From Gammaproteobacteria bacterium (lineage in GTDB: Bacteria > Pseudomonadota > Gammaproteobacteria > SZUA-229), in the NCBI GenBank assembly GCA_015488885.1, contig WFMW01000066.1:1-64000 (forward strand): a stretch of DNA of 64,000 nucleotides, read 5' to 3'. The notes below the pieces were generated by a model that was not told the origin of the DNA, did no database searches, and worked only from the letters and a program-made list of their open reading frames with translations. Below, in pieces: positions 1 through 64,000 of the stretch (its first letter is position 1; every line of letters begins with the position of its first letter). The translations under genes were made by a program, and so were the position numbers.

Positions 1-1219
1 CACGGGTGACGTTATCGCCTTTTAGCTGGATATGGCCGACATGGCCCTCGCTTAATGGCTGGTTGTGATTGTCGGTGATGCGTACACCGCAGTTACGGAT
101 AGGTTTGCCTACCGCAACGAAGGTTGTGCTGTTTGCCGGTTCGGTCGCAAACTCGACCTGGTCGCCGATGCCAAGCCGGTCACGTTTAAGGTGCAGGGTT
201 TTAATGCCACTTTCCGGTTCGGGAAAGGCCACAGCCAGGCTGGCTTCAGCCAGGCCGTATACCGGGAACATGGTGTTCGGGTTCAGGCCGTAAGTTTGCA
301 TGGCGCTGAGAAACTGCTCACAGATAGCGGCAGAGATGGGTTCAGCACCATTAAAAATCAGCCGTACAGCTGACAGGTCTATTGGCTCAATACCTTTGGC
401 AGCAAACACTTTCAGATAATGTTTATAACCAAAATTCGGTGAACACAGGATGCTGGCCCGTTTCTCGCTGGCGGCTTGCAGCCATAATAACGGGCGGCGC
501 ACAAAGGTGGCGGTATCCATAATAGTGTGCTGCATGCCGACGACAATAGCGGTAAGGTGAAAGCCGATCATACCCATGTCATGAGTCAGCGGCATCCAGC
601 TGAACAGGCTGTCGGCGGTGGTAATGGCTGCGCCTTCAATAATGGCATGAATATTGGTGAGAATATTTTTGTGGGTTAGTACCACACCTTTGGGTTCGCT
701 GGTCGAGCCGGAAGAAAACTGGATAAAGGCGGTATCGTCCGGCTGTCCTGCGTGAATCTGTCCGGGGTTGGTAATAGCGTCGATAGAGTCAGTCAGAAAA
801 CTATGCTGACGGATCATCGCCGCTTCATCTTCCCGCTGATGTGCCGCGCAGAAAGCCAGCAGTTTGTCCAGCACCTTCTGTTCGGTGTACAGATGCGGGC
901 GAGCCAGCTGTTTAAAAATGCGTAACAGTTTATAACGGTGTTCATCACCGGCCATTACCGCGACCGGTACCGGCACAATGCCGCCGTATAAACAGGCCCA
1001 GAAAGCGTCGATAAAAAACTCGTTATTGTCGGTGAACAGAATACACTCATCCCCGGCGTGAAAGCCCTGTTGCTGTAAATGCCACAAAATACCCAGGGCG
1101 CGTTGTTTGAGGTCGGCAAAACTCACCCCGGTTTCGTCGTTCTGACTGTGCAGATAATGGATTTTGAGGTCGGGATTCGCGTTGCTGTCCAGCGCTTTGG
1201 TCAGGCAGTTTATGGTCAT
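1..1219 (-). CDS. Acyl-CoA/fatty acyl-AMP ligase (AMP-binding enzyme), 3' part beyond window
   Basis: Open minus-strand frame from ATG at 1219 (MTINCLTKALDSNANPDLKIHYLHSQ...) to the window edge; AMP-binding motif FIQFSSGSTSEPKGVVLTHKNI. Absent from ORF track because it has no stop in the window. Confidence 0.9.
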   Translation of the reverse strand, partial: MTINCLTKALDSNANPDLKIHYLHSQNDETGVSFADLKQRALGILWHLQQQGFHAGDECILFTDNNEFFIDAFWACLYGGIVPVPVAVMAGDEHRYKLLRIFKQLARPHLYTEQKVLDKLLAFCAAHQREDEAAMIRQHSFLTDSIDAITNPGQIHAGQPDDTAFIQFSSGSTSEPKGVVLTHKNILTNIHAIIEGAAITTADSLFSWMPLTHDMGMIGFHLTAIVVGMQHTIMDTATFVRRPLLWLQAASEKRASILCSPNFGYKHYLKVFAAKGIEPIDLSAVRLIFNGAEPISAAICEQFLSAMQTYGLNPNTMFPVYGLAEASLAVAFPEPESGIKTLHLKRDRLGIGDQVEFATEPANSTTFVAVGKPIRNCGVRITDNHNQPLSEGHVGHIQLKGDNVTR

Positions 1220-1287
1220 AAGTTTGGCAATAAAGTTGAATGAGAATAGTTAATAGCAAAGCATCGTTTATGAATAGAAGCCGGATT

Positions 1288-2649
1288 TTAGTCCTGTCGC
1301 CGGTGCACTGTCATCATAATGCGGTTTTTTGTGCGTAAATTAATACCCGGGTCGATTTTAATGTGCTGTCCGGGTAGCAGGCTCAGGCTGAATTGTGTGC
1401 TTAGTATAGCCAGGTGGGTCTGCATTTCGATATAGGAAAAATATTCTCCGATACAACGACGTGAACCGGCAGAGAACGGAATAAACGCGTATTTATGTTT
1501 CAGGTGCTTGCCATCATTGGCAAAACGTTCAGGGTTGAAGGTTTCTGCATCGTCCCAGCAGGCCGGATCACGATGGCTGAAAAACGGTGACAGAAAAATA
1601 TCCGTACCCGCCGGTATATGAAACCCGGCCAGGCTGTCATCCGCAACAGCCTTGCGGGTAAACAGCCACACCGGCGGGTACAGGCGCAGGGTTTCGTTGA
1701 TTACCTGTTTTGTATAGGCAAGTTTTGTGACATCATCGATTTTTATGCCGCCATCATGAACCATGCTGCTCGCTTCGCTGCTCAGTCTGGCTTCAATCTG
1801 CGGATGTCGTGCCAGTTCATACCAGACCCAGTTAAGGGTGCCTGCAGAGGTTTCATGACCGGCGATAATCATGGTCATTACTTCATCCATGAGTTCTTTA
1901 TCGGTCATCCGCTTACCCTGTTTGTCGGTGGCGTACATCAGGGCATCAAGCAGGTCAGTATGATGTTCATGGTGCTTACGGCGCCGGTCAATCACGCTTT
2001 GAATCAGTGGTGCAAGCTGGCGAAACTTCATCGCGACAGCAAGGTTGCGTGCGGGGTTGGCAGTGAGAAAAGCGAACGGGTTTTCGCCGCAGGTTTGTTT
2101 CAGCGTGTCGAGGTCATCGGCAATCAGCGCACGCAAAATCAGTTCCAGCGCAAACTCACTCATTTCGGTGCTTATATCCAGAGCTTCGTGCCTGTCTGCC
2201 TTGTGTTGCCAGCGCGGGATGAGTTGCTGCGTGACCTGCTGCATCATGGCATTCATTCGATGTATATGCTTGCGGCTGAATGCAGGTTGAATCATGGTAC
2301 GCTGGCGTCGCCAGAAATCACCGTCGCTGACGATAATGCCATTACCGAGCAGCATTTTTACCCGCTCAAACCCCCGGCCCTTGATATAGTTACTGTGGTT
2401 GGAAACCAGAATCTGTTTCACTGCATCGGGATTTGTGACAATATAGGTTGCCTGTTTACGTTTCGGGATACGTACCCGGAAAATGTCACCATACTGGGTC
2501 AGCAGCCGACTTATGGCCTGTTGTGATGGCAGGTCGATATCGAGCGCCATCGGCTGTTCGGGGCCGGGTGGTAAAGGCAGGGCGGTGGTTGATTCTAGGG
2601 TATCTGGCATAATAGGATTCGCGGTGAGGGTTCGACAGGCTTTCGGCAT
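1288..2649 (-). CDS. Cytochrome P450
   Basis: Heme-binding FSAGSRRCIG, ExxR in NETLRLYPP, I-helix AGHETSAGTL. Start MPKACRTL at 2649 preferred over the ORF-track start at 2709. Confidence 0.93.
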   Translation of the reverse strand: MPKACRTLTANPIMPDTLESTTALPLPPGPEQPMALDIDLPSQQAISRLLTQYGDIFRVRIPKRKQATYIVTNPDAVKQILVSNHSNYIKGRGFERVKMLLGNGIIVSDGDFWRRQRTMIQPAFSRKHIHRMNAMMQQVTQQLIPRWQHKADRHEALDISTEMSEFALELILRALIADDLDTLKQTCGENPFAFLTANPARNLAVAMKFRQLAPLIQSVIDRRRKHHEHHTDLLDALMYATDKQGKRMTDKELMDEVMTMIIAGHETSAGTLNWVWYELARHPQIEARLSSEASSMVHDGGIKIDDVTKLAYTKQVINETLRLYPPVWLFTRKAVADDSLAGFHIPAGTDIFLSPFFSHRDPACWDDAETFNPERFANDGKHLKHKYAFIPFSAGSRRCIGEYFSYIEMQTHLAILSTQFSLSLLPGQHIKIDPGINLRTKNRIMMTVHRRQD

Positions 2650-2660
2650 AAATAATTCCA

Positions 2661-3401
2661 ATGACACGATTATATTATACATGGTCTGCTGACGATAAAA
2701 ATCAGTCAATGATTGACGAATCGGTACGCCAGCGCTGGTTAGCCCGGCTGCCGGTTGACAAAAAGCAGGCTATTTGCCGTTTATTGCATCGGGGTCATCA
2801 GGATCGTTCCCTGCTTGGTCTGTGCTTATTGTCTTCGGCGGCGCGGGAGATGCGCATTCTCGACCCGCTGGGGCAGGCTTTTCAGCTGGCGGATATTATT
2901 TACCCGGACAGTGGTAAACCCCGATGGCAACACCAGGCGGCTACCGGTTTTGATTTTAATATCAGCCATTCCGCCAATCTGGTAGTCACCGTGGTCAGCG
3001 AAACCCTGCAGGTTGGCGTGGATGTGGAAAAAATCCGCCCGTTAAGACGTTTGAATTTCAGATCGGTTATGCGAGCGGAGGAACTGGCGATTATTCAGCA
3101 TCAACCGGCCCGTTTCTTTGAGTTGTGGTCGATAAAAGAAGCGGTGGTCAAAGCGGCAGACAGCGCGGGCCTGTCGCGGATGCGTGAAGTGCAGATCAAT
3201 AATATTGAACAGGCTGGGCTTAGCGACTGGGTTGCACATTTTGACAACCGTGACTGGTATGTTCATGCCCTGTCGATTGCCCCCGGCTTTTGCATGATGG
3301 TGGCCGCGTCTGCACCCGTTGTTTATCTGCCGGTTCGTGTACTCGCAATACGTGATCTGTTACGCATGAAACCTTACAGACGGTATAATCCAGCCCCATG
3401 A
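2661..3401 (+). CDS. 4'-phosphopantetheinyl transferase (Sfp/HetI-like)
   Basis: Motifs VGVDVEKIRPLR and FFELWSIKEAVVKA, FNISHSANLVV. Confidence 0.9.
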   Translation: MTRLYYTWSADDKNQSMIDESVRQRWLARLPVDKKQAICRLLHRGHQDRSLLGLCLLSSAAREMRILDPLGQAFQLADIIYPDSGKPRWQHQAATGFDFNISHSANLVVTVVSETLQVGVDVEKIRPLRRLNFRSVMRAEELAIIQHQPARFFELWSIKEAVVKAADSAGLSRMREVQINNIEQAGLSDWVAHFDNRDWYVHALSIAPGFCMMVAASAPVVYLPVRVLAIRDLLRMKPYRRYNPAP

Positions 3402-4192
3402 CTAATCATCCATACGGAAAAAAGCCAACTGATCAACACAGTTCAGCAACAGAAAGGGGAACAGATAAAGTTGCCGATTCGGTTGTGGATAAGACAGCGG
3501 CCCTGTCTGCCTATGCCTCACCGAAAAGCCTTAAACAACGCCTGAAATTTGCGCTGTTAACACCATTGTTGAAGCTGCTGGTCACTATTATCTGGTCTAG
3601 CTGCCGGGTAAAAATTGTCGGTCAGGCCAATATGGACAAAGTGCTGGCAGACGGTAAGGCCGTTATTCCCTGCTACTGGCATCAACAGCATCTGTTCTGT
3701 GGCTGGTATATGTTGCAGCAGCTTCAGCATGGCCTCAAAGTCGGCTTTTTAATCAGCCCGTCGAAGGATGGTGATATGCCAGCACAAATTGTCGCGGCTC
3801 GTGGCGCCAGGGTCATTCGGGGTTCCTCCACGCGCACCGGTGCCCATGCCCTGCGCGAGATGTATCAGCTCATCGCCAAAGACGGGGTTTCGCCTGTTAC
3901 CACTGCGGACGGCCCAACCGGGCCAATTTTCAGGTTCAAACCTGGCGCCGTGATGTTATCGCGGATGACAGGCGCAGCCATGCTGCCGCTTGCCTGCGCC
4001 GCCGCCAGAGCCTGGTACCTGTCTTCATGGGACAGGTTTATGCTGCCCAAACCGTTTACCCGGATAGTGGTAGCCATCGGTGAACCAGTTGTGGTCGATC
4101 CAGGACAATCGAGCAAAAATTTAATGCCGGTACAGTTACAAATGGAGCAGGCCGTTAATGCAATGATGAAAGTAGCAAAAGAAAACCTTTAA
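3398..4192 (+). CDS. DUF374 lysophospholipid acyltransferase family protein
   Basis: CYWHQQH and ISPSKDGDMPAQIVAARGARVIRGSSTRTGAHALREM...TADGPTGP motifs typical of DUF374. Confidence 0.88.
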   Translation: MTNHPYGKKPTDQHSSATERGTDKVADSVVDKTAALSAYASPKSLKQRLKFALLTPLLKLLVTIIWSSCRVKIVGQANMDKVLADGKAVIPCYWHQQHLFCGWYMLQQLQHGLKVGFLISPSKDGDMPAQIVAARGARVIRGSSTRTGAHALREMYQLIAKDGVSPVTTADGPTGPIFRFKPGAVMLSRMTGAAMLPLACAAARAWYLSSWDRFMLPKPFTRIVVAIGEPVVVDPGQSSKNLMPVQLQMEQAVNAMMKVAKENL

Positions 4193-4337
4193 TGTTTGCA
4201 GGAAAAACAGGGCTATACCGACAATTCGTGCATGTTAGGTGCCTGATGGTGTAAAATAGCCGGTTTTAATCCTTACAGCTTGATTCCGGTGCATAAGGCC
4301 GGTTTAACGATGACTTCAATGCATACCCGAAAATTTT

Positions 4338-5528
4338 GTGAATAACACCTTTCTGCCTTTATCACGACCCGCACTTACTGACCAGGATATTGCTGCAGTG
4401 GCGGATGTATTACGCTCTGGCTGGATTACTACCGGCGCAAAAAATGCTGAGCTGGAAGCGCTGGTCTGTGATATAACCGGGGCAAACTATGCGGTGGCAT
4501 TTACCTCAGCCACCGCAGCGATGCATCTATTATTGCACGCGCTGGATATTGGTCCGGGTGATGAAGTCATCACCCCTTCCATGACCTGGGTATCAATGCC
4601 CAATCAAATTGAGCTGCGCGGTGCGAAACCGGTCTTTGTCGATATTGACAAAGATACCCTGATGACCACGGCTGAACGGATTGAGCCGCTGATTACCGAA
4701 CGTACAAAACTGATAGTACCGGTGCATTTTGCCGGTGCTTCACTGGATCTGGCACCGCTGCGGGCACTGGCGGAACGATATGATATTTTACTGGTCGAAG
4801 ATGCTGCGCATGCCATGGGAGCCGCTTATCAGGGACAGCCGATCGGGCAAAGTGGTACGGCTATTTTCTCCTTTCATCCGATAAAAAATATTACCACCGG
4901 TGAAGGCGGCATGTTGTGTACCGATAACGAGCAACTGGCACAAACCATGCGTTCACTGCGTTTTCATGGTCTGGGCGTGGATGCGTTTGATCGTGAAACC
5001 TGCGGTCGTGCGCCCCAGGCCGAGGTGTTAATGCCGGGCTATAAATACAATTTGCCCGATATGAATGCGGTGCTGGGGCTGGGGCAGTTGCAACGCCTGG
5101 CGGAATTGAACGCAAAACGCGCTGAACTGGCTGCGCGGTATCTCGAACAATTACAGCCCATAGCGGAAATTACCCCGCTGGGCCTGCCCGATTATGACAT
5201 GCTGCATTGCTGGCATCTGTTTATTATTCGACTGGATATCGACCGGGCAGGTATCGACCGCGATGCATTTATGGCAGCGTTGAAACGTCGCAATATAGGT
5301 AGCGGGCTGCATTTTCGTGCGGTGCATGAACAGAATTTTTTCGCTGGCAAATATTATGCGACACAGCCGGCGGATAACACCACAGAGCTGGACAACACCT
5401 GCTGGAACGCAGCACGGATCTGTTCTTTGCCATTGTTTCCAGCTATGACGGCTGATGATGTTGATCGTGTGGTGACCACAATACGTGAGGTGCTGGCGGA
5501 AGCGGCAGCAAAACTATTGCAGCGGTAA
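4338..5528 (+). CDS. arnB: UDP-4-amino-4-deoxy-L-arabinose--oxoglutarate aminotransferase (GTG start)
   Basis: DegT/DnrJ/EryC1 family; SGWITTGAKNAELE, EDAAHAMGAAYQG, FSFHPIKNITTGEGGM; first gene of arn operon. Confidence 0.93.
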   Translation: MNNTFLPLSRPALTDQDIAAVADVLRSGWITTGAKNAELEALVCDITGANYAVAFTSATAAMHLLLHALDIGPGDEVITPSMTWVSMPNQIELRGAKPVFVDIDKDTLMTTAERIEPLITERTKLIVPVHFAGASLDLAPLRALAERYDILLVEDAAHAMGAAYQGQPIGQSGTAIFSFHPIKNITTGEGGMLCTDNEQLAQTMRSLRFHGLGVDAFDRETCGRAPQAEVLMPGYKYNLPDMNAVLGLGQLQRLAELNAKRAELAARYLEQLQPIAEITPLGLPDYDMLHCWHLFIIRLDIDRAGIDRDAFMAALKRRNIGSGLHFRAVHEQNFFAGKYYATQPADNTTELDNTCWNAARICSLPLFPAMTADDVDRVVTTIREVLAEAAAKLLQR

Positions 5529-5579
5529 AGTAAAAACTGAGAACCCGGATTAATGAAACCCAGCTTAATTTAATTAACT

Positions 5580-6563
5580 ATGAACGATTTATGTAACAGC
5601 GAATTCAGTCGTGACATCCAGCTTGATATCAAGCTGGTTTCCATGGTGGCGCCGGTATACAACGAAGAAGTCAATGTAGAAGAACTGATTCAGCGGTGTG
5701 TGGCTGTCGGTGAAAGTCTGGACAGTGATTATGAGCTGATCCTGGTGGATGATGGCAGTAAAGACCATTCTGCACAACTGATTACCGAGGCGGCGAATAA
5801 ACACAAGGGCAATCTTATCGGCGTATTATTGAACCGGAATTATGGTCAGCATGCGGCGGTGATGGCCGGGCTGGCACAGTCAAAAGGTGATGTTGTGGTG
5901 ACGCTGGATGCTGACCTGCAAAATCCACCGGAAGAAATCCCCAAACTGCTGGAAAAATCCAGCCAGGGTTTTGATGTGGTTGGCAGTGTACGCCAGCATC
6001 GGCAGGACACCTTCTTTCGACGTAGCGCCTCGAAAGTCATCAACCGGGCGGTACAGAAAGCCACCGGGGTAATGATGAGCGATTATGGCTGTATGTTGCG
6101 TGCCTACCACCGCAGCGTCGTCGATGCCATGCTGGCCTGCCACGAGCGCAGTACCTTTATTCCGGTGCTGGCCAATAGCTTTGCACGTAATACCTGTGAA
6201 GTGCCGGTCGCACACGCTGACCGTAGCAAGGATGAAACCAAATACAGCATGATGAAACTGATTAATTTACAGTTTGATCTGCTAACCAGTATGACAACCT
6301 TCCCGCTACGCCTGTTGAGCGTACTCGGTGGTCTGCTGGCACTGGCCGGCTTTGCCTTCAGCCTGTTGTTACTGGTTACGCGTTTTATTTATGGCGCAGA
6401 CTGGGCCGGTGAAGGTGTGTTTACCGTGTTTGCCATTCTGTTTATCTTTATTGGCGTACAATTACTGGCCATGGGTTTATTAGGGGAATATATTGGTCGA
6501 ATTTATCACGATGTGCGCGCCCGGCCACGTTATTTTGTGCATAAGGTTGTGGGCTGTGAATAA
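5580..6563 (+). CDS. arnC: Undecaprenyl-phosphate 4-deoxy-4-formamido-L-arabinose transferase (GT2)
   Basis: GT2 motifs [32 protein letters not shown]; two C-terminal TM segments; operon context. Confidence 0.93.
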
Positions 6564-6833
6564 CAACAATAGTCACTTATAGTGATAATATAATTTGTCA
6601 GGATGACTTTTTTGATGTTCAATAATGATATTTTATAGCGCCTTGTTGCCATGTTCTGTGTGGGAATACTTTGCATAGCTGGCGGGCAACGTAAAGGTAG
6701 TACAGGTTCGCTACAGGAGTATGGGAACCAGTAATTCCGGAATATGCCAGGATGACTTTTTCAGGGATGAGCAATGATTGATAACGATTTATTGATCACT
6801 ATTTATTAATAACTAATTTTCCAAGAGGATTTC

Positions 6834-8831
6834 ATGAGAGCGATAGTAACGGCTTATCATAATATGGGCTGCGAAGGGCTGCAAGCGCTGATTCGCAATG
6901 GTTTTGAAGTGGTAGCAGTGTTTACCTATGCCGATGACAAGGATGAGAACATCTGGTTCGATTCGGTGGCAGAACTGGCGGCGCGGCATAATATTCCGGT
7001 TTATACCCCGGATGATATTAACCATCCGCTGTGGCTGGAAAAGATACGTGAGATGCAGCCCGATATGCTGTTTTCTTTTTATTATCGCGACATTCTCTCA
7101 AAACAACTGCTGGCGATTCCCGCGAAAGGCAGTTTTAATCTGCATGGCTCTTTGTTACCCAAATACCGTGGTCGGGTACCGACCAACTGGGCAATTATTA
7201 ATGGTGAAACCCGAACCGGGGTAACCCTGCATTGCATGACCGAAAATACGGATGATGGTGATATTGTCTGTCAGCAAGAGGTCGCTATTGATGCCGTAGA
7301 TACTGCAAAAACGGTAATGGACAAGCAGGTTGAAGCTGCTGGTATTATGCTGGATGAATGTCTGCCGCCCATAAAATCCGGCACGGCTAACTTTACCCCG
7401 CAGGATTCGGCAGCTGCCAGCTATTATGGTGGTCGACAGCCCGAAGATGGTACCATTGACTGGCATCAGTCAGCAACCCGGATTCATAATCTGGTACGGG
7501 CAGTAACCCGACCATATCCGGGTGCTTTTACTTATGCGGGACAACGCAAAGTGCTGGTGTGGGATGTAGAACCTCAGGCACTGGAAAGTGATGCCCGTCC
7601 GGGAACAATCCTTTCTGTTGACCCGCTGGATATTGCCTGCGGAGAAGGTGTCGTACGTGTCAAGTTTGGTCAGCAGCAGGACGGGGTGTTCAGTTCAGGT
7701 TCACAACTGGCAAGAAACCTGAATCTGGTGAAAGGAATGCGCCTGGGGCCTAAATTTGAAAGAACCTCGAAAGGCAGAAAAACAAAAGTCTTAATTCTTG
7801 GCGTAAACGGTTTTATCGGCAATGCGCTGGTCGAACGCTTGCTCAAGGATGGTGGTTATGAGGTACACGGCCTGGATTTATCCAATAGCTCACTTACCCG
7901 TCTATTAGATGAACCTGATTTTCATTTTCATGAAGGCGATATTACGGTTCACCGTGAATGGATTGAATATAATGTTAAAAAATGTGATGTGGTATTACCC
8001 TTAATTGCCATTGCCACACCGATTGAATATACCCGCAATCCACTGCGGGTATTTGAACTCGATTTTGAAGAAAATCTGCGTATTGTGCGCTATTGCGCCA
8101 AATATGGCACCCGTATATTATTTCCATCAACCTCAGAAGTTTATGGTATGTGTACCGATGAGGAGTTTGATGAGAATACATCACATCTGGTAACGGGGCC
8201 CATTGAAAAACAACGCTGGATTTATTCAACCAGTAAACAGCTAATGGATCGGGTAATCTGGGCTTATGGTCAGAAAACGGGGATGCCGTTTACTCTATTC
8301 CGTCCTTTTAACTGGATCGGGCCACGACTGGATTCCCTGGACTCTGCCCGTATCGGCAGCTCACGTGCGATTACTCAGCTAATTCTGAATCTGGTGGAAG
8401 GCACACCGATACAGTTGATTGATGGTGGCGAACAGAAACGTTGTTTTACCGATGTTAGTGAAGGTATAGAATGCCTGTTCCGGATTATTGAAAATAAAAA
8501 TGGCTGTGCCGACGGGCAGATATTTAATATCGGTTTTCCGGAAAATGAAGCCAGCATTAAACGTATGGCTGAAGTTCTGGTGGAAAAATTCGAAAAACAT
8601 CCCTTACGTGACCATTTTCCACCTTTTGCCGGTATGGTTGAAACCGAAAGCCGTACCTATTATGGCGATGGTTATCAGGATGTACAACATCGTCGCCCCA
8701 GCATTGACAATGCACGTAAGCTTTTAGGCTGGAACCCGGTGAAAACCATGGATAAATCCATTGATGATACCCTCGATTATTTCCTGCAGGATTATATAAA
8801 ATCAACTGCTGACGATGAAACCACAGAGTAA
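6834..8831 (+). CDS. arnA: Bifunctional UDP-4-amino-L-Ara formyltransferase / UDP-GlcA oxidative decarboxylase
   Basis: N-terminal formyltransferase ([24 protein letters not shown]) fused to SDR ([20 protein letters not shown] ... [16 protein letters not shown]). Confidence 0.96.
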
Positions 8832-8836
8832 CGTCT

Positions 8837-9736
8837 TTGACTGAAAAGGAAATTTTATCCGGTCTGCGTATTGATGTGGACACCTTTCGAGGCACGCGTG
8901 ATGGCGTGCCTCAATTATTGCAGATACTGGAAAAACATCAGCTACAGGCCAGCTTTTTTTTCAGCGTTGGGCCGGACAATATGGGGCGGCATTTATGGCG
9001 CCTGCTGAAACCGGCATTTTTGCTAAAAATGCTACGTTCAAAAGCAGCCAGTTTGTACGGCTGGGATATTTTATTGCGCGGTACGTTCTGGCCGGGGCCG
9101 CTAATTGGCAAGCAGCTGGCGGCTATTATCCGCCAGACTAAACAGGCCGGGCACGAAATCGGTTTTCATGCCTGGGATCATCATCGCTGGCAGATGCAGG
9201 TTGAGGCTATGTCAGATGCACAGATCAGCGAGGAAATCCGCAAAGGTGTCGAAGCCTTAACCGCCATCACTGGTGCAGCACCTACCAGTTCCGCTGCCGC
9301 TGGCTGGAAGGCCAATGCAGCGGTAATCAGGCAGAAACAGGCATTTGGTTTCAGTTATAACAGCGATTGCCGGGGTCACAGTATTTTTATTCCTCGGATT
9401 AAAGGCCGTCAATATGCCCCGCAGATTCCGGTTACCCTGCCCACCTACGATGAAACCATTGGCCATAATGGCATCACGGCAGCAAGCTATAATGGTTATC
9501 TGCTCAGTCTGTTTCAGCCAGATCAGCTAAATGTATTAACCATTCATGCCGAGGTGGAAGGCATTGTCTGTGCACAAATATTCGACGACTTTTTAGGTCG
9601 TGCAAAACAGCAGGCCATTCATTTCGTACCATTAAAACAGTTGCTTCCGAATGATAGAGCAAGCATTCCAACCGGAAATATAATCAGCAGGGCATTACCC
9701 GGGCGAGAAGGTTCGGTATGCTGGCAGGGTGAATAA
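8837..9736 (+). CDS. arnD: 4-deoxy-4-formamido-L-arabinose-phosphoundecaprenol deformylase (TTG start)
   Basis: NodB-type deacetylase: LRIDVDTFRGTRDGVPQLL, GFHAWDHHRWQ; operon context. Confidence 0.93.
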   Translation: MTEKEILSGLRIDVDTFRGTRDGVPQLLQILEKHQLQASFFFSVGPDNMGRHLWRLLKPAFLLKMLRSKAASLYGWDILLRGTFWPGPLIGKQLAAIIRQTKQAGHEIGFHAWDHHRWQMQVEAMSDAQISEEIRKGVEALTAITGAAPTSSAAAGWKANAAVIRQKQAFGFSYNSDCRGHSIFIPRIKGRQYAPQIPVTLPTYDETIGHNGITAASYNGYLLSLFQPDQLNVLTIHAEVEGIVCAQIFDDFLGRAKQQAIHFVPLKQLLPNDRASIPTGNIISRALPGREGSVCWQGE

Positions 9737-11462
9737 ACCAGTGCAAACCACCAAAACAAACTGGTATATTTATGCCCTGTTATTACTGCTGGTTTATATA
9801 GCGGTTTATCTGCTGCCGCTTGGCTGGCGACCCTTAATGATTCCCGACGAAGTACGTTATGCGGAAATCCCACGTGAAATGCTTGCCTCAGGGAACTGGG
9901 TTACACCACACCTTAACGGCTTACGTTATTTTGAAAAACCGGTGCTTGGCTACTGGCTGGTTGCCGGTAGCATGCAGTTATTCGGCGACAATGCCTTTGC
10001 TGTCCGCCTCCCCGGTGCACTGTCCGCCGGATTATCGGCACTGGCTATTTTCCTGCTGGTAGTGCACAGTGGTCGCAGCCGTAAAACTGCGCTTGTAGCA
10101 GCGATGATTTATCTGACCATGTTCGGCGTCTTCCTCATGGGCAGCTACAATATTCTTGATAACAGTTTCAGCTTTCTGTTAACGGTCGCCTTTGTAGCAT
10201 TTTATTATGCGCATTATGAAACCCAGTCGCGCCGACGTTTGCTACAACTGATATGGCTCGGGCTATTTTGTGGGCTGGCGTTTTTAACCAAGGGTTTTCT
10301 TGCTTTTGCCCTGTTGGGCATCGTCATCATGCCTTATGTTATCTGGCAGGGACGCTGGAAAGAACTGTTTACGCGCGGCTGGTTGCCCGCACTGGTTGCC
10401 ATCGTGGTTGTGCTGCCCTGGGCGCTGTTAATCGAACAGCGCGAGCCTGATTTCTGGCATTATTTTTTCTGGGTGGAACACATAAAGCGCTTCGCCAGTG
10501 ACCATGCGCAGCATGAAGAACCGGCATGGTTTTATCTCATGTTTTTGCCATTACTGGTGTGGCCGTGGATAGCTCAGCTGGGAACAGCGATAAAAGGCTT
10601 ATGGTTTTTGCCTCAGCAGGCAGACCACAGGCCGACATCATGCCAGGATAAAAACCTGACAGGCTATGCCCTGCTATGGTTTTTATTGCCGTTTGTTTTC
10701 TTTTCGATTGCACATGGCAAACTACCCACTTATATTCTGCCCTGTTTACCCCCGCTGGCTATACTGCTGGCCTGTGGTCTGGTTGATTACCTGAATGATT
10801 CGGCGTTCAGAAAAGAAAAATCCTGGTTTACTGCTGGTGCCTGGTCTGCCGCGACAGTATTGCTGACAGTGGTTCTGTTCGTGGTGTTACAGCAAAACGC
10901 TGCTCCGGCAAAACCCGTCTGGCTGGAAAGCGAAAGCTGGAAAGGATGGTTGTTGTGTACGGCGTTTTTTATTTCTGCCGGGCTTATGGTTTACAGTGCC
11001 CGTAAACCGGCTACACCACATAAGACCTTAAGCATTTTTGCCATCAGTCTGCTTCCGGTGATGCTGGTAACACCGTTTATTCTACCGGCACGTACCGTAG
11101 CTAGCAAAATGCCGGGGGCATTTCTTTTACAAAATGCCTGGCGAGTTACCCCACAGACCTTGCTGGTGGCTGATAACGATCTGATTCATGCGGTAAACTG
11201 GTATTTTAAACGCAGTGATGCATACATGACCTCAGGTGGCGAATTAAGTTATGGTCTGAGTTATGCCGATTCGGCTTACCGTTTACTTGCGGGTAAAAAA
11301 CTGGCGCAGTTTTTATCGCAACATACTAATAATCCCGTTGTTATCGTATTGCATGCCGACAATGAGCAGAAAATAAAACACCTGATGCCACCACGGGCAC
11401 AGCGCTTGCACTGGGGACGATTTGTGCTCTGGCATATTCCAGCTAGAGCGGGAAAAAGTTGA
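9729..11462 (+). CDS. arnT: Undecaprenyl phosphate-alpha-L-Ara4N transferase (GTG start)
   Basis: GT83/PMT-like multi-TM protein; PDEVRYAEIPREMLASGNWVTPHLNGLRYFEKP motif. Confidence 0.94.
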   Translation: MNKPVQTTKTNWYIYALLLLLVYIAVYLLPLGWRPLMIPDEVRYAEIPREMLASGNWVTPHLNGLRYFEKPVLGYWLVAGSMQLFGDNAFAVRLPGALSAGLSALAIFLLVVHSGRSRKTALVAAMIYLTMFGVFLMGSYNILDNSFSFLLTVAFVAFYYAHYETQSRRRLLQLIWLGLFCGLAFLTKGFLAFALLGIVIMPYVIWQGRWKELFTRGWLPALVAIVVVLPWALLIEQREPDFWHYFFWVEHIKRFASDHAQHEEPAWFYLMFLPLLVWPWIAQLGTAIKGLWFLPQQADHRPTSCQDKNLTGYALLWFLLPFVFFSIAHGKLPTYILPCLPPLAILLACGLVDYLNDSAFRKEKSWFTAGAWSAATVLLTVVLFVVLQQNAAPAKPVWLESESWKGWLLCTAFFISAGLMVYSARKPATPHKTLSIFAISLLPVMLVTPFILPARTVASKMPGAFLLQNAWRVTPQTLLVADNDLIHAVNWYFKRSDAYMTSGGELSYGLSYADSAYRLLAGKKLAQFLSQHTNNPVVIVLHADNEQKIKHLMPPRAQRLHWGRFVLWHIPARAGKS

Positions 11463-11812
11463 TGGATTATATAATTATTCTGCTGGTAGTGCTGTTAACC
11501 TCAAGCGGGCAGGTGTTGCAAAAGCTGGGTGCCGACCGCGGCCTGAAACAGGCGAGTAGTCTCACAGAGACACTACGAGCCTTATTCCAGTGGGAAATTA
11601 TTCTGGCGGTTATCTGTCTGGCTTCGGCATTACTGCTATGGCTAGTCGTTTTATACCACATGGAAGTCAGCAAGGCTTTTCCTTTTATCAGCAGTGGTTT
11701 TATTGTGGTGCTGCTGGCTGCACGCTTTATTCTGCACGAAAAAATTTCATGGTGGCGATGGACAGGGGTATTATTTATTGTTGCCGGTATCAGTTTGCTG
11801 GCGCAATCATAA
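11459..11812 (+). CDS. arnE: Ara4N-phosphoundecaprenol flippase subunit ArnE-like (EamA/SMR)
   Basis: Small 4-TM EamA-like protein, 4-bp overlap with arnT; operon position. Confidence 0.85.
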   Translation: MMDYIIILLVVLLTSSGQVLQKLGADRGLKQASSLTETLRALFQWEIILAVICLASALLLWLVVLYHMEVSKAFPFISSGFIVVLLAARFILHEKISWWRWTGVLFIVAGISLLAQS

Positions 11813-11830
11813 ACTGGCGCGATCATAAAT

Positions 11831-12283
11831 ATGGGAATGAAAAATTATCAACCGGTATTTTTATTGTTTAGCAGTATTATTCTGTCGGCAGCAGCGCAGT
11901 TGCTGATGAAAGCCGGTTTGCTGGCGTTTCAACTTTCAGGCTTATCTATCGATAACGGTTTGTGGTTTTTACTGGATGGATTACTGGCTAATCAGCATAT
12001 ATTGTTATGGTTAGGTGGTGGCATTATCTGCTATGGGCTGTCCATGCTGGCATGGTTGCTTGCGCTTACCCGCTACCAGATAAGTTATGCCTACCCGATG
12101 CTGGGATTAAGTTATGTGCTGGTGTATCTGGGTGCGGTGTACTGGCACAGAATTGGTGAAAGCTTTTCTACCACGCGCAGTGTCGGCATATTACTGGTTT
12201 TACTTGGTGTCGTGCTGGTGAATATAAAAACGGCTGTCCAGAAACCTGACCGCTTACACCACGGCAGCACGGACACAACGTAA
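11831..12283 (+). CDS. arnF: Ara4N-phosphoundecaprenol flippase subunit ArnF-like
   Basis: Small multi-TM protein ([12 protein letters not shown]...[16 protein letters not shown]); follows arnE. Confidence 0.85.
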
Positions 12284-14371
12284 CACGTCATAATTAAACA
12301 TACCGTCGAGCGCGTCATATACTGGCTTTAATTTTTTGGTACCGTCTTCGACACTTAACAGGGTTTCATGAATAAGATTGATGTCCTGCTGATCCAGCTT
12401 AATCACCTCATGCAATTCAAGCTCACCCTGCTCAATACAATGTGCAAAATGGGTATAAATGGTAGACAGTTTAAGCCCGCGTTGTCGGGCAATACCGGCC
12501 GCATCCAGGCCGTTGCGGTGTAATAACAGAGTTTCGGTAATGGTGTCATGGCTGTCTGTGCTACATTGCTGTATATGCTGTTTGATGACTGCTAAAAAAG
12601 CATCGGCATATTTTTCCAGCTTGCTTTCGCCCACGCCGCTAATGCGGGAAAACTGCTCACGGTTAAGCGGCTGGCGCTCCAGCATTTCGACCAGAGTGGC
12701 ATCATGAAAAACAACAAAAGGTGGCACTGCATTGTCTTCAGCAAGTTTTTTCCGACAGTCACGTAATGCCTCCCACAGCATGGCGTTAGCCGTCGTTTCG
12801 TTCGTGTAAGTTTTACGACCTTTGCGTGCAGATTTTGCCTGTCGGCTTTCTTTGCGGAGCAGCAGTGTTTCTTCACCACGTAAAATCTTACGACAATTTT
12901 CGGTTAATTTTAATGAGCCAAAATTCTGGAAATCAACACTTAGCAGGTTACGCGAAATTAACTGTCGAAATATACTGCGCCACTGTCGGGTATCAAAATC
13001 CTTGCCAATGCCAAACACGGTTAACTGATGATGACCGAACTTCTGTATGCGCTCGTTTTCTGTCCCTCGAAGCACATCAATGAGATAACCCACCCCAAAA
13101 CGCTGGCCAGTGCGATGCACACAGGAAAGGGCCTTTTGTGCGGCGGTGGTGGCATCCCAGGTAGCAACGGGTGACAGGCAGTTATCACAGTTACCGCAGG
13201 GCTGGCTAAGCGTTTCGTCAAAATAGGCCAGTAATGCCTGCCGACGACAGCCAGTTATTTCGGTAAAACCCAGCATAGCATCCAGTTTATACTGTTCAAT
13301 ACGTTTGAACTTATCTTCAGCCGTCGATTCCGCCATGATTTGTTTTAAGGTAATAACATCCTGCAGGCCATATACCATCCAGGCATCTGCAGGCAGACCG
13401 TCACGCCCAGCACGGCCAGTTTCCTGATAATAGGCTTCCATACTTTTCGGCAGGTTGAGGTGGGCAACAAAACGTACGTCTGGCTTGTCAATGCCCATGC
13501 CAAAGGCAATGGTGGCCACAATAATTACGCCGTCTTCATTTAAAAAACGCTGCTGATGTTGTTTGCGCGTATTCGCTGCTAACCCGGCATGATAAGGTAA
13601 GGCGGTTAGCCCTTTTTCACTTAGCCATTGAGCAGTAGTTTCTACCTTTTTACGTGACAGGCAATAGATAATGCCAGCTTCATTTTCATGTTCATTTTTA
13701 ATGAACCGAAGCAGAGCCGAACGGGCATTACTCTGCCCTTCACTGATACGGTAACAGATATTTGGCCGGTCAAAACTGGATAGATATAATTTTGCCGATT
13801 GCAGATTAAGGCGCTGACAGATTTCATTGCGGGTAGTTTCGTCTGCTGTTGCGGTCAGTGCAATACGGGGGATATGTGGAAACTCTTCGTGTAACAGGGA
13901 AAGATGGATATAATCGGGACGAAAATCATGTCCCCACTGCGAAACACAATGGGCTTCGTCAATGGCAAACAGTGAAATGGGTGTTTGTTGAAGTAATTGC
14001 AGGAATGCGCTGGTGTTAAGACGTTCTGGTGCGACATACAGCATATCCAGCTGGCCGTTAATAAAAGCTGTTTCTGTCTGCCTGCTGGTGGCCGCATCGA
14101 GGGTTGAATTAAGGTAGGCGGCCTTTATGCCGAGCTGTTGCAGGGCAATCACCTGATCATGCATTAAGGCAATAAGTGGTGAAATAATAATCCCTGTACC
14201 AGGACGAATTAACGCTGGTATCTGGTAACACAACGATTTGCCACCGCCGGTAGGCATCAGTACAACGACATCTTTACCGTTAATAAGCTGGCTGATTATT
14301 TCACCCTGGTGAAAGCGAAATTCACCATAACCGAAAGTTTGCTGTAAACAATGTAATGCCGCATCATCCAT
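12254..14371 (-). CDS. recQ: ATP-dependent DNA helicase RecQ
   Basis: [49 protein letters not shown], Zn-binding cysteines, HRDC, extra C-terminal HTH-like domain. Confidence 0.96.
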
Positions 14372-14488
14372 GCTGGTATCTCCTTACAAATTTATTAAGT
14401 GATAAGAATCACCATATTATAAAGTGTTACATTGTTTGTTGGAAGGAATGCAGATGGAAAGATAGCTGGCCATTTTAAGTTGAAACAA

Positions 14489-14523
14489 CACTGGTTCCCA
14501 CGAAGGGATAAGGGGAACCAGTG
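14489..14523. repeat. Perfect 11-bp inverted repeat (CACTGGTTCCC-13 nt-GGGAACCAGTG)
   Basis: Read directly; lies between recQ start and the DsrC-like gene stop; no T-tract. Confidence 0.8.
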
Positions 14524-14580
14524 GACAGGTTTCTGGCTGCCAGTTTAATAACTCCATTTTTTAATAACTCCAATTTTGTT

Positions 14581-14916
14581 TTAACTGCAACCTTTAGGCC
14601 GTGGCAGGCCAGCGATTTTATTGGCGCACTTAATCAGCCCGGTTGGAAATAAGGAATAAATATATTTTTGATCGCTGCGATCTTTGCCGTACTTCTTTTT
14701 CATGATTTTTGAGAAGGACCGCGGTTCACAAACACTGCCGTTTTCCTGAAAGTAAGTGCGTGCTTCATTGATAATGTCCCAGTGTTCGGGGGTAAGTGCA
14801 TCAATTTTTTCGTTTTTTGAAATTTCGACCGCGAGTTCTTCGCTCCACTCATCAAGATTCTCTAACCAGCCGGCCTCGCTGAGTTGAATAATCTGGCCAT
14901 TTACTTCTGCTTGCAT
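14581..14916 (-). CDS. DsrC/TusE-family sulfur carrier-like protein
   Basis: LTPEHWDIINEARTYFQENG...YIYSLFPTGLIKCANKIAGLPRPKGCS C-terminus; penultimate Cys conserved. Confidence 0.9.
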   Translation of the reverse strand: MQAEVNGQIIQLSEAGWLENLDEWSEELAVEISKNEKIDALTPEHWDIINEARTYFQENGSVCEPRSFSKIMKKKYGKDRSDQKYIYSLFPTGLIKCANKIAGLPRPKGCS

Positions 14917-15010
14917 GGATATAACCTCTCATAAATACCTAGTAAATTAGTCAACTATTATAGCGAAGAAATTTATTTATTAACTGTACTTTTTATCAGG
15001 GTATAGCGCC

Positions 15011-15562
15011 CTATTCGCGAACAAGCTGGGCTTCTACTTCATTGCGCTTTTTCCGGTCGATAAGTATTTCTATCAGATTTAAGGCAAAATCTATAGCTGT
15101 ACCGGGGCCGCGTGAGGTGATAATACGGTCATCTATTTCTACTGCATTAGCGGTAATGTGAATGTGGTGGTCTGACAGGGCTTCCAGTGTACCCGGATAG
15201 GCAGTGGCAGTTTTGTTTTCTAGCAGGCCAGCTGCAGCAAGGGCTTTGGGTGCGGCACAAATAGCACCAATATAACGATGCTCACGGGCATGCCGTTTGA
15301 GCAGTTGTTGAATGGACGGGTCGTCCCTTAAGTGATCTGCACCAGGCAGGCCACCGGGAAGAATGATTGCGTCAAAATTCTGCCTGATAATTTTATCGAC
15401 GCTGGTGGTTGGTATGATTACAGTACCACGTGAGGCGGTAACAGGCTGTTCATCAAGACCGCAGGTTGTTACTTCAACCCCTGCCCTGGTGAGTAAATCG
15501 GTGATGGTGATGGCTTCAAGTTCTTCGCAGCCCTGTGCCAGAGGTACCAGTATATGTAACAT
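15011..15562 (-). CDS. DJ-1/PfpI family protein (YajL/ThiJ-like)
   Basis: MLHILVPLAQGCEELEAITITDLLTRAG, nucleophile elbow GAICAAPKALA. Start MLHILVP at 15562 preferred over ORF-track 15613. Confidence 0.9.
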   Translation of the reverse strand: MLHILVPLAQGCEELEAITITDLLTRAGVEVTTCGLDEQPVTASRGTVIIPTTSVDKIIRQNFDAIILPGGLPGADHLRDDPSIQQLLKRHAREHRYIGAICAAPKALAAAGLLENKTATAYPGTLEALSDHHIHITANAVEIDDRIITSRGPGTAIDFALNLIEILIDRKKRNEVEAQLVRE

Positions 15563-15628
15563 ATTTTCATACTCTTTTAGCTGTTTATATAAGTGGTCAA
15601 CGTGGGCGGTCAATGGATTAATTCAGCA

Positions 15629-16432
15629 TTATTGCCCGTATAATTTGATCAGTTTAGAAACCGGCACCAGACGTATGCCCTGTTGTTTTAGCTCGTTTAG
15701 ATGCGCCTTTAAAAACATTATCGTTTTTGGGTGCGGGTGTGCAATAGCCAGCGCATACCCGCGCTGTTTAATCAGTTTCATGAAACGATGAAACTGTGTT
15801 TTAAGTGAGCTTAACTTATTGTCTGGATCCAGGAAAACATCACGGGTAATGGTTGGAATGGCATGTTCCCGAGCAATTTGACCGGCAATGGTTTTGCTGG
15901 TGGTACGGCTGTCAACAAAAAACAGGTGTTTTCTGCGCCCTATTTCTGCCATTAACCAGTCCATATAACCAGGGTGGCGGGTAAGCAGGCTGCCCATGTG
16001 ATTATTGATGCCGCTAATATAAGGAACCGCATCAATATCTTTGCGTAACTGCTGTAAAAATTGCCTTTTGGTCATATGTAATTCCAGAGTACCTGGTGAT
16101 TCCCTACGATTTTCTACCGACTGTAACGGCAGATGTAGCATGACTTCACGGTGGTGCTTGATAGCATCACGTGCAATAATTTTTGCATAGCGGGTTTGCG
16201 GTAATATGGAGAAGGTTAATACTGCGGGTAAATTGATTAACTGTCTGGCGTGTGCCAGGTTATTGCCCAGGTCATCAATAATGAGGCTGGCATAACGCAT
16301 GTTCTTTGCCGGACAATGCAGACTGTATAGCAAGGTAAAGAGAAACAGGCAAATTACAGATAATCGCTGATAAGATAAAATACTCTTATTAATCAATGGC
16401 CTGTCAAAACCATTAGAGATAAAAAAGGACAT
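15629..16432 (-). CDS. Divergent polysaccharide deacetylase family protein (YibQ/DUF610-like)
   Basis: ASLIIDDLGNNLAHARQLINLP, MLHLPLQSVE, NNHMGSLLT; signal peptide-like N-terminus. ORF track extends to 16483; start at 16432 preferred. Confidence 0.82.
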   Translation of the reverse strand: MSFFISNGFDRPLINKSILSYQRLSVICLFLFTLLYSLHCPAKNMRYASLIIDDLGNNLAHARQLINLPAVLTFSILPQTRYAKIIARDAIKHHREVMLHLPLQSVENRRESPGTLELHMTKRQFLQQLRKDIDAVPYISGINNHMGSLLTRHPGYMDWLMAEIGRRKHLFFVDSRTTSKTIAGQIAREHAIPTITRDVFLDPDNKLSSLKTQFHRFMKLIKQRGYALAIAHPHPKTIMFLKAHLNELKQQGIRLVPVSKLIKLYGQ

Positions 16433-16458
16433 AACAGCTTGCGTGTTACGTCCTTTTT
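16421..16458 (-). terminator. Rho-independent terminator-like hairpin downstream of ctpA
   Basis: AAAAAAGGACATAACAGCTTGCGTGTTACGTCCTTTTT; long stem with one mismatch, A/T flanks. Confidence 0.75.
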
Positions 16459-16486
16459 CATTCATCCAGAATCCAGAACTCAACTA

Positions 16487-17842
16487 TTAGCGGGCAGCCA
16501 TGGAGGTATCCGGTTTTTCATCAAAGATCGTTAAGCCTTTCAGCAAAACCAGTGCTTCATAAAGCTGGAAGTCATCGGCAGCTTTAATATGAGGGGCTTT
16601 TGCCGCCTTCTTACTTGCATCTTCTTCTGCTTTACGTATCGCTTCCTGTGATTTGGTTGGGTTGGTAATGGTGTGCTTGAGATCCGACTCCTTGATTAGT
16701 AAGGATTTATCTATTTTGGCAGCCGTTACTTTATATCGACCCAGTTTAATATCAGGGGTAATGCCCTCTCCCTGTATCGAGCGACCTGATGGTGTAAAGT
16801 AGCGCGCAGTGGTTATTTTAATCGCCCCACCATTGCGTAATTCCTGTATGGTTTGTACCGAACCTTTGCCAAATGAGCGGGTACCCATAATGACGGCTCG
16901 ATGATGATCCTGCAATGCGCCGGCAACAATTTCCGATGCTGATGCCGAGCCACCATTGATTAAGACAACCATTGGCGCACCATTGAGGACATCGCCGGGC
17001 CGCGCATTAAATTCAAAATCAGAGTTTTTAATACGGCCTTTGGTATATACCAGTTTACCCGAATTAATGAATGCATCAGAAACATCGGCAGCCGCACTTA
17101 ATACTCCACCTGGGTTATTGCGTAGATCAAGTACCAGTCCTTTCAGGCTATTTTTGTTTTTCTTTTTCAGCTTTGCAATGGCAGCAAGCATATCACGTGG
17201 TGTTTTTGACTGGAAATTGGTGATACGAATATAACCAAAGTTGGGTTCCAGCAGACGGCTCTTGATGCTTTCTACAGAAATAATATCGCGTGTTACCGTA
17301 ATATGCAGTGGTTTATCAGCACCTTCTCGAATAACAGTTAATTTAATATCAGTACCTGGATCACCACGCATGATTTTAACGGCATCATTTAGTGACATAC
17401 CCTTAACGGATTTTCCATTAAGACGGATGATCAAATCACCAGCTTTTATGCCTGCACGAAAGGCGGGCGTATCATCAATGGGTGAGATAACCTTAACAAA
17501 GCCGTCTTCCATACCAACCTGAATACCAAGTCCACCAAATTTTCCAGTGGTGCCAATTTTTAATTCCTTGTATTCATCTGGACTCAAATATGCAGAATGT
17601 GGGTCCAGGCCTGATAACATGCCTCGAATAGCATTTTCAAACAGCTTTTTGTCTGTTACCTTTTCGACATAATCTGCTTTTACCCTGGAAAATATATCAG
17701 AAAAAGTACGTAGTTCTGTAAGGGGAATCCGCGTTGATTCGGTTTTGGTTTTGTTAGCCAGTACGTTGCCGGTAAGGGAGACGGAAACTCCAAAGATAAT
17801 ACCAAAGACCAGTATCATAATGGTCTTAAATTGTTTGCTCAT
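16487..17842 (-). CDS. ctpA: S41 family carboxyl-terminal processing peptidase
   Basis: PDZ domain plus GSASASEIVAGALQDHHRAVIMGTRSFGKGSVQ catalytic Ser/Lys region. Confidence 0.95.
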   Translation of the reverse strand: MSKQFKTIMILVFGIIFGVSVSLTGNVLANKTKTESTRIPLTELRTFSDIFSRVKADYVEKVTDKKLFENAIRGMLSGLDPHSAYLSPDEYKELKIGTTGKFGGLGIQVGMEDGFVKVISPIDDTPAFRAGIKAGDLIIRLNGKSVKGMSLNDAVKIMRGDPGTDIKLTVIREGADKPLHITVTRDIISVESIKSRLLEPNFGYIRITNFQSKTPRDMLAAIAKLKKKNKNSLKGLVLDLRNNPGGVLSAAADVSDAFINSGKLVYTKGRIKNSDFEFNARPGDVLNGAPMVVLINGGSASASEIVAGALQDHHRAVIMGTRSFGKGSVQTIQELRNGGAIKITTARYFTPSGRSIQGEGITPDIKLGRYKVTAAKIDKSLLIKESDLKHTITNPTKSQEAIRKAEEDASKKAAKAPHIKAADDFQLYEALVLLKGLTIFDEKPDTSMAAR

Positions 17843-18105
17843 CTATATACTCCAGTTTACAGTGTTTATGAGTGTAGCCTAGTTATACCTGAATTTCATG
17901 CCATTGCTCAGACAGGTACCAGAATGGAACCCGTAAGAGTAAAAATAAATCGGAGGTCATTATATAACAGATGATCTAAAACAGGATGATCTAACAACGA
18001 TTTGTATAAATTCAGATAGACTCAACAGTTTCTCAAAGAGAAAAAATAGCATAATAATGCTTAGAGAGAAATTTAGCCAGTAGTTCATTATTTTTATCTA
18101 GTCTA

Positions 18106-19377
18106 TTAATGTTTTCCAGGTTTTCGACACCATTTGGCCGGGTTAACCGGCTTACCGCGTGAGCGAATCTCAAAATACAGGCCGCTACGGGTCTGGCCAC
18201 CACTAGCGCCTGCTGTGGCGATGATGTCACCGGTTTGTACCCAGTCCCCCGCCTGTTTGAGGAGAGATTCGCAGTGGCCATAAAGGCTCATATAACCATT
18301 ACCATGATCTACAATTATGATAAAGCCATAACCCTGTAACCAGTCTGAAAAAGCAATTCTGCCATGGCTGATAACATGAACAGGGGTGCCATAATCTGCG
18401 CCAATCAGCACCCCCTTCCAGTGCAGCCTGCCCTGTTCTTTGGGTTGTCCAAATCGAGCCAGAAATGGCCCTTTTAAAGGCCAGGCCAAGTTACCTTTTC
18501 GAGTTTTAAAAGGTTTGGTCTCAGCTGGGTTGGTTGGGATATCAGCCAGTAATTCACCCAGGGATTTTAGTAAATTTTCAATCCTGCTACGGCTGGCCTT
18601 AAGGCTGGATAAGGTGCTTTCCTGATTTTGTATACGTCTATTAAGGCGTGCAACCAGTTGTTTGTGTTGTAGCCGCTGTTGCTGACGCAGCCTTTCTTTT
18701 TGTTTCTGTGCTTTCAGGGCCGCATTTTGTGCAAGCAGTGTTTTTGTTAGCGCTGCTTCTATATGGCGTTGTTGTTGAATCATTTGTAAAAAATGTTGAA
18801 TTTGTTGCTGTCGGGCACGATTCAGGTAAGAGAAATAACTCAGGATACGCCCTATTTTCGCCGGATCCTGTTGATTTAAAAGTAATTTTATCTGTTGTTG
18901 CTGACCCATCCTATAGGCTGAACGCATTTGTTCAATAAGGACTGATCTTTGTGTCTGCAGATGCCTGTTAAGCGTCTGTAATTTTTTTTGTAAGCGTTGT
19001 CGATGCTCTAAAATAGACAGATACCTGTCTTGCAGAGATTTGAGTAAATCTGTGTTTTTACTGATATTCTGTTCCAGATTATGCAGTTCGGTAATAATAT
19101 TGCTACGTTGCCGACGATTTCCATGCAGATGTTGCTGAACCCTGGAGATGCTTTTTTGCAGTTTTTCCAGTTTCTGCTGATATTGTGTCATATCATCATT
19201 TTTTATCGCCAGAACCCAGGCAGGCAGGAGCAGACTGATTAAAAATAAAAAAAGGCTGAAAAGCCGAGGACTTAAGCGTCTAATAGCGTTTTTATACAGA
19301 AAAAGCTTATAGATAAATGTCACAGGTAAATATCGCTGATGTTGAACTTTATGATTCGATAATTTTTGCACAATCAA
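18106..19377 (-). CDS. envC: Murein hydrolase activator EnvC-like (coiled coil + M23/LytM)
   Basis: Long coiled coil then degenerate LytM: HWKGVLIGADYGTPVHVISHGRIAFSDWLQGYGFIIIVDHGNGYMSLYGH. Confidence 0.92.
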   Translation of the reverse strand: MIVQKLSNHKVQHQRYLPVTFIYKLFLYKNAIRRLSPRLFSLFLFLISLLLPAWVLAIKNDDMTQYQQKLEKLQKSISRVQQHLHGNRRQRSNIITELHNLEQNISKNTDLLKSLQDRYLSILEHRQRLQKKLQTLNRHLQTQRSVLIEQMRSAYRMGQQQQIKLLLNQQDPAKIGRILSYFSYLNRARQQQIQHFLQMIQQQRHIEAALTKTLLAQNAALKAQKQKERLRQQQRLQHKQLVARLNRRIQNQESTLSSLKASRSRIENLLKSLGELLADIPTNPAETKPFKTRKGNLAWPLKGPFLARFGQPKEQGRLHWKGVLIGADYGTPVHVISHGRIAFSDWLQGYGFIIIVDHGNGYMSLYGHCESLLKQAGDWVQTGDIIATAGASGGQTRSGLYFEIRSRGKPVNPAKWCRKPGKH

Positions 19378-19418
19378 GTTGAAACATAGGCTCTAAAGAG
19401 GAAAATATAAAAAATTAT

Positions 19419-19432
19419 ATGAATTTCTTCAT
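19419..19432. promoter_or_regulatory. Candidate ArsR operator palindrome ATGAA-TTTC-TTCAT
   Basis: Inverted repeat in the envC/arsR divergent intergenic region. Confidence 0.3.
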
Positions 19433-19515
19433 TTTAGCTATTTTAATTATGAAAAAAGTGTATTAATGTATGATTTATTAGTTATATTATAAAATAAGTT
19501 TCATTGAGGTGAAAA

Positions 19516-19845
19516 ATGGTTTTAAGTCCTGCTGATCCAGCGCTAATGTCGCGTGAGGAAGATATTAGCCGCGCATCACGTTCATTGAAGGCAATGTCAC
19601 ACCCGTTACGCCTAAAGATACTTTGCACGCTGGGTGATAAAGAAGTGAGTGTACAGGATATTGTTGATACTGTCGGTACTTCACAGAGCAATATTTCTCA
19701 ACATCTGGCTATTTTACGCGATAAAGGTATTCTTGCTTCACGCAAAGATGCGAATAAGGTATATTACCGGGTTAGCGATACGCGTACACTGCGCTTAATT
19801 GGTATGATGCAGGAGGTATTCTGTTCCTCAGGAATTAACCATTAG
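19516..19845 (+). CDS. ArsR-family transcriptional regulator with SqrR/BigR-like cysteine pair
   Basis: wHTH: MSHPLRLKILCTLGDKEVSVQDIVDTVGTSQSNISQHLAILRDKGILASRKDANKVYYRV; Cys37 and Cys103 are the only cysteines. Confidence 0.93.
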   Translation: MVLSPADPALMSREEDISRASRSLKAMSHPLRLKILCTLGDKEVSVQDIVDTVGTSQSNISQHLAILRDKGILASRKDANKVYYRVSDTRTLRLIGMMQEVFCSSGINH

Positions 19846-19931
19846 CCATTCCTGTACTATTAAATCGTTTTTTGCCTGCCTTTTTCCGGGTGGTTCTAGG
19901 CGTCTGTCTGCTTTAGCCTGAGTTTGCTGTT

Positions 19932-20360
19932 ATGGGTCATATTACCGAGTTTGTATCAAATAATATTTTTCTGTTTATTGCCTTACTGGTTGTTCTGGCC
20001 ATGCTCATCAAGACTGAATATGAGCACCGAACCAGCAGAGCGGCTAATTTATCCATTGCGCAGGCAACCCGTTTACTAAACAATAATCCGGATGCATTAG
20101 TGCTTGATATCCGTGCCTCGGCAGAATTCAAAAAAGGGCACCTCAGGCAGGCAATAAATATCCCGTTGGCGGAACTTAAAAATAGCCTGGACAAGCTGGA
20201 GAAGTACAAGGACAAGCCCGCATTACTTTATTGCAATAGTGGTAACACAACCTCCAGAGCTGCCAGGCTGTTACAGCAAAACGGTTTTACTCATGTTAAT
20301 GTGATGCAGGGCGGCATCGCTGACTGGAAAGAAGCTGGGCTACCATTAACAAAAAAATAA
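19932..20360 (+). CDS. Membrane-anchored rhodanese-like protein (YibN-like)
   Basis: N-terminal TM, rhodanese domain ALVLDIRASAEFKKGHLRQAINIP, active-site LLYCNSGNTTSRAA. Confidence 0.93.
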   Translation: MGHITEFVSNNIFLFIALLVVLAMLIKTEYEHRTSRAANLSIAQATRLLNNNPDALVLDIRASAEFKKGHLRQAINIPLAELKNSLDKLEKYKDKPALLYCNSGNTTSRAARLLQQNGFTHVNVMQGGIADWKEAGLPLTKK

Positions 20361-20469
20361 GCTAACGACTCAGCCTGATTCTTACCCTGCCTAATCAGCA
20401 GTATCCCTGAGTTTACTTGTTCGTCGAGTAGCTATAAAAATTAACACCACTTAAATCAAGAGTTTTATT

Positions 20470-20964
20470 ATGACTGAAGAAAATCAACCCGAATTAAATC
20501 AATCTGAATTAAATCAACAATTTGCCATTCAGAAAATTTATCTGAAAGATGTTTCGCTGGAATCGCCATATTCACCACAGGTATTTACCGATGGTGAGTG
20601 GAAACCTGAAATAAATGTGCAAATTAATAGCACAAATCAGTCTCTGGGCACAGATACTTTTGAAGTGAGTTTAACGATTACCGTTACTGCAAAACAGGGT
20701 GAGAAGACAGCATTTCTGGTTGAAGTGAAACAGGCCGGAGTATTTACCATCGCCGGCTTTAGCGAAGAAAATATGGCAGGAATGATTGGTGCCTATTGTC
20801 CTGAAACACTGTTTCCTTATGCCCGTGAGGCGATTTCAGATCTAATAGCAAAAGGTGGCTTTCCGCAACTGTTATTGGCACCGGTTAATTTTAATGCCTT
20901 ATATGCACAGCAAATGCAGCAACAGGATGGCGAAAATACCCCTGTTGCTGAAACAACACATTAG
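20470..20964 (+). CDS. secB: Protein-export chaperone SecB
   Basis: FAIQKIYLKDVSLESPYSPQVF, CPETLFPYAREAISDLIAKGGFPQLLLAPVNFNALYAQ. Confidence 0.97.
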   Translation: MTEENQPELNQSELNQQFAIQKIYLKDVSLESPYSPQVFTDGEWKPEINVQINSTNQSLGTDTFEVSLTITVTAKQGEKTAFLVEVKQAGVFTIAGFSEENMAGMIGAYCPETLFPYAREAISDLIAKGGFPQLLLAPVNFNALYAQQMQQQDGENTPVAETTH

Positions 20965-20996
20965 GAACTTCTCCCTGAATCTAACGCAGGTTAAAT

Positions 20997-22016
20997 ATGG
21001 CTAAGCAGCAGACCACAGCCAGATCAATAACCATACTCGGTGCCGGTTCCTGGGGAACCGCGCTGGCCATTCATCTGGCCAGGGCAGGGCATCAGGTTCG
21101 GCTCTGGGGTAACGAACCAGAACAGATACGGCAGCTACAGACTGAATCCTGTAATAACCAGTATTTACCCGGCATCGAATTCCCCCCAGGCTTAACCCCT
21201 GTCGTCAGTCTGCAACAGGCATTGTCGAAACCATCGTGGATTTTACTGGTTATTCCCAGTCATGCCATTCGTTCATTTTTACATCAGAATGCGGCTTTAT
21301 TTCCTGCTGACACAGGCTTTGCCTGGGCCAGCAAAGGGCTGGAAGAGGGTAGTGCAAAACTCATTCATCAGATTGTGGCTGAAGAAATACCCCAGTGCAA
21401 ACATACAGCGGTAATGTCGGGCCCTACCTTTGCAGGTGAGGTGGCACGTAATTTACCGACAGCAATAACCGTGGCGACACAATCCGAGCCATTTGCCCGG
21501 CAAATCAGTGATGATCTACATAGCGGTCGTTTTCGCGTTTACCGTAGCGATGATATGGTGGGAGTAGAGCTGGGTGGTGCATTAAAAAATGTACTGGCTA
21601 TTGCTGCCGGGGCAGCAGACGGGCTTAAATTTGGTTCCAATACACGCGCCGCGTTGATTACCCGTGGGCTGGCTGAAGTGATGCGCCTGGGCGAAAAGAT
21701 GGGCGGGCAGCGTGAAACCTTTATGGGGCTGGCCGGGGTAGGTGACCTGATCCTTACCTGCACCGATGATCAGTCCAGAAACCGGCGTATGGGACTATTG
21801 CTGGCAGAAGGCAAGTCTCAGGCAGAGATTCATCAGCAAATTGGTCAGGCGATTGAAGGCGTAAAAACCGCCATGGAAGCTATCAATCTGGCCCGGCAAT
21901 ACCATGTCGATTTACCTATTATGACCCAGGTCTATCGGGTACTTTATGAAAACCTGCCCATTCATGAAGCAGTAAAAAATCTGTTAAGCCGCAAAAGCTC
22001 ACAGGAAACCGTTTAA
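20997..22016 (+). CDS. gpsA: Glycerol-3-phosphate dehydrogenase [NAD(P)+]
   Basis: ILGAGSWGTALAIHLARAGH, KNVLAIAAGAADGLKFGSNTRAALITRGL. Confidence 0.97.
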   Translation: MAKQQTTARSITILGAGSWGTALAIHLARAGHQVRLWGNEPEQIRQLQTESCNNQYLPGIEFPPGLTPVVSLQQALSKPSWILLVIPSHAIRSFLHQNAALFPADTGFAWASKGLEEGSAKLIHQIVAEEIPQCKHTAVMSGPTFAGEVARNLPTAITVATQSEPFARQISDDLHSGRFRVYRSDDMVGVELGGALKNVLAIAAGAADGLKFGSNTRAALITRGLAEVMRLGEKMGGQRETFMGLAGVGDLILTCTDDQSRNRRMGLLLAEGKSQAEIHQQIGQAIEGVKTAMEAINLARQYHVDLPIMTQVYRVLYENLPIHEAVKNLLSRKSSQETV

Positions 22017-22061
22017 CCATAACAGTTCTTACCCGTATTTAGCATCCTTAATATTTACCGG

Positions 22062-22520
22062 TTAATATTTCATGCCGTCAAAAGCCTGCTGGCGCAGGGC
22101 TTCATAAACCACAATGGCCACTGTATTTGATAGATTAAGACTGCGGCTGCCGGCCATCATCGGCAGACGTAAAATGTTTTCGGCAGGTAGCTGTTGTAGA
22201 TAGCGCTCTGGCAGCCCCCGGGTTTCAGGGCCGAATAGCAGATTATCGCCAGGGTTGAAATGGGCATCAGTATAACAGGTCGAACCTTTAGTCGATAAAG
22301 CATAACTGGTTTCGGGGTTGATGAATGGCTGTAGGGAGGCATGGGTTTGTAATTGCGCCCATTCATGGTAATCCAGCCCGGCACGACGTAGTTTCCTGTC
22401 ATCCAGATTAAAGCCGAGAGGTTCAATGAGATGTAGCATACAGCCTGTGTTTGCGCACAGGCGGATAATATTTCCCGTATTCGGCGGGATTTCAGGTTGA
22501 TAAAGAACAATATTGTACAT
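22062..22520 (-). CDS. trmL: tRNA (cytidine(34)-2'-O)-methyltransferase (SPOUT)
   Basis: MYNIVLYQPEIPPNTGNIIRLCANTGC, FGPETRGLPERYL, LPMMAGSRSLNLSNTVAIVVYEALRQ. Confidence 0.96.
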   Translation of the reverse strand: MYNIVLYQPEIPPNTGNIIRLCANTGCMLHLIEPLGFNLDDRKLRRAGLDYHEWAQLQTHASLQPFINPETSYALSTKGSTCYTDAHFNPGDNLLFGPETRGLPERYLQQLPAENILRLPMMAGSRSLNLSNTVAIVVYEALRQQAFDGMKY

Positions 22521-22659
22521 GATGGAGGTTTGACTCCAGATAACAGCTATTCAGGCAAGTTTTACCGGTTAGTAGCAACATTCCACATGATAATTTTGGG
22601 TTATGCTGAGAAAATCGCTGTGCTGTGCTCGTCAGGTATTTTTCTAAGGTATTTGCATT

Positions 22660-23568
22660 TCATGGGGAGGTTTTTGCTGCCTTTTTTGCCCACTTATCAG
22701 CTTTTACCAGATCCACTTTCAAGCCAAGATCACCATGACGATAGATATCCGCCAGTGTGTGCATAGCAACCCGGTTGCCATCTTCCGCCGAGCGGGTAAT
22801 CCAGATCAATGCCCTGGCGTTATCCTGATCAACATCCCAGGCACCACTCTCATAGCGCAGACCGAGTTCAAATTCGGCCTGTGGGTCTCTTTTTTCTGCT
22901 CGTTCAATGAGTGACTTTGCCGACTCTTTGTATACTGTGGTGGTAAAATCAACCGTTTTTTTCAGGATGGCCAGTAAATTGATGGCATCGGTTTTACCCT
23001 GTCCAGCTGACCGGTTCAGCCAGTCCTCGGCCATGGTTCTATCCTGAGGAACATCCACCCCCTCATAATACAGCTTGCCCAGTAGATACTGGGCATCCTT
23101 GTCGTTCTGACTGGCTGATCGAGTTAACCAGTTAATCGCCTGCTGCGGATTTTTTTTTGTTCCAGTGCCGTTTAAATAGGCTTTCCCGGCTAAAAACTGT
23201 GCCTGGGCATTACCTTTAGCCGCTGATTCCAGCCACCATTTAAACGCCTGTTTCGTGTTTTTTGTTACGCCGTTGCCATTAGCAAAGCATTTTCCCAGCA
23301 CCAGTTGGGCATAAGCATTGCCGAAACGTGCTGCACGCCGTAGCCAGTAGACGGCTTTTTTTGCATCCGGCTTAAGTCCGTATTCACCTTTAAGATAAGC
23401 CAGCCCATAGAGTAACTGTGCATTAGCATTATTATCCTGAGCTTCATATTTCAGCATTTGTAAGCTTGCCGGTACTTCAGCATTGCCAGCGGAAACTTCA
23501 TTATTACCTGCCTGTAGTAATAAAGCCGCGATGCCAAGTAAGGCAATAAAGACGGTAACTTTTATCAT
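22660..23568 (-). CDS. Sel1-like repeat (SLR/TPR) protein
   Basis: Multiple ~36-aa Sel1 repeats (AQLVLGKCFANGNGVTKNTKQAFKWWLESAAKGNAQAQFLAGKAYLNGTG); signal peptide. Confidence 0.9.
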   Translation of the reverse strand: MIKVTVFIALLGIAALLLQAGNNEVSAGNAEVPASLQMLKYEAQDNNANAQLLYGLAYLKGEYGLKPDAKKAVYWLRRAARFGNAYAQLVLGKCFANGNGVTKNTKQAFKWWLESAAKGNAQAQFLAGKAYLNGTGTKKNPQQAINWLTRSASQNDKDAQYLLGKLYYEGVDVPQDRTMAEDWLNRSAGQGKTDAINLLAILKKTVDFTTTVYKESAKSLIERAEKRDPQAEFELGLRYESGAWDVDQDNARALIWITRSAEDGNRVAMHTLADIYRHGDLGLKVDLVKADKWAKKAAKTSP

Positions 23569-23713
23569 AACTCATGCCGGGGTTTTTATCTGCCGGGTTA
23601 CCCGGTAATGGGTGGATTTTACACTGCCTGATTTCATCCTGCTATATTATCCCGGAATCTGCACCCTGTTCCTCGCGGGTAAACCGGTGTTTTTTCTTAA
23701 GAAGACATAAAGT

Positions 23714-23729
23714 TGGCCGTTAATCTGCT
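23714..23729 (+). promoter_or_regulatory. Candidate sigma54 (-24/-12) promoter for pilus-like operon
   Basis: TGGCCGTTAATCTGCT: GG-N10-GC spacing, 59 bp before the activator ATG. Confidence 0.5.
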
Positions 23730-23787
23730 ATATAAAGTGTTATTGCAGTTATGAAATCTATTTACTTATAAAATATTGGGGAATTCA

Positions 23788-25236
23788 ATGCCGGATAAGA
23801 TGTGCCAGCGCAAACAGCAGCCTGTACCGTCTGTGTCAGCTGAACAGAAACCGACTTTATTGCTGGTTGATGATGATCCGCTCATTAGTGAGGGGCTGGG
23901 GTTCTTACTGTCGAAACAGTATTGCGTGATAACGGCTGAAAGTCGTCAACAGGCCATTGAGAAAATAAATTCAGCCACAGTAAAACCTGCGCTGGCGGTG
24001 ATTGATCTTGGCTTACCACCATTACCACATAAACCGGATGAAGGTTTTGCTCTGGTGCGTGAATTACTGGTTATCAATCCGCATATGAAAGTACTGGTTC
24101 TGTCCGGTCAGGATGATGATATTAATATTCAGCACGCATTAACTATCGGGGCCGTTGATTTTATTGCTAAACCAGCAAGTTCGGAATTATTGCTGGCAAG
24201 GTTAAAACATCATTTTCGTTTATACGAGATTGATTTACAACGGGAACAACAGCCTGGTCAGCAAATTATTGGTGATAGTGTTGCCATGCAGGTGGTTAAT
24301 AATCAGATAAGGCAGTTTGCTGATTCACCCTTTCCGGTATTAATTGAAGGTGAATCGGGTACGGGTAAGGAGCTGGTTGCAAGAGCCCTGCATGACAACA
24401 GCACTAGAAAAGGCCAGCCTTATATGGCAATTAACTGTGCGGCCATTTCACCAGATTTACTTGAATCACAATTGTTTGGTTATGCAAAAGGCGCCTTCAC
24501 CGGAGCAACATCGGCGCATAATGGTTTTTTCATTGAAGCAGACAAAGGCACTCTGTTACTGGATGAAATCGGTGAATTACCACTCGCTTTGCAGGGCAAG
24601 TTATTACGTGTTATTGAGAGTGGCGAATTTTACCGGGTTGGAGAAACGCAGGTATTAAAATCTGGCGCGAGAATTATTGCGGCAACGAATAAAAATTTAC
24701 GCCATGAAATAGCCAGTGAGCATTTTCGGTCTGACCTTTTTTATCGATTGAGTATTCTTAATATCAGCCTGCCTGCATTACGTGCACGTGAGCAGGATGT
24801 TTATTTATTGCTGGATTTTTTTATTAAATTATATGCAAACAGTGTACCGCCATTCATGCTGGATGATGAAGCGCATGAGTTATGGGGAAGTTATGATTAT
24901 CCGGGTAATATTCGTGAATTGAGGAATATTGTGATTCGACTGGGCACGAAATATCCCGGGCAGAAGGTTAATCGCCAGCAGTTAAAAGCAGAGATGGAAA
25001 CTCGACTATCCAGCCCATCATTAGCCTCGAATGGCACTGACCTGAGTGATGAAATGCTGGTACAGAAAATTAAAAGCAATGCATTTGACCTGGATAAATT
25101 ACTTGGTGATATTGAAGGGCGCAGTATTCAACTGGCGCTTGAGTTAAATGGAAATAATGTTAGTAAAGCCGCTAAAGCACTGAAGATCAATCGAACCACA
25201 TTATACAGTCGGGTACAGAAACTGGAGACGCAGTAG
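23788..25236 (+). CDS. Sigma54-dependent response regulator (PrsR-like)
   Basis: Receiver (LLLVDDDPLISEGLGFLL...VIDLGLPPLPHKPDEGFAL), AAA+ (GESGTGKELVARALH, GAFTGA), Fis-type HTH. ATG at 23788 preferred over TTG at 23776. Confidence 0.92.
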   Translation: MPDKMCQRKQQPVPSVSAEQKPTLLLVDDDPLISEGLGFLLSKQYCVITAESRQQAIEKINSATVKPALAVIDLGLPPLPHKPDEGFALVRELLVINPHMKVLVLSGQDDDINIQHALTIGAVDFIAKPASSELLLARLKHHFRLYEIDLQREQQPGQQIIGDSVAMQVVNNQIRQFADSPFPVLIEGESGTGKELVARALHDNSTRKGQPYMAINCAAISPDLLESQLFGYAKGAFTGATSAHNGFFIEADKGTLLLDEIGELPLALQGKLLRVIESGEFYRVGETQVLKSGARIIAATNKNLRHEIASEHFRSDLFYRLSILNISLPALRAREQDVYLLLDFFIKLYANSVPPFMLDDEAHELWGSYDYPGNIRELRNIVIRLGTKYPGQKVNRQQLKAEMETRLSSPSLASNGTDLSDEMLVQKIKSNAFDLDKLLGDIEGRSIQLALELNGNNVSKAAKALKINRTTLYSRVQKLETQ

Positions 25237-26657
25237 TGTACCAGCAACATTTTGGGCTTGATCGCCAGCCATTTAAAATTACCCCGGATACCAGCCTGTT
25301 TTTTTCAGGTAATAAACGTGGGGCTGCGTTAGAGGCATTAGTCTACGCAATTAAAAGCGGTGAAGGTATTGTTAAGGTAGTTGGTGAAGTAGGTAGCGGT
25401 AAAACCATGCTGTGCCGAATGCTCGAATTACGGCTTAAGGAAGATGCGGTTGATGTCGTTTATATCGCCAACCCAAGTTTGTCGCCAGATAACATTTTGC
25501 ATATGATCGCTGATGAACTGCAACTGGGTGTTAATGATGCAACCAGTAAGTTTGCGGTAATGCAAAAAATTCAGACCTATCTGCTGAAAAAATATAGTAA
25601 TAATCAACGGGTGGTGCTGTTTGTAGAAGAAGCACAGAGTATGCCTGTTGAAACGCTGGAAGAAATCCGCCTGTTAAGTAATCTTGAAACCGATCAGGAT
25701 AAATTATTGCAGATGGTATTGTTTGGTCAACCAGAACTGGATGACAAGCTTAGTCAGGTGAATATACGGCAGTTAAAAGAACGCATCACACACAGTTTTT
25801 ATCTAGCTCCATTTGAGCCCGACGATACACGGGAATATCTTAATTTTCGATTGCGTGCTGTTGGTTACCGTGGCCCCGATTTATTTAACAAAAAAATCTC
25901 CGCAAGAGTAAAAAAATACTCGGGTGGTTTAACTCGCCGGATTAATATCCTGGCAGATAAGGCGTTGCTGGCTGCTTATTCCGATGGTGGGCATAACATC
26001 ACCACGGCGCATATAAAATCGGCTGCAATTGATAGTGAATTTGTCAGCAAAACATTGCAAAAAAAATTATTCCGACTGATTGTAATAGGGGCAGTACTGT
26101 TAGCAGCATTAGTATCTGCTGTGTTAATGGGTTTGTCGCAACAGCATAAGAAACCTGATCAGGTAGTGGCACCAGTAAAAAATATTTCACGGTTGCAGCA
26201 AAATAGCCATTTACCGGTATTAAAGCAGACAGCGGTTAAACCCTCACCTTATAAAGTGGCTAAATTTAACCGTGGGCTGATTACCGCCCGATTACAGGCA
26301 ACACGCTTATGGCTATCAAAGGTTAATACCAATAATTACAGTATTCAGTTATTTACAACGCCAGTCAGTGACCGTGTAGCAATTGATAGTTTTTTACATA
26401 AGGCAGGCTCATTACTTGATATTTCAAAGATTTACATCTATGAAACAAGGGTTAAAGGGCGTTTCTGGTATAGCGTTCTCTATGCCGATTTCGGCTCGCA
26501 GCGCGATGCCCGCAAGATGATTAAAACAATGCCTGCCTCCATACAGAAACGTTCACCCTATTTACGTCGGATCAACGCAATTAAAAAGGATTTAAAGGCA
26601 GGCATGAAATACCTGAAAAAAGACCAGATTGAACAGCATGAAATGGAAAGAAAGTGA
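25236..26657 (+). CDS. ExeA/MshM-like AAA+ ATPase with C-terminal SPOR-like domain
   Basis: MYQQHFGLDRQPFKITPDTSLFFSGNKRGAALEALVYAIKSGEGIVKVVGEVGSGKTMLCR; TM; C-terminal NNYSIQLFTTPV...FWYSVLYADFGSQRDARK. Confidence 0.9.
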   Translation: MYQQHFGLDRQPFKITPDTSLFFSGNKRGAALEALVYAIKSGEGIVKVVGEVGSGKTMLCRMLELRLKEDAVDVVYIANPSLSPDNILHMIADELQLGVNDATSKFAVMQKIQTYLLKKYSNNQRVVLFVEEAQSMPVETLEEIRLLSNLETDQDKLLQMVLFGQPELDDKLSQVNIRQLKERITHSFYLAPFEPDDTREYLNFRLRAVGYRGPDLFNKKISARVKKYSGGLTRRINILADKALLAAYSDGGHNITTAHIKSAAIDSEFVSKTLQKKLFRLIVIGAVLLAALVSAVLMGLSQQHKKPDQVVAPVKNISRLQQNSHLPVLKQTAVKPSPYKVAKFNRGLITARLQATRLWLSKVNTNNYSIQLFTTPVSDRVAIDSFLHKAGSLLDISKIYIYETRVKGRFWYSVLYADFGSQRDARKMIKTMPASIQKRSPYLRRINAIKKDLKAGMKYLKKDQIEQHEMERK

Positions 26658-28360
26658 ACATAATAAAATCAATATCTCAATTGTATTTTAGTAAAACAGT
26701 ACTCTTTAGTATCATGTTTTTATTGACAGCCTGTGGTGCGACTAATCCACCATCATTATCAGAAGGACATATTCAGCTACCAGATAATAATCACAACATT
26801 CCGCAACCGATTATTCATACACCGGTATTAAAACGTCCAGAAAAGCATAAGCCACAGCAAATGTACACGGTTGTAGTGAATCAGGTTCCAGTAAAAGAAG
26901 TCTTATTTTCGATGGCAAGAGATGCACATATCAACCTTGATATTGATAATAATATTAAAGGTAAAGTGACCATGAATGCGATTGACCAAACCTTACCGAA
27001 GATTCTAGCCCGGCTGGCACAACAAACACCCATTACCTATACATTAAAAGCCGGTACTTTAATTATAAAAGCCGATGTTCCTGTATTACGGACTTATAAA
27101 GTAAATTATTTAAATATCGCCAGATCCAGTGAAGGCAAAGTAAGTATTTCAACAGAAATCGGCACAGCAGGTGGTGGAATTAAAAATAAGGGTAGTGGAA
27201 GTAGCGGTAGCTCAAGTAGTAATCGAGCCAAAACATCTGTTGAAAATAAATCAAAAAATCAGTTCTGGACAACCCTGGAAAATAATATTAGTCGAATCCT
27301 TAACCAGAACAATGGAACAACAGGTAAAAATATAAATAATTCGATAGCAGGGAATAATATAAATAATAATATTATTGTTAATCGTGAGAGCGGTATCATT
27401 GCGGTAAAAGCAACGGCAAAGCAGGATAAACTGATTCGTGCATTTATCAACAAGGTTGTTCATAGTGCGCAACGGCAGGTACTTATTGAGGCTACCATTG
27501 CGGAAGTAAGGTTGAGTGATAAATATCAGGCAGGAGTTGACTGGTCTGTGGTTGGTAAAATGGCAACCATTGGCGGCCAGTCGGTATTAAAAAGTGGCGG
27601 GATACAGAGCATCATTGGTGGAAATCTTGGCACAGCACCATTCTTTCAACTGGCAGGCAGCGGAACCCTTAATGGCAATCCTTTACTGGTAACTTTAAAG
27701 GCTCTGGAAACATTTGGTAATGTGAAGGTACTGTCAAGCCCAAAGATAATGGCGCTAAATAACCAGACGGCGATATTAAAAGTCGTGGACAATGAAGTTT
27801 ATTTTACAACTAATGTTCAAATTGATTCAGGCTCAGTCAATCAAAAATCAACCACCGTTGTTGATACGCAAATTAATACCGTTCCAATAGGGTTTATTAT
27901 GTCAGTTACCCCTTTTATTGATGATGAGGATGAGGTGACTTTGAATGTGCGCCCAACCATTACCAGAATTATACGCTTTGTTGATGATCCAAATCCTGAA
28001 CTTGTCAAGCAAAATGTAGTAAGCAAAATACCAGTGATACAGGTACGTGAAATTGAGACTATGCTAAAAATAAAAAACCGGGATACTGCGGTGATTGGCG
28101 GTCTGATGCAGGATCAGATTGATAAAAGTAATCAAGGAGTGCCAATACTTTCCAGCATCCCCGGAATAGGAAATTTATTCTCATATCGCGATGAAAATTA
28201 TGTAAAAACCGAACTGGTTATATTTATACGTCCAGTGGTTATACATAATGCCAGCCTGAACGGAGACCTTAGCAATTATAAGAAATATTTGAACCCGGGA
28301 ATACACAGAAAAAAAGGAGAAAGTAATAACAGTAAAATTAATATGGAAACCACACAATAA
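26654..28360 (+). CDS. MshL/PilQ-type secretin (lipoprotein)
   Basis: Lipobox-like LLTACGATNP; secretin domain VKVLSSPKIMALNNQTAILKVVDNEVYF...RDTAVIGGLMQDQ. Confidence 0.93.
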   Translation: MNIIKSISQLYFSKTVLFSIMFLLTACGATNPPSLSEGHIQLPDNNHNIPQPIIHTPVLKRPEKHKPQQMYTVVVNQVPVKEVLFSMARDAHINLDIDNNIKGKVTMNAIDQTLPKILARLAQQTPITYTLKAGTLIIKADVPVLRTYKVNYLNIARSSEGKVSISTEIGTAGGGIKNKGSGSSGSSSSNRAKTSVENKSKNQFWTTLENNISRILNQNNGTTGKNINNSIAGNNINNNIIVNRESGIIAVKATAKQDKLIRAFINKVVHSAQRQVLIEATIAEVRLSDKYQAGVDWSVVGKMATIGGQSVLKSGGIQSIIGGNLGTAPFFQLAGSGTLNGNPLLVTLKALETFGNVKVLSSPKIMALNNQTAILKVVDNEVYFTTNVQIDSGSVNQKSTTVVDTQINTVPIGFIMSVTPFIDDEDEVTLNVRPTITRIIRFVDDPNPELVKQNVVSKIPVIQVREIETMLKIKNRDTAVIGGLMQDQIDKSNQGVPILSSIPGIGNLFSYRDENYVKTELVIFIRPVVIHNASLNGDLSNYKKYLNPGIHRKKGESNNSKINMETTQ

Positions 28361-28384
28361 AGCTGGTGCTAAAGGGATAATATT

Positions 28385-29689
28385 ATGAGTCTACTACTGG
28401 ATGCGCTGAAAAAAGCGGCAGAGGATAAAGAAAAACTGACAGCCATAGATTCAACAGTGGGCAACGATGCAGATATTTCAGCTAACAGGAAGAGCCTTGA
28501 AGAAAAAGTTAGTCATAAACGTCAGCCAACAGAACCCGAGCTACAACTCGTTGACCGAAATAAATCGAATGAAGTTAAGTCACACAATAAAGGATCATAT
28601 CAGATTGATGATTTTTCACCTTCCTCGATTGATGAGCAGGTATTAATAAGCGCTAAAGTTAATAATGGAAGTCGTTTATCAGCTGACGCACTACATCTAC
28701 TGGTTGATAAAACTAACCAGGGTTTTAAAAAGAAAAAAGTAACACTACTCATCCTGGTGCTTATGCTGAGTGTACTGATATTAGTAACAGGAGGGTTATA
28801 TTATTTACAGCTTATGCAGCGAAATATTACGGAAATGGAAAACAGGCATAATGCTGGTCTGCACAGGATGAGAGAAAAAACCAGTAAGGAAGAATTACCC
28901 AATAAGCGTGAGCTGATTAAAAATATAGCCGAAGCCCGGCCTTTACAGAAAAAAGTTGCGTTTGCACGAAAAGTTCTGGCGAAAACAAGGTCTACAGAAA
29001 AAAACATCATTCATCAGCCATCAGTAAAACACAGGAAACGGTCTGTTCCATCACTACACAATAAAACCGGTTCTGATAAAAAAATAAAATTTCAACGAAC
29101 CAGGGTAGTTGACCAAACAGGTAATATGCTTGATAAGGCATGGCTTGATTATCAACATGGCGACTTTGAAAAAGCCAGTATGTTATACAGAAAAGTATTG
29201 CTTATAGAGAAAAACAATCGGGATGCCTTGCTTGGTATGGCAGCCATTGCACGCCAGAACAAATCATTTGAAAAAGCTCGGCAATATTATTCACAGTTAT
29301 TAAGTCTTAATCCTGATGATCCCGATGCGATTGCCGCATTAACCAGTATGCAGTCTCCCGAGCAGGCCGCGACCAGTATACATCAACTCAAAGAGCTATT
29401 GCGGCATAACCCTGCATCGGCATCATTAAATTTTGCTCTGGGAAATGTTTATGCAACACATAACAGATGGAAAGCTGCACAGGCGGCGTATTTTAATGCC
29501 TGGGTGAATAACCGGGAAAGTGCAGTTTATGCCTTTAATCTGGCGGTTAGTCTTGATCAGCTAACAAAATTTAGTCAGGCTAGTAAGTTTTATAAAAAAA
29601 GCTTAAGTCTGTCGGACAGTACGACTACCGATTTTTCCAGGCAATCTGTTTTAAAACGGCTAAGGCAGATAACTTTATTAGAAAAATAG
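28385..29689 (+). CDS. MshN-like TPR protein with single TM
   Basis: MSLLLDALKKAAEDKEK N-terminus, one TM, TPRs (DYQHGDFEKASMLYRKVLLIEKNNRDALLGMAAIA). Confidence 0.85.
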   Translation: MSLLLDALKKAAEDKEKLTAIDSTVGNDADISANRKSLEEKVSHKRQPTEPELQLVDRNKSNEVKSHNKGSYQIDDFSPSSIDEQVLISAKVNNGSRLSADALHLLVDKTNQGFKKKKVTLLILVLMLSVLILVTGGLYYLQLMQRNITEMENRHNAGLHRMREKTSKEELPNKRELIKNIAEARPLQKKVAFARKVLAKTRSTEKNIIHQPSVKHRKRSVPSLHNKTGSDKKIKFQRTRVVDQTGNMLDKAWLDYQHGDFEKASMLYRKVLLIEKNNRDALLGMAAIARQNKSFEKARQYYSQLLSLNPDDPDAIAALTSMQSPEQAATSIHQLKELLRHNPASASLNFALGNVYATHNRWKAAQAAYFNAWVNNRESAVYAFNLAVSLDQLTKFSQASKFYKKSLSLSDSTTTDFSRQSVLKRLRQITLLEK

Positions 29690-29707
29690 TGAAAATGGAT
29701 AAAAATA

Positions 29708-31420
29708 ATGGATAAAAATATAAACAAGCGATCATGTAAAAAGATTGGCCAGGAATTAATTGAAAAGGGCCTGATTAGTGCTGATCAGCTTGAAATAAGC
29801 TTAACTGAACAGAAAAAAAACCACAAGTTACTTGGAGAAATACTGGTTTCACTGGGGTTTGTTTCTGAATCTATTATGCGTGATATGCTAGGCCAGGTGC
29901 TGGGGCTGGAAAGTATTGATTTAACAACTGTAGTACCAGACAGTCACGCTTTAAAATTAATACCAAAGGATATTGCAGAACGTTATACCATTGTACCCGT
30001 TAGTTTTAACGAAAGCCTGCTGCAACTGAAAATTGCAATGAAAAATGTGTCTGATCTATTGGTGCTGGATAGAGTTCATGCACTGGTTGGACGCACCATC
30101 AATCTGGAGCAAATGGTCGCAGGTGAAGGTGAAATTAAAAAGGCGATTGATCAGTTTTATGGTTACGAACTATCAGTTGACGGCATTTTACATGAAATTG
30201 AAACCGGTGAAATTGATTATCACAGCCTTGATGCAACCGAAGATGAATACAGTCAACCACTGGTAAGGCTGGTTGATGCCGTGCTTGCGGATGCGGTTAA
30301 ACGTGAAGCATCGGATATTCATTTTGAACCGGAAGATGGATTTTTGCGCCTGCGTTATCGTATAGATGGTGTTTTAAGACAGGTACGTAGTCTGCATAAG
30401 GATTACTGGTCGGCAATAGTTGTTAGACTAAAAGTCATGTGTGGAATGAATATTGCTGAAACACGAATTCCTCAGGATGGGCGACTGAGTTTACAGGTGC
30501 ATGGGCATCGGGTTGATTTTCGTGTTTCTGCACAACCGACAACACATGGAGAAAATCTGGTCTTGCGTGTACTTGATCGTTCCAGAGGGATTGTACCTAT
30601 GGATCAGCTTGGTGTACATCGTGAAACGCTTGAAGACCTTAAGTTAATGATGGCACGCCCTGAGGGGATTATCCTTGTTACCGGGCCGACGGGTAGTGGT
30701 AAAACCACAACCTTATATTCATTATTAAATTATGTGAAGTCAGAAGGTGTCAATATCATGACATTGGAGGATCCGGTTGAATACCCAATGGATATGATCA
30801 GACAGACTTCAGTCAATGAAGTGGCACGCATGGATTTTGCAAATGGTATCCGTTCGATTATGCGTCAGGATCCTGACATAATACTGGTTGGAGAAATACG
30901 TGATGAAGATACAGCTGAAATGGCATTTCGAGCTGCAATGACAGGCCATCAGGTATTATCAACTTTACACACTAATTCTGCAATTGGCGCATTCCCTCGT
31001 TTGCTTGATATAGGTGTTCTGCCGGATATTATGACTGGCAATATTATTGGTGTAATCAGTCAGCGCCTGGTGCGTGTTTTATGCCCTGCCTGCAAAACAA
31101 AAAAAGCGGTGACAGAGGTAGAAGCCAGGTTACTTGGTATTGAGTACATTAATAATACTGTGGACGTTTATGAGCCGGTTGGCTGTGTTAAATGTGGCAA
31201 TACAGGTTATAAAGGTCGAGTTGCTATTGTGGAAGCATTAAGAATTAATAGTGAGCTCGATGACCTGATATCAAAACGCGCCACGCTTGGTGAGTTGAAA
31301 TCAGTAGCTAAGGCAACAGGATATAAACCATTAGCAGAAGATGCAATACGATGCGTACTGGAGGGCAAAACATCCATTAGTGAAGTTTCACGTGTTATTG
31401 ACCTGACCCAGAGAATGTAA
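29708..31420 (+). CDS. GspE/PilB/MshE-type assembly ATPase
   Basis: Walker A VTGPTGSGKTTTLYSLLN, GEIRDEDTAEMAFRAAMTGHQVLSTLHTNSA, tetracysteine Zn motif. Confidence 0.95.
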   Translation: MDKNINKRSCKKIGQELIEKGLISADQLEISLTEQKKNHKLLGEILVSLGFVSESIMRDMLGQVLGLESIDLTTVVPDSHALKLIPKDIAERYTIVPVSFNESLLQLKIAMKNVSDLLVLDRVHALVGRTINLEQMVAGEGEIKKAIDQFYGYELSVDGILHEIETGEIDYHSLDATEDEYSQPLVRLVDAVLADAVKREASDIHFEPEDGFLRLRYRIDGVLRQVRSLHKDYWSAIVVRLKVMCGMNIAETRIPQDGRLSLQVHGHRVDFRVSAQPTTHGENLVLRVLDRSRGIVPMDQLGVHRETLEDLKLMMARPEGIILVTGPTGSGKTTTLYSLLNYVKSEGVNIMTLEDPVEYPMDMIRQTSVNEVARMDFANGIRSIMRQDPDIILVGEIRDEDTAEMAFRAAMTGHQVLSTLHTNSAIGAFPRLLDIGVLPDIMTGNIIGVISQRLVRVLCPACKTKKAVTEVEARLLGIEYINNTVDVYEPVGCVKCGNTGYKGRVAIVEALRINSELDDLISKRATLGELKSVAKATGYKPLAEDAIRCVLEGKTSISEVSRVIDLTQRM

Positions 31421-31425
31421 CTTTT

Positions 31426-32634
31426 ATGCCCGATTATAAATTCAAAACCATAGATGCTGCAGGAAAAATCCGCTCTGATACCATGGTTGCAAGCAACCCG
31501 ATGGAGCTGGAAAAGCGCCTGGGGAATATGGGTTTTGATTTATTAAGTTTTAAAGAACAAGGCAGGGTTTCAGGGCTGGTTATAAAGGGGAAAAGCATTA
31601 ATCGACGGGAACTGATTAATTTTACCTTTCATATAGAGCAGTTAATTAAATCAGGCGTACCATTAATTGATAGCCTGAAGGATATACGTGACAGTATTGA
31701 ATATAGCCATTTCACAGATACATTACAGGCTATTATTGATGATATAGAAGGCGGGAAAACATTCTCACTGGCATTATCAGAACACCCGAATATATTTGAT
31801 AATGTTTATGTAACGCTGGTAAGAGTAGGAGAAGAGACCGGACAACTTGATGTCGTGCTTAAAGACCTTGCTGAAAGCATCAAATGGCAGGATGAGTTGA
31901 TTTCACAAACCAGAAAAATCATGATTTATCCGGCAATTGTTTCTGTTTTTGTATTAATGGTTGTTGTGTTTTTAATGATGTACTTGATGCCGCAATTAAT
32001 TCCATTTATAAAAAATATTGGTGGGCAAATACCCTGGCATACAAGATTATTAATTAATATATCTAGTCTGTTCGTGAGTTACTGGTATCTTGTTCTTGCT
32101 TTACCGGTAATAATCTATTCTGGATTACGGATTCTTATAGCAAAAAATGAACGGTTTCATTATTTTACAGATGGCCTTAAATTGCATATATGGTTATTTG
32201 GCCCACTGTTGATGAAAATCAAGCTTGCACGTTTTGCAAATTATTTTGCCATGATGTACAGCTCGGGCATTACCGTGCTTGATGCATTAAAAATATCCGA
32301 GGATATGGTTAATAATAAAGTGCTACAGACTTCAATCAACAGAGCCAGAGCAAGTATTTCAGAAGGAACTATTATTAGTAAAAGCTTTGAACAGCTAGGT
32401 GTGTTTCCTACCATGATTGTGCGGATGTTAAAAGTAGGTGAGGATACCGGTGCAATGGATGAAGCTTTATTGAATGTCAGTTATTTTTATAATAGAGAGG
32501 TAAAAGAAGCTATTGAAAAAATTGAACCTGCATTATTACCTGTGTTAACCGTCTTGCTAGGTTTAATTATGATGTGGATTATGACCGCAGTGCTTGGCCC
32601 AGTTTATGACGCAGTTTCGAGTGTTAAATTTTAA
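31426..32634 (+). CDS. GspF/PilC/MshG-type inner-membrane platform protein
   Basis: T2SSF domains; GVPLIDSLKDIRDS, VGEETGQLDVVLKDLAE, VGEDTGAMDEALLNVS. Confidence 0.94.
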   Translation: MPDYKFKTIDAAGKIRSDTMVASNPMELEKRLGNMGFDLLSFKEQGRVSGLVIKGKSINRRELINFTFHIEQLIKSGVPLIDSLKDIRDSIEYSHFTDTLQAIIDDIEGGKTFSLALSEHPNIFDNVYVTLVRVGEETGQLDVVLKDLAESIKWQDELISQTRKIMIYPAIVSVFVLMVVVFLMMYLMPQLIPFIKNIGGQIPWHTRLLINISSLFVSYWYLVLALPVIIYSGLRILIAKNERFHYFTDGLKLHIWLFGPLLMKIKLARFANYFAMMYSSGITVLDALKISEDMVNNKVLQTSINRARASISEGTIISKSFEQLGVFPTMIVRMLKVGEDTGAMDEALLNVSYFYNREVKEAIEKIEPALLPVLTVLLGLIMMWIMTAVLGPVYDAVSSVKF

Positions 32635-32644
32635 GTCCGAAACG

Positions 32645-34231
32645 ATGAAAAGATTATTCTATTTTAGTGGTTACCGGTTAAAAGTTTTTCTCTGGAAAAA
32701 TAGATATTTACAGGCGGAACTGTCTTTTCAGCCGGATAATAGCGGCCTGAATGCATTCCGTAAGTACCTGCAGCAATCCGTTAATATCCCGACAAAATTT
32801 CTTGTTGATGTTATTGAAGAAGATTTCCGTATAGAAAAAGTACCGCATGTTGGCAGCAAAGACAGAAAAGCGGTGATTAGCAGATTAATTGATCGCTTTT
32901 ATCGTTCAAGTCAGCAGTACTGCTATCATGAAGTTATCGGGCGTGATAAAACCGGGCGTAAAGATGATCAGATATTAATCGGAGCAATGACCAACCCGCA
33001 ACTAATTCAACCCTGGCTGAGTATTATTGATGAATGTGATGTACCTGTTTCAGGTATCTGGTCATTACCGCTTATCAGTTCATTACTATTAAATAAAATT
33101 GATGCAAATAAAGGTATAACACTTCTGGTTAGCCAGCAGGTTAACAGTAATGTCAGACAATCTTTATTTCGCAATGGTAAATTATTATCAAGTCGTCAAT
33201 CAATCATCAGCCAGGATATACGCGACACAGAAAATTCGGGGTTTTATATTGCGCCAGAGGTAGAAAAAACATTAATGTTTTTTCGCAATCAACGGCTATT
33301 GTCCGATAATGAAATAGTTAATCTGCATGTAATAGGCAGTGAAAAACAGCTGAAATCGCTGCAACAGGTTTTTGTCTCCGATGAGAAACAAAAAACTACT
33401 GTACATTCTACTGTAGATATTATTAAAAAACTCAAGTTAAAGAATATTGACGATGGATTTTCCGATGGAATATTTTCATGGATATGCAGTAATCAACCCT
33501 TTAAGTTAAGTCACTATGGTCATTTATCACAGTTTAATCACTATTATTATTCAATAGCGTCAGCAGTGCTGTATATGGTAAGCACTATTATTTTTGTCCT
33601 TGGTTTTTTGTTAATAGAATATAATATTTCATCAGCACTGGGTGATGAGAATGAAATAAATCTATTAAAAAAAACGGAACATGAATACAGGAAAGTTTAT
33701 GCAAAAAACTTTAAGCCCTATGAGGCTGTATTTGAAAATGCCGACATGATGAATTCGGCTGTAATTCTTGCACAACGAATAAAATATAACAGCAAAACTT
33801 CGCCTCTGGATTTCATGTTGCAGCTGAGTCAAATTATCAGTGATAAAACATTGCCAGATATAGAGATAGATAGAATACAATGGCGGCCTGCTAATACCGA
33901 TAAGATGCATCATGTCGTGAATGATCCCAATGCTAAGGCGGTTGATTTTACAGAAAACACACCGATTTTGCATCAAGCAATTATAAAAGGCCGGATTAAT
34001 GTAAACAAGAATAATTATCGTGAATCAGTTAGTCAGCTTGATGCAATCATTAAGGCTTTAAAAACATACCCCAGTGTTGTTAATGTGCTGGTAAAAACCA
34101 TGCCGGTTGATTTACGTTCCAGCAGCAGGTTCTCTTCAGAATCGGGTATAAATATTAAACACAGAAAAAATAATCAGGCTACTGGTATTTTTAGTTTGCA
34201 AGTAACAATGAGAGCAAGCTCAAATGGCTAG
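32645..34231 (+). CDS. PilM/PilN-like (MshI-like) assembly protein
   Basis: Actin-like N-terminal part then TM and PilN-like periplasmic part; position between GspF and PilO-like. ORF-track start at 32594 overlaps upstream gene; ATG 32645 preferred. Confidence 0.65.
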   Translation: MKRLFYFSGYRLKVFLWKNRYLQAELSFQPDNSGLNAFRKYLQQSVNIPTKFLVDVIEEDFRIEKVPHVGSKDRKAVISRLIDRFYRSSQQYCYHEVIGRDKTGRKDDQILIGAMTNPQLIQPWLSIIDECDVPVSGIWSLPLISSLLLNKIDANKGITLLVSQQVNSNVRQSLFRNGKLLSSRQSIISQDIRDTENSGFYIAPEVEKTLMFFRNQRLLSDNEIVNLHVIGSEKQLKSLQQVFVSDEKQKTTVHSTVDIIKKLKLKNIDDGFSDGIFSWICSNQPFKLSHYGHLSQFNHYYYSIASAVLYMVSTIIFVLGFLLIEYNISSALGDENEINLLKKTEHEYRKVYAKNFKPYEAVFENADMMNSAVILAQRIKYNSKTSPLDFMLQLSQIISDKTLPDIEIDRIQWRPANTDKMHHVVNDPNAKAVDFTENTPILHQAIIKGRINVNKNNYRESVSQLDAIIKALKTYPSVVNVLVKTMPVDLRSSSRFSSESGINIKHRKNNQATGIFSLQVTMRASSNG

Positions 34232-34856
34232 TCTTTCTTCCATAAAAAATGTTCCTGTATCATTAAAGCGGGCTTGCCTGGTTTTTATATTTGTAATCAT
34301 TGTTACACTGGCAGGAATTTTTGCCTCCTATTATTATGTGGACGAAATAAATCAGCAGAAACTGGCAGTTAACCGAGCCATGAGCTTATGGCAGTCAAAA
34401 ATAAATACTTCAGTACAAAATAATCAGATTATAAATGAGTTTGAAAAAAACTTTATCAAGCTGGTTAATCGGGGGATTATTGGTGACGAGATGCGACTGA
34501 ACTGGTTTGAGACGATACAAAACACAGCGAGAAAACGAGGCATGCCTTTGGTAAAAGACAGTATTTCTGCGCGACATAAATTAAAAAACGACAAAATAAA
34601 GCAGAATTTCCCGGGTATTGATGTTTATAAAAGCACCATGACATTGAGTCTTAAAATGGGGCATGAAGGCGATTTATTTGCGCTGTTAAATAACCTGCAA
34701 AAAGCCAGGGGGCTGTTTGCGGTTGATAGCTGTGATATTCAAAAAGTCAATAAGCAGCTTACTGATAATACAAATAACCTGAAGGCTCTGTGTAAACTGG
34801 GCTGGTACACCCTGAAAAGCCGTCAATCAGCTATAGGTAACCATCATGAGAGTTAG
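34224..34856 (+). CDS. PilO/MshJ-like protein
   Basis: Single N-terminal TM plus periplasmic part; operon position. Confidence 0.6.
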   Translation: MASLSSIKNVPVSLKRACLVFIFVIIVTLAGIFASYYYVDEINQQKLAVNRAMSLWQSKINTSVQNNQIINEFEKNFIKLVNRGIIGDEMRLNWFETIQNTARKRGMPLVKDSISARHKLKNDKIKQNFPGIDVYKSTMTLSLKMGHEGDLFALLNNLQKARGLFAVDSCDIQKVNKQLTDNTNNLKALCKLGWYTLKSRQSAIGNHHES

Positions 34857-35274
34857 CTTCAAGGTTATTTCTCTGTTATTTTTCCTCTCTGTTTTCATGC
34901 AACCATTACGTGCGGAATTTAATGTAAAACAGTTAAAAAAGCTTTTTACTACCGAGCAACAAAGAAACCATATTAATATGATGCGTAAAGCGCGAATGAG
35001 TAAACAACATTCAACTCGATTATCACCAAAAACACATTTTGGTCGGGTCGTTGTTTCAGGGTATATGAAACGTAGTGACGGAAAAAATGTTGTGTGGGTT
35101 AATGGCACAAGTACATTAACAGGCAATATTATTTCCGACGTAAAAGTAGATATAAATAAAATCAACAATCATGATCAGGTAACGCTATTTGTCGATGGTA
35201 AACAGTTAAAATTAAAACCGGGGCAAAGCTGGACGCGCATAAAAACCAGGGATGCCTTATCTGTAACACCATAA
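34846..35274 (+). CDS. PilP/MshK-like periplasmic protein
   Basis: Signal peptide; GRVVVSGYMKRSDGKNVVWVNG...LKLKPGQSWTRI; operon position. Confidence 0.55.
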   Translation: MRVSFKVISLLFFLSVFMQPLRAEFNVKQLKKLFTTEQQRNHINMMRKARMSKQHSTRLSPKTHFGRVVVSGYMKRSDGKNVVWVNGTSTLTGNIISDVKVDINKINNHDQVTLFVDGKQLKLKPGQSWTRIKTRDALSVTP

Positions 35275-35303
35275 ATCTATAATGCCATAAATTTTTTTCT
35301 GTT

Positions 35304-36827
35304 ATGAATAGTCACTATCCATCATCCTTACCCGATAAGCAGCAGGGCGTTGTCCTGCTTATGATGGTGGTTATTATTATTCTTGTGGCAGTTAGCTATT
35401 TAATCGCTATGCAGTCAGTAACGGCAATGGTAGAGCAACGTCAACAGGTTACCCGGAAAGTATTAAAACAGGCCAAACAGGCTTTACTGGCTTATGCACA
35501 AACCCGTGCTGATCAGCAAATTCCATCGCCACAGCCAGGTCGATATGGCTATTTACCCTGTCCAGCCAATAATAACTCTGAAGGTATTTCTACCGGTAGT
35601 TGTGGAAGCCGCTATTTGAATGCGCTGGGCTGGTTTCCCTGGAAGTCTCTGGATATGCCGATCCTTAAGGATGGTAATGGTAATTGCCTGCTGTATGCGG
35701 TGAGCAGTACCTATAAATGGTCACCGGATGCAAAAATGTTAAATGAGGACAGCCCGGGTATGTTGCAGCTGGTTGATGAAAGTGGTGCAGTCGTTCAGGG
35801 GACAACGGCATCCGGGCGTGTTGTTGCTATGGTGTTTTCAGCAGGACAGGCGCTGGCAGGGCAGGCTCGTATCAATAATGCCAACAGTGAATGTGGTTAT
35901 GATACGAGTAATTTTGGTGCCTACCTTGATACCTATACCCTGCCTTCTGGTAGCGTTATTAATAACAGCACGGTATCCAGTCAGCCGAATCATGTTGATC
36001 CGTTTATTCATATCGTTTCAGCGACTCAAAAAGATGTGGTAAATGATCAGGTATTAACGATTACTCGTGACGATGTCTGGCCACCCATTATGCGACGTGG
36101 GGAATTTGATGATGCCAATACCTCAAAGATAAATAAAATGCGGCGCTTAACTGAAGCACTGGCACGTTGTCTGGCTTCGTATGCCAACGATAATAATACC
36201 CACCGTTTACCGCTACCTGCACCACTGGATTTGAGCAGTAATGGATATCGGGATAATAATCACTACACGGATATCAGCTCTGGATCATATATAGGGCATT
36301 ATCCGTTTATTACGACAGCGGCAGACAGTGTTATTCCTGGCACACTGGCAACGACAAAATTATTTGAGAAACCGTTTACTTTAGGGCAGCCCTGTAACAG
36401 TTTGCCATTAAGCCTGCCTGGCAATGGTACACCAGCGAATTTACGCGATAGTCATGCCCTGGAACGGCAATTATGGGATAACTGGAAAGATCATATTTTT
36501 TATGCGGTTTCAAAAGACTATGCACCTTCATCCTCAGCCACCATGGCTGCCTGTGGTGATTGCATTAAGGTTAAGGGCACAAAATATGCAGCAGCTGTTA
36601 TTTATTCAGGGAAGAAGCTGTCTGGACATATACCTCCTCAGATTCGCCAGACTCCCATTGCAGCGATGGACATTGGGGTAGTGGCGGATAGCAAAAATAA
36701 TCTGGCGAATTATATTGAAGTTAATAATCCAGCAGGTACCGGCAAGGGTGATTATACACGTACTGCCAATGATACTATTTTCTGTCTAACTGATACTAAT
36801 CCGGTGGGCGTGGTGTCATGTATGTAA
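35304..36827 (+). CDS. Large prepilin-like protein, PilX/GspK-type (no Glu5)
   Basis: KQQG|VVLLMMVVIIILVAVSYLIAM N-terminus; GYLPCPA module; 507 aa. Confidence 0.7.
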   Translation: MNSHYPSSLPDKQQGVVLLMMVVIIILVAVSYLIAMQSVTAMVEQRQQVTRKVLKQAKQALLAYAQTRADQQIPSPQPGRYGYLPCPANNNSEGISTGSCGSRYLNALGWFPWKSLDMPILKDGNGNCLLYAVSSTYKWSPDAKMLNEDSPGMLQLVDESGAVVQGTTASGRVVAMVFSAGQALAGQARINNANSECGYDTSNFGAYLDTYTLPSGSVINNSTVSSQPNHVDPFIHIVSATQKDVVNDQVLTITRDDVWPPIMRRGEFDDANTSKINKMRRLTEALARCLASYANDNNTHRLPLPAPLDLSSNGYRDNNHYTDISSGSYIGHYPFITTAADSVIPGTLATTKLFEKPFTLGQPCNSLPLSLPGNGTPANLRDSHALERQLWDNWKDHIFYAVSKDYAPSSSATMAACGDCIKVKGTKYAAAVIYSGKKLSGHIPPQIRQTPIAAMDIGVVADSKNNLANYIEVNNPAGTGKGDYTRTANDTIFCLTDTNPVGVVSCM

Positions 36828-37603
36828 AAATGCACCAGCAGGGCTTCACCCTGATAGAACTGGCAGTCGTAATGATTATAATTGGTGTACTGCTCGGTGG
36901 TTTTATTAACACACTGTCCAGTCGTATTGAGCAATCACAGCGTGCAGAAACCCGTGAACAACTAGAAGATATTAAAGCGGCATTATCCGGTTTTGCAACG
37001 GCCAATGGTTTTTTACCCTGTCCAGCAACGGCACTGAGTGCTGGCGGTGAATCAAGAACAGGTAGTAGTTGTAGCCAGTTGAATGGTTTTGTTCCAGCAA
37101 AAACACTGGGGTTAAATGGTCGTTATAATAGTGATAACCTACTGCTTGATAGCTGGGGCAACCCATTTCGCTATAGTGTGACTGGCGCTAATAGTGGTGC
37201 CTTTACCAAACTCGGGCAGATAAAAGCAACGGGCATGAATAGCCTGGCACCCAATTTGATTATCTGTAATGGTAATAGTAGTTCTGCTACAGGCTGTAGC
37301 GGAGGAGCAACAAAATTAACCGATAATGCGGTATTTGTAGTGCTGTCTCTGGGTAAAGATGGTAGCCATTTTGTTGGGACACCAGCGCCGGACTCTGATG
37401 AAGGTGAAAATGCAGGTGAAGCAACAGTAAGCGCAAATACAGCTGGCGAAAATCTTGCATATACCGTTGGCAATAATCGGGTTTTTGTCAGTCGTAGTTA
37501 TCGCAGTGCAAATACCACCGCGGGGCTGTTTGATGATTTGATTATATGGATGTCGCCCTATGTATTTTATAGCCAGATGATAGCAGCTGGACAGTTACCC
37601 TAA
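36818..37603 (+). CDS. Prepilin-type N-terminal cleavage/methylation protein
   Basis: MHQQG|FTLIELAVVMIIIGVLLGGF class III signal; GFLPCPA module. Confidence 0.85.
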   Translation: MYVKMHQQGFTLIELAVVMIIIGVLLGGFINTLSSRIEQSQRAETREQLEDIKAALSGFATANGFLPCPATALSAGGESRTGSSCSQLNGFVPAKTLGLNGRYNSDNLLLDSWGNPFRYSVTGANSGAFTKLGQIKATGMNSLAPNLIICNGNSSSATGCSGGATKLTDNAVFVVLSLGKDGSHFVGTPAPDSDEGENAGEATVSANTAGENLAYTVGNNRVFVSRSYRSANTTAGLFDDLIIWMSPYVFYSQMIAAGQLP

Positions 37604-37631
37604 GATAGTGCCTGAAAATTTCTGAACAAGT

Positions 37632-39335
37632 CTATATTGCTTGCAGTGGGTGTAATACAAAACAGACATTACCGTCTGTATTCTCAGCTAATTTAAGCTG
37701 GTAGCCTGTTTTCTGGGCAAGCTGATAACTTTGATATAAACCGATACCATAACCATCATCAGACTCTAACGCCTGCTGAAAGAGAGCGTGATATTTATTT
37801 TCAGGAAAAGCTGAACCATTATCCATAACACAGAAAGTAATCAAATTATTACGGGTAAATAATCTGGCTTTTATCTTTAAAACCGGTTCCCGACTTTTTT
37901 TGTTTCTTGCATTTTCCAGCAGATTTTCTGCAACAGTATTAAAGGTTTCAAGAGGAATATCGACATCATTTTTTATTGTACAGTTAAATTTAATATCAGC
38001 ATCAGTATATCGGCTTTGCAGTTGTTGCCACCATTGTAGAATTGACCCTCGTTGGTTATCTACCGGTAATGACGACACGGGTGCTTTTAATTTATTTAAC
38101 GTAGATTGTAATCGCTGCCCAAGTACCGGCATCTGTTTCTTTATAATGCAAAAGGTATCTTCCAGATTGGCCTCATCGTCATTTATAATCTGTGTCATGG
38201 TTTGTGTAGCCTGGAGAATATTTTTAACATCATGGGTAAGTTTTGATCCGGTTTCATAAATGGCCTGTAAATGTGCCTGCTTGATAATCTGCTGTTCCTG
38301 TAATTTGGCGCGATAATAAAATACCAGAACACGCAGGATAAGTTTTGCATGGATGGATAAAGCAGGGCCTATTGGGGCAAATGTATAAATGATGATTTCA
38401 ATTTTTTCATCATCATGAACTATCGGGTATTTACTTTTTTTACCTTCAAGATGGTTGCTTTCATTGTGATTATTAGCATAGGTTTGCCAGTAAACACCAC
38501 ACACCCATTGCTGACGGATAAGGTATTGCAGACTGGCATCTAGAAATTCTGCCGGGCGGTTACTGCTGCGAGCTTCTTCTGCGGCAATATGATTAATCCA
38601 TTGTTCGAAGGGGCCGCCAATATTAAGGAGATATTTTTCCCATAGTTGTGCCAGTCCACCAATACCACCCGGCGGTGCCCATAACAGACTGCTGATGATT
38701 AAAAAGATACTTAAAATGATAATACTACTGATTAATGAGGGAATATAGGCCTGGCCGGTGGTAAATGAAACCAGTGCACTGCCCATGCAGAGAAAGATAA
38801 TAAGCAAAACCACCATAAATCCACGTATAAAATCAACATGTTGCGAGGTGTTATCATGCCCGGGTACAAGCAGTAAAAGTAAAGGACTTAATACAATGAA
38901 CTGGCTGGCTGGCAACTGAAAAGCGGGGGAGAGCCCGGATAAACCAAATAACCGGGGGGTGCTGATAAGGATTAGCTGTAAAAAAAGAATAATTACCGCA
39001 TAACCATAGATAATGCGATCAAACCCGCGATTAAAGATTCGTCCGGTTAGCAGAGACATTAGAATGAGTAACCAGAACGCGCTAAGCCAGGGATTAAACC
39101 AGTAGATATAGGCTACAATTAGAAGCATTAATATAAGTAGACTGGGTAGACTAAAAGATTGCTGCTGTTTGAACAAAGGCTGCCAGAGTAAAAAAAAGCC
39201 AAAATGTAATATTAATAAACTTTGTGCAAGCAGGGCATTCTGCTGTGGTGAAATAGCCGCGAGCAGGCTAAATAACATTAACCCCAGAATACGGGATTCA
39301 TTTTTTAATAATAATTTTGCGGGTTTAAGTTCCAT
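37632..39335 (-). CDS. Multi-TM sensor histidine kinase (PrsK-like)
   Basis: N-terminal TMs, GAF-like middle, H-box ETGSKLTHDVKNILQAT, N-box NTVAENLLENARNK, G-box DDGYGIGLYQSYQLA. Confidence 0.85.
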   Translation of the reverse strand: MELKPAKLLLKNESRILGLMLFSLLAAISPQQNALLAQSLLILHFGFFLLWQPLFKQQQSFSLPSLLILMLLIVAYIYWFNPWLSAFWLLILMSLLTGRIFNRGFDRIIYGYAVIILFLQLILISTPRLFGLSGLSPAFQLPASQFIVLSPLLLLLVPGHDNTSQHVDFIRGFMVVLLIIFLCMGSALVSFTTGQAYIPSLISSIIILSIFLIISSLLWAPPGGIGGLAQLWEKYLLNIGGPFEQWINHIAAEEARSSNRPAEFLDASLQYLIRQQWVCGVYWQTYANNHNESNHLEGKKSKYPIVHDDEKIEIIIYTFAPIGPALSIHAKLILRVLVFYYRAKLQEQQIIKQAHLQAIYETGSKLTHDVKNILQATQTMTQIINDDEANLEDTFCIIKKQMPVLGQRLQSTLNKLKAPVSSLPVDNQRGSILQWWQQLQSRYTDADIKFNCTIKNDVDIPLETFNTVAENLLENARNKKSREPVLKIKARLFTRNNLITFCVMDNGSAFPENKYHALFQQALESDDGYGIGLYQSYQLAQKTGYQLKLAENTDGNVCFVLHPLQAI

Positions 39336-39429
39336 ATGTGGAAGTGTAGAGCATATTAATAGTATTCTCAGGATAACTTACTAAGGCGAATACTGATTAA
39401 TGTTTCAGCAATAAATGAGTAAGCAATAA

Positions 39430-40200
39430 ATGTTAAACCATATTATCATCATTTCACAGTTTACCCTGTTAGAGTCACGACGAAACCGCCTGTTGCTGTT
39501 GGCATTGCTGGTTGTTGTTGCCGGATTCTTTCTGGTTGGGTTTGTTGGTCAACTTACTTTAACTGATCACCACAAAACTCAGGTGGCATTACTGGCTGTT
39601 TACCTGAGGTTAAGTGCAGTGCTGCTGGTCAGTCTGTTTGTTGTCTCCAGTTCCATTCGCGAACGACAGGATAAACTGCTCGAAATAGTGCTTGCCCTGC
39701 CCATTCATCGTAGCAGTTATTTTCTGGGTAAGTTAGCCGGGTTTATTCTTATCTCGGGCATTATCAGTCTATTGTTTGGTAGTGCATTAGTATTCTATGC
39801 ACAACCGCAAATGGTCGTTATCTGGTGTCTGTCTTTATGGCTGGAGTTGATTCTGGTGGCGGCAATGAGCTTATTAATGCTGTTCAGTTTTAACCAGATG
39901 CCTGCCGCACTGGCTGCCGTGGTGGTCATTTATAGCGCATCACGTTTGATGACAACTTTTTACCTGATGGCAAAGACACCCATTATTGAACACACATCAG
40001 TCGCCGAAAAATTTATTGATGGTTTTATTGCCATGCTGACATGGTTGTTACCCGATCTAAGCCAGTTTACCCGGACACAATGGTTACTGGATAATCATGC
40101 CCACTGGCATCTGCTATTACCCCTGTCATTACAGACAGGTATTTATCTTGGCCTGTTATCCATGGTGGCTTTGTTTGATTTTTACCGGAAAAATTTTTAG
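39430..40200 (+). CDS. ABC-2 type transporter permease
   Basis: Six-TM hydrophobic pattern; SIRERQDKLLEIVLALPIHRSSYFLGKLAGFI. Confidence 0.8.
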   Translation: MLNHIIIISQFTLLESRRNRLLLLALLVVVAGFFLVGFVGQLTLTDHHKTQVALLAVYLRLSAVLLVSLFVVSSSIRERQDKLLEIVLALPIHRSSYFLGKLAGFILISGIISLLFGSALVFYAQPQMVVIWCLSLWLELILVAAMSLLMLFSFNQMPAALAAVVVIYSASRLMTTFYLMAKTPIIEHTSVAEKFIDGFIAMLTWLLPDLSQFTRTQWLLDNHAHWHLLLPLSLQTGIYLGLLSMVALFDFYRKNF

Positions 40201-40227
40201 TTTTATGCTGCCACATGACAAAGTAAC

Positions 40228-40989
40228 ATGACTGCCTGGTTTGAAAATAAAGCGCGCCCTGTTGCCCAGCTACCGTGGTGGATAAAAACCGGCCTGTTGC
40301 TTGCGTTGCTGTGCCAGTTCGGCTGGCATTTTTATCAGCCAGCAGCCACAGCCAGAATACGACCGTTACCTGCACCCATGTCAGCACAAGCTTACCGCTT
40401 AATGAGCCTGAATGAGCCGATTGCAACAGCAAAATATCTAAACCTGTGGTTACAGTCTTTCGATACTCAGCCGGGTATCAGCCTGTCATTTCAGCAACTT
40501 GATTATCATCGTGTCATTCAATGGCTGGATACCATATTAAAGCTTGACCCAAAGGGGCAGTATCCGCTACTGGTAGCGGCGCATATTTATGGCAGTATCC
40601 ATAATCACCGTAAACAGCGAATGATGATGGATTATATTTTCCGCAAGTTTCAGCAACACCCGGGCGCTTACTGGCGCTGGCTGGCACACGCGGTAATTAT
40701 TGCCAAACACGAACTGAAAGATAACGCTCTGGCGTTAAAATATGCCGATGCACTGGCCAGCGCGTCAGCATCAAAAGCCACCCATGTGCCATACTGGGCC
40801 AGAGATTTAAAAATCATTCTACTGGAAGATATGGGTGAGCTTGAAGCTGCCAGAATTATTGTGGGTGGTTTAATCAGCCATGGCGATATCCACGATCGGT
40901 ATGAGGTTAAATTTTTAGTACAAAAATTAAAAACGCTTCAGCAAAAGTTGAAAGTTCGACACAAAGTCGAGAATTCGACACAGAAGTAA
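40228..40989 (+). CDS. Hypothetical membrane-anchored TPR-like protein
   Basis: Single N-terminal TM, helical repeat-like region; follows permease. Confidence 0.6.
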   Translation: MTAWFENKARPVAQLPWWIKTGLLLALLCQFGWHFYQPAATARIRPLPAPMSAQAYRLMSLNEPIATAKYLNLWLQSFDTQPGISLSFQQLDYHRVIQWLDTILKLDPKGQYPLLVAAHIYGSIHNHRKQRMMMDYIFRKFQQHPGAYWRWLAHAVIIAKHELKDNALALKYADALASASASKATHVPYWARDLKIILLEDMGELEAARIIVGGLISHGDIHDRYEVKFLVQKLKTLQQKLKVRHKVENSTQK

Positions 40990-41055
40990 GCAATAAATCC
41001 ATGATTTTAAGGCAGAATAACAGGTAAACTGGGCTTATATAGACTATATAAAGGT

Positions 41056-41071
41056 TGGTATATTTATTGCT
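41056..41071 (+). promoter_or_regulatory. Candidate sigma54 promoter of prepilin gene
   Basis: TGGTATATTTATTGCT: -24 TGG and -12 TTGCT, correct spacing. Confidence 0.6.
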
Positions 41072-41153
41072 TTAGAATCAACAATGGCAATGTGGTATTA
41101 AATCAGGATATTTAAGGTTCAATATCCTGATCATCGCCAGGGTGGCTATCACA

Positions 41154-41921
41154 ATGAATGAACAAATCTACACAAGCAGGTCAACTATGGCATTAAAAAT
41201 AACAGCTGATACCAGAAAACAGTCCGGTTTTACCTTAATTGAAATTGCAATCGTGCTGGTTATTATTGGATTATTACTGGGTGGTGTCTTAAAGGGCCAG
41301 CAATTAATTAACACAGCTCGAGTGCGTGCATTAGATAATAATATCAATGGTATTACTTCTGCATGGTTTAGTTTTTCTGATCGCTACAGGGCTTTCCCGG
41401 GAGATTATGCTCAGGCATCAACAAATCTGCCTGGCATCACAAATAATGGTGATGGTAATGGTCTGGTTGGTGATAAGGCTGGTAGTGATGACCCCATAGA
41501 GCGAGCTCTGGTCTGGTCAGATTTACAGGCAGCCGGCTACATAACAGGTAGTTACCCTGATCCAACTAAACCATCCACAACCATTGCAAATAACGAATAT
41601 GCCTGCCCTATTACAGCTTGCCCTGATAATGGTTTTGGCCAGGGCATGGTAATTACTTATAATTCTTTACAGCAACAACCTGGTGGTGCAGGGCAACCTC
41701 CAAAAGCACATGAGCTTATTTCTGGACGTGCCATTCCCTCTGATGTATTAGCTGAACTTGACAGAAAGATTGATGATGGAACAGCTAAAGCGGGTTCGAT
41801 GCGCCTGGGTATAGGCGGTGCAGGATGGGATGATGCTGCCGCAACCAAATGCCTTAGCGGGAATAATTATGAAATGCAAACACCCAGTGGAAATTGCGCG
41901 GCGGTATTCAGAAATTTCTGA
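41154..41921 (+). CDS. Prepilin-type protein (candidate major/minor pilin)
   Basis: RKQSG|FTLIEIAIVLVIIGLLLGGVLKG; FPGDYAQA; C-terminal Cys pair KCLSGNNYEMQTPSGNC. Start uncertain among 41142, 41154, 41187. Confidence 0.85.
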   Translation: MNEQIYTSRSTMALKITADTRKQSGFTLIEIAIVLVIIGLLLGGVLKGQQLINTARVRALDNNINGITSAWFSFSDRYRAFPGDYAQASTNLPGITNNGDGNGLVGDKAGSDDPIERALVWSDLQAAGYITGSYPDPTKPSTTIANNEYACPITACPDNGFGQGMVITYNSLQQQPGGAGQPPKAHELISGRAIPSDVLAELDRKIDDGTAKAGSMRLGIGGAGWDDAAATKCLSGNNYEMQTPSGNCAAVFRNF

Positions 41922-41947
41922 TTCATACCCTCAAACAAGCCATGCTA

Positions 41948-42042
41948 ATTCCCATACTCTGCGTATGAACCCATACCTCAGCCAGGATTCTTCAGCCATG
42001 GTATGCATCCCCACGCAGAAGCGAGGGCGCGAGAAATAAAGC
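41948..42042. repeat. Degenerate palindromic intergenic repeat (CCCACGC...GCGTGGG type)
   Basis: CATAC-tctgc-GTATG, CATACC...GGTATG and CCCCACGC-agaa-GCGAGGGCG nested inverted arms. Confidence 0.55.
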
Positions 42043-42051
42043 ATTGTTATC

Positions 42052-42762
42052 ATGAAACTTATCGACTGTCGGCAGCTTCAAAAAACCTATGCTGATAAAC
42101 AGGTTTTAAATGGTGTAAATTTTACGGTTAAACAGGGTGAGTTTTTTGGTCTGGTGGGGGTCAATGGTTGCGGTAAATCCACACTCATCAAATGCATATT
42201 GAATTTATGCGCCATAGATGCCGGTAGCATTACCTTATCCGGCCATAGCCATTATAAGGATAAAGCCAGAAATTTTATTGCTTATCTGCCCGATCAGTTT
42301 TCCCTGCCCGTCTGGTTAAAAACCAGCGATTTTTTATACTATATGTTAAAGCTGCATAATGTGCCTCGGCAGGATAAAGTCATCCATGCCATGCTGGTAT
42401 CGTTAGGCCTGGAGACTCATATTTTAAGGTTGTCGGTAAAGCAGCTTTCCAAAGGGATGGCGCAAAAAATTGGTCTGGCCATCTGTCTGTTAAGCAGGAA
42501 ACCATTATTGATACTGGATGAACCCATGAGCGGCCTTGATCCAGAAGCGCGGGTTCTATTAAAACGACAATTGCAGAGAGCGAAACAAAATGGCATCAGT
42601 ATTTTTTTTAGTTCGCATATTCTGGCCGATGTTGATGAGCTGGCTGATACTATGGCTGTCCTACATCATGCCAAAATGCGTTTTACCGGTTCCCCTGACA
42701 TTTTCAAAGAGGATTATCAGGGTGAAACGCTTGAACAGGCCTATATGAACTGTATAGGTTGA
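42052..42762 (+). CDS. ABC transporter ATP-binding protein
   Basis: Walker A GVNGCGKSTLIKC, signature LSKGMAQKIGLA, Walker B LLILDEPMSGLD. Confidence 0.93.
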   Translation: MKLIDCRQLQKTYADKQVLNGVNFTVKQGEFFGLVGVNGCGKSTLIKCILNLCAIDAGSITLSGHSHYKDKARNFIAYLPDQFSLPVWLKTSDFLYYMLKLHNVPRQDKVIHAMLVSLGLETHILRLSVKQLSKGMAQKIGLAICLLSRKPLLILDEPMSGLDPEARVLLKRQLQRAKQNGISIFFSSHILADVDELADTMAVLHHAKMRFTGSPDIFKEDYQGETLEQAYMNCIG

Positions 42763-42842
42763 ACAAAGTTGCCTGATTAGTGTTCGCCTTAATAAAAGCA
42801 AAAATAAAAAACTTTATGTAATCAATGGGTTTTTACTGGCAG

Positions 42843-44243
42843 CTATAATTTCAATTCTTTAAGTTTTCGAGTGAGTGTATTTCTACCCCAGCCAAGTAAT
42901 TTAGCCGCATCATTTTTTCTGCCATTGGTTTTTTGTAATGCTTCCTTAATTAAGATTTCTTCAACAGATGAAATGATATTGGCACCAATTTCAGTGTCAC
43001 CTGCCAGTAATTGCCGGGTGACTGCTGCAGCTAATGCCTGTTTCCAGTCATTGCTGGATGCTGATGTGGTCGCCGCAGTCTCCTGTGCTGCCATTAATTC
43101 TTCAGGCAGATCAGACAGGTGAATAATATTGCCCGATGTCATCACTGCCAGCCAGTGACAGGTGTTTTCAATTTGCCGGACATTGCCCGGCCAGGTTAAT
43201 GTTGATAGATAGTCAATAACGTCAGGTTGCAACTGTTTTGCTTCAACTTTGAGTTCTTTTATGGCGCGTTGCAGAAAAAGTTCAAGTAATGCTGGAATAT
43301 CTTCACGACGCTCACGTAAAGGCGGTAGTTGAATACGAATAACATTCAGACGATGAAACAGATCTTCACGAAACAACCCCTGCTTGACATGTTCCTCAAG
43401 GTTTTGATGAGTAGCTGCAATGACTCTTACATTAACTTTTATCGGGGTGTGACCGCCGACCCGGTAGAAGACCCCATCGGCTAGTACACGTAACAGACGT
43501 GTTTGTAACTCTGCGGGCATATCACCAATTTCATCCAGAAACAGAGTACCGCCGTCGGCCTGTTCAAAACGTCCCTTACGTTGTGCCTGGGCACCGGTAA
43601 AAGCGCCTCTTTCATGGCCAAATAATTCTGATTCGAGTAATTCCTTTGGAATGGCTGCGGTATTAATAGCAATAAAAGCCTGGTTGGAACGTGGACTATG
43701 CTTATGTAATGATTTTGCCACAAGTTCTTTTCCAGTGCCCGATTCTCCGGTAATTAATACACTGATAACAGAATTTGACAGCCGACCAATACTACGAAAT
43801 ACTGCCTGCATAGCCGGGGCTTTACCAATAATTTCCGGGCTATTTTCCAGTGGCAGGGTTTCAATTAGCTGTTGATGATGGTTGCAGGCGCGTTGGGCAA
43901 TTTCGACAGCATCATCAATATCAAAAGGTTTTGGCAAATACTCGAAGGCACCGCCCTGATAGGCAGATATGGCACTATCAAGATCAGTATGTGCGGTCAT
44001 AATAATAACCGGCAGGTCAGGGTATTGTTCACCGAGTTGCTGGAGTAATTCAAAACCGTCAATGCCCGGCATACGAATGTCTGTAATAATCGCATCAGGT
44101 TTATTTTGTTGCAACTGCTGGAGTATTCGGCTGCCATTTTCAAAACTGGTAACAGACAGACCTGCTGCCTGCAAGGCTTTTTTTAATACCCAGCGGATGG
44201 AATCATCATCATCAATAATCCAGATATGACGTTGTTCTGTCAT
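42843..44243 (-). CDS. ntrC: Nitrogen regulation response regulator NtrC
   Basis: Receiver IIDDDDSIRWVLKKALQAAG, GAFTGA, Fis HTH; follows ntrB with start/stop overlap. Confidence 0.95.
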   Translation of the reverse strand: MTEQRHIWIIDDDDSIRWVLKKALQAAGLSVTSFENGSRILQQLQQNKPDAIITDIRMPGIDGFELLQQLGEQYPDLPVIIMTAHTDLDSAISAYQGGAFEYLPKPFDIDDAVEIAQRACNHHQQLIETLPLENSPEIIGKAPAMQAVFRSIGRLSNSVISVLITGESGTGKELVAKSLHKHSPRSNQAFIAINTAAIPKELLESELFGHERGAFTGAQAQRKGRFEQADGGTLFLDEIGDMPAELQTRLLRVLADGVFYRVGGHTPIKVNVRVIAATHQNLEEHVKQGLFREDLFHRLNVIRIQLPPLRERREDIPALLELFLQRAIKELKVEAKQLQPDVIDYLSTLTWPGNVRQIENTCHWLAVMTSGNIIHLSDLPEELMAAQETAATTSASSNDWKQALAAAVTRQLLAGDTEIGANIISSVEEILIKEALQKTNGRKNDAAKLLGWGRNTLTRKLKELKL

Positions 44244-45364
44244 GAATTTGCTCCATGTTGTATTGCATCATGTTGTCGTTTGTCAGGTAGCAGGATGGGT
44301 AATAATATCGTAAACACCGTTTCTCCAGGCGTGCTGGAAAATTCAATCAATCCCTTATGCTGCTGTACCAGCGATTGTGCAATCGATAAACCCAGCCCGG
44401 TTCCATCAGCACGTCCGGTTATCATTGGCAGGAATATTTTTTCCTGCAAATTACTGGCAACACCATTACCGTTATCAATGATCTCAATGGATGCAACCAG
44501 TGGGTAGCTGGTGATACCGATTGTGCAGTGACGTCGAGCACGGGTTCTAAAAATAATCATACCGTCTTTATCAATGGCTGCAATAGCATTACGGGTTATA
44601 TTTAATATGACCTGAATTAACATGGATTCATCAGCTTCCAGATCTGGAATACTGGGGTCGTAATCCGTGAGCAGTTTAATGGATGGCTTATCTTTATCAA
44701 GGCTTTCCCTGAGTTCTGCTGTAACCAGCTGGCGTACATGTTCAATGATTTTGTGCACGTTTATAGTGGTTTTGTTAGGTAACTCGTGCGGCCCTACCAT
44801 TCTATCCACCAGGTTTTTCAGGCGATCCGCTTCATTGATAATAATCCGGGTAAACGTTTTGTTTTTTTCATCCAGTTCACGTTCAAGGAGCTGTGCTGCA
44901 CCACGCAACCCACCCAGTGGATTTTTGATTTCATGGGCCAGACCACGTAGCAGTGCTTTGCTGGCATCATGTTGTGTTAACAGCTTTTCTTCCTGTGAAT
45001 AGCGTTGAATATGATTAAGCGACGTGAATTCAAGTAATAAAAAGTGGCCATCAGCTTTATATTCAAGCGGCGATACAGAAAAATCAACATGAACAGTTGT
45101 ATTGTTATGTATGTTGAGCTGTGTTTCATAGCGTGTGAATGGGTGGCCGGAAATCAATGTGCGCGACAGGCGGTCATAAAATTCATGTTCATTAATAATG
45201 AGTTGGTGAATATTACGGTTGTGTGCTCGATTACTGCTAAAATGAAATAACATTTCGGCTGATGGATTCATGCATTCAATATTCAGCTTGTCACCAATAA
45301 TAATGATGGCAGTATGCAGATTATCGAGTATTGCCTGTTGTGAATTGTGTGTATTGTTGTTCAT
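44240..45364 (-). CDS. ntrB: Nitrogen regulation sensor histidine kinase NtrB
   Basis: PAS + H-box LRGLAHEIKNPLGGLRGAAQLLERE, DGTGLGLSIAQSLVQQHKGLIEF. Confidence 0.95.
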   Translation of the reverse strand: MNNNTHNSQQAILDNLHTAIIIIGDKLNIECMNPSAEMLFHFSSNRAHNRNIHQLIINEHEFYDRLSRTLISGHPFTRYETQLNIHNNTTVHVDFSVSPLEYKADGHFLLLEFTSLNHIQRYSQEEKLLTQHDASKALLRGLAHEIKNPLGGLRGAAQLLERELDEKNKTFTRIIINEADRLKNLVDRMVGPHELPNKTTINVHKIIEHVRQLVTAELRESLDKDKPSIKLLTDYDPSIPDLEADESMLIQVILNITRNAIAAIDKDGMIIFRTRARRHCTIGITSYPLVASIEIIDNGNGVASNLQEKIFLPMITGRADGTGLGLSIAQSLVQQHKGLIEFSSTPGETVFTILLPILLPDKRQHDAIQHGANS

Positions 45365-45386
45365 ACATAACCTTTATCTAAGCTTA

Positions 45387-45402
45387 TGCAAAAAACATAC
45401 CA
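45387..45402 (-). promoter_or_regulatory. Candidate sigma54 promoter of ntrBC
   Basis: Minus strand TGGTATGTTTTTTGCA, 22 bp upstream of ntrB ATG. Confidence 0.6.
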
Positions 45403-45475
45403 GTTAATATAGTTCTATATCAGGGAAAATATTAACTTTTCTTAGCACAGGTCAGGAGCCCGTTAGAGATGCTAT

Positions 45476-46033
45476 TTAAAGTTTTTTTGCCGGTGACGAT
45501 TTTGGCACAATGCTATGTTTAATATAAATGATAACAGGGTTGCTGCGTTTTATTAGCCTGTTTTTGCTATTGCGCAGCATTAACTGGAGTTTGTGCGTGC
45601 CACGCTCAACAAAACCTAGCTGGAATTTTAGTTGCGTGGATTTTTTTATTACTGTTTTACCATCCATAAGTAGCTGAAAGTAATCATCGGATTTTGTCAA
45701 TAATGCAGGTGATACTGCCACATTGATGGTCAGATTATTGTTATTCCAGATAGTTTGCTGATTTTTTGGAGAAAGGATGGTTAATTTTTTATAACTAGCA
45801 GTGCTGGATGGGGTCTGCGGCGACATGGGTTTTTTAGCATCAGGTTCTTGTTTTGTCGTTCCCGGGTTACCCGTTTCAATAATCGATAAAGATTCAGGAT
45901 TAATTTTTTTTGCATGGGCAAAAGGGGTGTCAGAATAAGAAACATTACCGTTCTCGTCTATGCCTTTATACAGCGCAGCATGAACGGTTAATGAGCTAAA
46001 CAATAACAGACAGGAGAAAATCGATTTCATCAA
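45476..46033 (-). CDS. DUF4124 domain-containing protein
   Basis: Signal peptide; ALYKGIDENGNVSYSDTPFAHAKKI; commonly found near ntrBC/glnA. Confidence 0.85.
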   Translation of the reverse strand: MMKSIFSCLLLFSSLTVHAALYKGIDENGNVSYSDTPFAHAKKINPESLSIIETGNPGTTKQEPDAKKPMSPQTPSSTASYKKLTILSPKNQQTIWNNNNLTINVAVSPALLTKSDDYFQLLMDGKTVIKKSTQLKFQLGFVERGTHKLQLMLRNSKNRLIKRSNPVIIYIKHSIVPKSSPAKKL

Positions 46034-46213
46034 ACAAGCATAGTCGTTACTTTTGCCGGGCGCAAATTTTTTTAAAAATGCATAGTGAGATGTTTGTGAG
46101 ACCTCGGGTTATAATTGGTTATTGTAAAATAATATGATAAAAATTTTACTGCTGATTGCCGCCCGCAACGGGGCTTATTATAAAAAATTGTCAGTCAGCT
46201 GGATTGACCGGGC

Positions 46214-46245
46214 AACAAAAAGCCCTGTTAATACAGGGCTTTTAT
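46214..46245. terminator. Bidirectional rho-independent terminator
   Basis: AAAAAGCCCTGTTAATACAGGGCTTTTA; downstream of glnA. Confidence 0.85.
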
Positions 46246-46252
46246 ATAATAC

Positions 46253-46275
46253 CCTGCCTTGTTATAAGCAAGGCA
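46253..46275. repeat. Second hairpin directly downstream of glnA (CTGCCTTG-N7-CAAGGCAG)
   Basis: Perfect 8-bp stem. Confidence 0.7.
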
Positions 46276-46297
46276 GTCATTTCAGTATCGAAGCAAA

Positions 46298-47707
46298 TTA
46301 CACGCTATAGTACATTTCAAATTCGCAGGGATGCGTAGACATACGCAGGCGTTGAACTTCTTCATTTTTCAGCTCAATGAAGCCGTCTATCATGTCATCA
46401 TCAAACACACCGCCTGTTGTAAGGAAGGCGCGGTCAGCATCCAGTGCAGCCAGAGCTTCATCAAATGCAGTGGCAACCTGTGGGATTTTAGCTTCTTCTT
46501 CAGGCGGCAGGTCATACAGGTCTTTTGTTGCGGCTTCGCCTGGGTCAATTTTATTGTTGATACCGTCCAGACCGGCCATTAACATGGCGGCAAAACACAG
46601 ATAGGGGTTAGCCGTATTATCACCAAAACGTACTTCAATACGACGGCCTTTAGGGTTGGCTACAAAAGGAATACGTATGGATGCAGAGCGGTTACGAGCA
46701 GAATAGGCCAGCATCACTGGAGCTTCAAAACCCGGAACCAGACGCTTGTAGCTGTTGGTAGACGCGTTAGCAAATGCATTCAGTGCTTTAGCGTGCTTGA
46801 TAATGCCGCCAATGTAATACAGGGCAGTTTGTGACAGGCCGCCATAAAGATCACCCGAAAACAGGTTTTCACCATCCTTGAAGATAGACTGATGTACATG
46901 CATACCATTACCATTATCACCAACCAGTGGTTTGGGCATGAAGGTGGCAGTTTTACCGTATGCATGGGCAACATTATGTACAACATATTTAAAGATCTGC
47001 ACTTCATCAGCTTTGCGTACCAGAGTATTAAACAGGCTACCAATTTCACATTGTCCAGCAGTACCTACTTCATGGTGATGAACTTCAGTTTTGGCACCCA
47101 TTTCATCCATCACCAGGCACATGGCTGAACGCATATCCTGCAGTGAATCGACGGGGGGAACCGGGAAATAACCGCCCTTAATACCGGGACGATGCCCCAT
47201 ATTGCCACCTTCAAAACTTTCGTTTGATGCCCAGGCAGCTTCTTCAGAGCTTATTTTATAACCGGACTCACCCATGGTGTCCGTCCACTGCACACTGTCA
47301 AAGACAAAAAATTCATTTTCGGGGCCAAAGTAGGCGGCATCACCCACACCACAGGACTTCAGGTAGGCTTCTGCACGTTTGGCAATGGAACGTGGGTCAC
47401 GGTTATAACCCTGCATATCAGCTGGTTCGATAATGTCACAACGCAGGTTCAGGGTGACTTCTTCACAGAACGGGTCAATGACCTGAGAATCGCAGTCTGG
47501 CATTAAAATCATGTCGGAGGCATTTATGCCTTTCCATCCGGCAATAGACGAGCCATCAAACATTTTGCCGCCTTCGAGTTCACCTTTATCAATGGTATTG
47601 GCAGGAACAGAAACATGCTGTTCTTTGCCGTGAGTATCAGTAAAACGAAAATCGACAAATTTAACGTCTTTTTCGTTAATCATATTTAGAACATCACTTG
47701 CAGACAT
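46298..47707 (-). CDS. glnA: Type I glutamine synthetase
   Basis: [76 protein letters not shown]. Confidence 0.98.
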
Positions 47708-47758
47708 TTTATAAACCTCTTTCTTCTAAATTAAATAATAGTTAGAAACCTTTGTAAC

Positions 47759-47800
47759 AAAAACCCACCCACAACTATTTGGTCTGTCGCAACCGGGTGG
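47759..47800 (-). promoter_or_regulatory. Terminator-like hairpin in glnA leader (candidate attenuator)
   Basis: Minus strand CCACCC-N24-GGGTGG-G-TTTTT, about 50 nt before glnA ATG. Confidence 0.4.
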
Positions 47801-47888
47801 TGCTGTTATGTTCAGGAAACCTGTAAATGTCTGGATAGACCCTTCTCAATCAGGGCGTCATCAGACGACTTCGACATAGTCGTAATTT

Positions 47889-47904
47889 TGCACGAAACGT
47901 GCCA
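47889..47904 (-). promoter_or_regulatory. Sigma54 promoter of glnA
   Basis: TGGCACGTTTCGTGCA; 11 of the 12 defined consensus positions match TGGCACG-N4-TTGCW. Confidence 0.85.
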
Positions 47905-47954
47905 GGAATGGAAACCCCATTTTAGCGATCTATATCAATAAAGCTGGTAAACCT

Positions 47955-47971
47955 TGCACTACAATGGCGCG
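47955..47971. promoter_or_regulatory. Candidate NtrC binding site upstream of glnA
   Basis: TGCACTACAATGGCGCG vs NtrC consensus TGCACYANNNTGGTGCA; about 85 bp upstream of predicted TSS. Confidence 0.6.
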
Positions 47972-48024
47972 TTAGCATTAATTTGCACCGAAACAGGGCG
48001 CATGGGTTATGGTTAAAGACTCGG

Positions 48025-49167
48025 CTACCGAAAATTAAGATAACACTTACCAACACAGGGGAGTTGTTTGCAACTGTCACGGAAGGCCTGTTTGATGGTT
48101 TCAGCTGCTTCAAGAGAGCTGAGCTGCGACAGTGGAAATAATGCTTCGACATCAATTCTGCCATTCAGGTAATGCAGGGTAATGTCTTCAATGGGCTTTA
48201 ATTCGGTCGAACTCTGCCATTCCTCCTGTAAAGCGGTGACTAATTCACGGCGTAAAGGCAGCTGGGTGCAGCTTCCGGCTGTTTCATCATCTTCAGGGTC
48301 GATATGCACGGTGACATCATTAATTTCCTCAAAGGTCTGCTTAAGTTTATTTTCCACCATTTCAGAGATATGATGACCTTCAGACACACTGAGGCGCGGG
48401 GCGACCTGAATATGCACATCAACCAGGGCATTTTGTCCCATGTGGCGGGTACGTAACATGTGTAGCTGGCGAACATCTTCAACAGAGAGAATCGTCTGGC
48501 GGATTTGTTCAATTTGTTCAGGACTGAGGGCAGTATCGACGAGTTCCTGAACACTTTGACGGGTGAGCTTGAAACCAATTTTGGCAATCATCAGCGCGAC
48601 CAGTAAGGCGGCAATTTCATCCAGAAAAGGATAGTTAAAATAGGTGCCACCAATACCGATAAAAACGATAATAGAAGAAATAGCATCACTACGGTGGTGC
48701 CAGGCGTTGGCAACCAGTAAGGAGGACTTGATACGCGTGGCCACCCGTTTAGTGGCGTGGTAGAGCATTTCCTTACTGATGATAGAAATAGCCGCAATGA
48801 TTAGTGTATAGGGTTGGGGGAGTTGCGGGATGACTTCCTGATTCAGGCGGTGGATGGCATCAAAACCAATGCCTGCTCCAACCACCAGCAGTAAAACACC
48901 CAGTGCAACTGTACCCAGCGTTTCATAACGAGCATGACCATAAGGATGGTCTTCATCGGCATCTTCACCAGCGTGTTTGGCGGCAACCAATACCATCGCA
49001 TCACTGATAAGGTCAGAAAAGGAATGTATACCATCGGCCAGTAATGCCTGTGAGTGCCCGGCTATACCACCAATGATTTTTATCACCGAAAGGATAATAT
49101 TGACAGCCGCCCCCCACAGGGTAATGCGGCTGGTTGCCTGTTGACGTTGTTCCAGTGTTAACTGCAT
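48025..49167 (-). CDS. Cation diffusion facilitator (CDF) transporter
   Basis: LLADGIHSFSDLISDAMVLVAAKHAGEDADEDHPYGHARYETL; HHRSDAISS. Confidence 0.94.
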   Translation of the reverse strand: MQLTLEQRQQATSRITLWGAAVNIILSVIKIIGGIAGHSQALLADGIHSFSDLISDAMVLVAAKHAGEDADEDHPYGHARYETLGTVALGVLLLVVGAGIGFDAIHRLNQEVIPQLPQPYTLIIAAISIISKEMLYHATKRVATRIKSSLLVANAWHHRSDAISSIIVFIGIGGTYFNYPFLDEIAALLVALMIAKIGFKLTRQSVQELVDTALSPEQIEQIRQTILSVEDVRQLHMLRTRHMGQNALVDVHIQVAPRLSVSEGHHISEMVENKLKQTFEEINDVTVHIDPEDDETAGSCTQLPLRRELVTALQEEWQSSTELKPIEDITLHYLNGRIDVEALFPLSQLSSLEAAETIKQAFRDSCKQLPCVGKCYLNFR

Positions 49168-49236
49168 AGCGATAGTTTAACTCAGAAGATAGTTGGAGAA
49201 CAGGAACTGCCGTGAAGCGAGTTAGCTGCTTATGCG

Positions 49237-49788
49237 CTATAACTGGTTAAAATTCGTGAATAGTTGTGTTTGTGAAAAATTTACCATAACGGGTTGCTGT
49301 GATTTAAGCCACTGCATCAACCGTAACTGTCCATTTTCCAGTGCCTGTTGAATTGACGCGTGCAGGCTGCGTTGCAGCAAAAAAACTGGCTGTAGTTTCT
49401 GACCGGTGGTTGCGGCGGCAAGACGGTGACCAGCTATTTCATTACCGAGTTTTTCAAACACAGACGTTTCCAGTAATGGCATATCACAGGGGCTAACCAG
49501 TACCCATTCATTATCGCAAGAAGGCAGACAGGCCGCTAAACCGGCTAATGGCCCCTGAAACCCCTCAGTAGTATCACCAATAACTTTACTGCTATATTGC
49601 CGGTAGGTTTCAATATTTCGGTTAGCGCTGATAATAATATCATTGCATAGCGGTGTGAGTGTGGAGAGTATATAGTCGATAAACTTTTTATTGTTGTATT
49701 TCACCAGCCCCTTATCGCGTCCGCCCATACGTTTACCCTGGCCACCGGCAAGAATAATAGCGCTGAAAGGTGGTGCTGACAGGGTCAT
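49237..49788 (-). CDS. mobA: Molybdenum cofactor guanylyltransferase
   Basis: AIILAGGQGKRMGGRDKGLVKYNNK; PLAGLAACLPSCDNEWVLVSPCDMPLL. Confidence 0.93.
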   Translation of the reverse strand: MTLSAPPFSAIILAGGQGKRMGGRDKGLVKYNNKKFIDYILSTLTPLCNDIIISANRNIETYRQYSSKVIGDTTEGFQGPLAGLAACLPSCDNEWVLVSPCDMPLLETSVFEKLGNEIAGHRLAAATTGQKLQPVFLLQRSLHASIQQALENGQLRLMQWLKSQQPVMVNFSQTQLFTNFNQL

Positions 49789-51506
49789 AAAAAGACGTAG
49801 ATTAACCAGCCAATATTTGTGGCAAATAACACACCGCTAAGTATTTTCCAGAACAGCGCCGGGTTATTTTCCAGTAGTGGCGCTGAATATTTCATAAAAT
49901 CAGGGTTAGGGTGGGTCAGGTCGAAAAAGAATTCCGAGAACGTATCATAACGTTGGCGGGAATCTATTTTAACCGCTTTGCGCAAGGCACCATCCAGCCA
50001 TAAGGGTATCATCGGGTTATGCACAATTGCGCTAATGTAGTTCATTTTATTGCTGTTTTTCCAGTTAAGTTCGCGGCCAAGTTTATCACCATAAGGCAAC
50101 TGGCCGGTCAGCATTTCATAAACTATCACACCTAAAGAAAAAATATCCGAGCGGTTGCTGCCTTCTGAACCGAGCAAATATTCGGGGGCGGTATAATTTT
50201 TGGTACCAAGTAAATCCATCCGCTCAACCGGGGTGCTTATTTCACGAATGCCGGCAATTTTAACGGAACCAAAATCAATAATCTTGATACCGTCATCATC
50301 GGTCAGCATAATATTTTCCGGTTTCAGATCGCGGTGTAACATTTCCATGCGATGAAATGCCCGCAGGCCCTGGATAATGTCATGACATAGTTGCGTTACC
50401 TGATTAATATCCGGGAAGGTGTTTTCCTTTATCCACTGACGCAGGGTTTTACCTTCAAGATATTCCATGATGAAATACAGAAAATTACGCGGACGTTTTA
50501 ACTCGTGTATGCGTAGAACATGTTTGCTGTTAATGCGTTTACCCGCCCACTCCTCCATATAAAAACGTTCGATATAAGCCGGGTCATCCGAATAATTTAC
50601 TGATGGTGTTTTCATCATGAATAATTCACCGCTTTCCCGGTCACGCACCTTGTATAACTGTGATGTGGTGCTGGCATGAATTTCACCAAGAATTTCATAA
50701 CCGTCAATGGTCATACCCGGCCCCATTGGCGGTGGAAACGGCAGCCGAGTCAGTTGCTGGTAAACTTCGTTGGGATCCTGACTGGGCAGTTGTTCAAGCT
50801 GAATAATTTGACAGGTGACATTATCGTGGCTACCGGCTTCGAGTGCATGGCTGATAATGTCATCGGCAATAATTTCAATCGAGCGGCTACTATCCAGATG
50901 TTTTTTAAGTTGTGCGTCATTAAGGTAATCATGAACACCATCCGTGGTCATAACAAAAATATCATCTTTTTTAATACTGACGCTGCGGTAATCAATGTCA
51001 AGATGAAAATCAATCCCCATGGCACGGCTTAAATAGTTTTTTTCATTTGAGATCCACACCCGGTGGTCTTTGGTCAGGCATTCAAAATCGATATGGTTAT
51101 GGCTTTTGCGGTAGCGATAAATACGTGAATCGCCAATATGAAACAGGTGCGCAGTGGTCGATTTAAACACAATGGCACTAAACGTAGTAACCATGCCGTG
51201 AGCCTGATCTTTATTGCCATTGCTCAATAACCAGTTATTGATAGCGGTAAGCACTTTTGCCCCGGAGGTTTTTACCGACCAGGTTTCCGGGGTGCTAAAA
51301 TAATCATTAAGAAAACTTTTTACACAGTGTTCACTGGCTTCCTGTGCATTGGCGCAACTGCCCATGCCATCGGCAATAGCACAGGCGATACCCTTGCTAT
51401 CGAGGGTTGAATCCTGCGGAATAAGTGCACCGTAAAAATCCTCGTTACGCTTCTTAATGCCTTTGCTGGAACTTTGGGCAAGATTAATGGTTAGTTTCGT
51501 GATCAT
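49785..51506 (-). CDS. Bifunctional PP2C phosphatase / Ser-Thr protein kinase with C-terminal TM
   Basis: PP2C: ADGMGSCANAQEAS, HIGDSRIYRYR; kinase: HRDLKPENIMLTDDDGIKIIDFGSVKI. Confidence 0.93.
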   Translation of the reverse strand: MITKLTINLAQSSSKGIKKRNEDFYGALIPQDSTLDSKGIACAIADGMGSCANAQEASEHCVKSFLNDYFSTPETWSVKTSGAKVLTAINNWLLSNGNKDQAHGMVTTFSAIVFKSTTAHLFHIGDSRIYRYRKSHNHIDFECLTKDHRVWISNEKNYLSRAMGIDFHLDIDYRSVSIKKDDIFVMTTDGVHDYLNDAQLKKHLDSSRSIEIIADDIISHALEAGSHDNVTCQIIQLEQLPSQDPNEVYQQLTRLPFPPPMGPGMTIDGYEILGEIHASTTSQLYKVRDRESGELFMMKTPSVNYSDDPAYIERFYMEEWAGKRINSKHVLRIHELKRPRNFLYFIMEYLEGKTLRQWIKENTFPDINQVTQLCHDIIQGLRAFHRMEMLHRDLKPENIMLTDDDGIKIIDFGSVKIAGIREISTPVERMDLLGTKNYTAPEYLLGSEGSNRSDIFSLGVIVYEMLTGQLPYGDKLGRELNWKNSNKMNYISAIVHNPMIPLWLDGALRKAVKIDSRQRYDTFSEFFFDLTHPNPDFMKYSAPLLENNPALFWKILSGVLFATNIGWLIYVFL

Positions 51507-51533
51507 AAAAGCTGGATTTATCTTATTAATGAC

Positions 51534-53003
51534 TCAACCTACATCAATCATCTGTACCGTGCCATCGGGCATTATTTCAGCAGTTTGCCCTTTAGGTTCA
51601 TCAATAAACTGCACGGCAAGCAAGGTAACAATGGCTGAGCAGGCAATAACCATAAAAAACATCGATGGATCAACAAAGGAGAATACCGTAAGAAAACTCA
51701 CTGCACCAACATTTCCGTAGGCCCCAGCCATACCGGCAATCTGTCCCGTCATGCGGCGTTTTACCAGCGGCACAATCGCAAATACCGCACCCTCACCAGC
51801 CTGCACAAAGAAAGAGCAGGCCATGGTGGCAATAACCGCCAGCGGTAAAGGCCAGGCAGGCGTTATCGCGCTAAGCAGAAAATAACCCGCTGACAGTCCG
51901 CCAATCAGGATACTCAGACTTTTTTTACGACCAAAACGATCACTGAAAAAACCACCACTGGGTCGCGCCACCAGATTCATAAAAGCAAAACCTGATGCCA
52001 GCATACCGGCCTCGACAATGGAGAGGTTAAAGGTGTTTTTGAAAAATAGTGGTAGCATGGAAATAACCGCCAGTTCAGAACCGAAAGTCACCAGATATGC
52101 CAGATCAAGTACCGCAACATTTTTAAACTGATAACGATGTATTTCTGGCACGGTTTCTTTAAATACGTGGGCGTTGATACGCCAGATATGCGCGCTCTGG
52201 TACAGATAGACAGCGACCAGAGTCAGATAAACGGTATCGGTAAAAAAGCCATCAATAATCCCCAGATTCGCTGGCCCCAGTTTCCATGCCAGTACCGCGA
52301 GTGCGGCATACATGGGAATATTCATCAATAAATAGAAGAAAAAATCACCTTTGCTGGTCACTTCCATCGCACCGGTCTTTTTTGGTTTAAAATACGTGGA
52401 GCCTTTGGGCGTGTTGCGTGCCAGTTTATAAAAAACAAACGAATACAGCAAAGCTATCACACCGGTGGTGGCAATCGCATAACGCCAGCCATTATCGCCG
52501 CCATACATTAACGCAATGGTTGGTAGAGTCATGGCAGCAGCGGCTGAGCCGAAGTTACCCCAGCCACCATAAATACCTTCCGCAATACCCACCTGTTTGG
52601 CAGGGAACCACTCACCAATCATGCGAATACCAATAACAAAACCAGCGCCGACAAAGCCCAGAGCAAAGCGACTGGCCAGCAGCATCTGGTAGGAATTAGC
52701 CAGCGCAAAGGAAAAACAGATAAAGCTGGAAAAAAATAACAGGCAGGAATAAGTAATACGCGGGCCATATTTATCCACCAGCATTCCAATAATAATTCGT
52801 GCCGGAATGGTTAATGCTACATTCATAATCAGCAGTGCTTTAACTTCCTGTTTGCTGAGGCCAAAGGTTTGCTGAATGGAAGCCAGTAACGGAGCATGGT
52901 TAAACCAGACGAAAAAACTGATAAAGAATGCTATCCAGGTTAAATGTAAGGTGCGCATATTGCCGCGAAAGGAAAACAGGTTTAGTTTGGGCGTTGACAT
53001 CAT
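51534..53003 (-). CDS. NarK/NasA-type nitrate/nitrite MFS transporter
   Basis: [66 protein letters not shown] nitrate signature-like. Confidence 0.92.
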
Positions 53004-53049
53004 TGTTGCCTATATCGTTGAGTATTAATAAGAATATTAATACTACTTC

Positions 53050-53065
53050 AGCAATGACCGTGCCA
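53050..53065 (-). promoter_or_regulatory. Sigma54 promoter of narK operon
   Basis: Minus strand TGGCACGGTCATTGCT, full match to TGGCACG-N4-TTGCW. Confidence 0.88.
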
Positions 53066-53136
53066 ACTTATTATTGTTATAAAAACAATGACTTAAGGCC
53101 TTAGCTTCCACCTGCCTGCACTCGATTGAGAACCTG

Positions 53137-53153
53137 CGCACCATTGATGTGCA
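53137..53153. promoter_or_regulatory. Candidate NtrC binding site upstream of narK
   Basis: CGCACCATTGATGTGCA vs TGCACCANNNTGGTGCA, centred about 105 bp upstream of predicted TSS. Confidence 0.6.
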
Positions 53154-53406
53154 GGTGATGTTTATTAATCGAACAGCGTCATTGATGCCCGATACCAAAC
53201 GGGCCGGGATGTCCAGGCAGTGGAGCAGACAACTGAGCACGCCGCCGAATGATGGGTACCGGAATGAAAAAGAATGGATTGGATCAGCAGTGGAATATAC
53301 CATCGCCGCAACTTTGCCTCACAGTTTCAGGTGATAGGAGCCTGTCGGGTTTAACACAAGCTGCTGTATCCAGACAAATTCAGAGCCTCACCACACCATT
53401 TCCAAA

Positions 53407-54021
53407 TTAGGGTTTTATTTCTGTCATTTTACGGATCACAATATTGACCATGGGTGCGTCTGATGCAAATGGCCCTTTTGCACCGGTTTTTACCTGTGAA
53501 ATTTTGTCCACCACGTCCTGGCCTTTAATCACCTTGCCAAATACAGTGTAACCCCAGCCACGTGATGTTTTGCTGGTGAAGTCTAAAAAACTGTTGTCGT
53601 TGGTATTGATAAAAAACTGATTGGTGGCAGAGTGTGGTGCGCTGGTGCGAGCCATGGCAATGGTGTATTTCAGGTTTTTCAGGCCATTGTCAGCTTCATT
53701 TTTTATAGGGTCATTGGTTGGTTTCTTCTCGAAATCAACGGTATAGCCGCCGCCCTGATTCATGAAATTTTTAATCACGCGATGAAAAATTGTGCCGTCA
53801 TAAGCGCCACTCCTGACATAGGCAAGAAAGTTTTTAACGGTTTTCGGTGCTTTGTCGGGGTAAAGCTCAATAATCATCGTTCCTTTACTGGTTTCCATTT
53901 TAACTTCCGGGTTATGCGTGGTGGCAGACCGGGCTATAGCGGGTAAAGTCAGTGTAATGCTAAGAAAAATCAGGTTTAAAAAGCGGGTTATTTTTTTCAT
54001 AATGATTCCTGTAGTATTCAA
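53407..54021 (-). CDS. Periplasmic cyclophilin-type peptidyl-prolyl isomerase
   Basis: VKMETSKGTMIIELYPDKAPKTVKNFLAYVRSGAYDGTIFHRVIKNFMNQGG; signal peptide. Confidence 0.95.
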   Translation of the reverse strand: MNTTGIIMKKITRFLNLIFLSITLTLPAIARSATTHNPEVKMETSKGTMIIELYPDKAPKTVKNFLAYVRSGAYDGTIFHRVIKNFMNQGGGYTVDFEKKPTNDPIKNEADNGLKNLKYTIAMARTSAPHSATNQFFINTNDNSFLDFTSKTSRGWGYTVFGKVIKGQDVVDKISQVKTGAKGPFASDAPMVNIVIRKMTEIKP

Positions 54022-54045
54022 TGTCTACTATAAATGTCTATTCAA

Positions 54046-54690
54046 TTAAGCTGCTGAAATATTCGCTTTGCGTGAAAGCTGGGTATGGTTGATGCCTAAA
54101 GAACGCAAAAATAAGGCGATTAATTCATGGCTGATTTCATGCAGGCTTACATCGATAAGCCGGTCTTCGGGTTGCAGGCATTTTTGAATCAGAGTTTCAC
54201 GCACCATACCCTGATACAGCAGGCCTGCTGATAAAATGGTGACTTCCCGGTTGGGTAAATCGTAGGGGAGAATGTCATTCAGGCCGTATTCGATATAATC
54301 GGTAAAACTTTTCCAGCGATTACGGAAAAAGGAGAGGCTGGCCGGGTTGCCTTCAAGCAGGCTCTGGAGTTCAATACGTAAAATATCGGGGTTATTCGCA
54401 ATGCTGTTGATATACACTTCTGTCATGCCCGCAAGGGCATCTTCGAAGTGCGTGCCATGCTTAACAATGGTATCGACATAACTTTGTCGTTGGCCGGCGA
54501 ATTGCTCCAGAACAGTATTGTAAAGCTCCTGCTTGGACTTGAAATGGCGATAGATAATGGCTGAGCTAACATTGGCTGCGCGGGCTATTTTATCAATGGA
54601 TATGCCGTGATAGCCTTTACTGGCAAAAAGACCCCGAGCAGCAGAGATAATAGATTCTCTGCGTTCGGGGCCTGAGAGTCGGGATTTGAT
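54046..54690 (-). CDS. TetR/AcrR-family regulator, probable non-canonical ATC start
   Basis: Frame extends upstream of the ORF-track start: KSRLSGPERRESIISAARGLFASKGYHGISIDKIARAANVSSAIIYRHFKSKQELYNTV (full HTH); no ATG/GTG/TTG between in-frame TAA and HTH; SD-like GAGGA before ATC. Confidence 0.75.
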   Translation of the reverse strand: MKSRLSGPERRESIISAARGLFASKGYHGISIDKIARAANVSSAIIYRHFKSKQELYNTVLEQFAGQRQSYVDTIVKHGTHFEDALAGMTEVYINSIANNPDILRIELQSLLEGNPASLSFFRNRWKSFTDYIEYGLNDILPYDLPNREVTILSAGLLYQGMVRETLIQKCLQPEDRLIDVSLHEISHELIALFLRSLGINHTQLSRKANISAA

Positions 54691-54737
54691 CGTTGTATCC
54701 TCAACGGTCTGTTAATGCAGACGGGTTAAGTAATAAC

Positions 54738-54971
54738 TTAAGCGGCTTTTTCAATCATGAAGACGAATTTGCCTTCTTCTTCACCGCTGGACTTCAGTGT
54801 ATTACCGGTCTGCTTGCAAAAAGCCTCGAAATCTTTAACCGAACCAGGGTCAGTGGCAATAATTTTCAATGTCTGGCCGTTTTCCAGTGCAGCAATGGCT
54901 TTTTTGGCACGCAGGATAGGTAGTGGGCAGTTTAAGCCGCTGGCATCTAATTCAGAATCAAAATCACTCAT
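54738..54971 (-). CDS. tusA: TusA/SirA-family sulfurtransferase
   Basis: LDASGLNCPLPILRAKKAIAAL...ATDPGSVKDFEAFCKQTGN. Confidence 0.94.
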   Translation of the reverse strand: MSDFDSELDASGLNCPLPILRAKKAIAALENGQTLKIIATDPGSVKDFEAFCKQTGNTLKSSGEEEGKFVFMIEKAA

Positions 54972-55174
54972 AAATCACCTCGTTAGGTTATGTATGCAGG
55001 CAGGATGCCTTGCATTTATAAAGTAAACGTTTACTAACTTAATGCTTAATATATGTTATGTCAAGTTAACCCGAGTAAATATATGGTATCCTTCTCAAGA
55101 AGCAGACGGTGATTGAATGTCATCTAATGCGTGTTCGCCTTAGTAATAGTATCGTCCCGGGATAATGCATATAT

Positions 55175-56572
55175 ATGCTGGATTTAAATAAAATAACGCA
55201 GGTAGATTTAACGCAGCCAGGTTTAACCCTATGGGTACCGCTGGTAGTATTGATAATAGCGATTATTCTTCTGCTGCTCAGGCTGGGTCATAAACTGTTG
55301 CAGGTAGATCAACGACAGCATGAACAGCAGATGTTGCAGGCTAATTTAATGACGCAGTTACAGCAGTCACAGCAGCAGGCACGCGAAACACAGATGCAGG
55401 CGATTGCGGGGCTTCAGGCTCACCTGGAACAGCGTTTTGGTGCCATGCAGCAGTCACTGGAAAAACGCCTGGCCGAAACGTCGCAGGCATCGATTGAACG
55501 ACTGGCAAAATCCAGTGAATTAATGCAGCAGGCATTACAGGCACAGTTGCAAAGCCTGCATCATCTTAAAGCTGATTTTGAACAGCGGTTTGGTGCCATG
55601 CAGCAGGGTATTGAAAAACGTCTGGGTGAAATGTCTAAAAGCAGTATGGCGAGTTTTGCACAGTCGAATGAACAGCTACAGGAAGTGTTACACAAACGTC
55701 TGACTGAAATGAGTGGCATTGTTGAGCAGCGGCTGGAAAAAGGCTTTGAAAAAACCACCGAAACCTTTACTGATGTGGTGAAAAGGCTGGCATTGATTGA
55801 TGCCGCGCAGCAACGTATTACCGAATTATCGACGAATGTCGTCAGTCTACAGGAAGTATTAACCGACAAACGTTCACGTGGCGCTTTTGGCGAAGTGCAG
55901 ATGGCAGCGTTGATTCGCAATGTAATGCCGGAAGACAGTTATGCATTACAGCATACTTTAAGTAATGGTACCCGGGTGGACTGTATGATGTTTCTGCCCG
56001 AGCCGAGCGGTAATGTTGCCATTGATTCAAAATTTCCGCTTAATTCGTATCAGAAAATGATGGATAATGAGGCCACTGAAGGTGAGCGGCAACTGGCTGA
56101 AAGGCAGTTTCGGCAGGATATAAAAAAACATATTAAAGATATTGCCAGTAAATATATTATTGCGGATGAAACCGCCGATGGCGCGATTATGTTTATTCCG
56201 GCTGAAGCGGTGTTTGCTGAAATTCATGCACATCAGCCACAACTGGTTGAAGAGGCACAGCGTGCGCGGGTATGGATGGTGTCACCCACCACAATGATGG
56301 CGGTACTGACCACAGCCAGGGCGGTATTAAAAGATTCAGCGACGCGCAAACAGGTTCATGTTATCCAGGCACATCTGGTCGCTCTGGGTAAGGATTTTGA
56401 GCGTTTCCGTAAACGTATGGATAATCTGTCCAAACATATTCAGCAGGCACATAAGGATGTGGAGGAAGTGCATATCTCAGCGGGTAAAATCAGCGGGCGT
56501 TTCGAGAAGATAGAAAAAGTAGAAATTCCTCAGGAAGAAGATGTTGCCCTCATTGAAAAGGATAAACAATGA
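55175..56572 (+). CDS. rmuC: DNA recombination protein RmuC
   Basis: Coiled coil then RSRGAFGEVQMAALIRNVMPEDSY...VAIDSKFPLNSY. Confidence 0.95.
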   Translation: MLDLNKITQVDLTQPGLTLWVPLVVLIIAIILLLLRLGHKLLQVDQRQHEQQMLQANLMTQLQQSQQQARETQMQAIAGLQAHLEQRFGAMQQSLEKRLAETSQASIERLAKSSELMQQALQAQLQSLHHLKADFEQRFGAMQQGIEKRLGEMSKSSMASFAQSNEQLQEVLHKRLTEMSGIVEQRLEKGFEKTTETFTDVVKRLALIDAAQQRITELSTNVVSLQEVLTDKRSRGAFGEVQMAALIRNVMPEDSYALQHTLSNGTRVDCMMFLPEPSGNVAIDSKFPLNSYQKMMDNEATEGERQLAERQFRQDIKKHIKDIASKYIIADETADGAIMFIPAEAVFAEIHAHQPQLVEEAQRARVWMVSPTTMMAVLTTARAVLKDSATRKQVHVIQAHLVALGKDFERFRKRMDNLSKHIQQAHKDVEEVHISAGKISGRFEKIEKVEIPQEEDVALIEKDKQ

Positions 56573-57597
56573 CACAAATGAATCAGGGTTTTTCGCCAGC
56601 GGCCAGAATATTGCTGGTGATGGCAGCAGTGGTTATTATTATTGCAGGGATGAAACAGGCAGCCCCCTTGCTGGTGCCATTTTTACTATCAGTCTTTATT
56701 TCAGTAATCAGTTTTCCACCAGTGTGCCGTTTGCAACAGAAAGGATTAAGTCAGGGGCTGGCATTATTTATCGTGATTTCTATAGTGTTTCTTAGTGGTC
56801 TGGCGCTGGCATTACTGGTCGGTTCGTCACTGGATGATTTTAGCCGTGCAGCACCGGCATATCAGCAGAAAATTTCACTTCAGTGGGCGCATATTATTGT
56901 CTGGTTAAACGGCCATGGTATGCCGGTGTCACAGACGCTTAGCAATACCTTAAATCCAGGTGCCGCGCTAAGTTTTGTGACCTCCATACTGGCCGGGTTT
57001 GGTAAAGTGCTGGCCAATTCTTTTCTGATTTTTCTAACTGTTATTTTTATTCTGGTTGAGGCCTGTGGCCTGACAAGCAAGCTGATGATCAACCATATTA
57101 AATCTGACGAACCGCATATAAGTGAAATATTTGTCAGTAAATTACGCGCCTATATGAGCATTAAAACCATGGTCAGTTTGCTTACCGGTATACTGGTGGC
57201 AGCCTTTCTCTGGTTAATGGGGGTCGATTATCCGGCTTTGTGGGGGGTACTGGCTTTTATGCTTAACTTTGTGCCCAATATCGGTTCAATTATTGCGGCA
57301 GTTCCCGTTGTACTGCTGACGCTGGTGCAGCTGGGACCGGTGAGCGCCATTGTTGTTGCGGTGGCTTATATGGTTATTAATGTTGTGATTGGCAGTATTG
57401 TCGAGCCAAGGTTAATGGGTAAAGGACTCGGCTTGTCTACACTGATTGTATTTGTTTCGCTGGTTTTCTGGGGCTGGGTACTGGGGCCAGTTGGCATGTT
57501 ATTGTCAGTACCGTTAACCATTACTTTAAAACTGGCATTAGACAGTAAACCGGAGACGCAATGGCTGGGTAATTTGCTTGGTTCTAACGATGCCTGA
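56569..57597 (+). CDS. AI-2E family transporter (PerM-like)
   Basis: Multi-TM; LAFMLNFVPNIGSIIAAVPVVLL, IVEPRLMGKGLGLSTLIVFVSLVFWGWVLGPVGMLLSVPL. Confidence 0.94.
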   Translation: MTQMNQGFSPAARILLVMAAVVIIIAGMKQAAPLLVPFLLSVFISVISFPPVCRLQQKGLSQGLALFIVISIVFLSGLALALLVGSSLDDFSRAAPAYQQKISLQWAHIIVWLNGHGMPVSQTLSNTLNPGAALSFVTSILAGFGKVLANSFLIFLTVIFILVEACGLTSKLMINHIKSDEPHISEIFVSKLRAYMSIKTMVSLLTGILVAAFLWLMGVDYPALWGVLAFMLNFVPNIGSIIAAVPVVLLTLVQLGPVSAIVVAVAYMVINVVIGSIVEPRLMGKGLGLSTLIVFVSLVFWGWVLGPVGMLLSVPLTITLKLALDSKPETQWLGNLLGSNDA

Positions 57598-57609
57598 AAA
57601 GCCAATAAC

Positions 57610-57891
57610 TTACGAAGCTTCCATCTCAATAAAAGCAACAGCAATACCTGCCGAGTCAGTGCGTACAATCACAGCATCTTTTTCAGTGGGTCGATTATTC
57701 ACCAACGGGTTCTGATATTTTACATTCACCAGTTCCCCCAGAGGGTAGTGTTGCGGATTGTCCATGTGTAGGAACAGGCCACCTTCACTAACGTTTTTCG
57801 TACTGACGGTATGTGGCGTATCTTGCAGAAACTGGAGAATAATGTTTATCTGTATATCTGCTCTAGGGTGTGCACGTAGATCTTCAGCCAT
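57610..57891 (-). CDS. PilZ domain protein
   Basis: LRAHPRADIQINI...TKNVSEGGLFLHMDNP, typical R..R / (D/N)xSxxG PilZ layout. Confidence 0.85.
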   Translation of the reverse strand: MAEDLRAHPRADIQINIILQFLQDTPHTVSTKNVSEGGLFLHMDNPQHYPLGELVNVKYQNPLVNNRPTEKDAVIVRTDSAGIAVAFIEMEAS

Positions 57892-57946
57892 GGTATTTAC
57901 CCTGCTATGGTATGTAAAAAAGACTAAATATTAGGCATTTAATTTA

Positions 57947-57965
57947 GCATCATGATACATGATGC
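57947..57965. promoter_or_regulatory. Perfect palindrome GCATCATG-ATA-CATGATGC in divergent promoter region
   Basis: Read directly between pilZ-domain gene and MFS gene. Confidence 0.5.
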
Positions 57966-58059
57966 GTATCCTGTTTATATAGACGCTGAATGAGAAATAG
58001 CCAGAAATATTCTGATTAATAGCGGCTAATTTTAGCCTGGCTGGTAAAAGAATAATGTC

Positions 58060-59415
58060 ATGGAAAAATCAACAAACCCGTTTACTCTGTTAACGCAAAA
58101 GCGTTTTCTACCCTATTTCATTACCCAGTTTCTGGGTGCATTTAATGATAATGTTTTTAAAAATGCGTTAATTATTCTTATTGCTTTTCAGGGCTCAAAA
58201 ATGACAAACCTGAATACTGATTTTTTGATTAATCTTAGTGCAGGGTTGTTTATTCTGCCTTTCTTTTTATTTTCGGCAACCGCTGGTCAGTGGATTGAAA
58301 GGCAGAACAAGGATAAAGCGATTCGATTCATTAAATTAGTTGAAGTTATTATTATGTCGCTGGCAGCGTTTGCATTTATGGAAGGTGCCCTGTATGCATT
58401 GATTGCTCTGTTGTTTCTAATGGGAACGCAGTCAACTTTTTTTGGCCCGGTCAAGTACAGTTATATCCCGCAGCAGTTAAATGAAAATGAACTGGTTGAA
58501 GGTAATGCACTGGTACAGATGGGTACGTTTGCAGCAATTTTAACGGGCACCATGCTGGGAGGGCTTTTGATTGGAGGTGATGCGGGCAGACAGAATGTCA
58601 GTATTGCTGTTATCGTGATTGCGGTGCTGGGCTATTTGTCCAGTCGTGCCATACCTTTGACACCAGCAGCAGATGCAAAGTTGAAAATAAACTGGAACGT
58701 GTTCTCGGAAACAATAAAAAATATTCGTTTTTTAACACATAACCGTACGGTATTTTTGTCTGTGCTGGGTATTTCCTGGTTCTGGTTTCTGGGTGCAAGT
58801 TATCTGGTACAGCTGCCTGCTTTTACCAAAACGGCATTAGGCGGTAATGAGCAGGTGGTTACCTTATTGCTGACATTGTTTACCCTGGGAATTGGTGTGG
58901 GGTCGTTGTCCTGTAATAAATTATCGGAGAACAAAGTTGAACTGGGTCTGGTGCCATTGGGTTCCATTGGTTTAACCGTATCTGGGATAGATATGTATTT
59001 CGCGCAACCTGATTTAATAGTGAGATCCGTTATTGACCTCAAGGTATTCCTGTCCATCACTTATATGCATTTGATGCTAGATATTGTTTTTATCGGTTTT
59101 TTTGGTGGCCTTTATATTGTCCCTTTGTTTTCGCTGGTGCAGCAGCGCAGTGAGCCAAAACATCTATCGCGGGTGATTGCCGGTAATAATATATTGAATG
59201 CTTTATTGATGGTATTATCGGCCATTTTTGCAATGGTTTTGCTTGGCTCAGGGGTGAGTATTAAACAGTTATTCCTTGTTGTTGCCATATTAAATGCAGT
59301 AATAGCTCTTTGTATCTACACACTGGCACCCGAATTTTTTATGCGTTTTCGTATTATAGTATGGATGTTCTTAAGAAGAATGTGGTTTATGCTAACACAA
59401 TTTAACAGACAATAA
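58060..59415 (+). CDS. LplT-like MFS transporter
   Basis: RFLPYFITQFLGAFNDNVFKNALIIL; FFGPVKYSYIPQQLNENELVEGNALVQMGTFAAILTGTMLGG. Confidence 0.9.
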   Translation: MEKSTNPFTLLTQKRFLPYFITQFLGAFNDNVFKNALIILIAFQGSKMTNLNTDFLINLSAGLFILPFFLFSATAGQWIERQNKDKAIRFIKLVEVIIMSLAAFAFMEGALYALIALLFLMGTQSTFFGPVKYSYIPQQLNENELVEGNALVQMGTFAAILTGTMLGGLLIGGDAGRQNVSIAVIVIAVLGYLSSRAIPLTPAADAKLKINWNVFSETIKNIRFLTHNRTVFLSVLGISWFWFLGASYLVQLPAFTKTALGGNEQVVTLLLTLFTLGIGVGSLSCNKLSENKVELGLVPLGSIGLTVSGIDMYFAQPDLIVRSVIDLKVFLSITYMHLMLDIVFIGFFGGLYIVPLFSLVQQRSEPKHLSRVIAGNNILNALLMVLSAIFAMVLLGSGVSIKQLFLVVAILNAVIALCIYTLAPEFFMRFRIIVWMFLRRMWFMLTQFNRQ

Positions 59416-59441
59416 AAAACCACCCTGGCGGTGGCTTTTTA
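59414..59441. terminator. Rho-independent terminator
   Basis: AAAAAACCACCCTGGCGGTGGCTTTTTA immediately after the MFS stop. Confidence 0.85.
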
Positions 59442-59475
59442 TTATGTAACCCGGTCAGGTTATAGTGACATAGGG

Positions 59476-59868
59476 TTAAACTTTTCCCATGGCAGCAAAA
59501 CTTTTGATGAATGGCCCTGCCATACGAGGGTCTGAAATCATGGCTTTAAAATCACCTGTTTTGAATTTCATTTTGCCAGTGGTAAAAGCTAAACCTAAAC
59601 CCGTCATGCCTATGCCTTTGGCTAACCACTTATCCCAGTTTTTCTGTTCGGCGCGTATATCCCAGTTCAGGACGCGGCCATCATAAGCACCGGCTTCAGT
59701 TACTTCACCATTAACAACGTTAATAAAGCCTAAACAGCTATCATCATGTGGGAAGCCGTAGCCAATCGTTGAGTTAAAGTTAATTTTTGCCAGTGCTTCA
59801 TGAAGCGCTGGTTCTGCATTCCACTTTTCCTGAAAACCTTTCATCCAGGCATCATCAAATAAAGCCAT
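59476..59868 (-). CDS. SCP2 sterol-binding-like protein
   Basis: MALFDDAWMKGFQEKWNAEPALHEALAKINF...MKFKTGDFKAMISDPRMAGPFIKSFAAM; SCP2-like C-terminus. Confidence 0.65.
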   Translation of the reverse strand: MALFDDAWMKGFQEKWNAEPALHEALAKINFNSTIGYGFPHDDSCLGFINVVNGEVTEAGAYDGRVLNWDIRAEQKNWDKWLAKGIGMTGLGLAFTTGKMKFKTGDFKAMISDPRMAGPFIKSFAAMGKV

Positions 59869-60135
59869 TTTATCTCTCCGCATTTATTGGGCTAATCTTA
59901 TTTCTGTATCTACCTGGTAAACAAAAATAATGCCCGCCGGGTAGAAGGTAATAAAATATAAAGTTATTGTGTTCTTTTAAAATATTAATACGTTTTTTTA
60001 TCTAACCATTTGGAATACTAACATAAGCGAATCTATATCGAAAGAGATAGAAATAAAAATCAACTCTCTACTCAGCATTCAGGCTAACAATGTTATTTCT
60101 TAATAAGAGGCAGTCTAAACAAGGCGGGATGTTGC

Positions 60136-60744
60136 CTATTTTAATTCCATGGAGATGGCATTAATATTATGCCGGCGTAGTATTTTCTGGTTACGATAGA
60201 GTTGCCTGGTATTGGGGTAGGGGCCGGTGCGTACGCGATGCCATGGGTGATTATTGACCATGACATGTTGAATATTGGCCTGTAGCCCAAAAAAAGCCAG
60301 TTTGGCTTTGAGCTTTTCTGCATCACTCAGATTCTGAAAAGAGCCAATCTGTAAGATATATTTCTTGCCGGTTGGTGTATGTGCCTGAGTTTTTTTATTT
60401 TTTATCTTTGGTGGCTGGGTTTCAGATTCGGGGATTAATACCTCCATACCACGCAATAAAGTGTAGAAGGTATATTTTGGTGGTTTTTTTGCTGTATTAT
60501 CAGCTTTCCTGTCAACCTTATGTTGCTGTGAGTGCGGTTTTTTTGCCGACTTGAGTTTATTTAATTCTGCACTGACCGCAGTTTTAAAGGAGGTTCCTGA
60601 GGCAGGTTGTTTGTCCAGATAAACAATAAATGCGACAAATAGACCAATGGTAAGTCCGGCCAGTAACCACAGATAGCCAGGTAGCATTTTTTTCTGTTTG
60701 CGTTTTTTTCTGGCTTTGTAGGTGGCAGGCATATTTTTATCCAC
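60136..60744 (-). CDS. SPOR domain protein (FtsN-like)
   Basis: Cytoplasmic basic tail, TM, linker, SPOR KYILQIGSFQNLSDAEKLKAKLAFFGLQANIQ...WHRVRTGPY. Confidence 0.9.
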   Translation of the reverse strand: MDKNMPATYKARKKRKQKKMLPGYLWLLAGLTIGLFVAFIVYLDKQPASGTSFKTAVSAELNKLKSAKKPHSQQHKVDRKADNTAKKPPKYTFYTLLRGMEVLIPESETQPPKIKNKKTQAHTPTGKKYILQIGSFQNLSDAEKLKAKLAFFGLQANIQHVMVNNHPWHRVRTGPYPNTRQLYRNQKILRRHNINAISMELK

Positions 60745-62502
60745 CTACATTTTTTCTGGTGCGCTCACACCCAGTAAAGTCAGCCCGTTGGATAACACCT
60801 GCCGGGTCGCTAAAATCAGATTCAGGCGTGCGTTGCGTAAATTTTTATCCTCAATAATAAAATGATGGGCGTTATAGTAAGCATGCAGAAGGTTGGCGAG
60901 TTCACGTAAATAGTGTGCCAGCAAATGGGGTTCGGCATTACAGGCAGACTTGTGGATAATATCCGGGTAGGCAGCCAGTTTGGTCATAAGTTCGGTTTCA
61001 TGTTTTTCGGTCAGCTTATGTAAATTTTTATTGCCCGTGTCTGGCTTATGCTGTAACTGTTTTTCTTTAAGCTGGGTCATAACGCTGCAAATGCGTGCAT
61101 GAGCATATTGAATATAATATACCGGATTGTCATTGCTTTGCGATTTGGCCAGATCAAGGTCAAAATCCATATGTTGTTCGCATTTGCGCATCACATAAAA
61201 AAAGCGGGCTGCATCGGTGCCAACTTCTTCACGTAGTTGACGTAAGGTCACAAAGGAACCTGATCGTGTTGACATGGGAACACGTTCGCCGTGGCGATAC
61301 AGGTTGGCAAACTGCACCAGTAAAATAGTCAGTTTGTCTGCGGATTCGCCGAGTGCAGAGATAGCCGCTTTCACCCGCGCCACATAGCCGTGATGGTCGG
61401 CTCCCCAGATATTAATCACCCGCTGATAGCCGCGCTGAAATTTGTCCAGATGGTAGGCGATATCTGAAGCAAAATAGGTATGGGTGCCATTATCACGGAT
61501 AATGACACGGTCTTTTTCGTCGCCAAACCGGGTTGACAGAAACCACTGTGCACCCTGACGTTCTTCGATGTAACCGGCCTGTTGCAGTTGCTCAACGGCC
61601 TGGGTGATTAAGCCGCGGTCTGCCAGGGTCTGTTCGCTGTACCAGTTTTCAAATATGACGCCGAATTCTTCCAGATCCTGGCGGATATCAGCAAGAATAC
61701 TGCTTAAACCGGCGTTAAAAATAATCTGATAATTATCCTTGCCGAGTAATTCGCGGGCACGAGTGATGAGCGCGTCAATGTAAAGTTCCCGGTCACCGCC
61801 TTCAGCTTCATCAGTCGGAAGTTTCTGTATTACTACTTCGGCTGTTTGTACAAATTTCGTCTGATGAGCCTGTTTGATCTGTTCCGCAATATCAAAAATA
61901 TAGGCTTCACTTTTGTAGCCATTACTGGGGAACGGAAGTTTGATATCAAAGGATTGCAGATAACGTATCCAGATACTGACAGCGAGAATATTCATCTGCC
62001 GACCGGCATCATTGACATAATATTCACAGTCAACTTCATAACCGGTGGCACGCATTAACGCTGCCAATGTGGCACCATAAGCTGCACCGCGCCCGTGTCC
62101 AACATGCAGCGGGCCAGTCGGATTGGCAGAAACAAATTCCAGTTGAACTCTTTCGCCACCGCCAGCCTGGCTGTGACCATAATGGGTTTTCTGTTGCAGA
62201 ATCTGCCGAATAACATCCAGCGACCTTGCTTCTGCCTGATAAAAATTAATAAATCCAGGCCCGGCGATTTCAGCTTTAGTCACTGCCGGGTCAGCAGGCA
62301 GATAGTTGATAATATGTTGTGCAATATCGCGTGGTGACATGGCGGCCTGTTTTGCCAGCGTCATGGCAATATTGCTGCTAAAGTCACCAAAACGGGCATC
62401 TCTGGTACGGCTAACCTGAATGGCAGGCAGGGTTTTTATTATATTTTCGTTCACCAGTGTCTGTAAAGACTGCTGGAGCAAAGCTTCGATTTTCTGTTTC
62501 AA
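60745..62502 (-). CDS. argS: Arginyl-tRNA synthetase
   Basis: VSANPTGPLHVGHGRGAAYGATLAALMRATG (HIGH region), DALM-type C-terminus. Confidence 0.97.
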   Translation of the reverse strand: MKQKIEALLQQSLQTLVNENIIKTLPAIQVSRTRDARFGDFSSNIAMTLAKQAAMSPRDIAQHIINYLPADPAVTKAEIAGPGFINFYQAEARSLDVIRQILQQKTHYGHSQAGGGERVQLEFVSANPTGPLHVGHGRGAAYGATLAALMRATGYEVDCEYYVNDAGRQMNILAVSIWIRYLQSFDIKLPFPSNGYKSEAYIFDIAEQIKQAHQTKFVQTAEVVIQKLPTDEAEGGDRELYIDALITRARELLGKDNYQIIFNAGLSSILADIRQDLEEFGVIFENWYSEQTLADRGLITQAVEQLQQAGYIEERQGAQWFLSTRFGDEKDRVIIRDNGTHTYFASDIAYHLDKFQRGYQRVINIWGADHHGYVARVKAAISALGESADKLTILLVQFANLYRHGERVPMSTRSGSFVTLRQLREEVGTDAARFFYVMRKCEQHMDFDLDLAKSQSNDNPVYYIQYAHARICSVMTQLKEKQLQHKPDTGNKNLHKLTEKHETELMTKLAAYPDIIHKSACNAEPHLLAHYLRELANLLHAYYNAHHFIIEDKNLRNARLNLILATRQVLSNGLTLLGVSAPEKM

Positions 62503-62635
62503 TGGACTGGTTTCAGGTATTTTTCAAGGCGTGTAATTATACGTTAAACGGACAGGAAAGTTAGCAGTTAAAAGTAAAGGACATAGCAGGGTTTTGTCTT
62601 TTATCTTTAACGGCTAACGACCAACAATGTTTTAG

Positions 62636-64000
62636 CTAAAAAGTATCATAAGGATCCACATCGATCGACCAGCGTACTTTTCTGGCAGATTTTATTTTTC
62701 GCAGAAGGGGCAGACGGTATGACAGTAGTTGATGTAAAGGTTTTCGCTCTCTGGCCTGGAGCATCAGTTGATAACGATAACGCCCGGCACGGCGTTCCAT
62801 CGGTGCGGGTAATGGGCCAAAAATATCCAGCTGAATATTGTTGCCGGTTTTAAACTGCGCGACAGCATCACTGAGAAACTGGCGGGCGTCATCACGGTAA
62901 ATAGCATCACTTCTGATTAATATCAGATGCGTGCAGGGTGGTAGTCCGGTTGCTTTACGTTCAGCCAGTGCGCTGGTGGCAAATTTTTCATAACCCTGAT
63001 GCAATAAGGTCTGTAATAAAGGATGCTCGGGGTGGTGAGTTTGAATCAGCACTTCGCCGGGTTTATCAGCACGCCCGGCGCGCCCGGATACCTGTGTAAT
63101 CAACTGTGCCAGATGTTCTGCAGCACGAAAATCGGTGCTGTATAAGGCCTGGTCGCTGTCAACAATGGCGACCAGGGTGACACCGGGAAAATCATGACCT
63201 TTAGCAAGCATCTGGGTACCAACCAGAATAGCGCTTTCACCACTATGTGCCTGCTGAAGTTTTTCTGCCAGTTTGCCTTTATTGCGGGTGGTATCACGGT
63301 CAATACGGCTAACCTGAAGCTGAGGAAAAGATGTCTGTAAAACGTTTTCAATACGCTCCGTCCCACTACCCATGGCGATAATCTCACTGCTGCCGCAGTT
63401 GGTGCACTTTACAGGTACCGGGCGTTGTATGCCGCAATGATGACAAAGTAGCCGCTGATGTTTTTTATGGTACGTCATATTCGCGTCACAGCGCGGGCAT
63501 TGTGTTGTCCAGCCACAATGGTGACACAACAGCAGTGGCGCAAAGCCACGTCGGTTAATAAATAGCAGCACCTGGCCTTGCTGCTTGATGTGTTGTTTGA
63601 TGCTGGCCAGGAGCGCATCGGATAAACCTTCGTGTAAGGGTTGATTGCACAAATTAATTAACTGGATGGAGGGCAGGGGACGTTGATTGGGGCGTTGCCG
63701 TAAATAATGCCCCTGATAACGTTGTTCATTAATATTGTGCAGCGTTTCAAGTGAAGGGGTTGCCGAGCCGAGTATCACCGGGCAGTGTTGCTGCCTGGCG
63801 CGTACTATCGACAGGTCGCGGGCGTTATATCGAAAACCGTCCTGCTGTTTATAGGAGCCATCATGCTCTTCATCAACAATAATCATTCCCAGCTCTGGCA
63901 TGGGGGTAAAAATGGACGAGCGCGTACCAATCACCACGTGAGCCTTGCCCGTGGAAGCGGCATACCAGGCAGTATAACGCTGGTTATCATTCAACCCTGA
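62636..64000 (-). CDS. priA: Primosomal protein N' (replication restart helicase), 5' part beyond window
   Basis: VVIGTRSSIFTPMPELGMIIVDEEHDGSYKQQDGFRYNARDLSIVRA; Zn-binding cysteines; VLVGTQMLAKGHDFPGVTLV. Confidence 0.96.
   Translation of the reverse strand, partial: SGLNDNQRYTAWYAASTGKAHVVIGTRSSIFTPMPELGMIIVDEEHDGSYKQQDGFRYNARDLSIVRARQQHCPVILGSATPSLETLHNINEQRYQGHYLRQRPNQRPLPSIQLINLCNQPLHEGLSDALLASIKQHIKQQGQVLLFINRRGFAPLLLCHHCGWTTQCPRCDANMTYHKKHQRLLCHHCGIQRPVPVKCTNCGSSEIIAMGSGTERIENVLQTSFPQLQVSRIDRDTTRNKGKLAEKLQQAHSGESAILVGTQMLAKGHDFPGVTLVAIVDSDQALYSTDFRAAEHLAQLITQVSGRAGRADKPGEVLIQTHHPEHPLLQTLLHQGYEKFATSALAERKATGLPPCTHLILIRSDAIYRDDARQFLSDAVAQFKTGNNIQLDIFGPLPAPMERRAGRYRYQLMLQARERKPLHQLLSYRLPLLRKIKSARKVRWSIDVDPYDTF

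Follow-up and report, generated by a model that had tools for sequence, protein, structure and literature searches.

Initiation factor IF3 is essential in bacteria, and its gene infC does not start with a canonical codon: in E. coli the start is AUU, and S. aureus has AUA. Near-cognate starts are also on record for other genes: the repressor gene ccpN starts with AUA in both S. aureus and B. subtilis and is translated at 10-30% of AUG efficiency in S. aureus, cvfC1 uses AUU, and citZ carries an AUA start in one S. aureus lineage only, with reduced translation (PMC13009471). A separate study, which covers AUG, GUG and UUG only, found weak start codons to be offset by stronger Shine-Dalgarno (SD) sequences (Belinky et al., PMC5622118).

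Gene finders do not see genes that have near-cognate starts, and at the locus described here they would call either a fragment without its helix-turn-helix (HTH) or nothing at all. The locus lies in a 64,000-nucleotide stretch of a gammaproteobacterial genome (the window) and holds a tetR gene. A previous reading made from the DNA letters by themselves (the sequence-only reading) had proposed that this gene lacks an ATG, GTG or TTG start and has a candidate ATC initiation codon, which would be either a rare, weak start resembling that of infC or the trace of a single-base change that silenced the gene. We followed up this proposal by comparing the locus with its orthologs in the order, with infC and with a control sample of genes from the same genome.

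A complete TetR regulator without a canonical start codon

The minus-strand frame from 54711 to 54046 is open and encodes a whole TetR regulator, in which tetR (54046..54690, minus strand) takes up 214 codons from the ATC to the stop. The product carries an N-terminal TetR_N HTH (PF00440, E=3.4e-17, 62.4 bits against a curated cut-off of 24), which makes it a member of the TetR family, and it is 70-79% identical to the orthologs of the sister genus (g11) over almost the full length. As the sequence-only reading had stated, the HTH is complete and lies upstream of the start given in the list of open reading frames. The frame is closed on its 5' side by an in-frame TAA (54712..54714, minus strand), followed by the codons CAG ACC GTT GAG GAT ACA ACG ATC AAA TCC CGA; the lack of any ATG, GTG or TTG between this stop and the HTH was likewise confirmed, with codons, coordinates and strand as claimed. 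The first in-frame canonical codon is an ATG at 54426, downstream of the HTH.

The gene directly follows tusA in the same direction, which also agreed with the earlier description. The tusA gene (54738..54971, minus strand; PF01206, E=5.1e-24) encodes a sulfur carrier protein, is the first gene of the pair and lies directly 5' of tetR in orthologous loci as well. Expression of tetR by readthrough from tusA was considered and rejected, as the two frames differ and a second TAA stands in the tusA frame four codons past the tusA stop.

Ortholog start codons coincide with the ATC

Of 54 genomes from the order, this one included, tetR was found in 44. The sequence-only reading had suggested inspecting orthologs for an ATG at the ATC codon. 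A canonical start is present in each of the 43 orthologs that could be read: ATG in 15, TTG in 19 and GTG in 9. In 36 of the 43 it coincides exactly with the candidate ATC (54688..54690, minus strand), and the remaining seven, all from deep lineages, start 4-5 codons upstream. The agreement is complete in the nearer genera (27/27), and in many sister-genus loci an in-frame stop shortly upstream leaves TTG as the sole possible start. Because the ortholog start codons align there, the ATC represents the homology-defined initiation site of tetR, and by homology the putative start belongs at this codon and not at the preceding ACG.

A non-canonical start was seen in none of the 43 relatives (0/43), the genus being represented by one genome, so that conservation of the near-cognate start among relatives was not found. 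On this comparison of 43 relatives and the one genome of the genus, the ATC start is private to this species. A scan of genome contigs for tetR from the same species matched only TetRs of the same order and distant ones.

Weak canonical starts are common among the orthologs. The nearest genus uses TTG in 12 of 14 cases and GTG otherwise, and deeper genera often use ATG. Altogether, TTG or GTG starts account for 28 of the 43 orthologs (65%), compared with 13 of the 101 canonical starts that were aligned for genes sampled from this genome. The SD is stronger in the non-ATG than in the ATG orthologs (medians of -4.7 and -2.1 kcal/mol; p=0.007 by U test, with orthologs counted as independent despite their kinship). 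Common weak starts together with this SD trade-off fit a repressor that is kept scarce.

Initiation signals at the ATC and the start of infC

The GAGGA (54698..54702, minus strand) that the sequence-only reading had noted at SD distance lies 7 nt before the ATC, with a duplex energy of -6.0 kcal/mol with the anti-SD, which is reached at 3.8% of random positions. In a post hoc comparison, this SD is stronger than those of all 14 sister-genus orthologs (-2.1 to -5.8 kcal/mol), and in a second post hoc comparison the 60-nt fold of tetR (-7.5) is weaker than in all 14 (-9.1 to -20.3). The second codon, after the ATC, is AAA. Thus tetR has no canonical start from the upstream stop to the conserved N-terminus, and it has an ATC at the homology-defined start with an SD at initiation distance, both of which characterize a gene with a near-cognate start. 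A small hairpin is predicted in which the SD pairs with codons 3-5 and the ATC lies in the loop, and this predicted structure would count against AUC initiation. The tusA-tetR junction folds better than its shuffles (z=-3.4), and two small inverted repeats are located in it (TTAAGT-TATT-ACTTAA and GTCTG-CATTAA-CAGAC; 54707..54741, minus strand), which were not seen in the spacers of the sister genus.

In the same genome, infC (contig C58, 2174-2674) has no canonical in-frame start before its conserved N-terminus, and its start aligns to an ATC behind an AGG. Among the 31 family genomes that were read, own included, the infC start is ATC in 30 and ATT in the remaining one. Since the essential IF3 gene starts at ATC, ribosomes of this lineage must be able to initiate at AUC, and some tetR product is therefore to be expected. 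The ATC of infC and the well-spaced SD of tetR favour real AUC initiation on tetR.

The proposed tusA-tetR operon and its putative operator

A likely tusA promoter, TTGACA-N17-TAAGTT (55036..55064, minus strand), is followed by an operator-like palindrome, TTAGTAAACGTTTACTTT (55020..55037, minus strand); TTGAC and TAAGTT/TATGTT are kept in relatives before the palindrome, and the same palindromic pattern occurs there 5' of tusA. The pattern, TTAGTAAACGTTTACTTA, touches the -10 region of the promoter, is conserved in the sister genus and can still be made out in deeper genera, while the flanking DNA has diverged. Sister-genus loci carry one copy of it, and some other genera have two. The promoter of the operon that contains the regulator gene thus has a conserved palindrome, as in autoregulated TetR operons, and this site points to the tetR product as a local autorepressor of tusA-tetR. 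We infer from this sequence pattern that the product binds the tusA-promoter palindrome and represses its own operon.

The 18-nt site at 55037-55020 is the sole exact match in the genome. A genome-wide search for further targets with two mismatches gave 9 matches, compared with 21 for a reversed-pattern control, and because the palindrome matched less often than the control, the search gave no sign of targets outside the tusA-tetR operon. A limited search of the literature found no report of a conserved tusA-tetR autoregulatory operon, which is apparently undescribed.

In E. coli, TusA is a sulfur carrier feeding tRNA thiolation. Another TusA protein encoded in the genome also scores above the Pfam cut-off (contig C63, 16017-16220), and a weaker third match falls below it. 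Downstream of tetR, after a 45-nt gap and in the same direction, lies a gene for a cyclophilin-type peptidyl-prolyl isomerase (53407-54000), which has matches in only some of the orthologous tetR loci.

Probable translation from AUC and its alternatives

We give a probability of about 58% to the explanation that tetR encodes an AUC-initiated, weakly translated autorepressor whose start moved from UUG, GUG or AUG to AUC. The tusA-tetR mRNA would be transcribed from the operator-controlled promoter, and a weak start codon would keep the tetR product scarce through much of the order. In this species the start codon would have become AUC, at which the SD at good spacing and the AAA second codon would let ribosomes begin with fMet; relative to an AUG start, the efficiency would probably lie between a few and about ten per cent. 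The scarce TetR protein would then bind the palindrome and repress its own operon. AUC would be the start used on tetR, and translation of tetR would be sensitive to IF3. As a tentative and rather unlikely extension, the AUC start might tie tetR synthesis to IF3 and initiation-factor status, as with infC, so that tusA would be coupled to the condition of the translation machinery.

The weak, infC-like start is favoured over silencing, the other option of the sequence-only reading, because orthologs start exactly at the ATC and infC of the lineage starts at ATC, and the AUC is probably functional. Recent loss of the start codon is the main alternative, though a less likely one. One or more base changes to ATC would have effectively silenced the repressor and left tusA unrepressed, with the frame and operator not yet decayed. 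The restriction of the ATC to one species fits such a loss, as do the HTH changes and a mildly faster evolution of the protein, which runs at 1.23-1.27 times the sister-genus rate with two outgroups and at 0.98 of it with a third; five changes fall at family-invariant sites, some of them in the HTH, including one from Pro to Ser within its VSPAILYRHF stretch. However, tetR is intact and under long-term constraint (dN ~0.15 and dS >1.2 against the sister genus), and it is kept in 22 of the 22 order genomes that are at least 90% complete. The open reading frame, SD and operator are all intact, the SD being stronger than in relatives, and a lineage in which AUC must initiate on infC is expected to make some tetR product. 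The picture of a single-base change is itself uncertain, as the TTG or GTG of the nearest genus is two or more substitutions away from ATC.

Translation from the ACG immediately 5' of the ATC, which would give a product one residue longer, is very unlikely. This in-frame codon would use the same SD as the ATC and lies 5 nt from GAGG, but homology puts the tetR start at the ATC, infC of the lineage uses ATC, and in E. coli initiation is weaker at ACG than at AUC.

Equally improbable is a sequencing or assembly error that conceals a canonical start, even though the genome is a draft in 72 contigs. In a control sample of 417 kb of the same genome, 123 non-overlapping conserved frames were judged after most of the raw flags for a missing canonical start had turned out to be antisense shadow frames and were removed. 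Among these 123 sampled conserved genes, a canonical start is truly missing only from tetR and infC, and no sense gene among them was split by a frameshift, which makes an error unlikely; moreover, two wrong bases would be required starting from the TTG of the sister genus. Two further flags in the control were antisense shadow frames, and pcnB was rejected as a further gene of this kind with a near-cognate start, since the second codon of its frame is an ATG.

That the sole product is an HTH-less protein from the ATG at 54426, which the sequence-only reading had named as a refutation, is extremely improbable: this ATG is the first canonical in-frame start, but it has no SD (-1.0 kcal/mol), the Met it encodes is conserved in orthologs whose starts lie far upstream, and the HTH would be unlikely to remain intact if it were not translated.

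Comparison with known systems

If AUC-initiated translation of tetR is correct, the locus would offer a clear example from nature of how start codons evolve, in which a core, order-wide regulator moved onto AUC in one species; a UUG/GUG gene with a matching SD would have taken the next step where infC already needs AUC initiation. In addition, the locus suggests that tusA and tetR form a conserved autoregulatory operon.

Among the known systems, infC resembles tetR in having a near-cognate AUN start behind an SD that limits expression, and in this genome both genes have AUC. The odd start of infC, however, is kept throughout bacteria and has a role in IF3 feedback, whereas that of tetR is private to one species. 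The trade-off described for weak start codons (PMC5622118) is mirrored by the stronger SDs of the non-ATG tetR orthologs, although AUC lies outside the three codons of that work. Like tetR, ccpN is a repressor gene with a near-cognate start and an SD, and weak translation, which for tetR we infer, is common to the two; it differs in that its product is not a TetR protein, its start is AUA with an extended SD, and S. aureus and B. subtilis have both conserved this unusual start. Conservation of the near-cognate start in relatives therefore holds for infC and ccpN, and not for citZ or tetR. Although citZ is a gene for a metabolic enzyme, unlike tetR, it shares with tetR a lineage-restricted near-cognate start, and since it is still translated at a reduced level (PMC13009471), a private near-cognate start such as that of tetR can still be translated.
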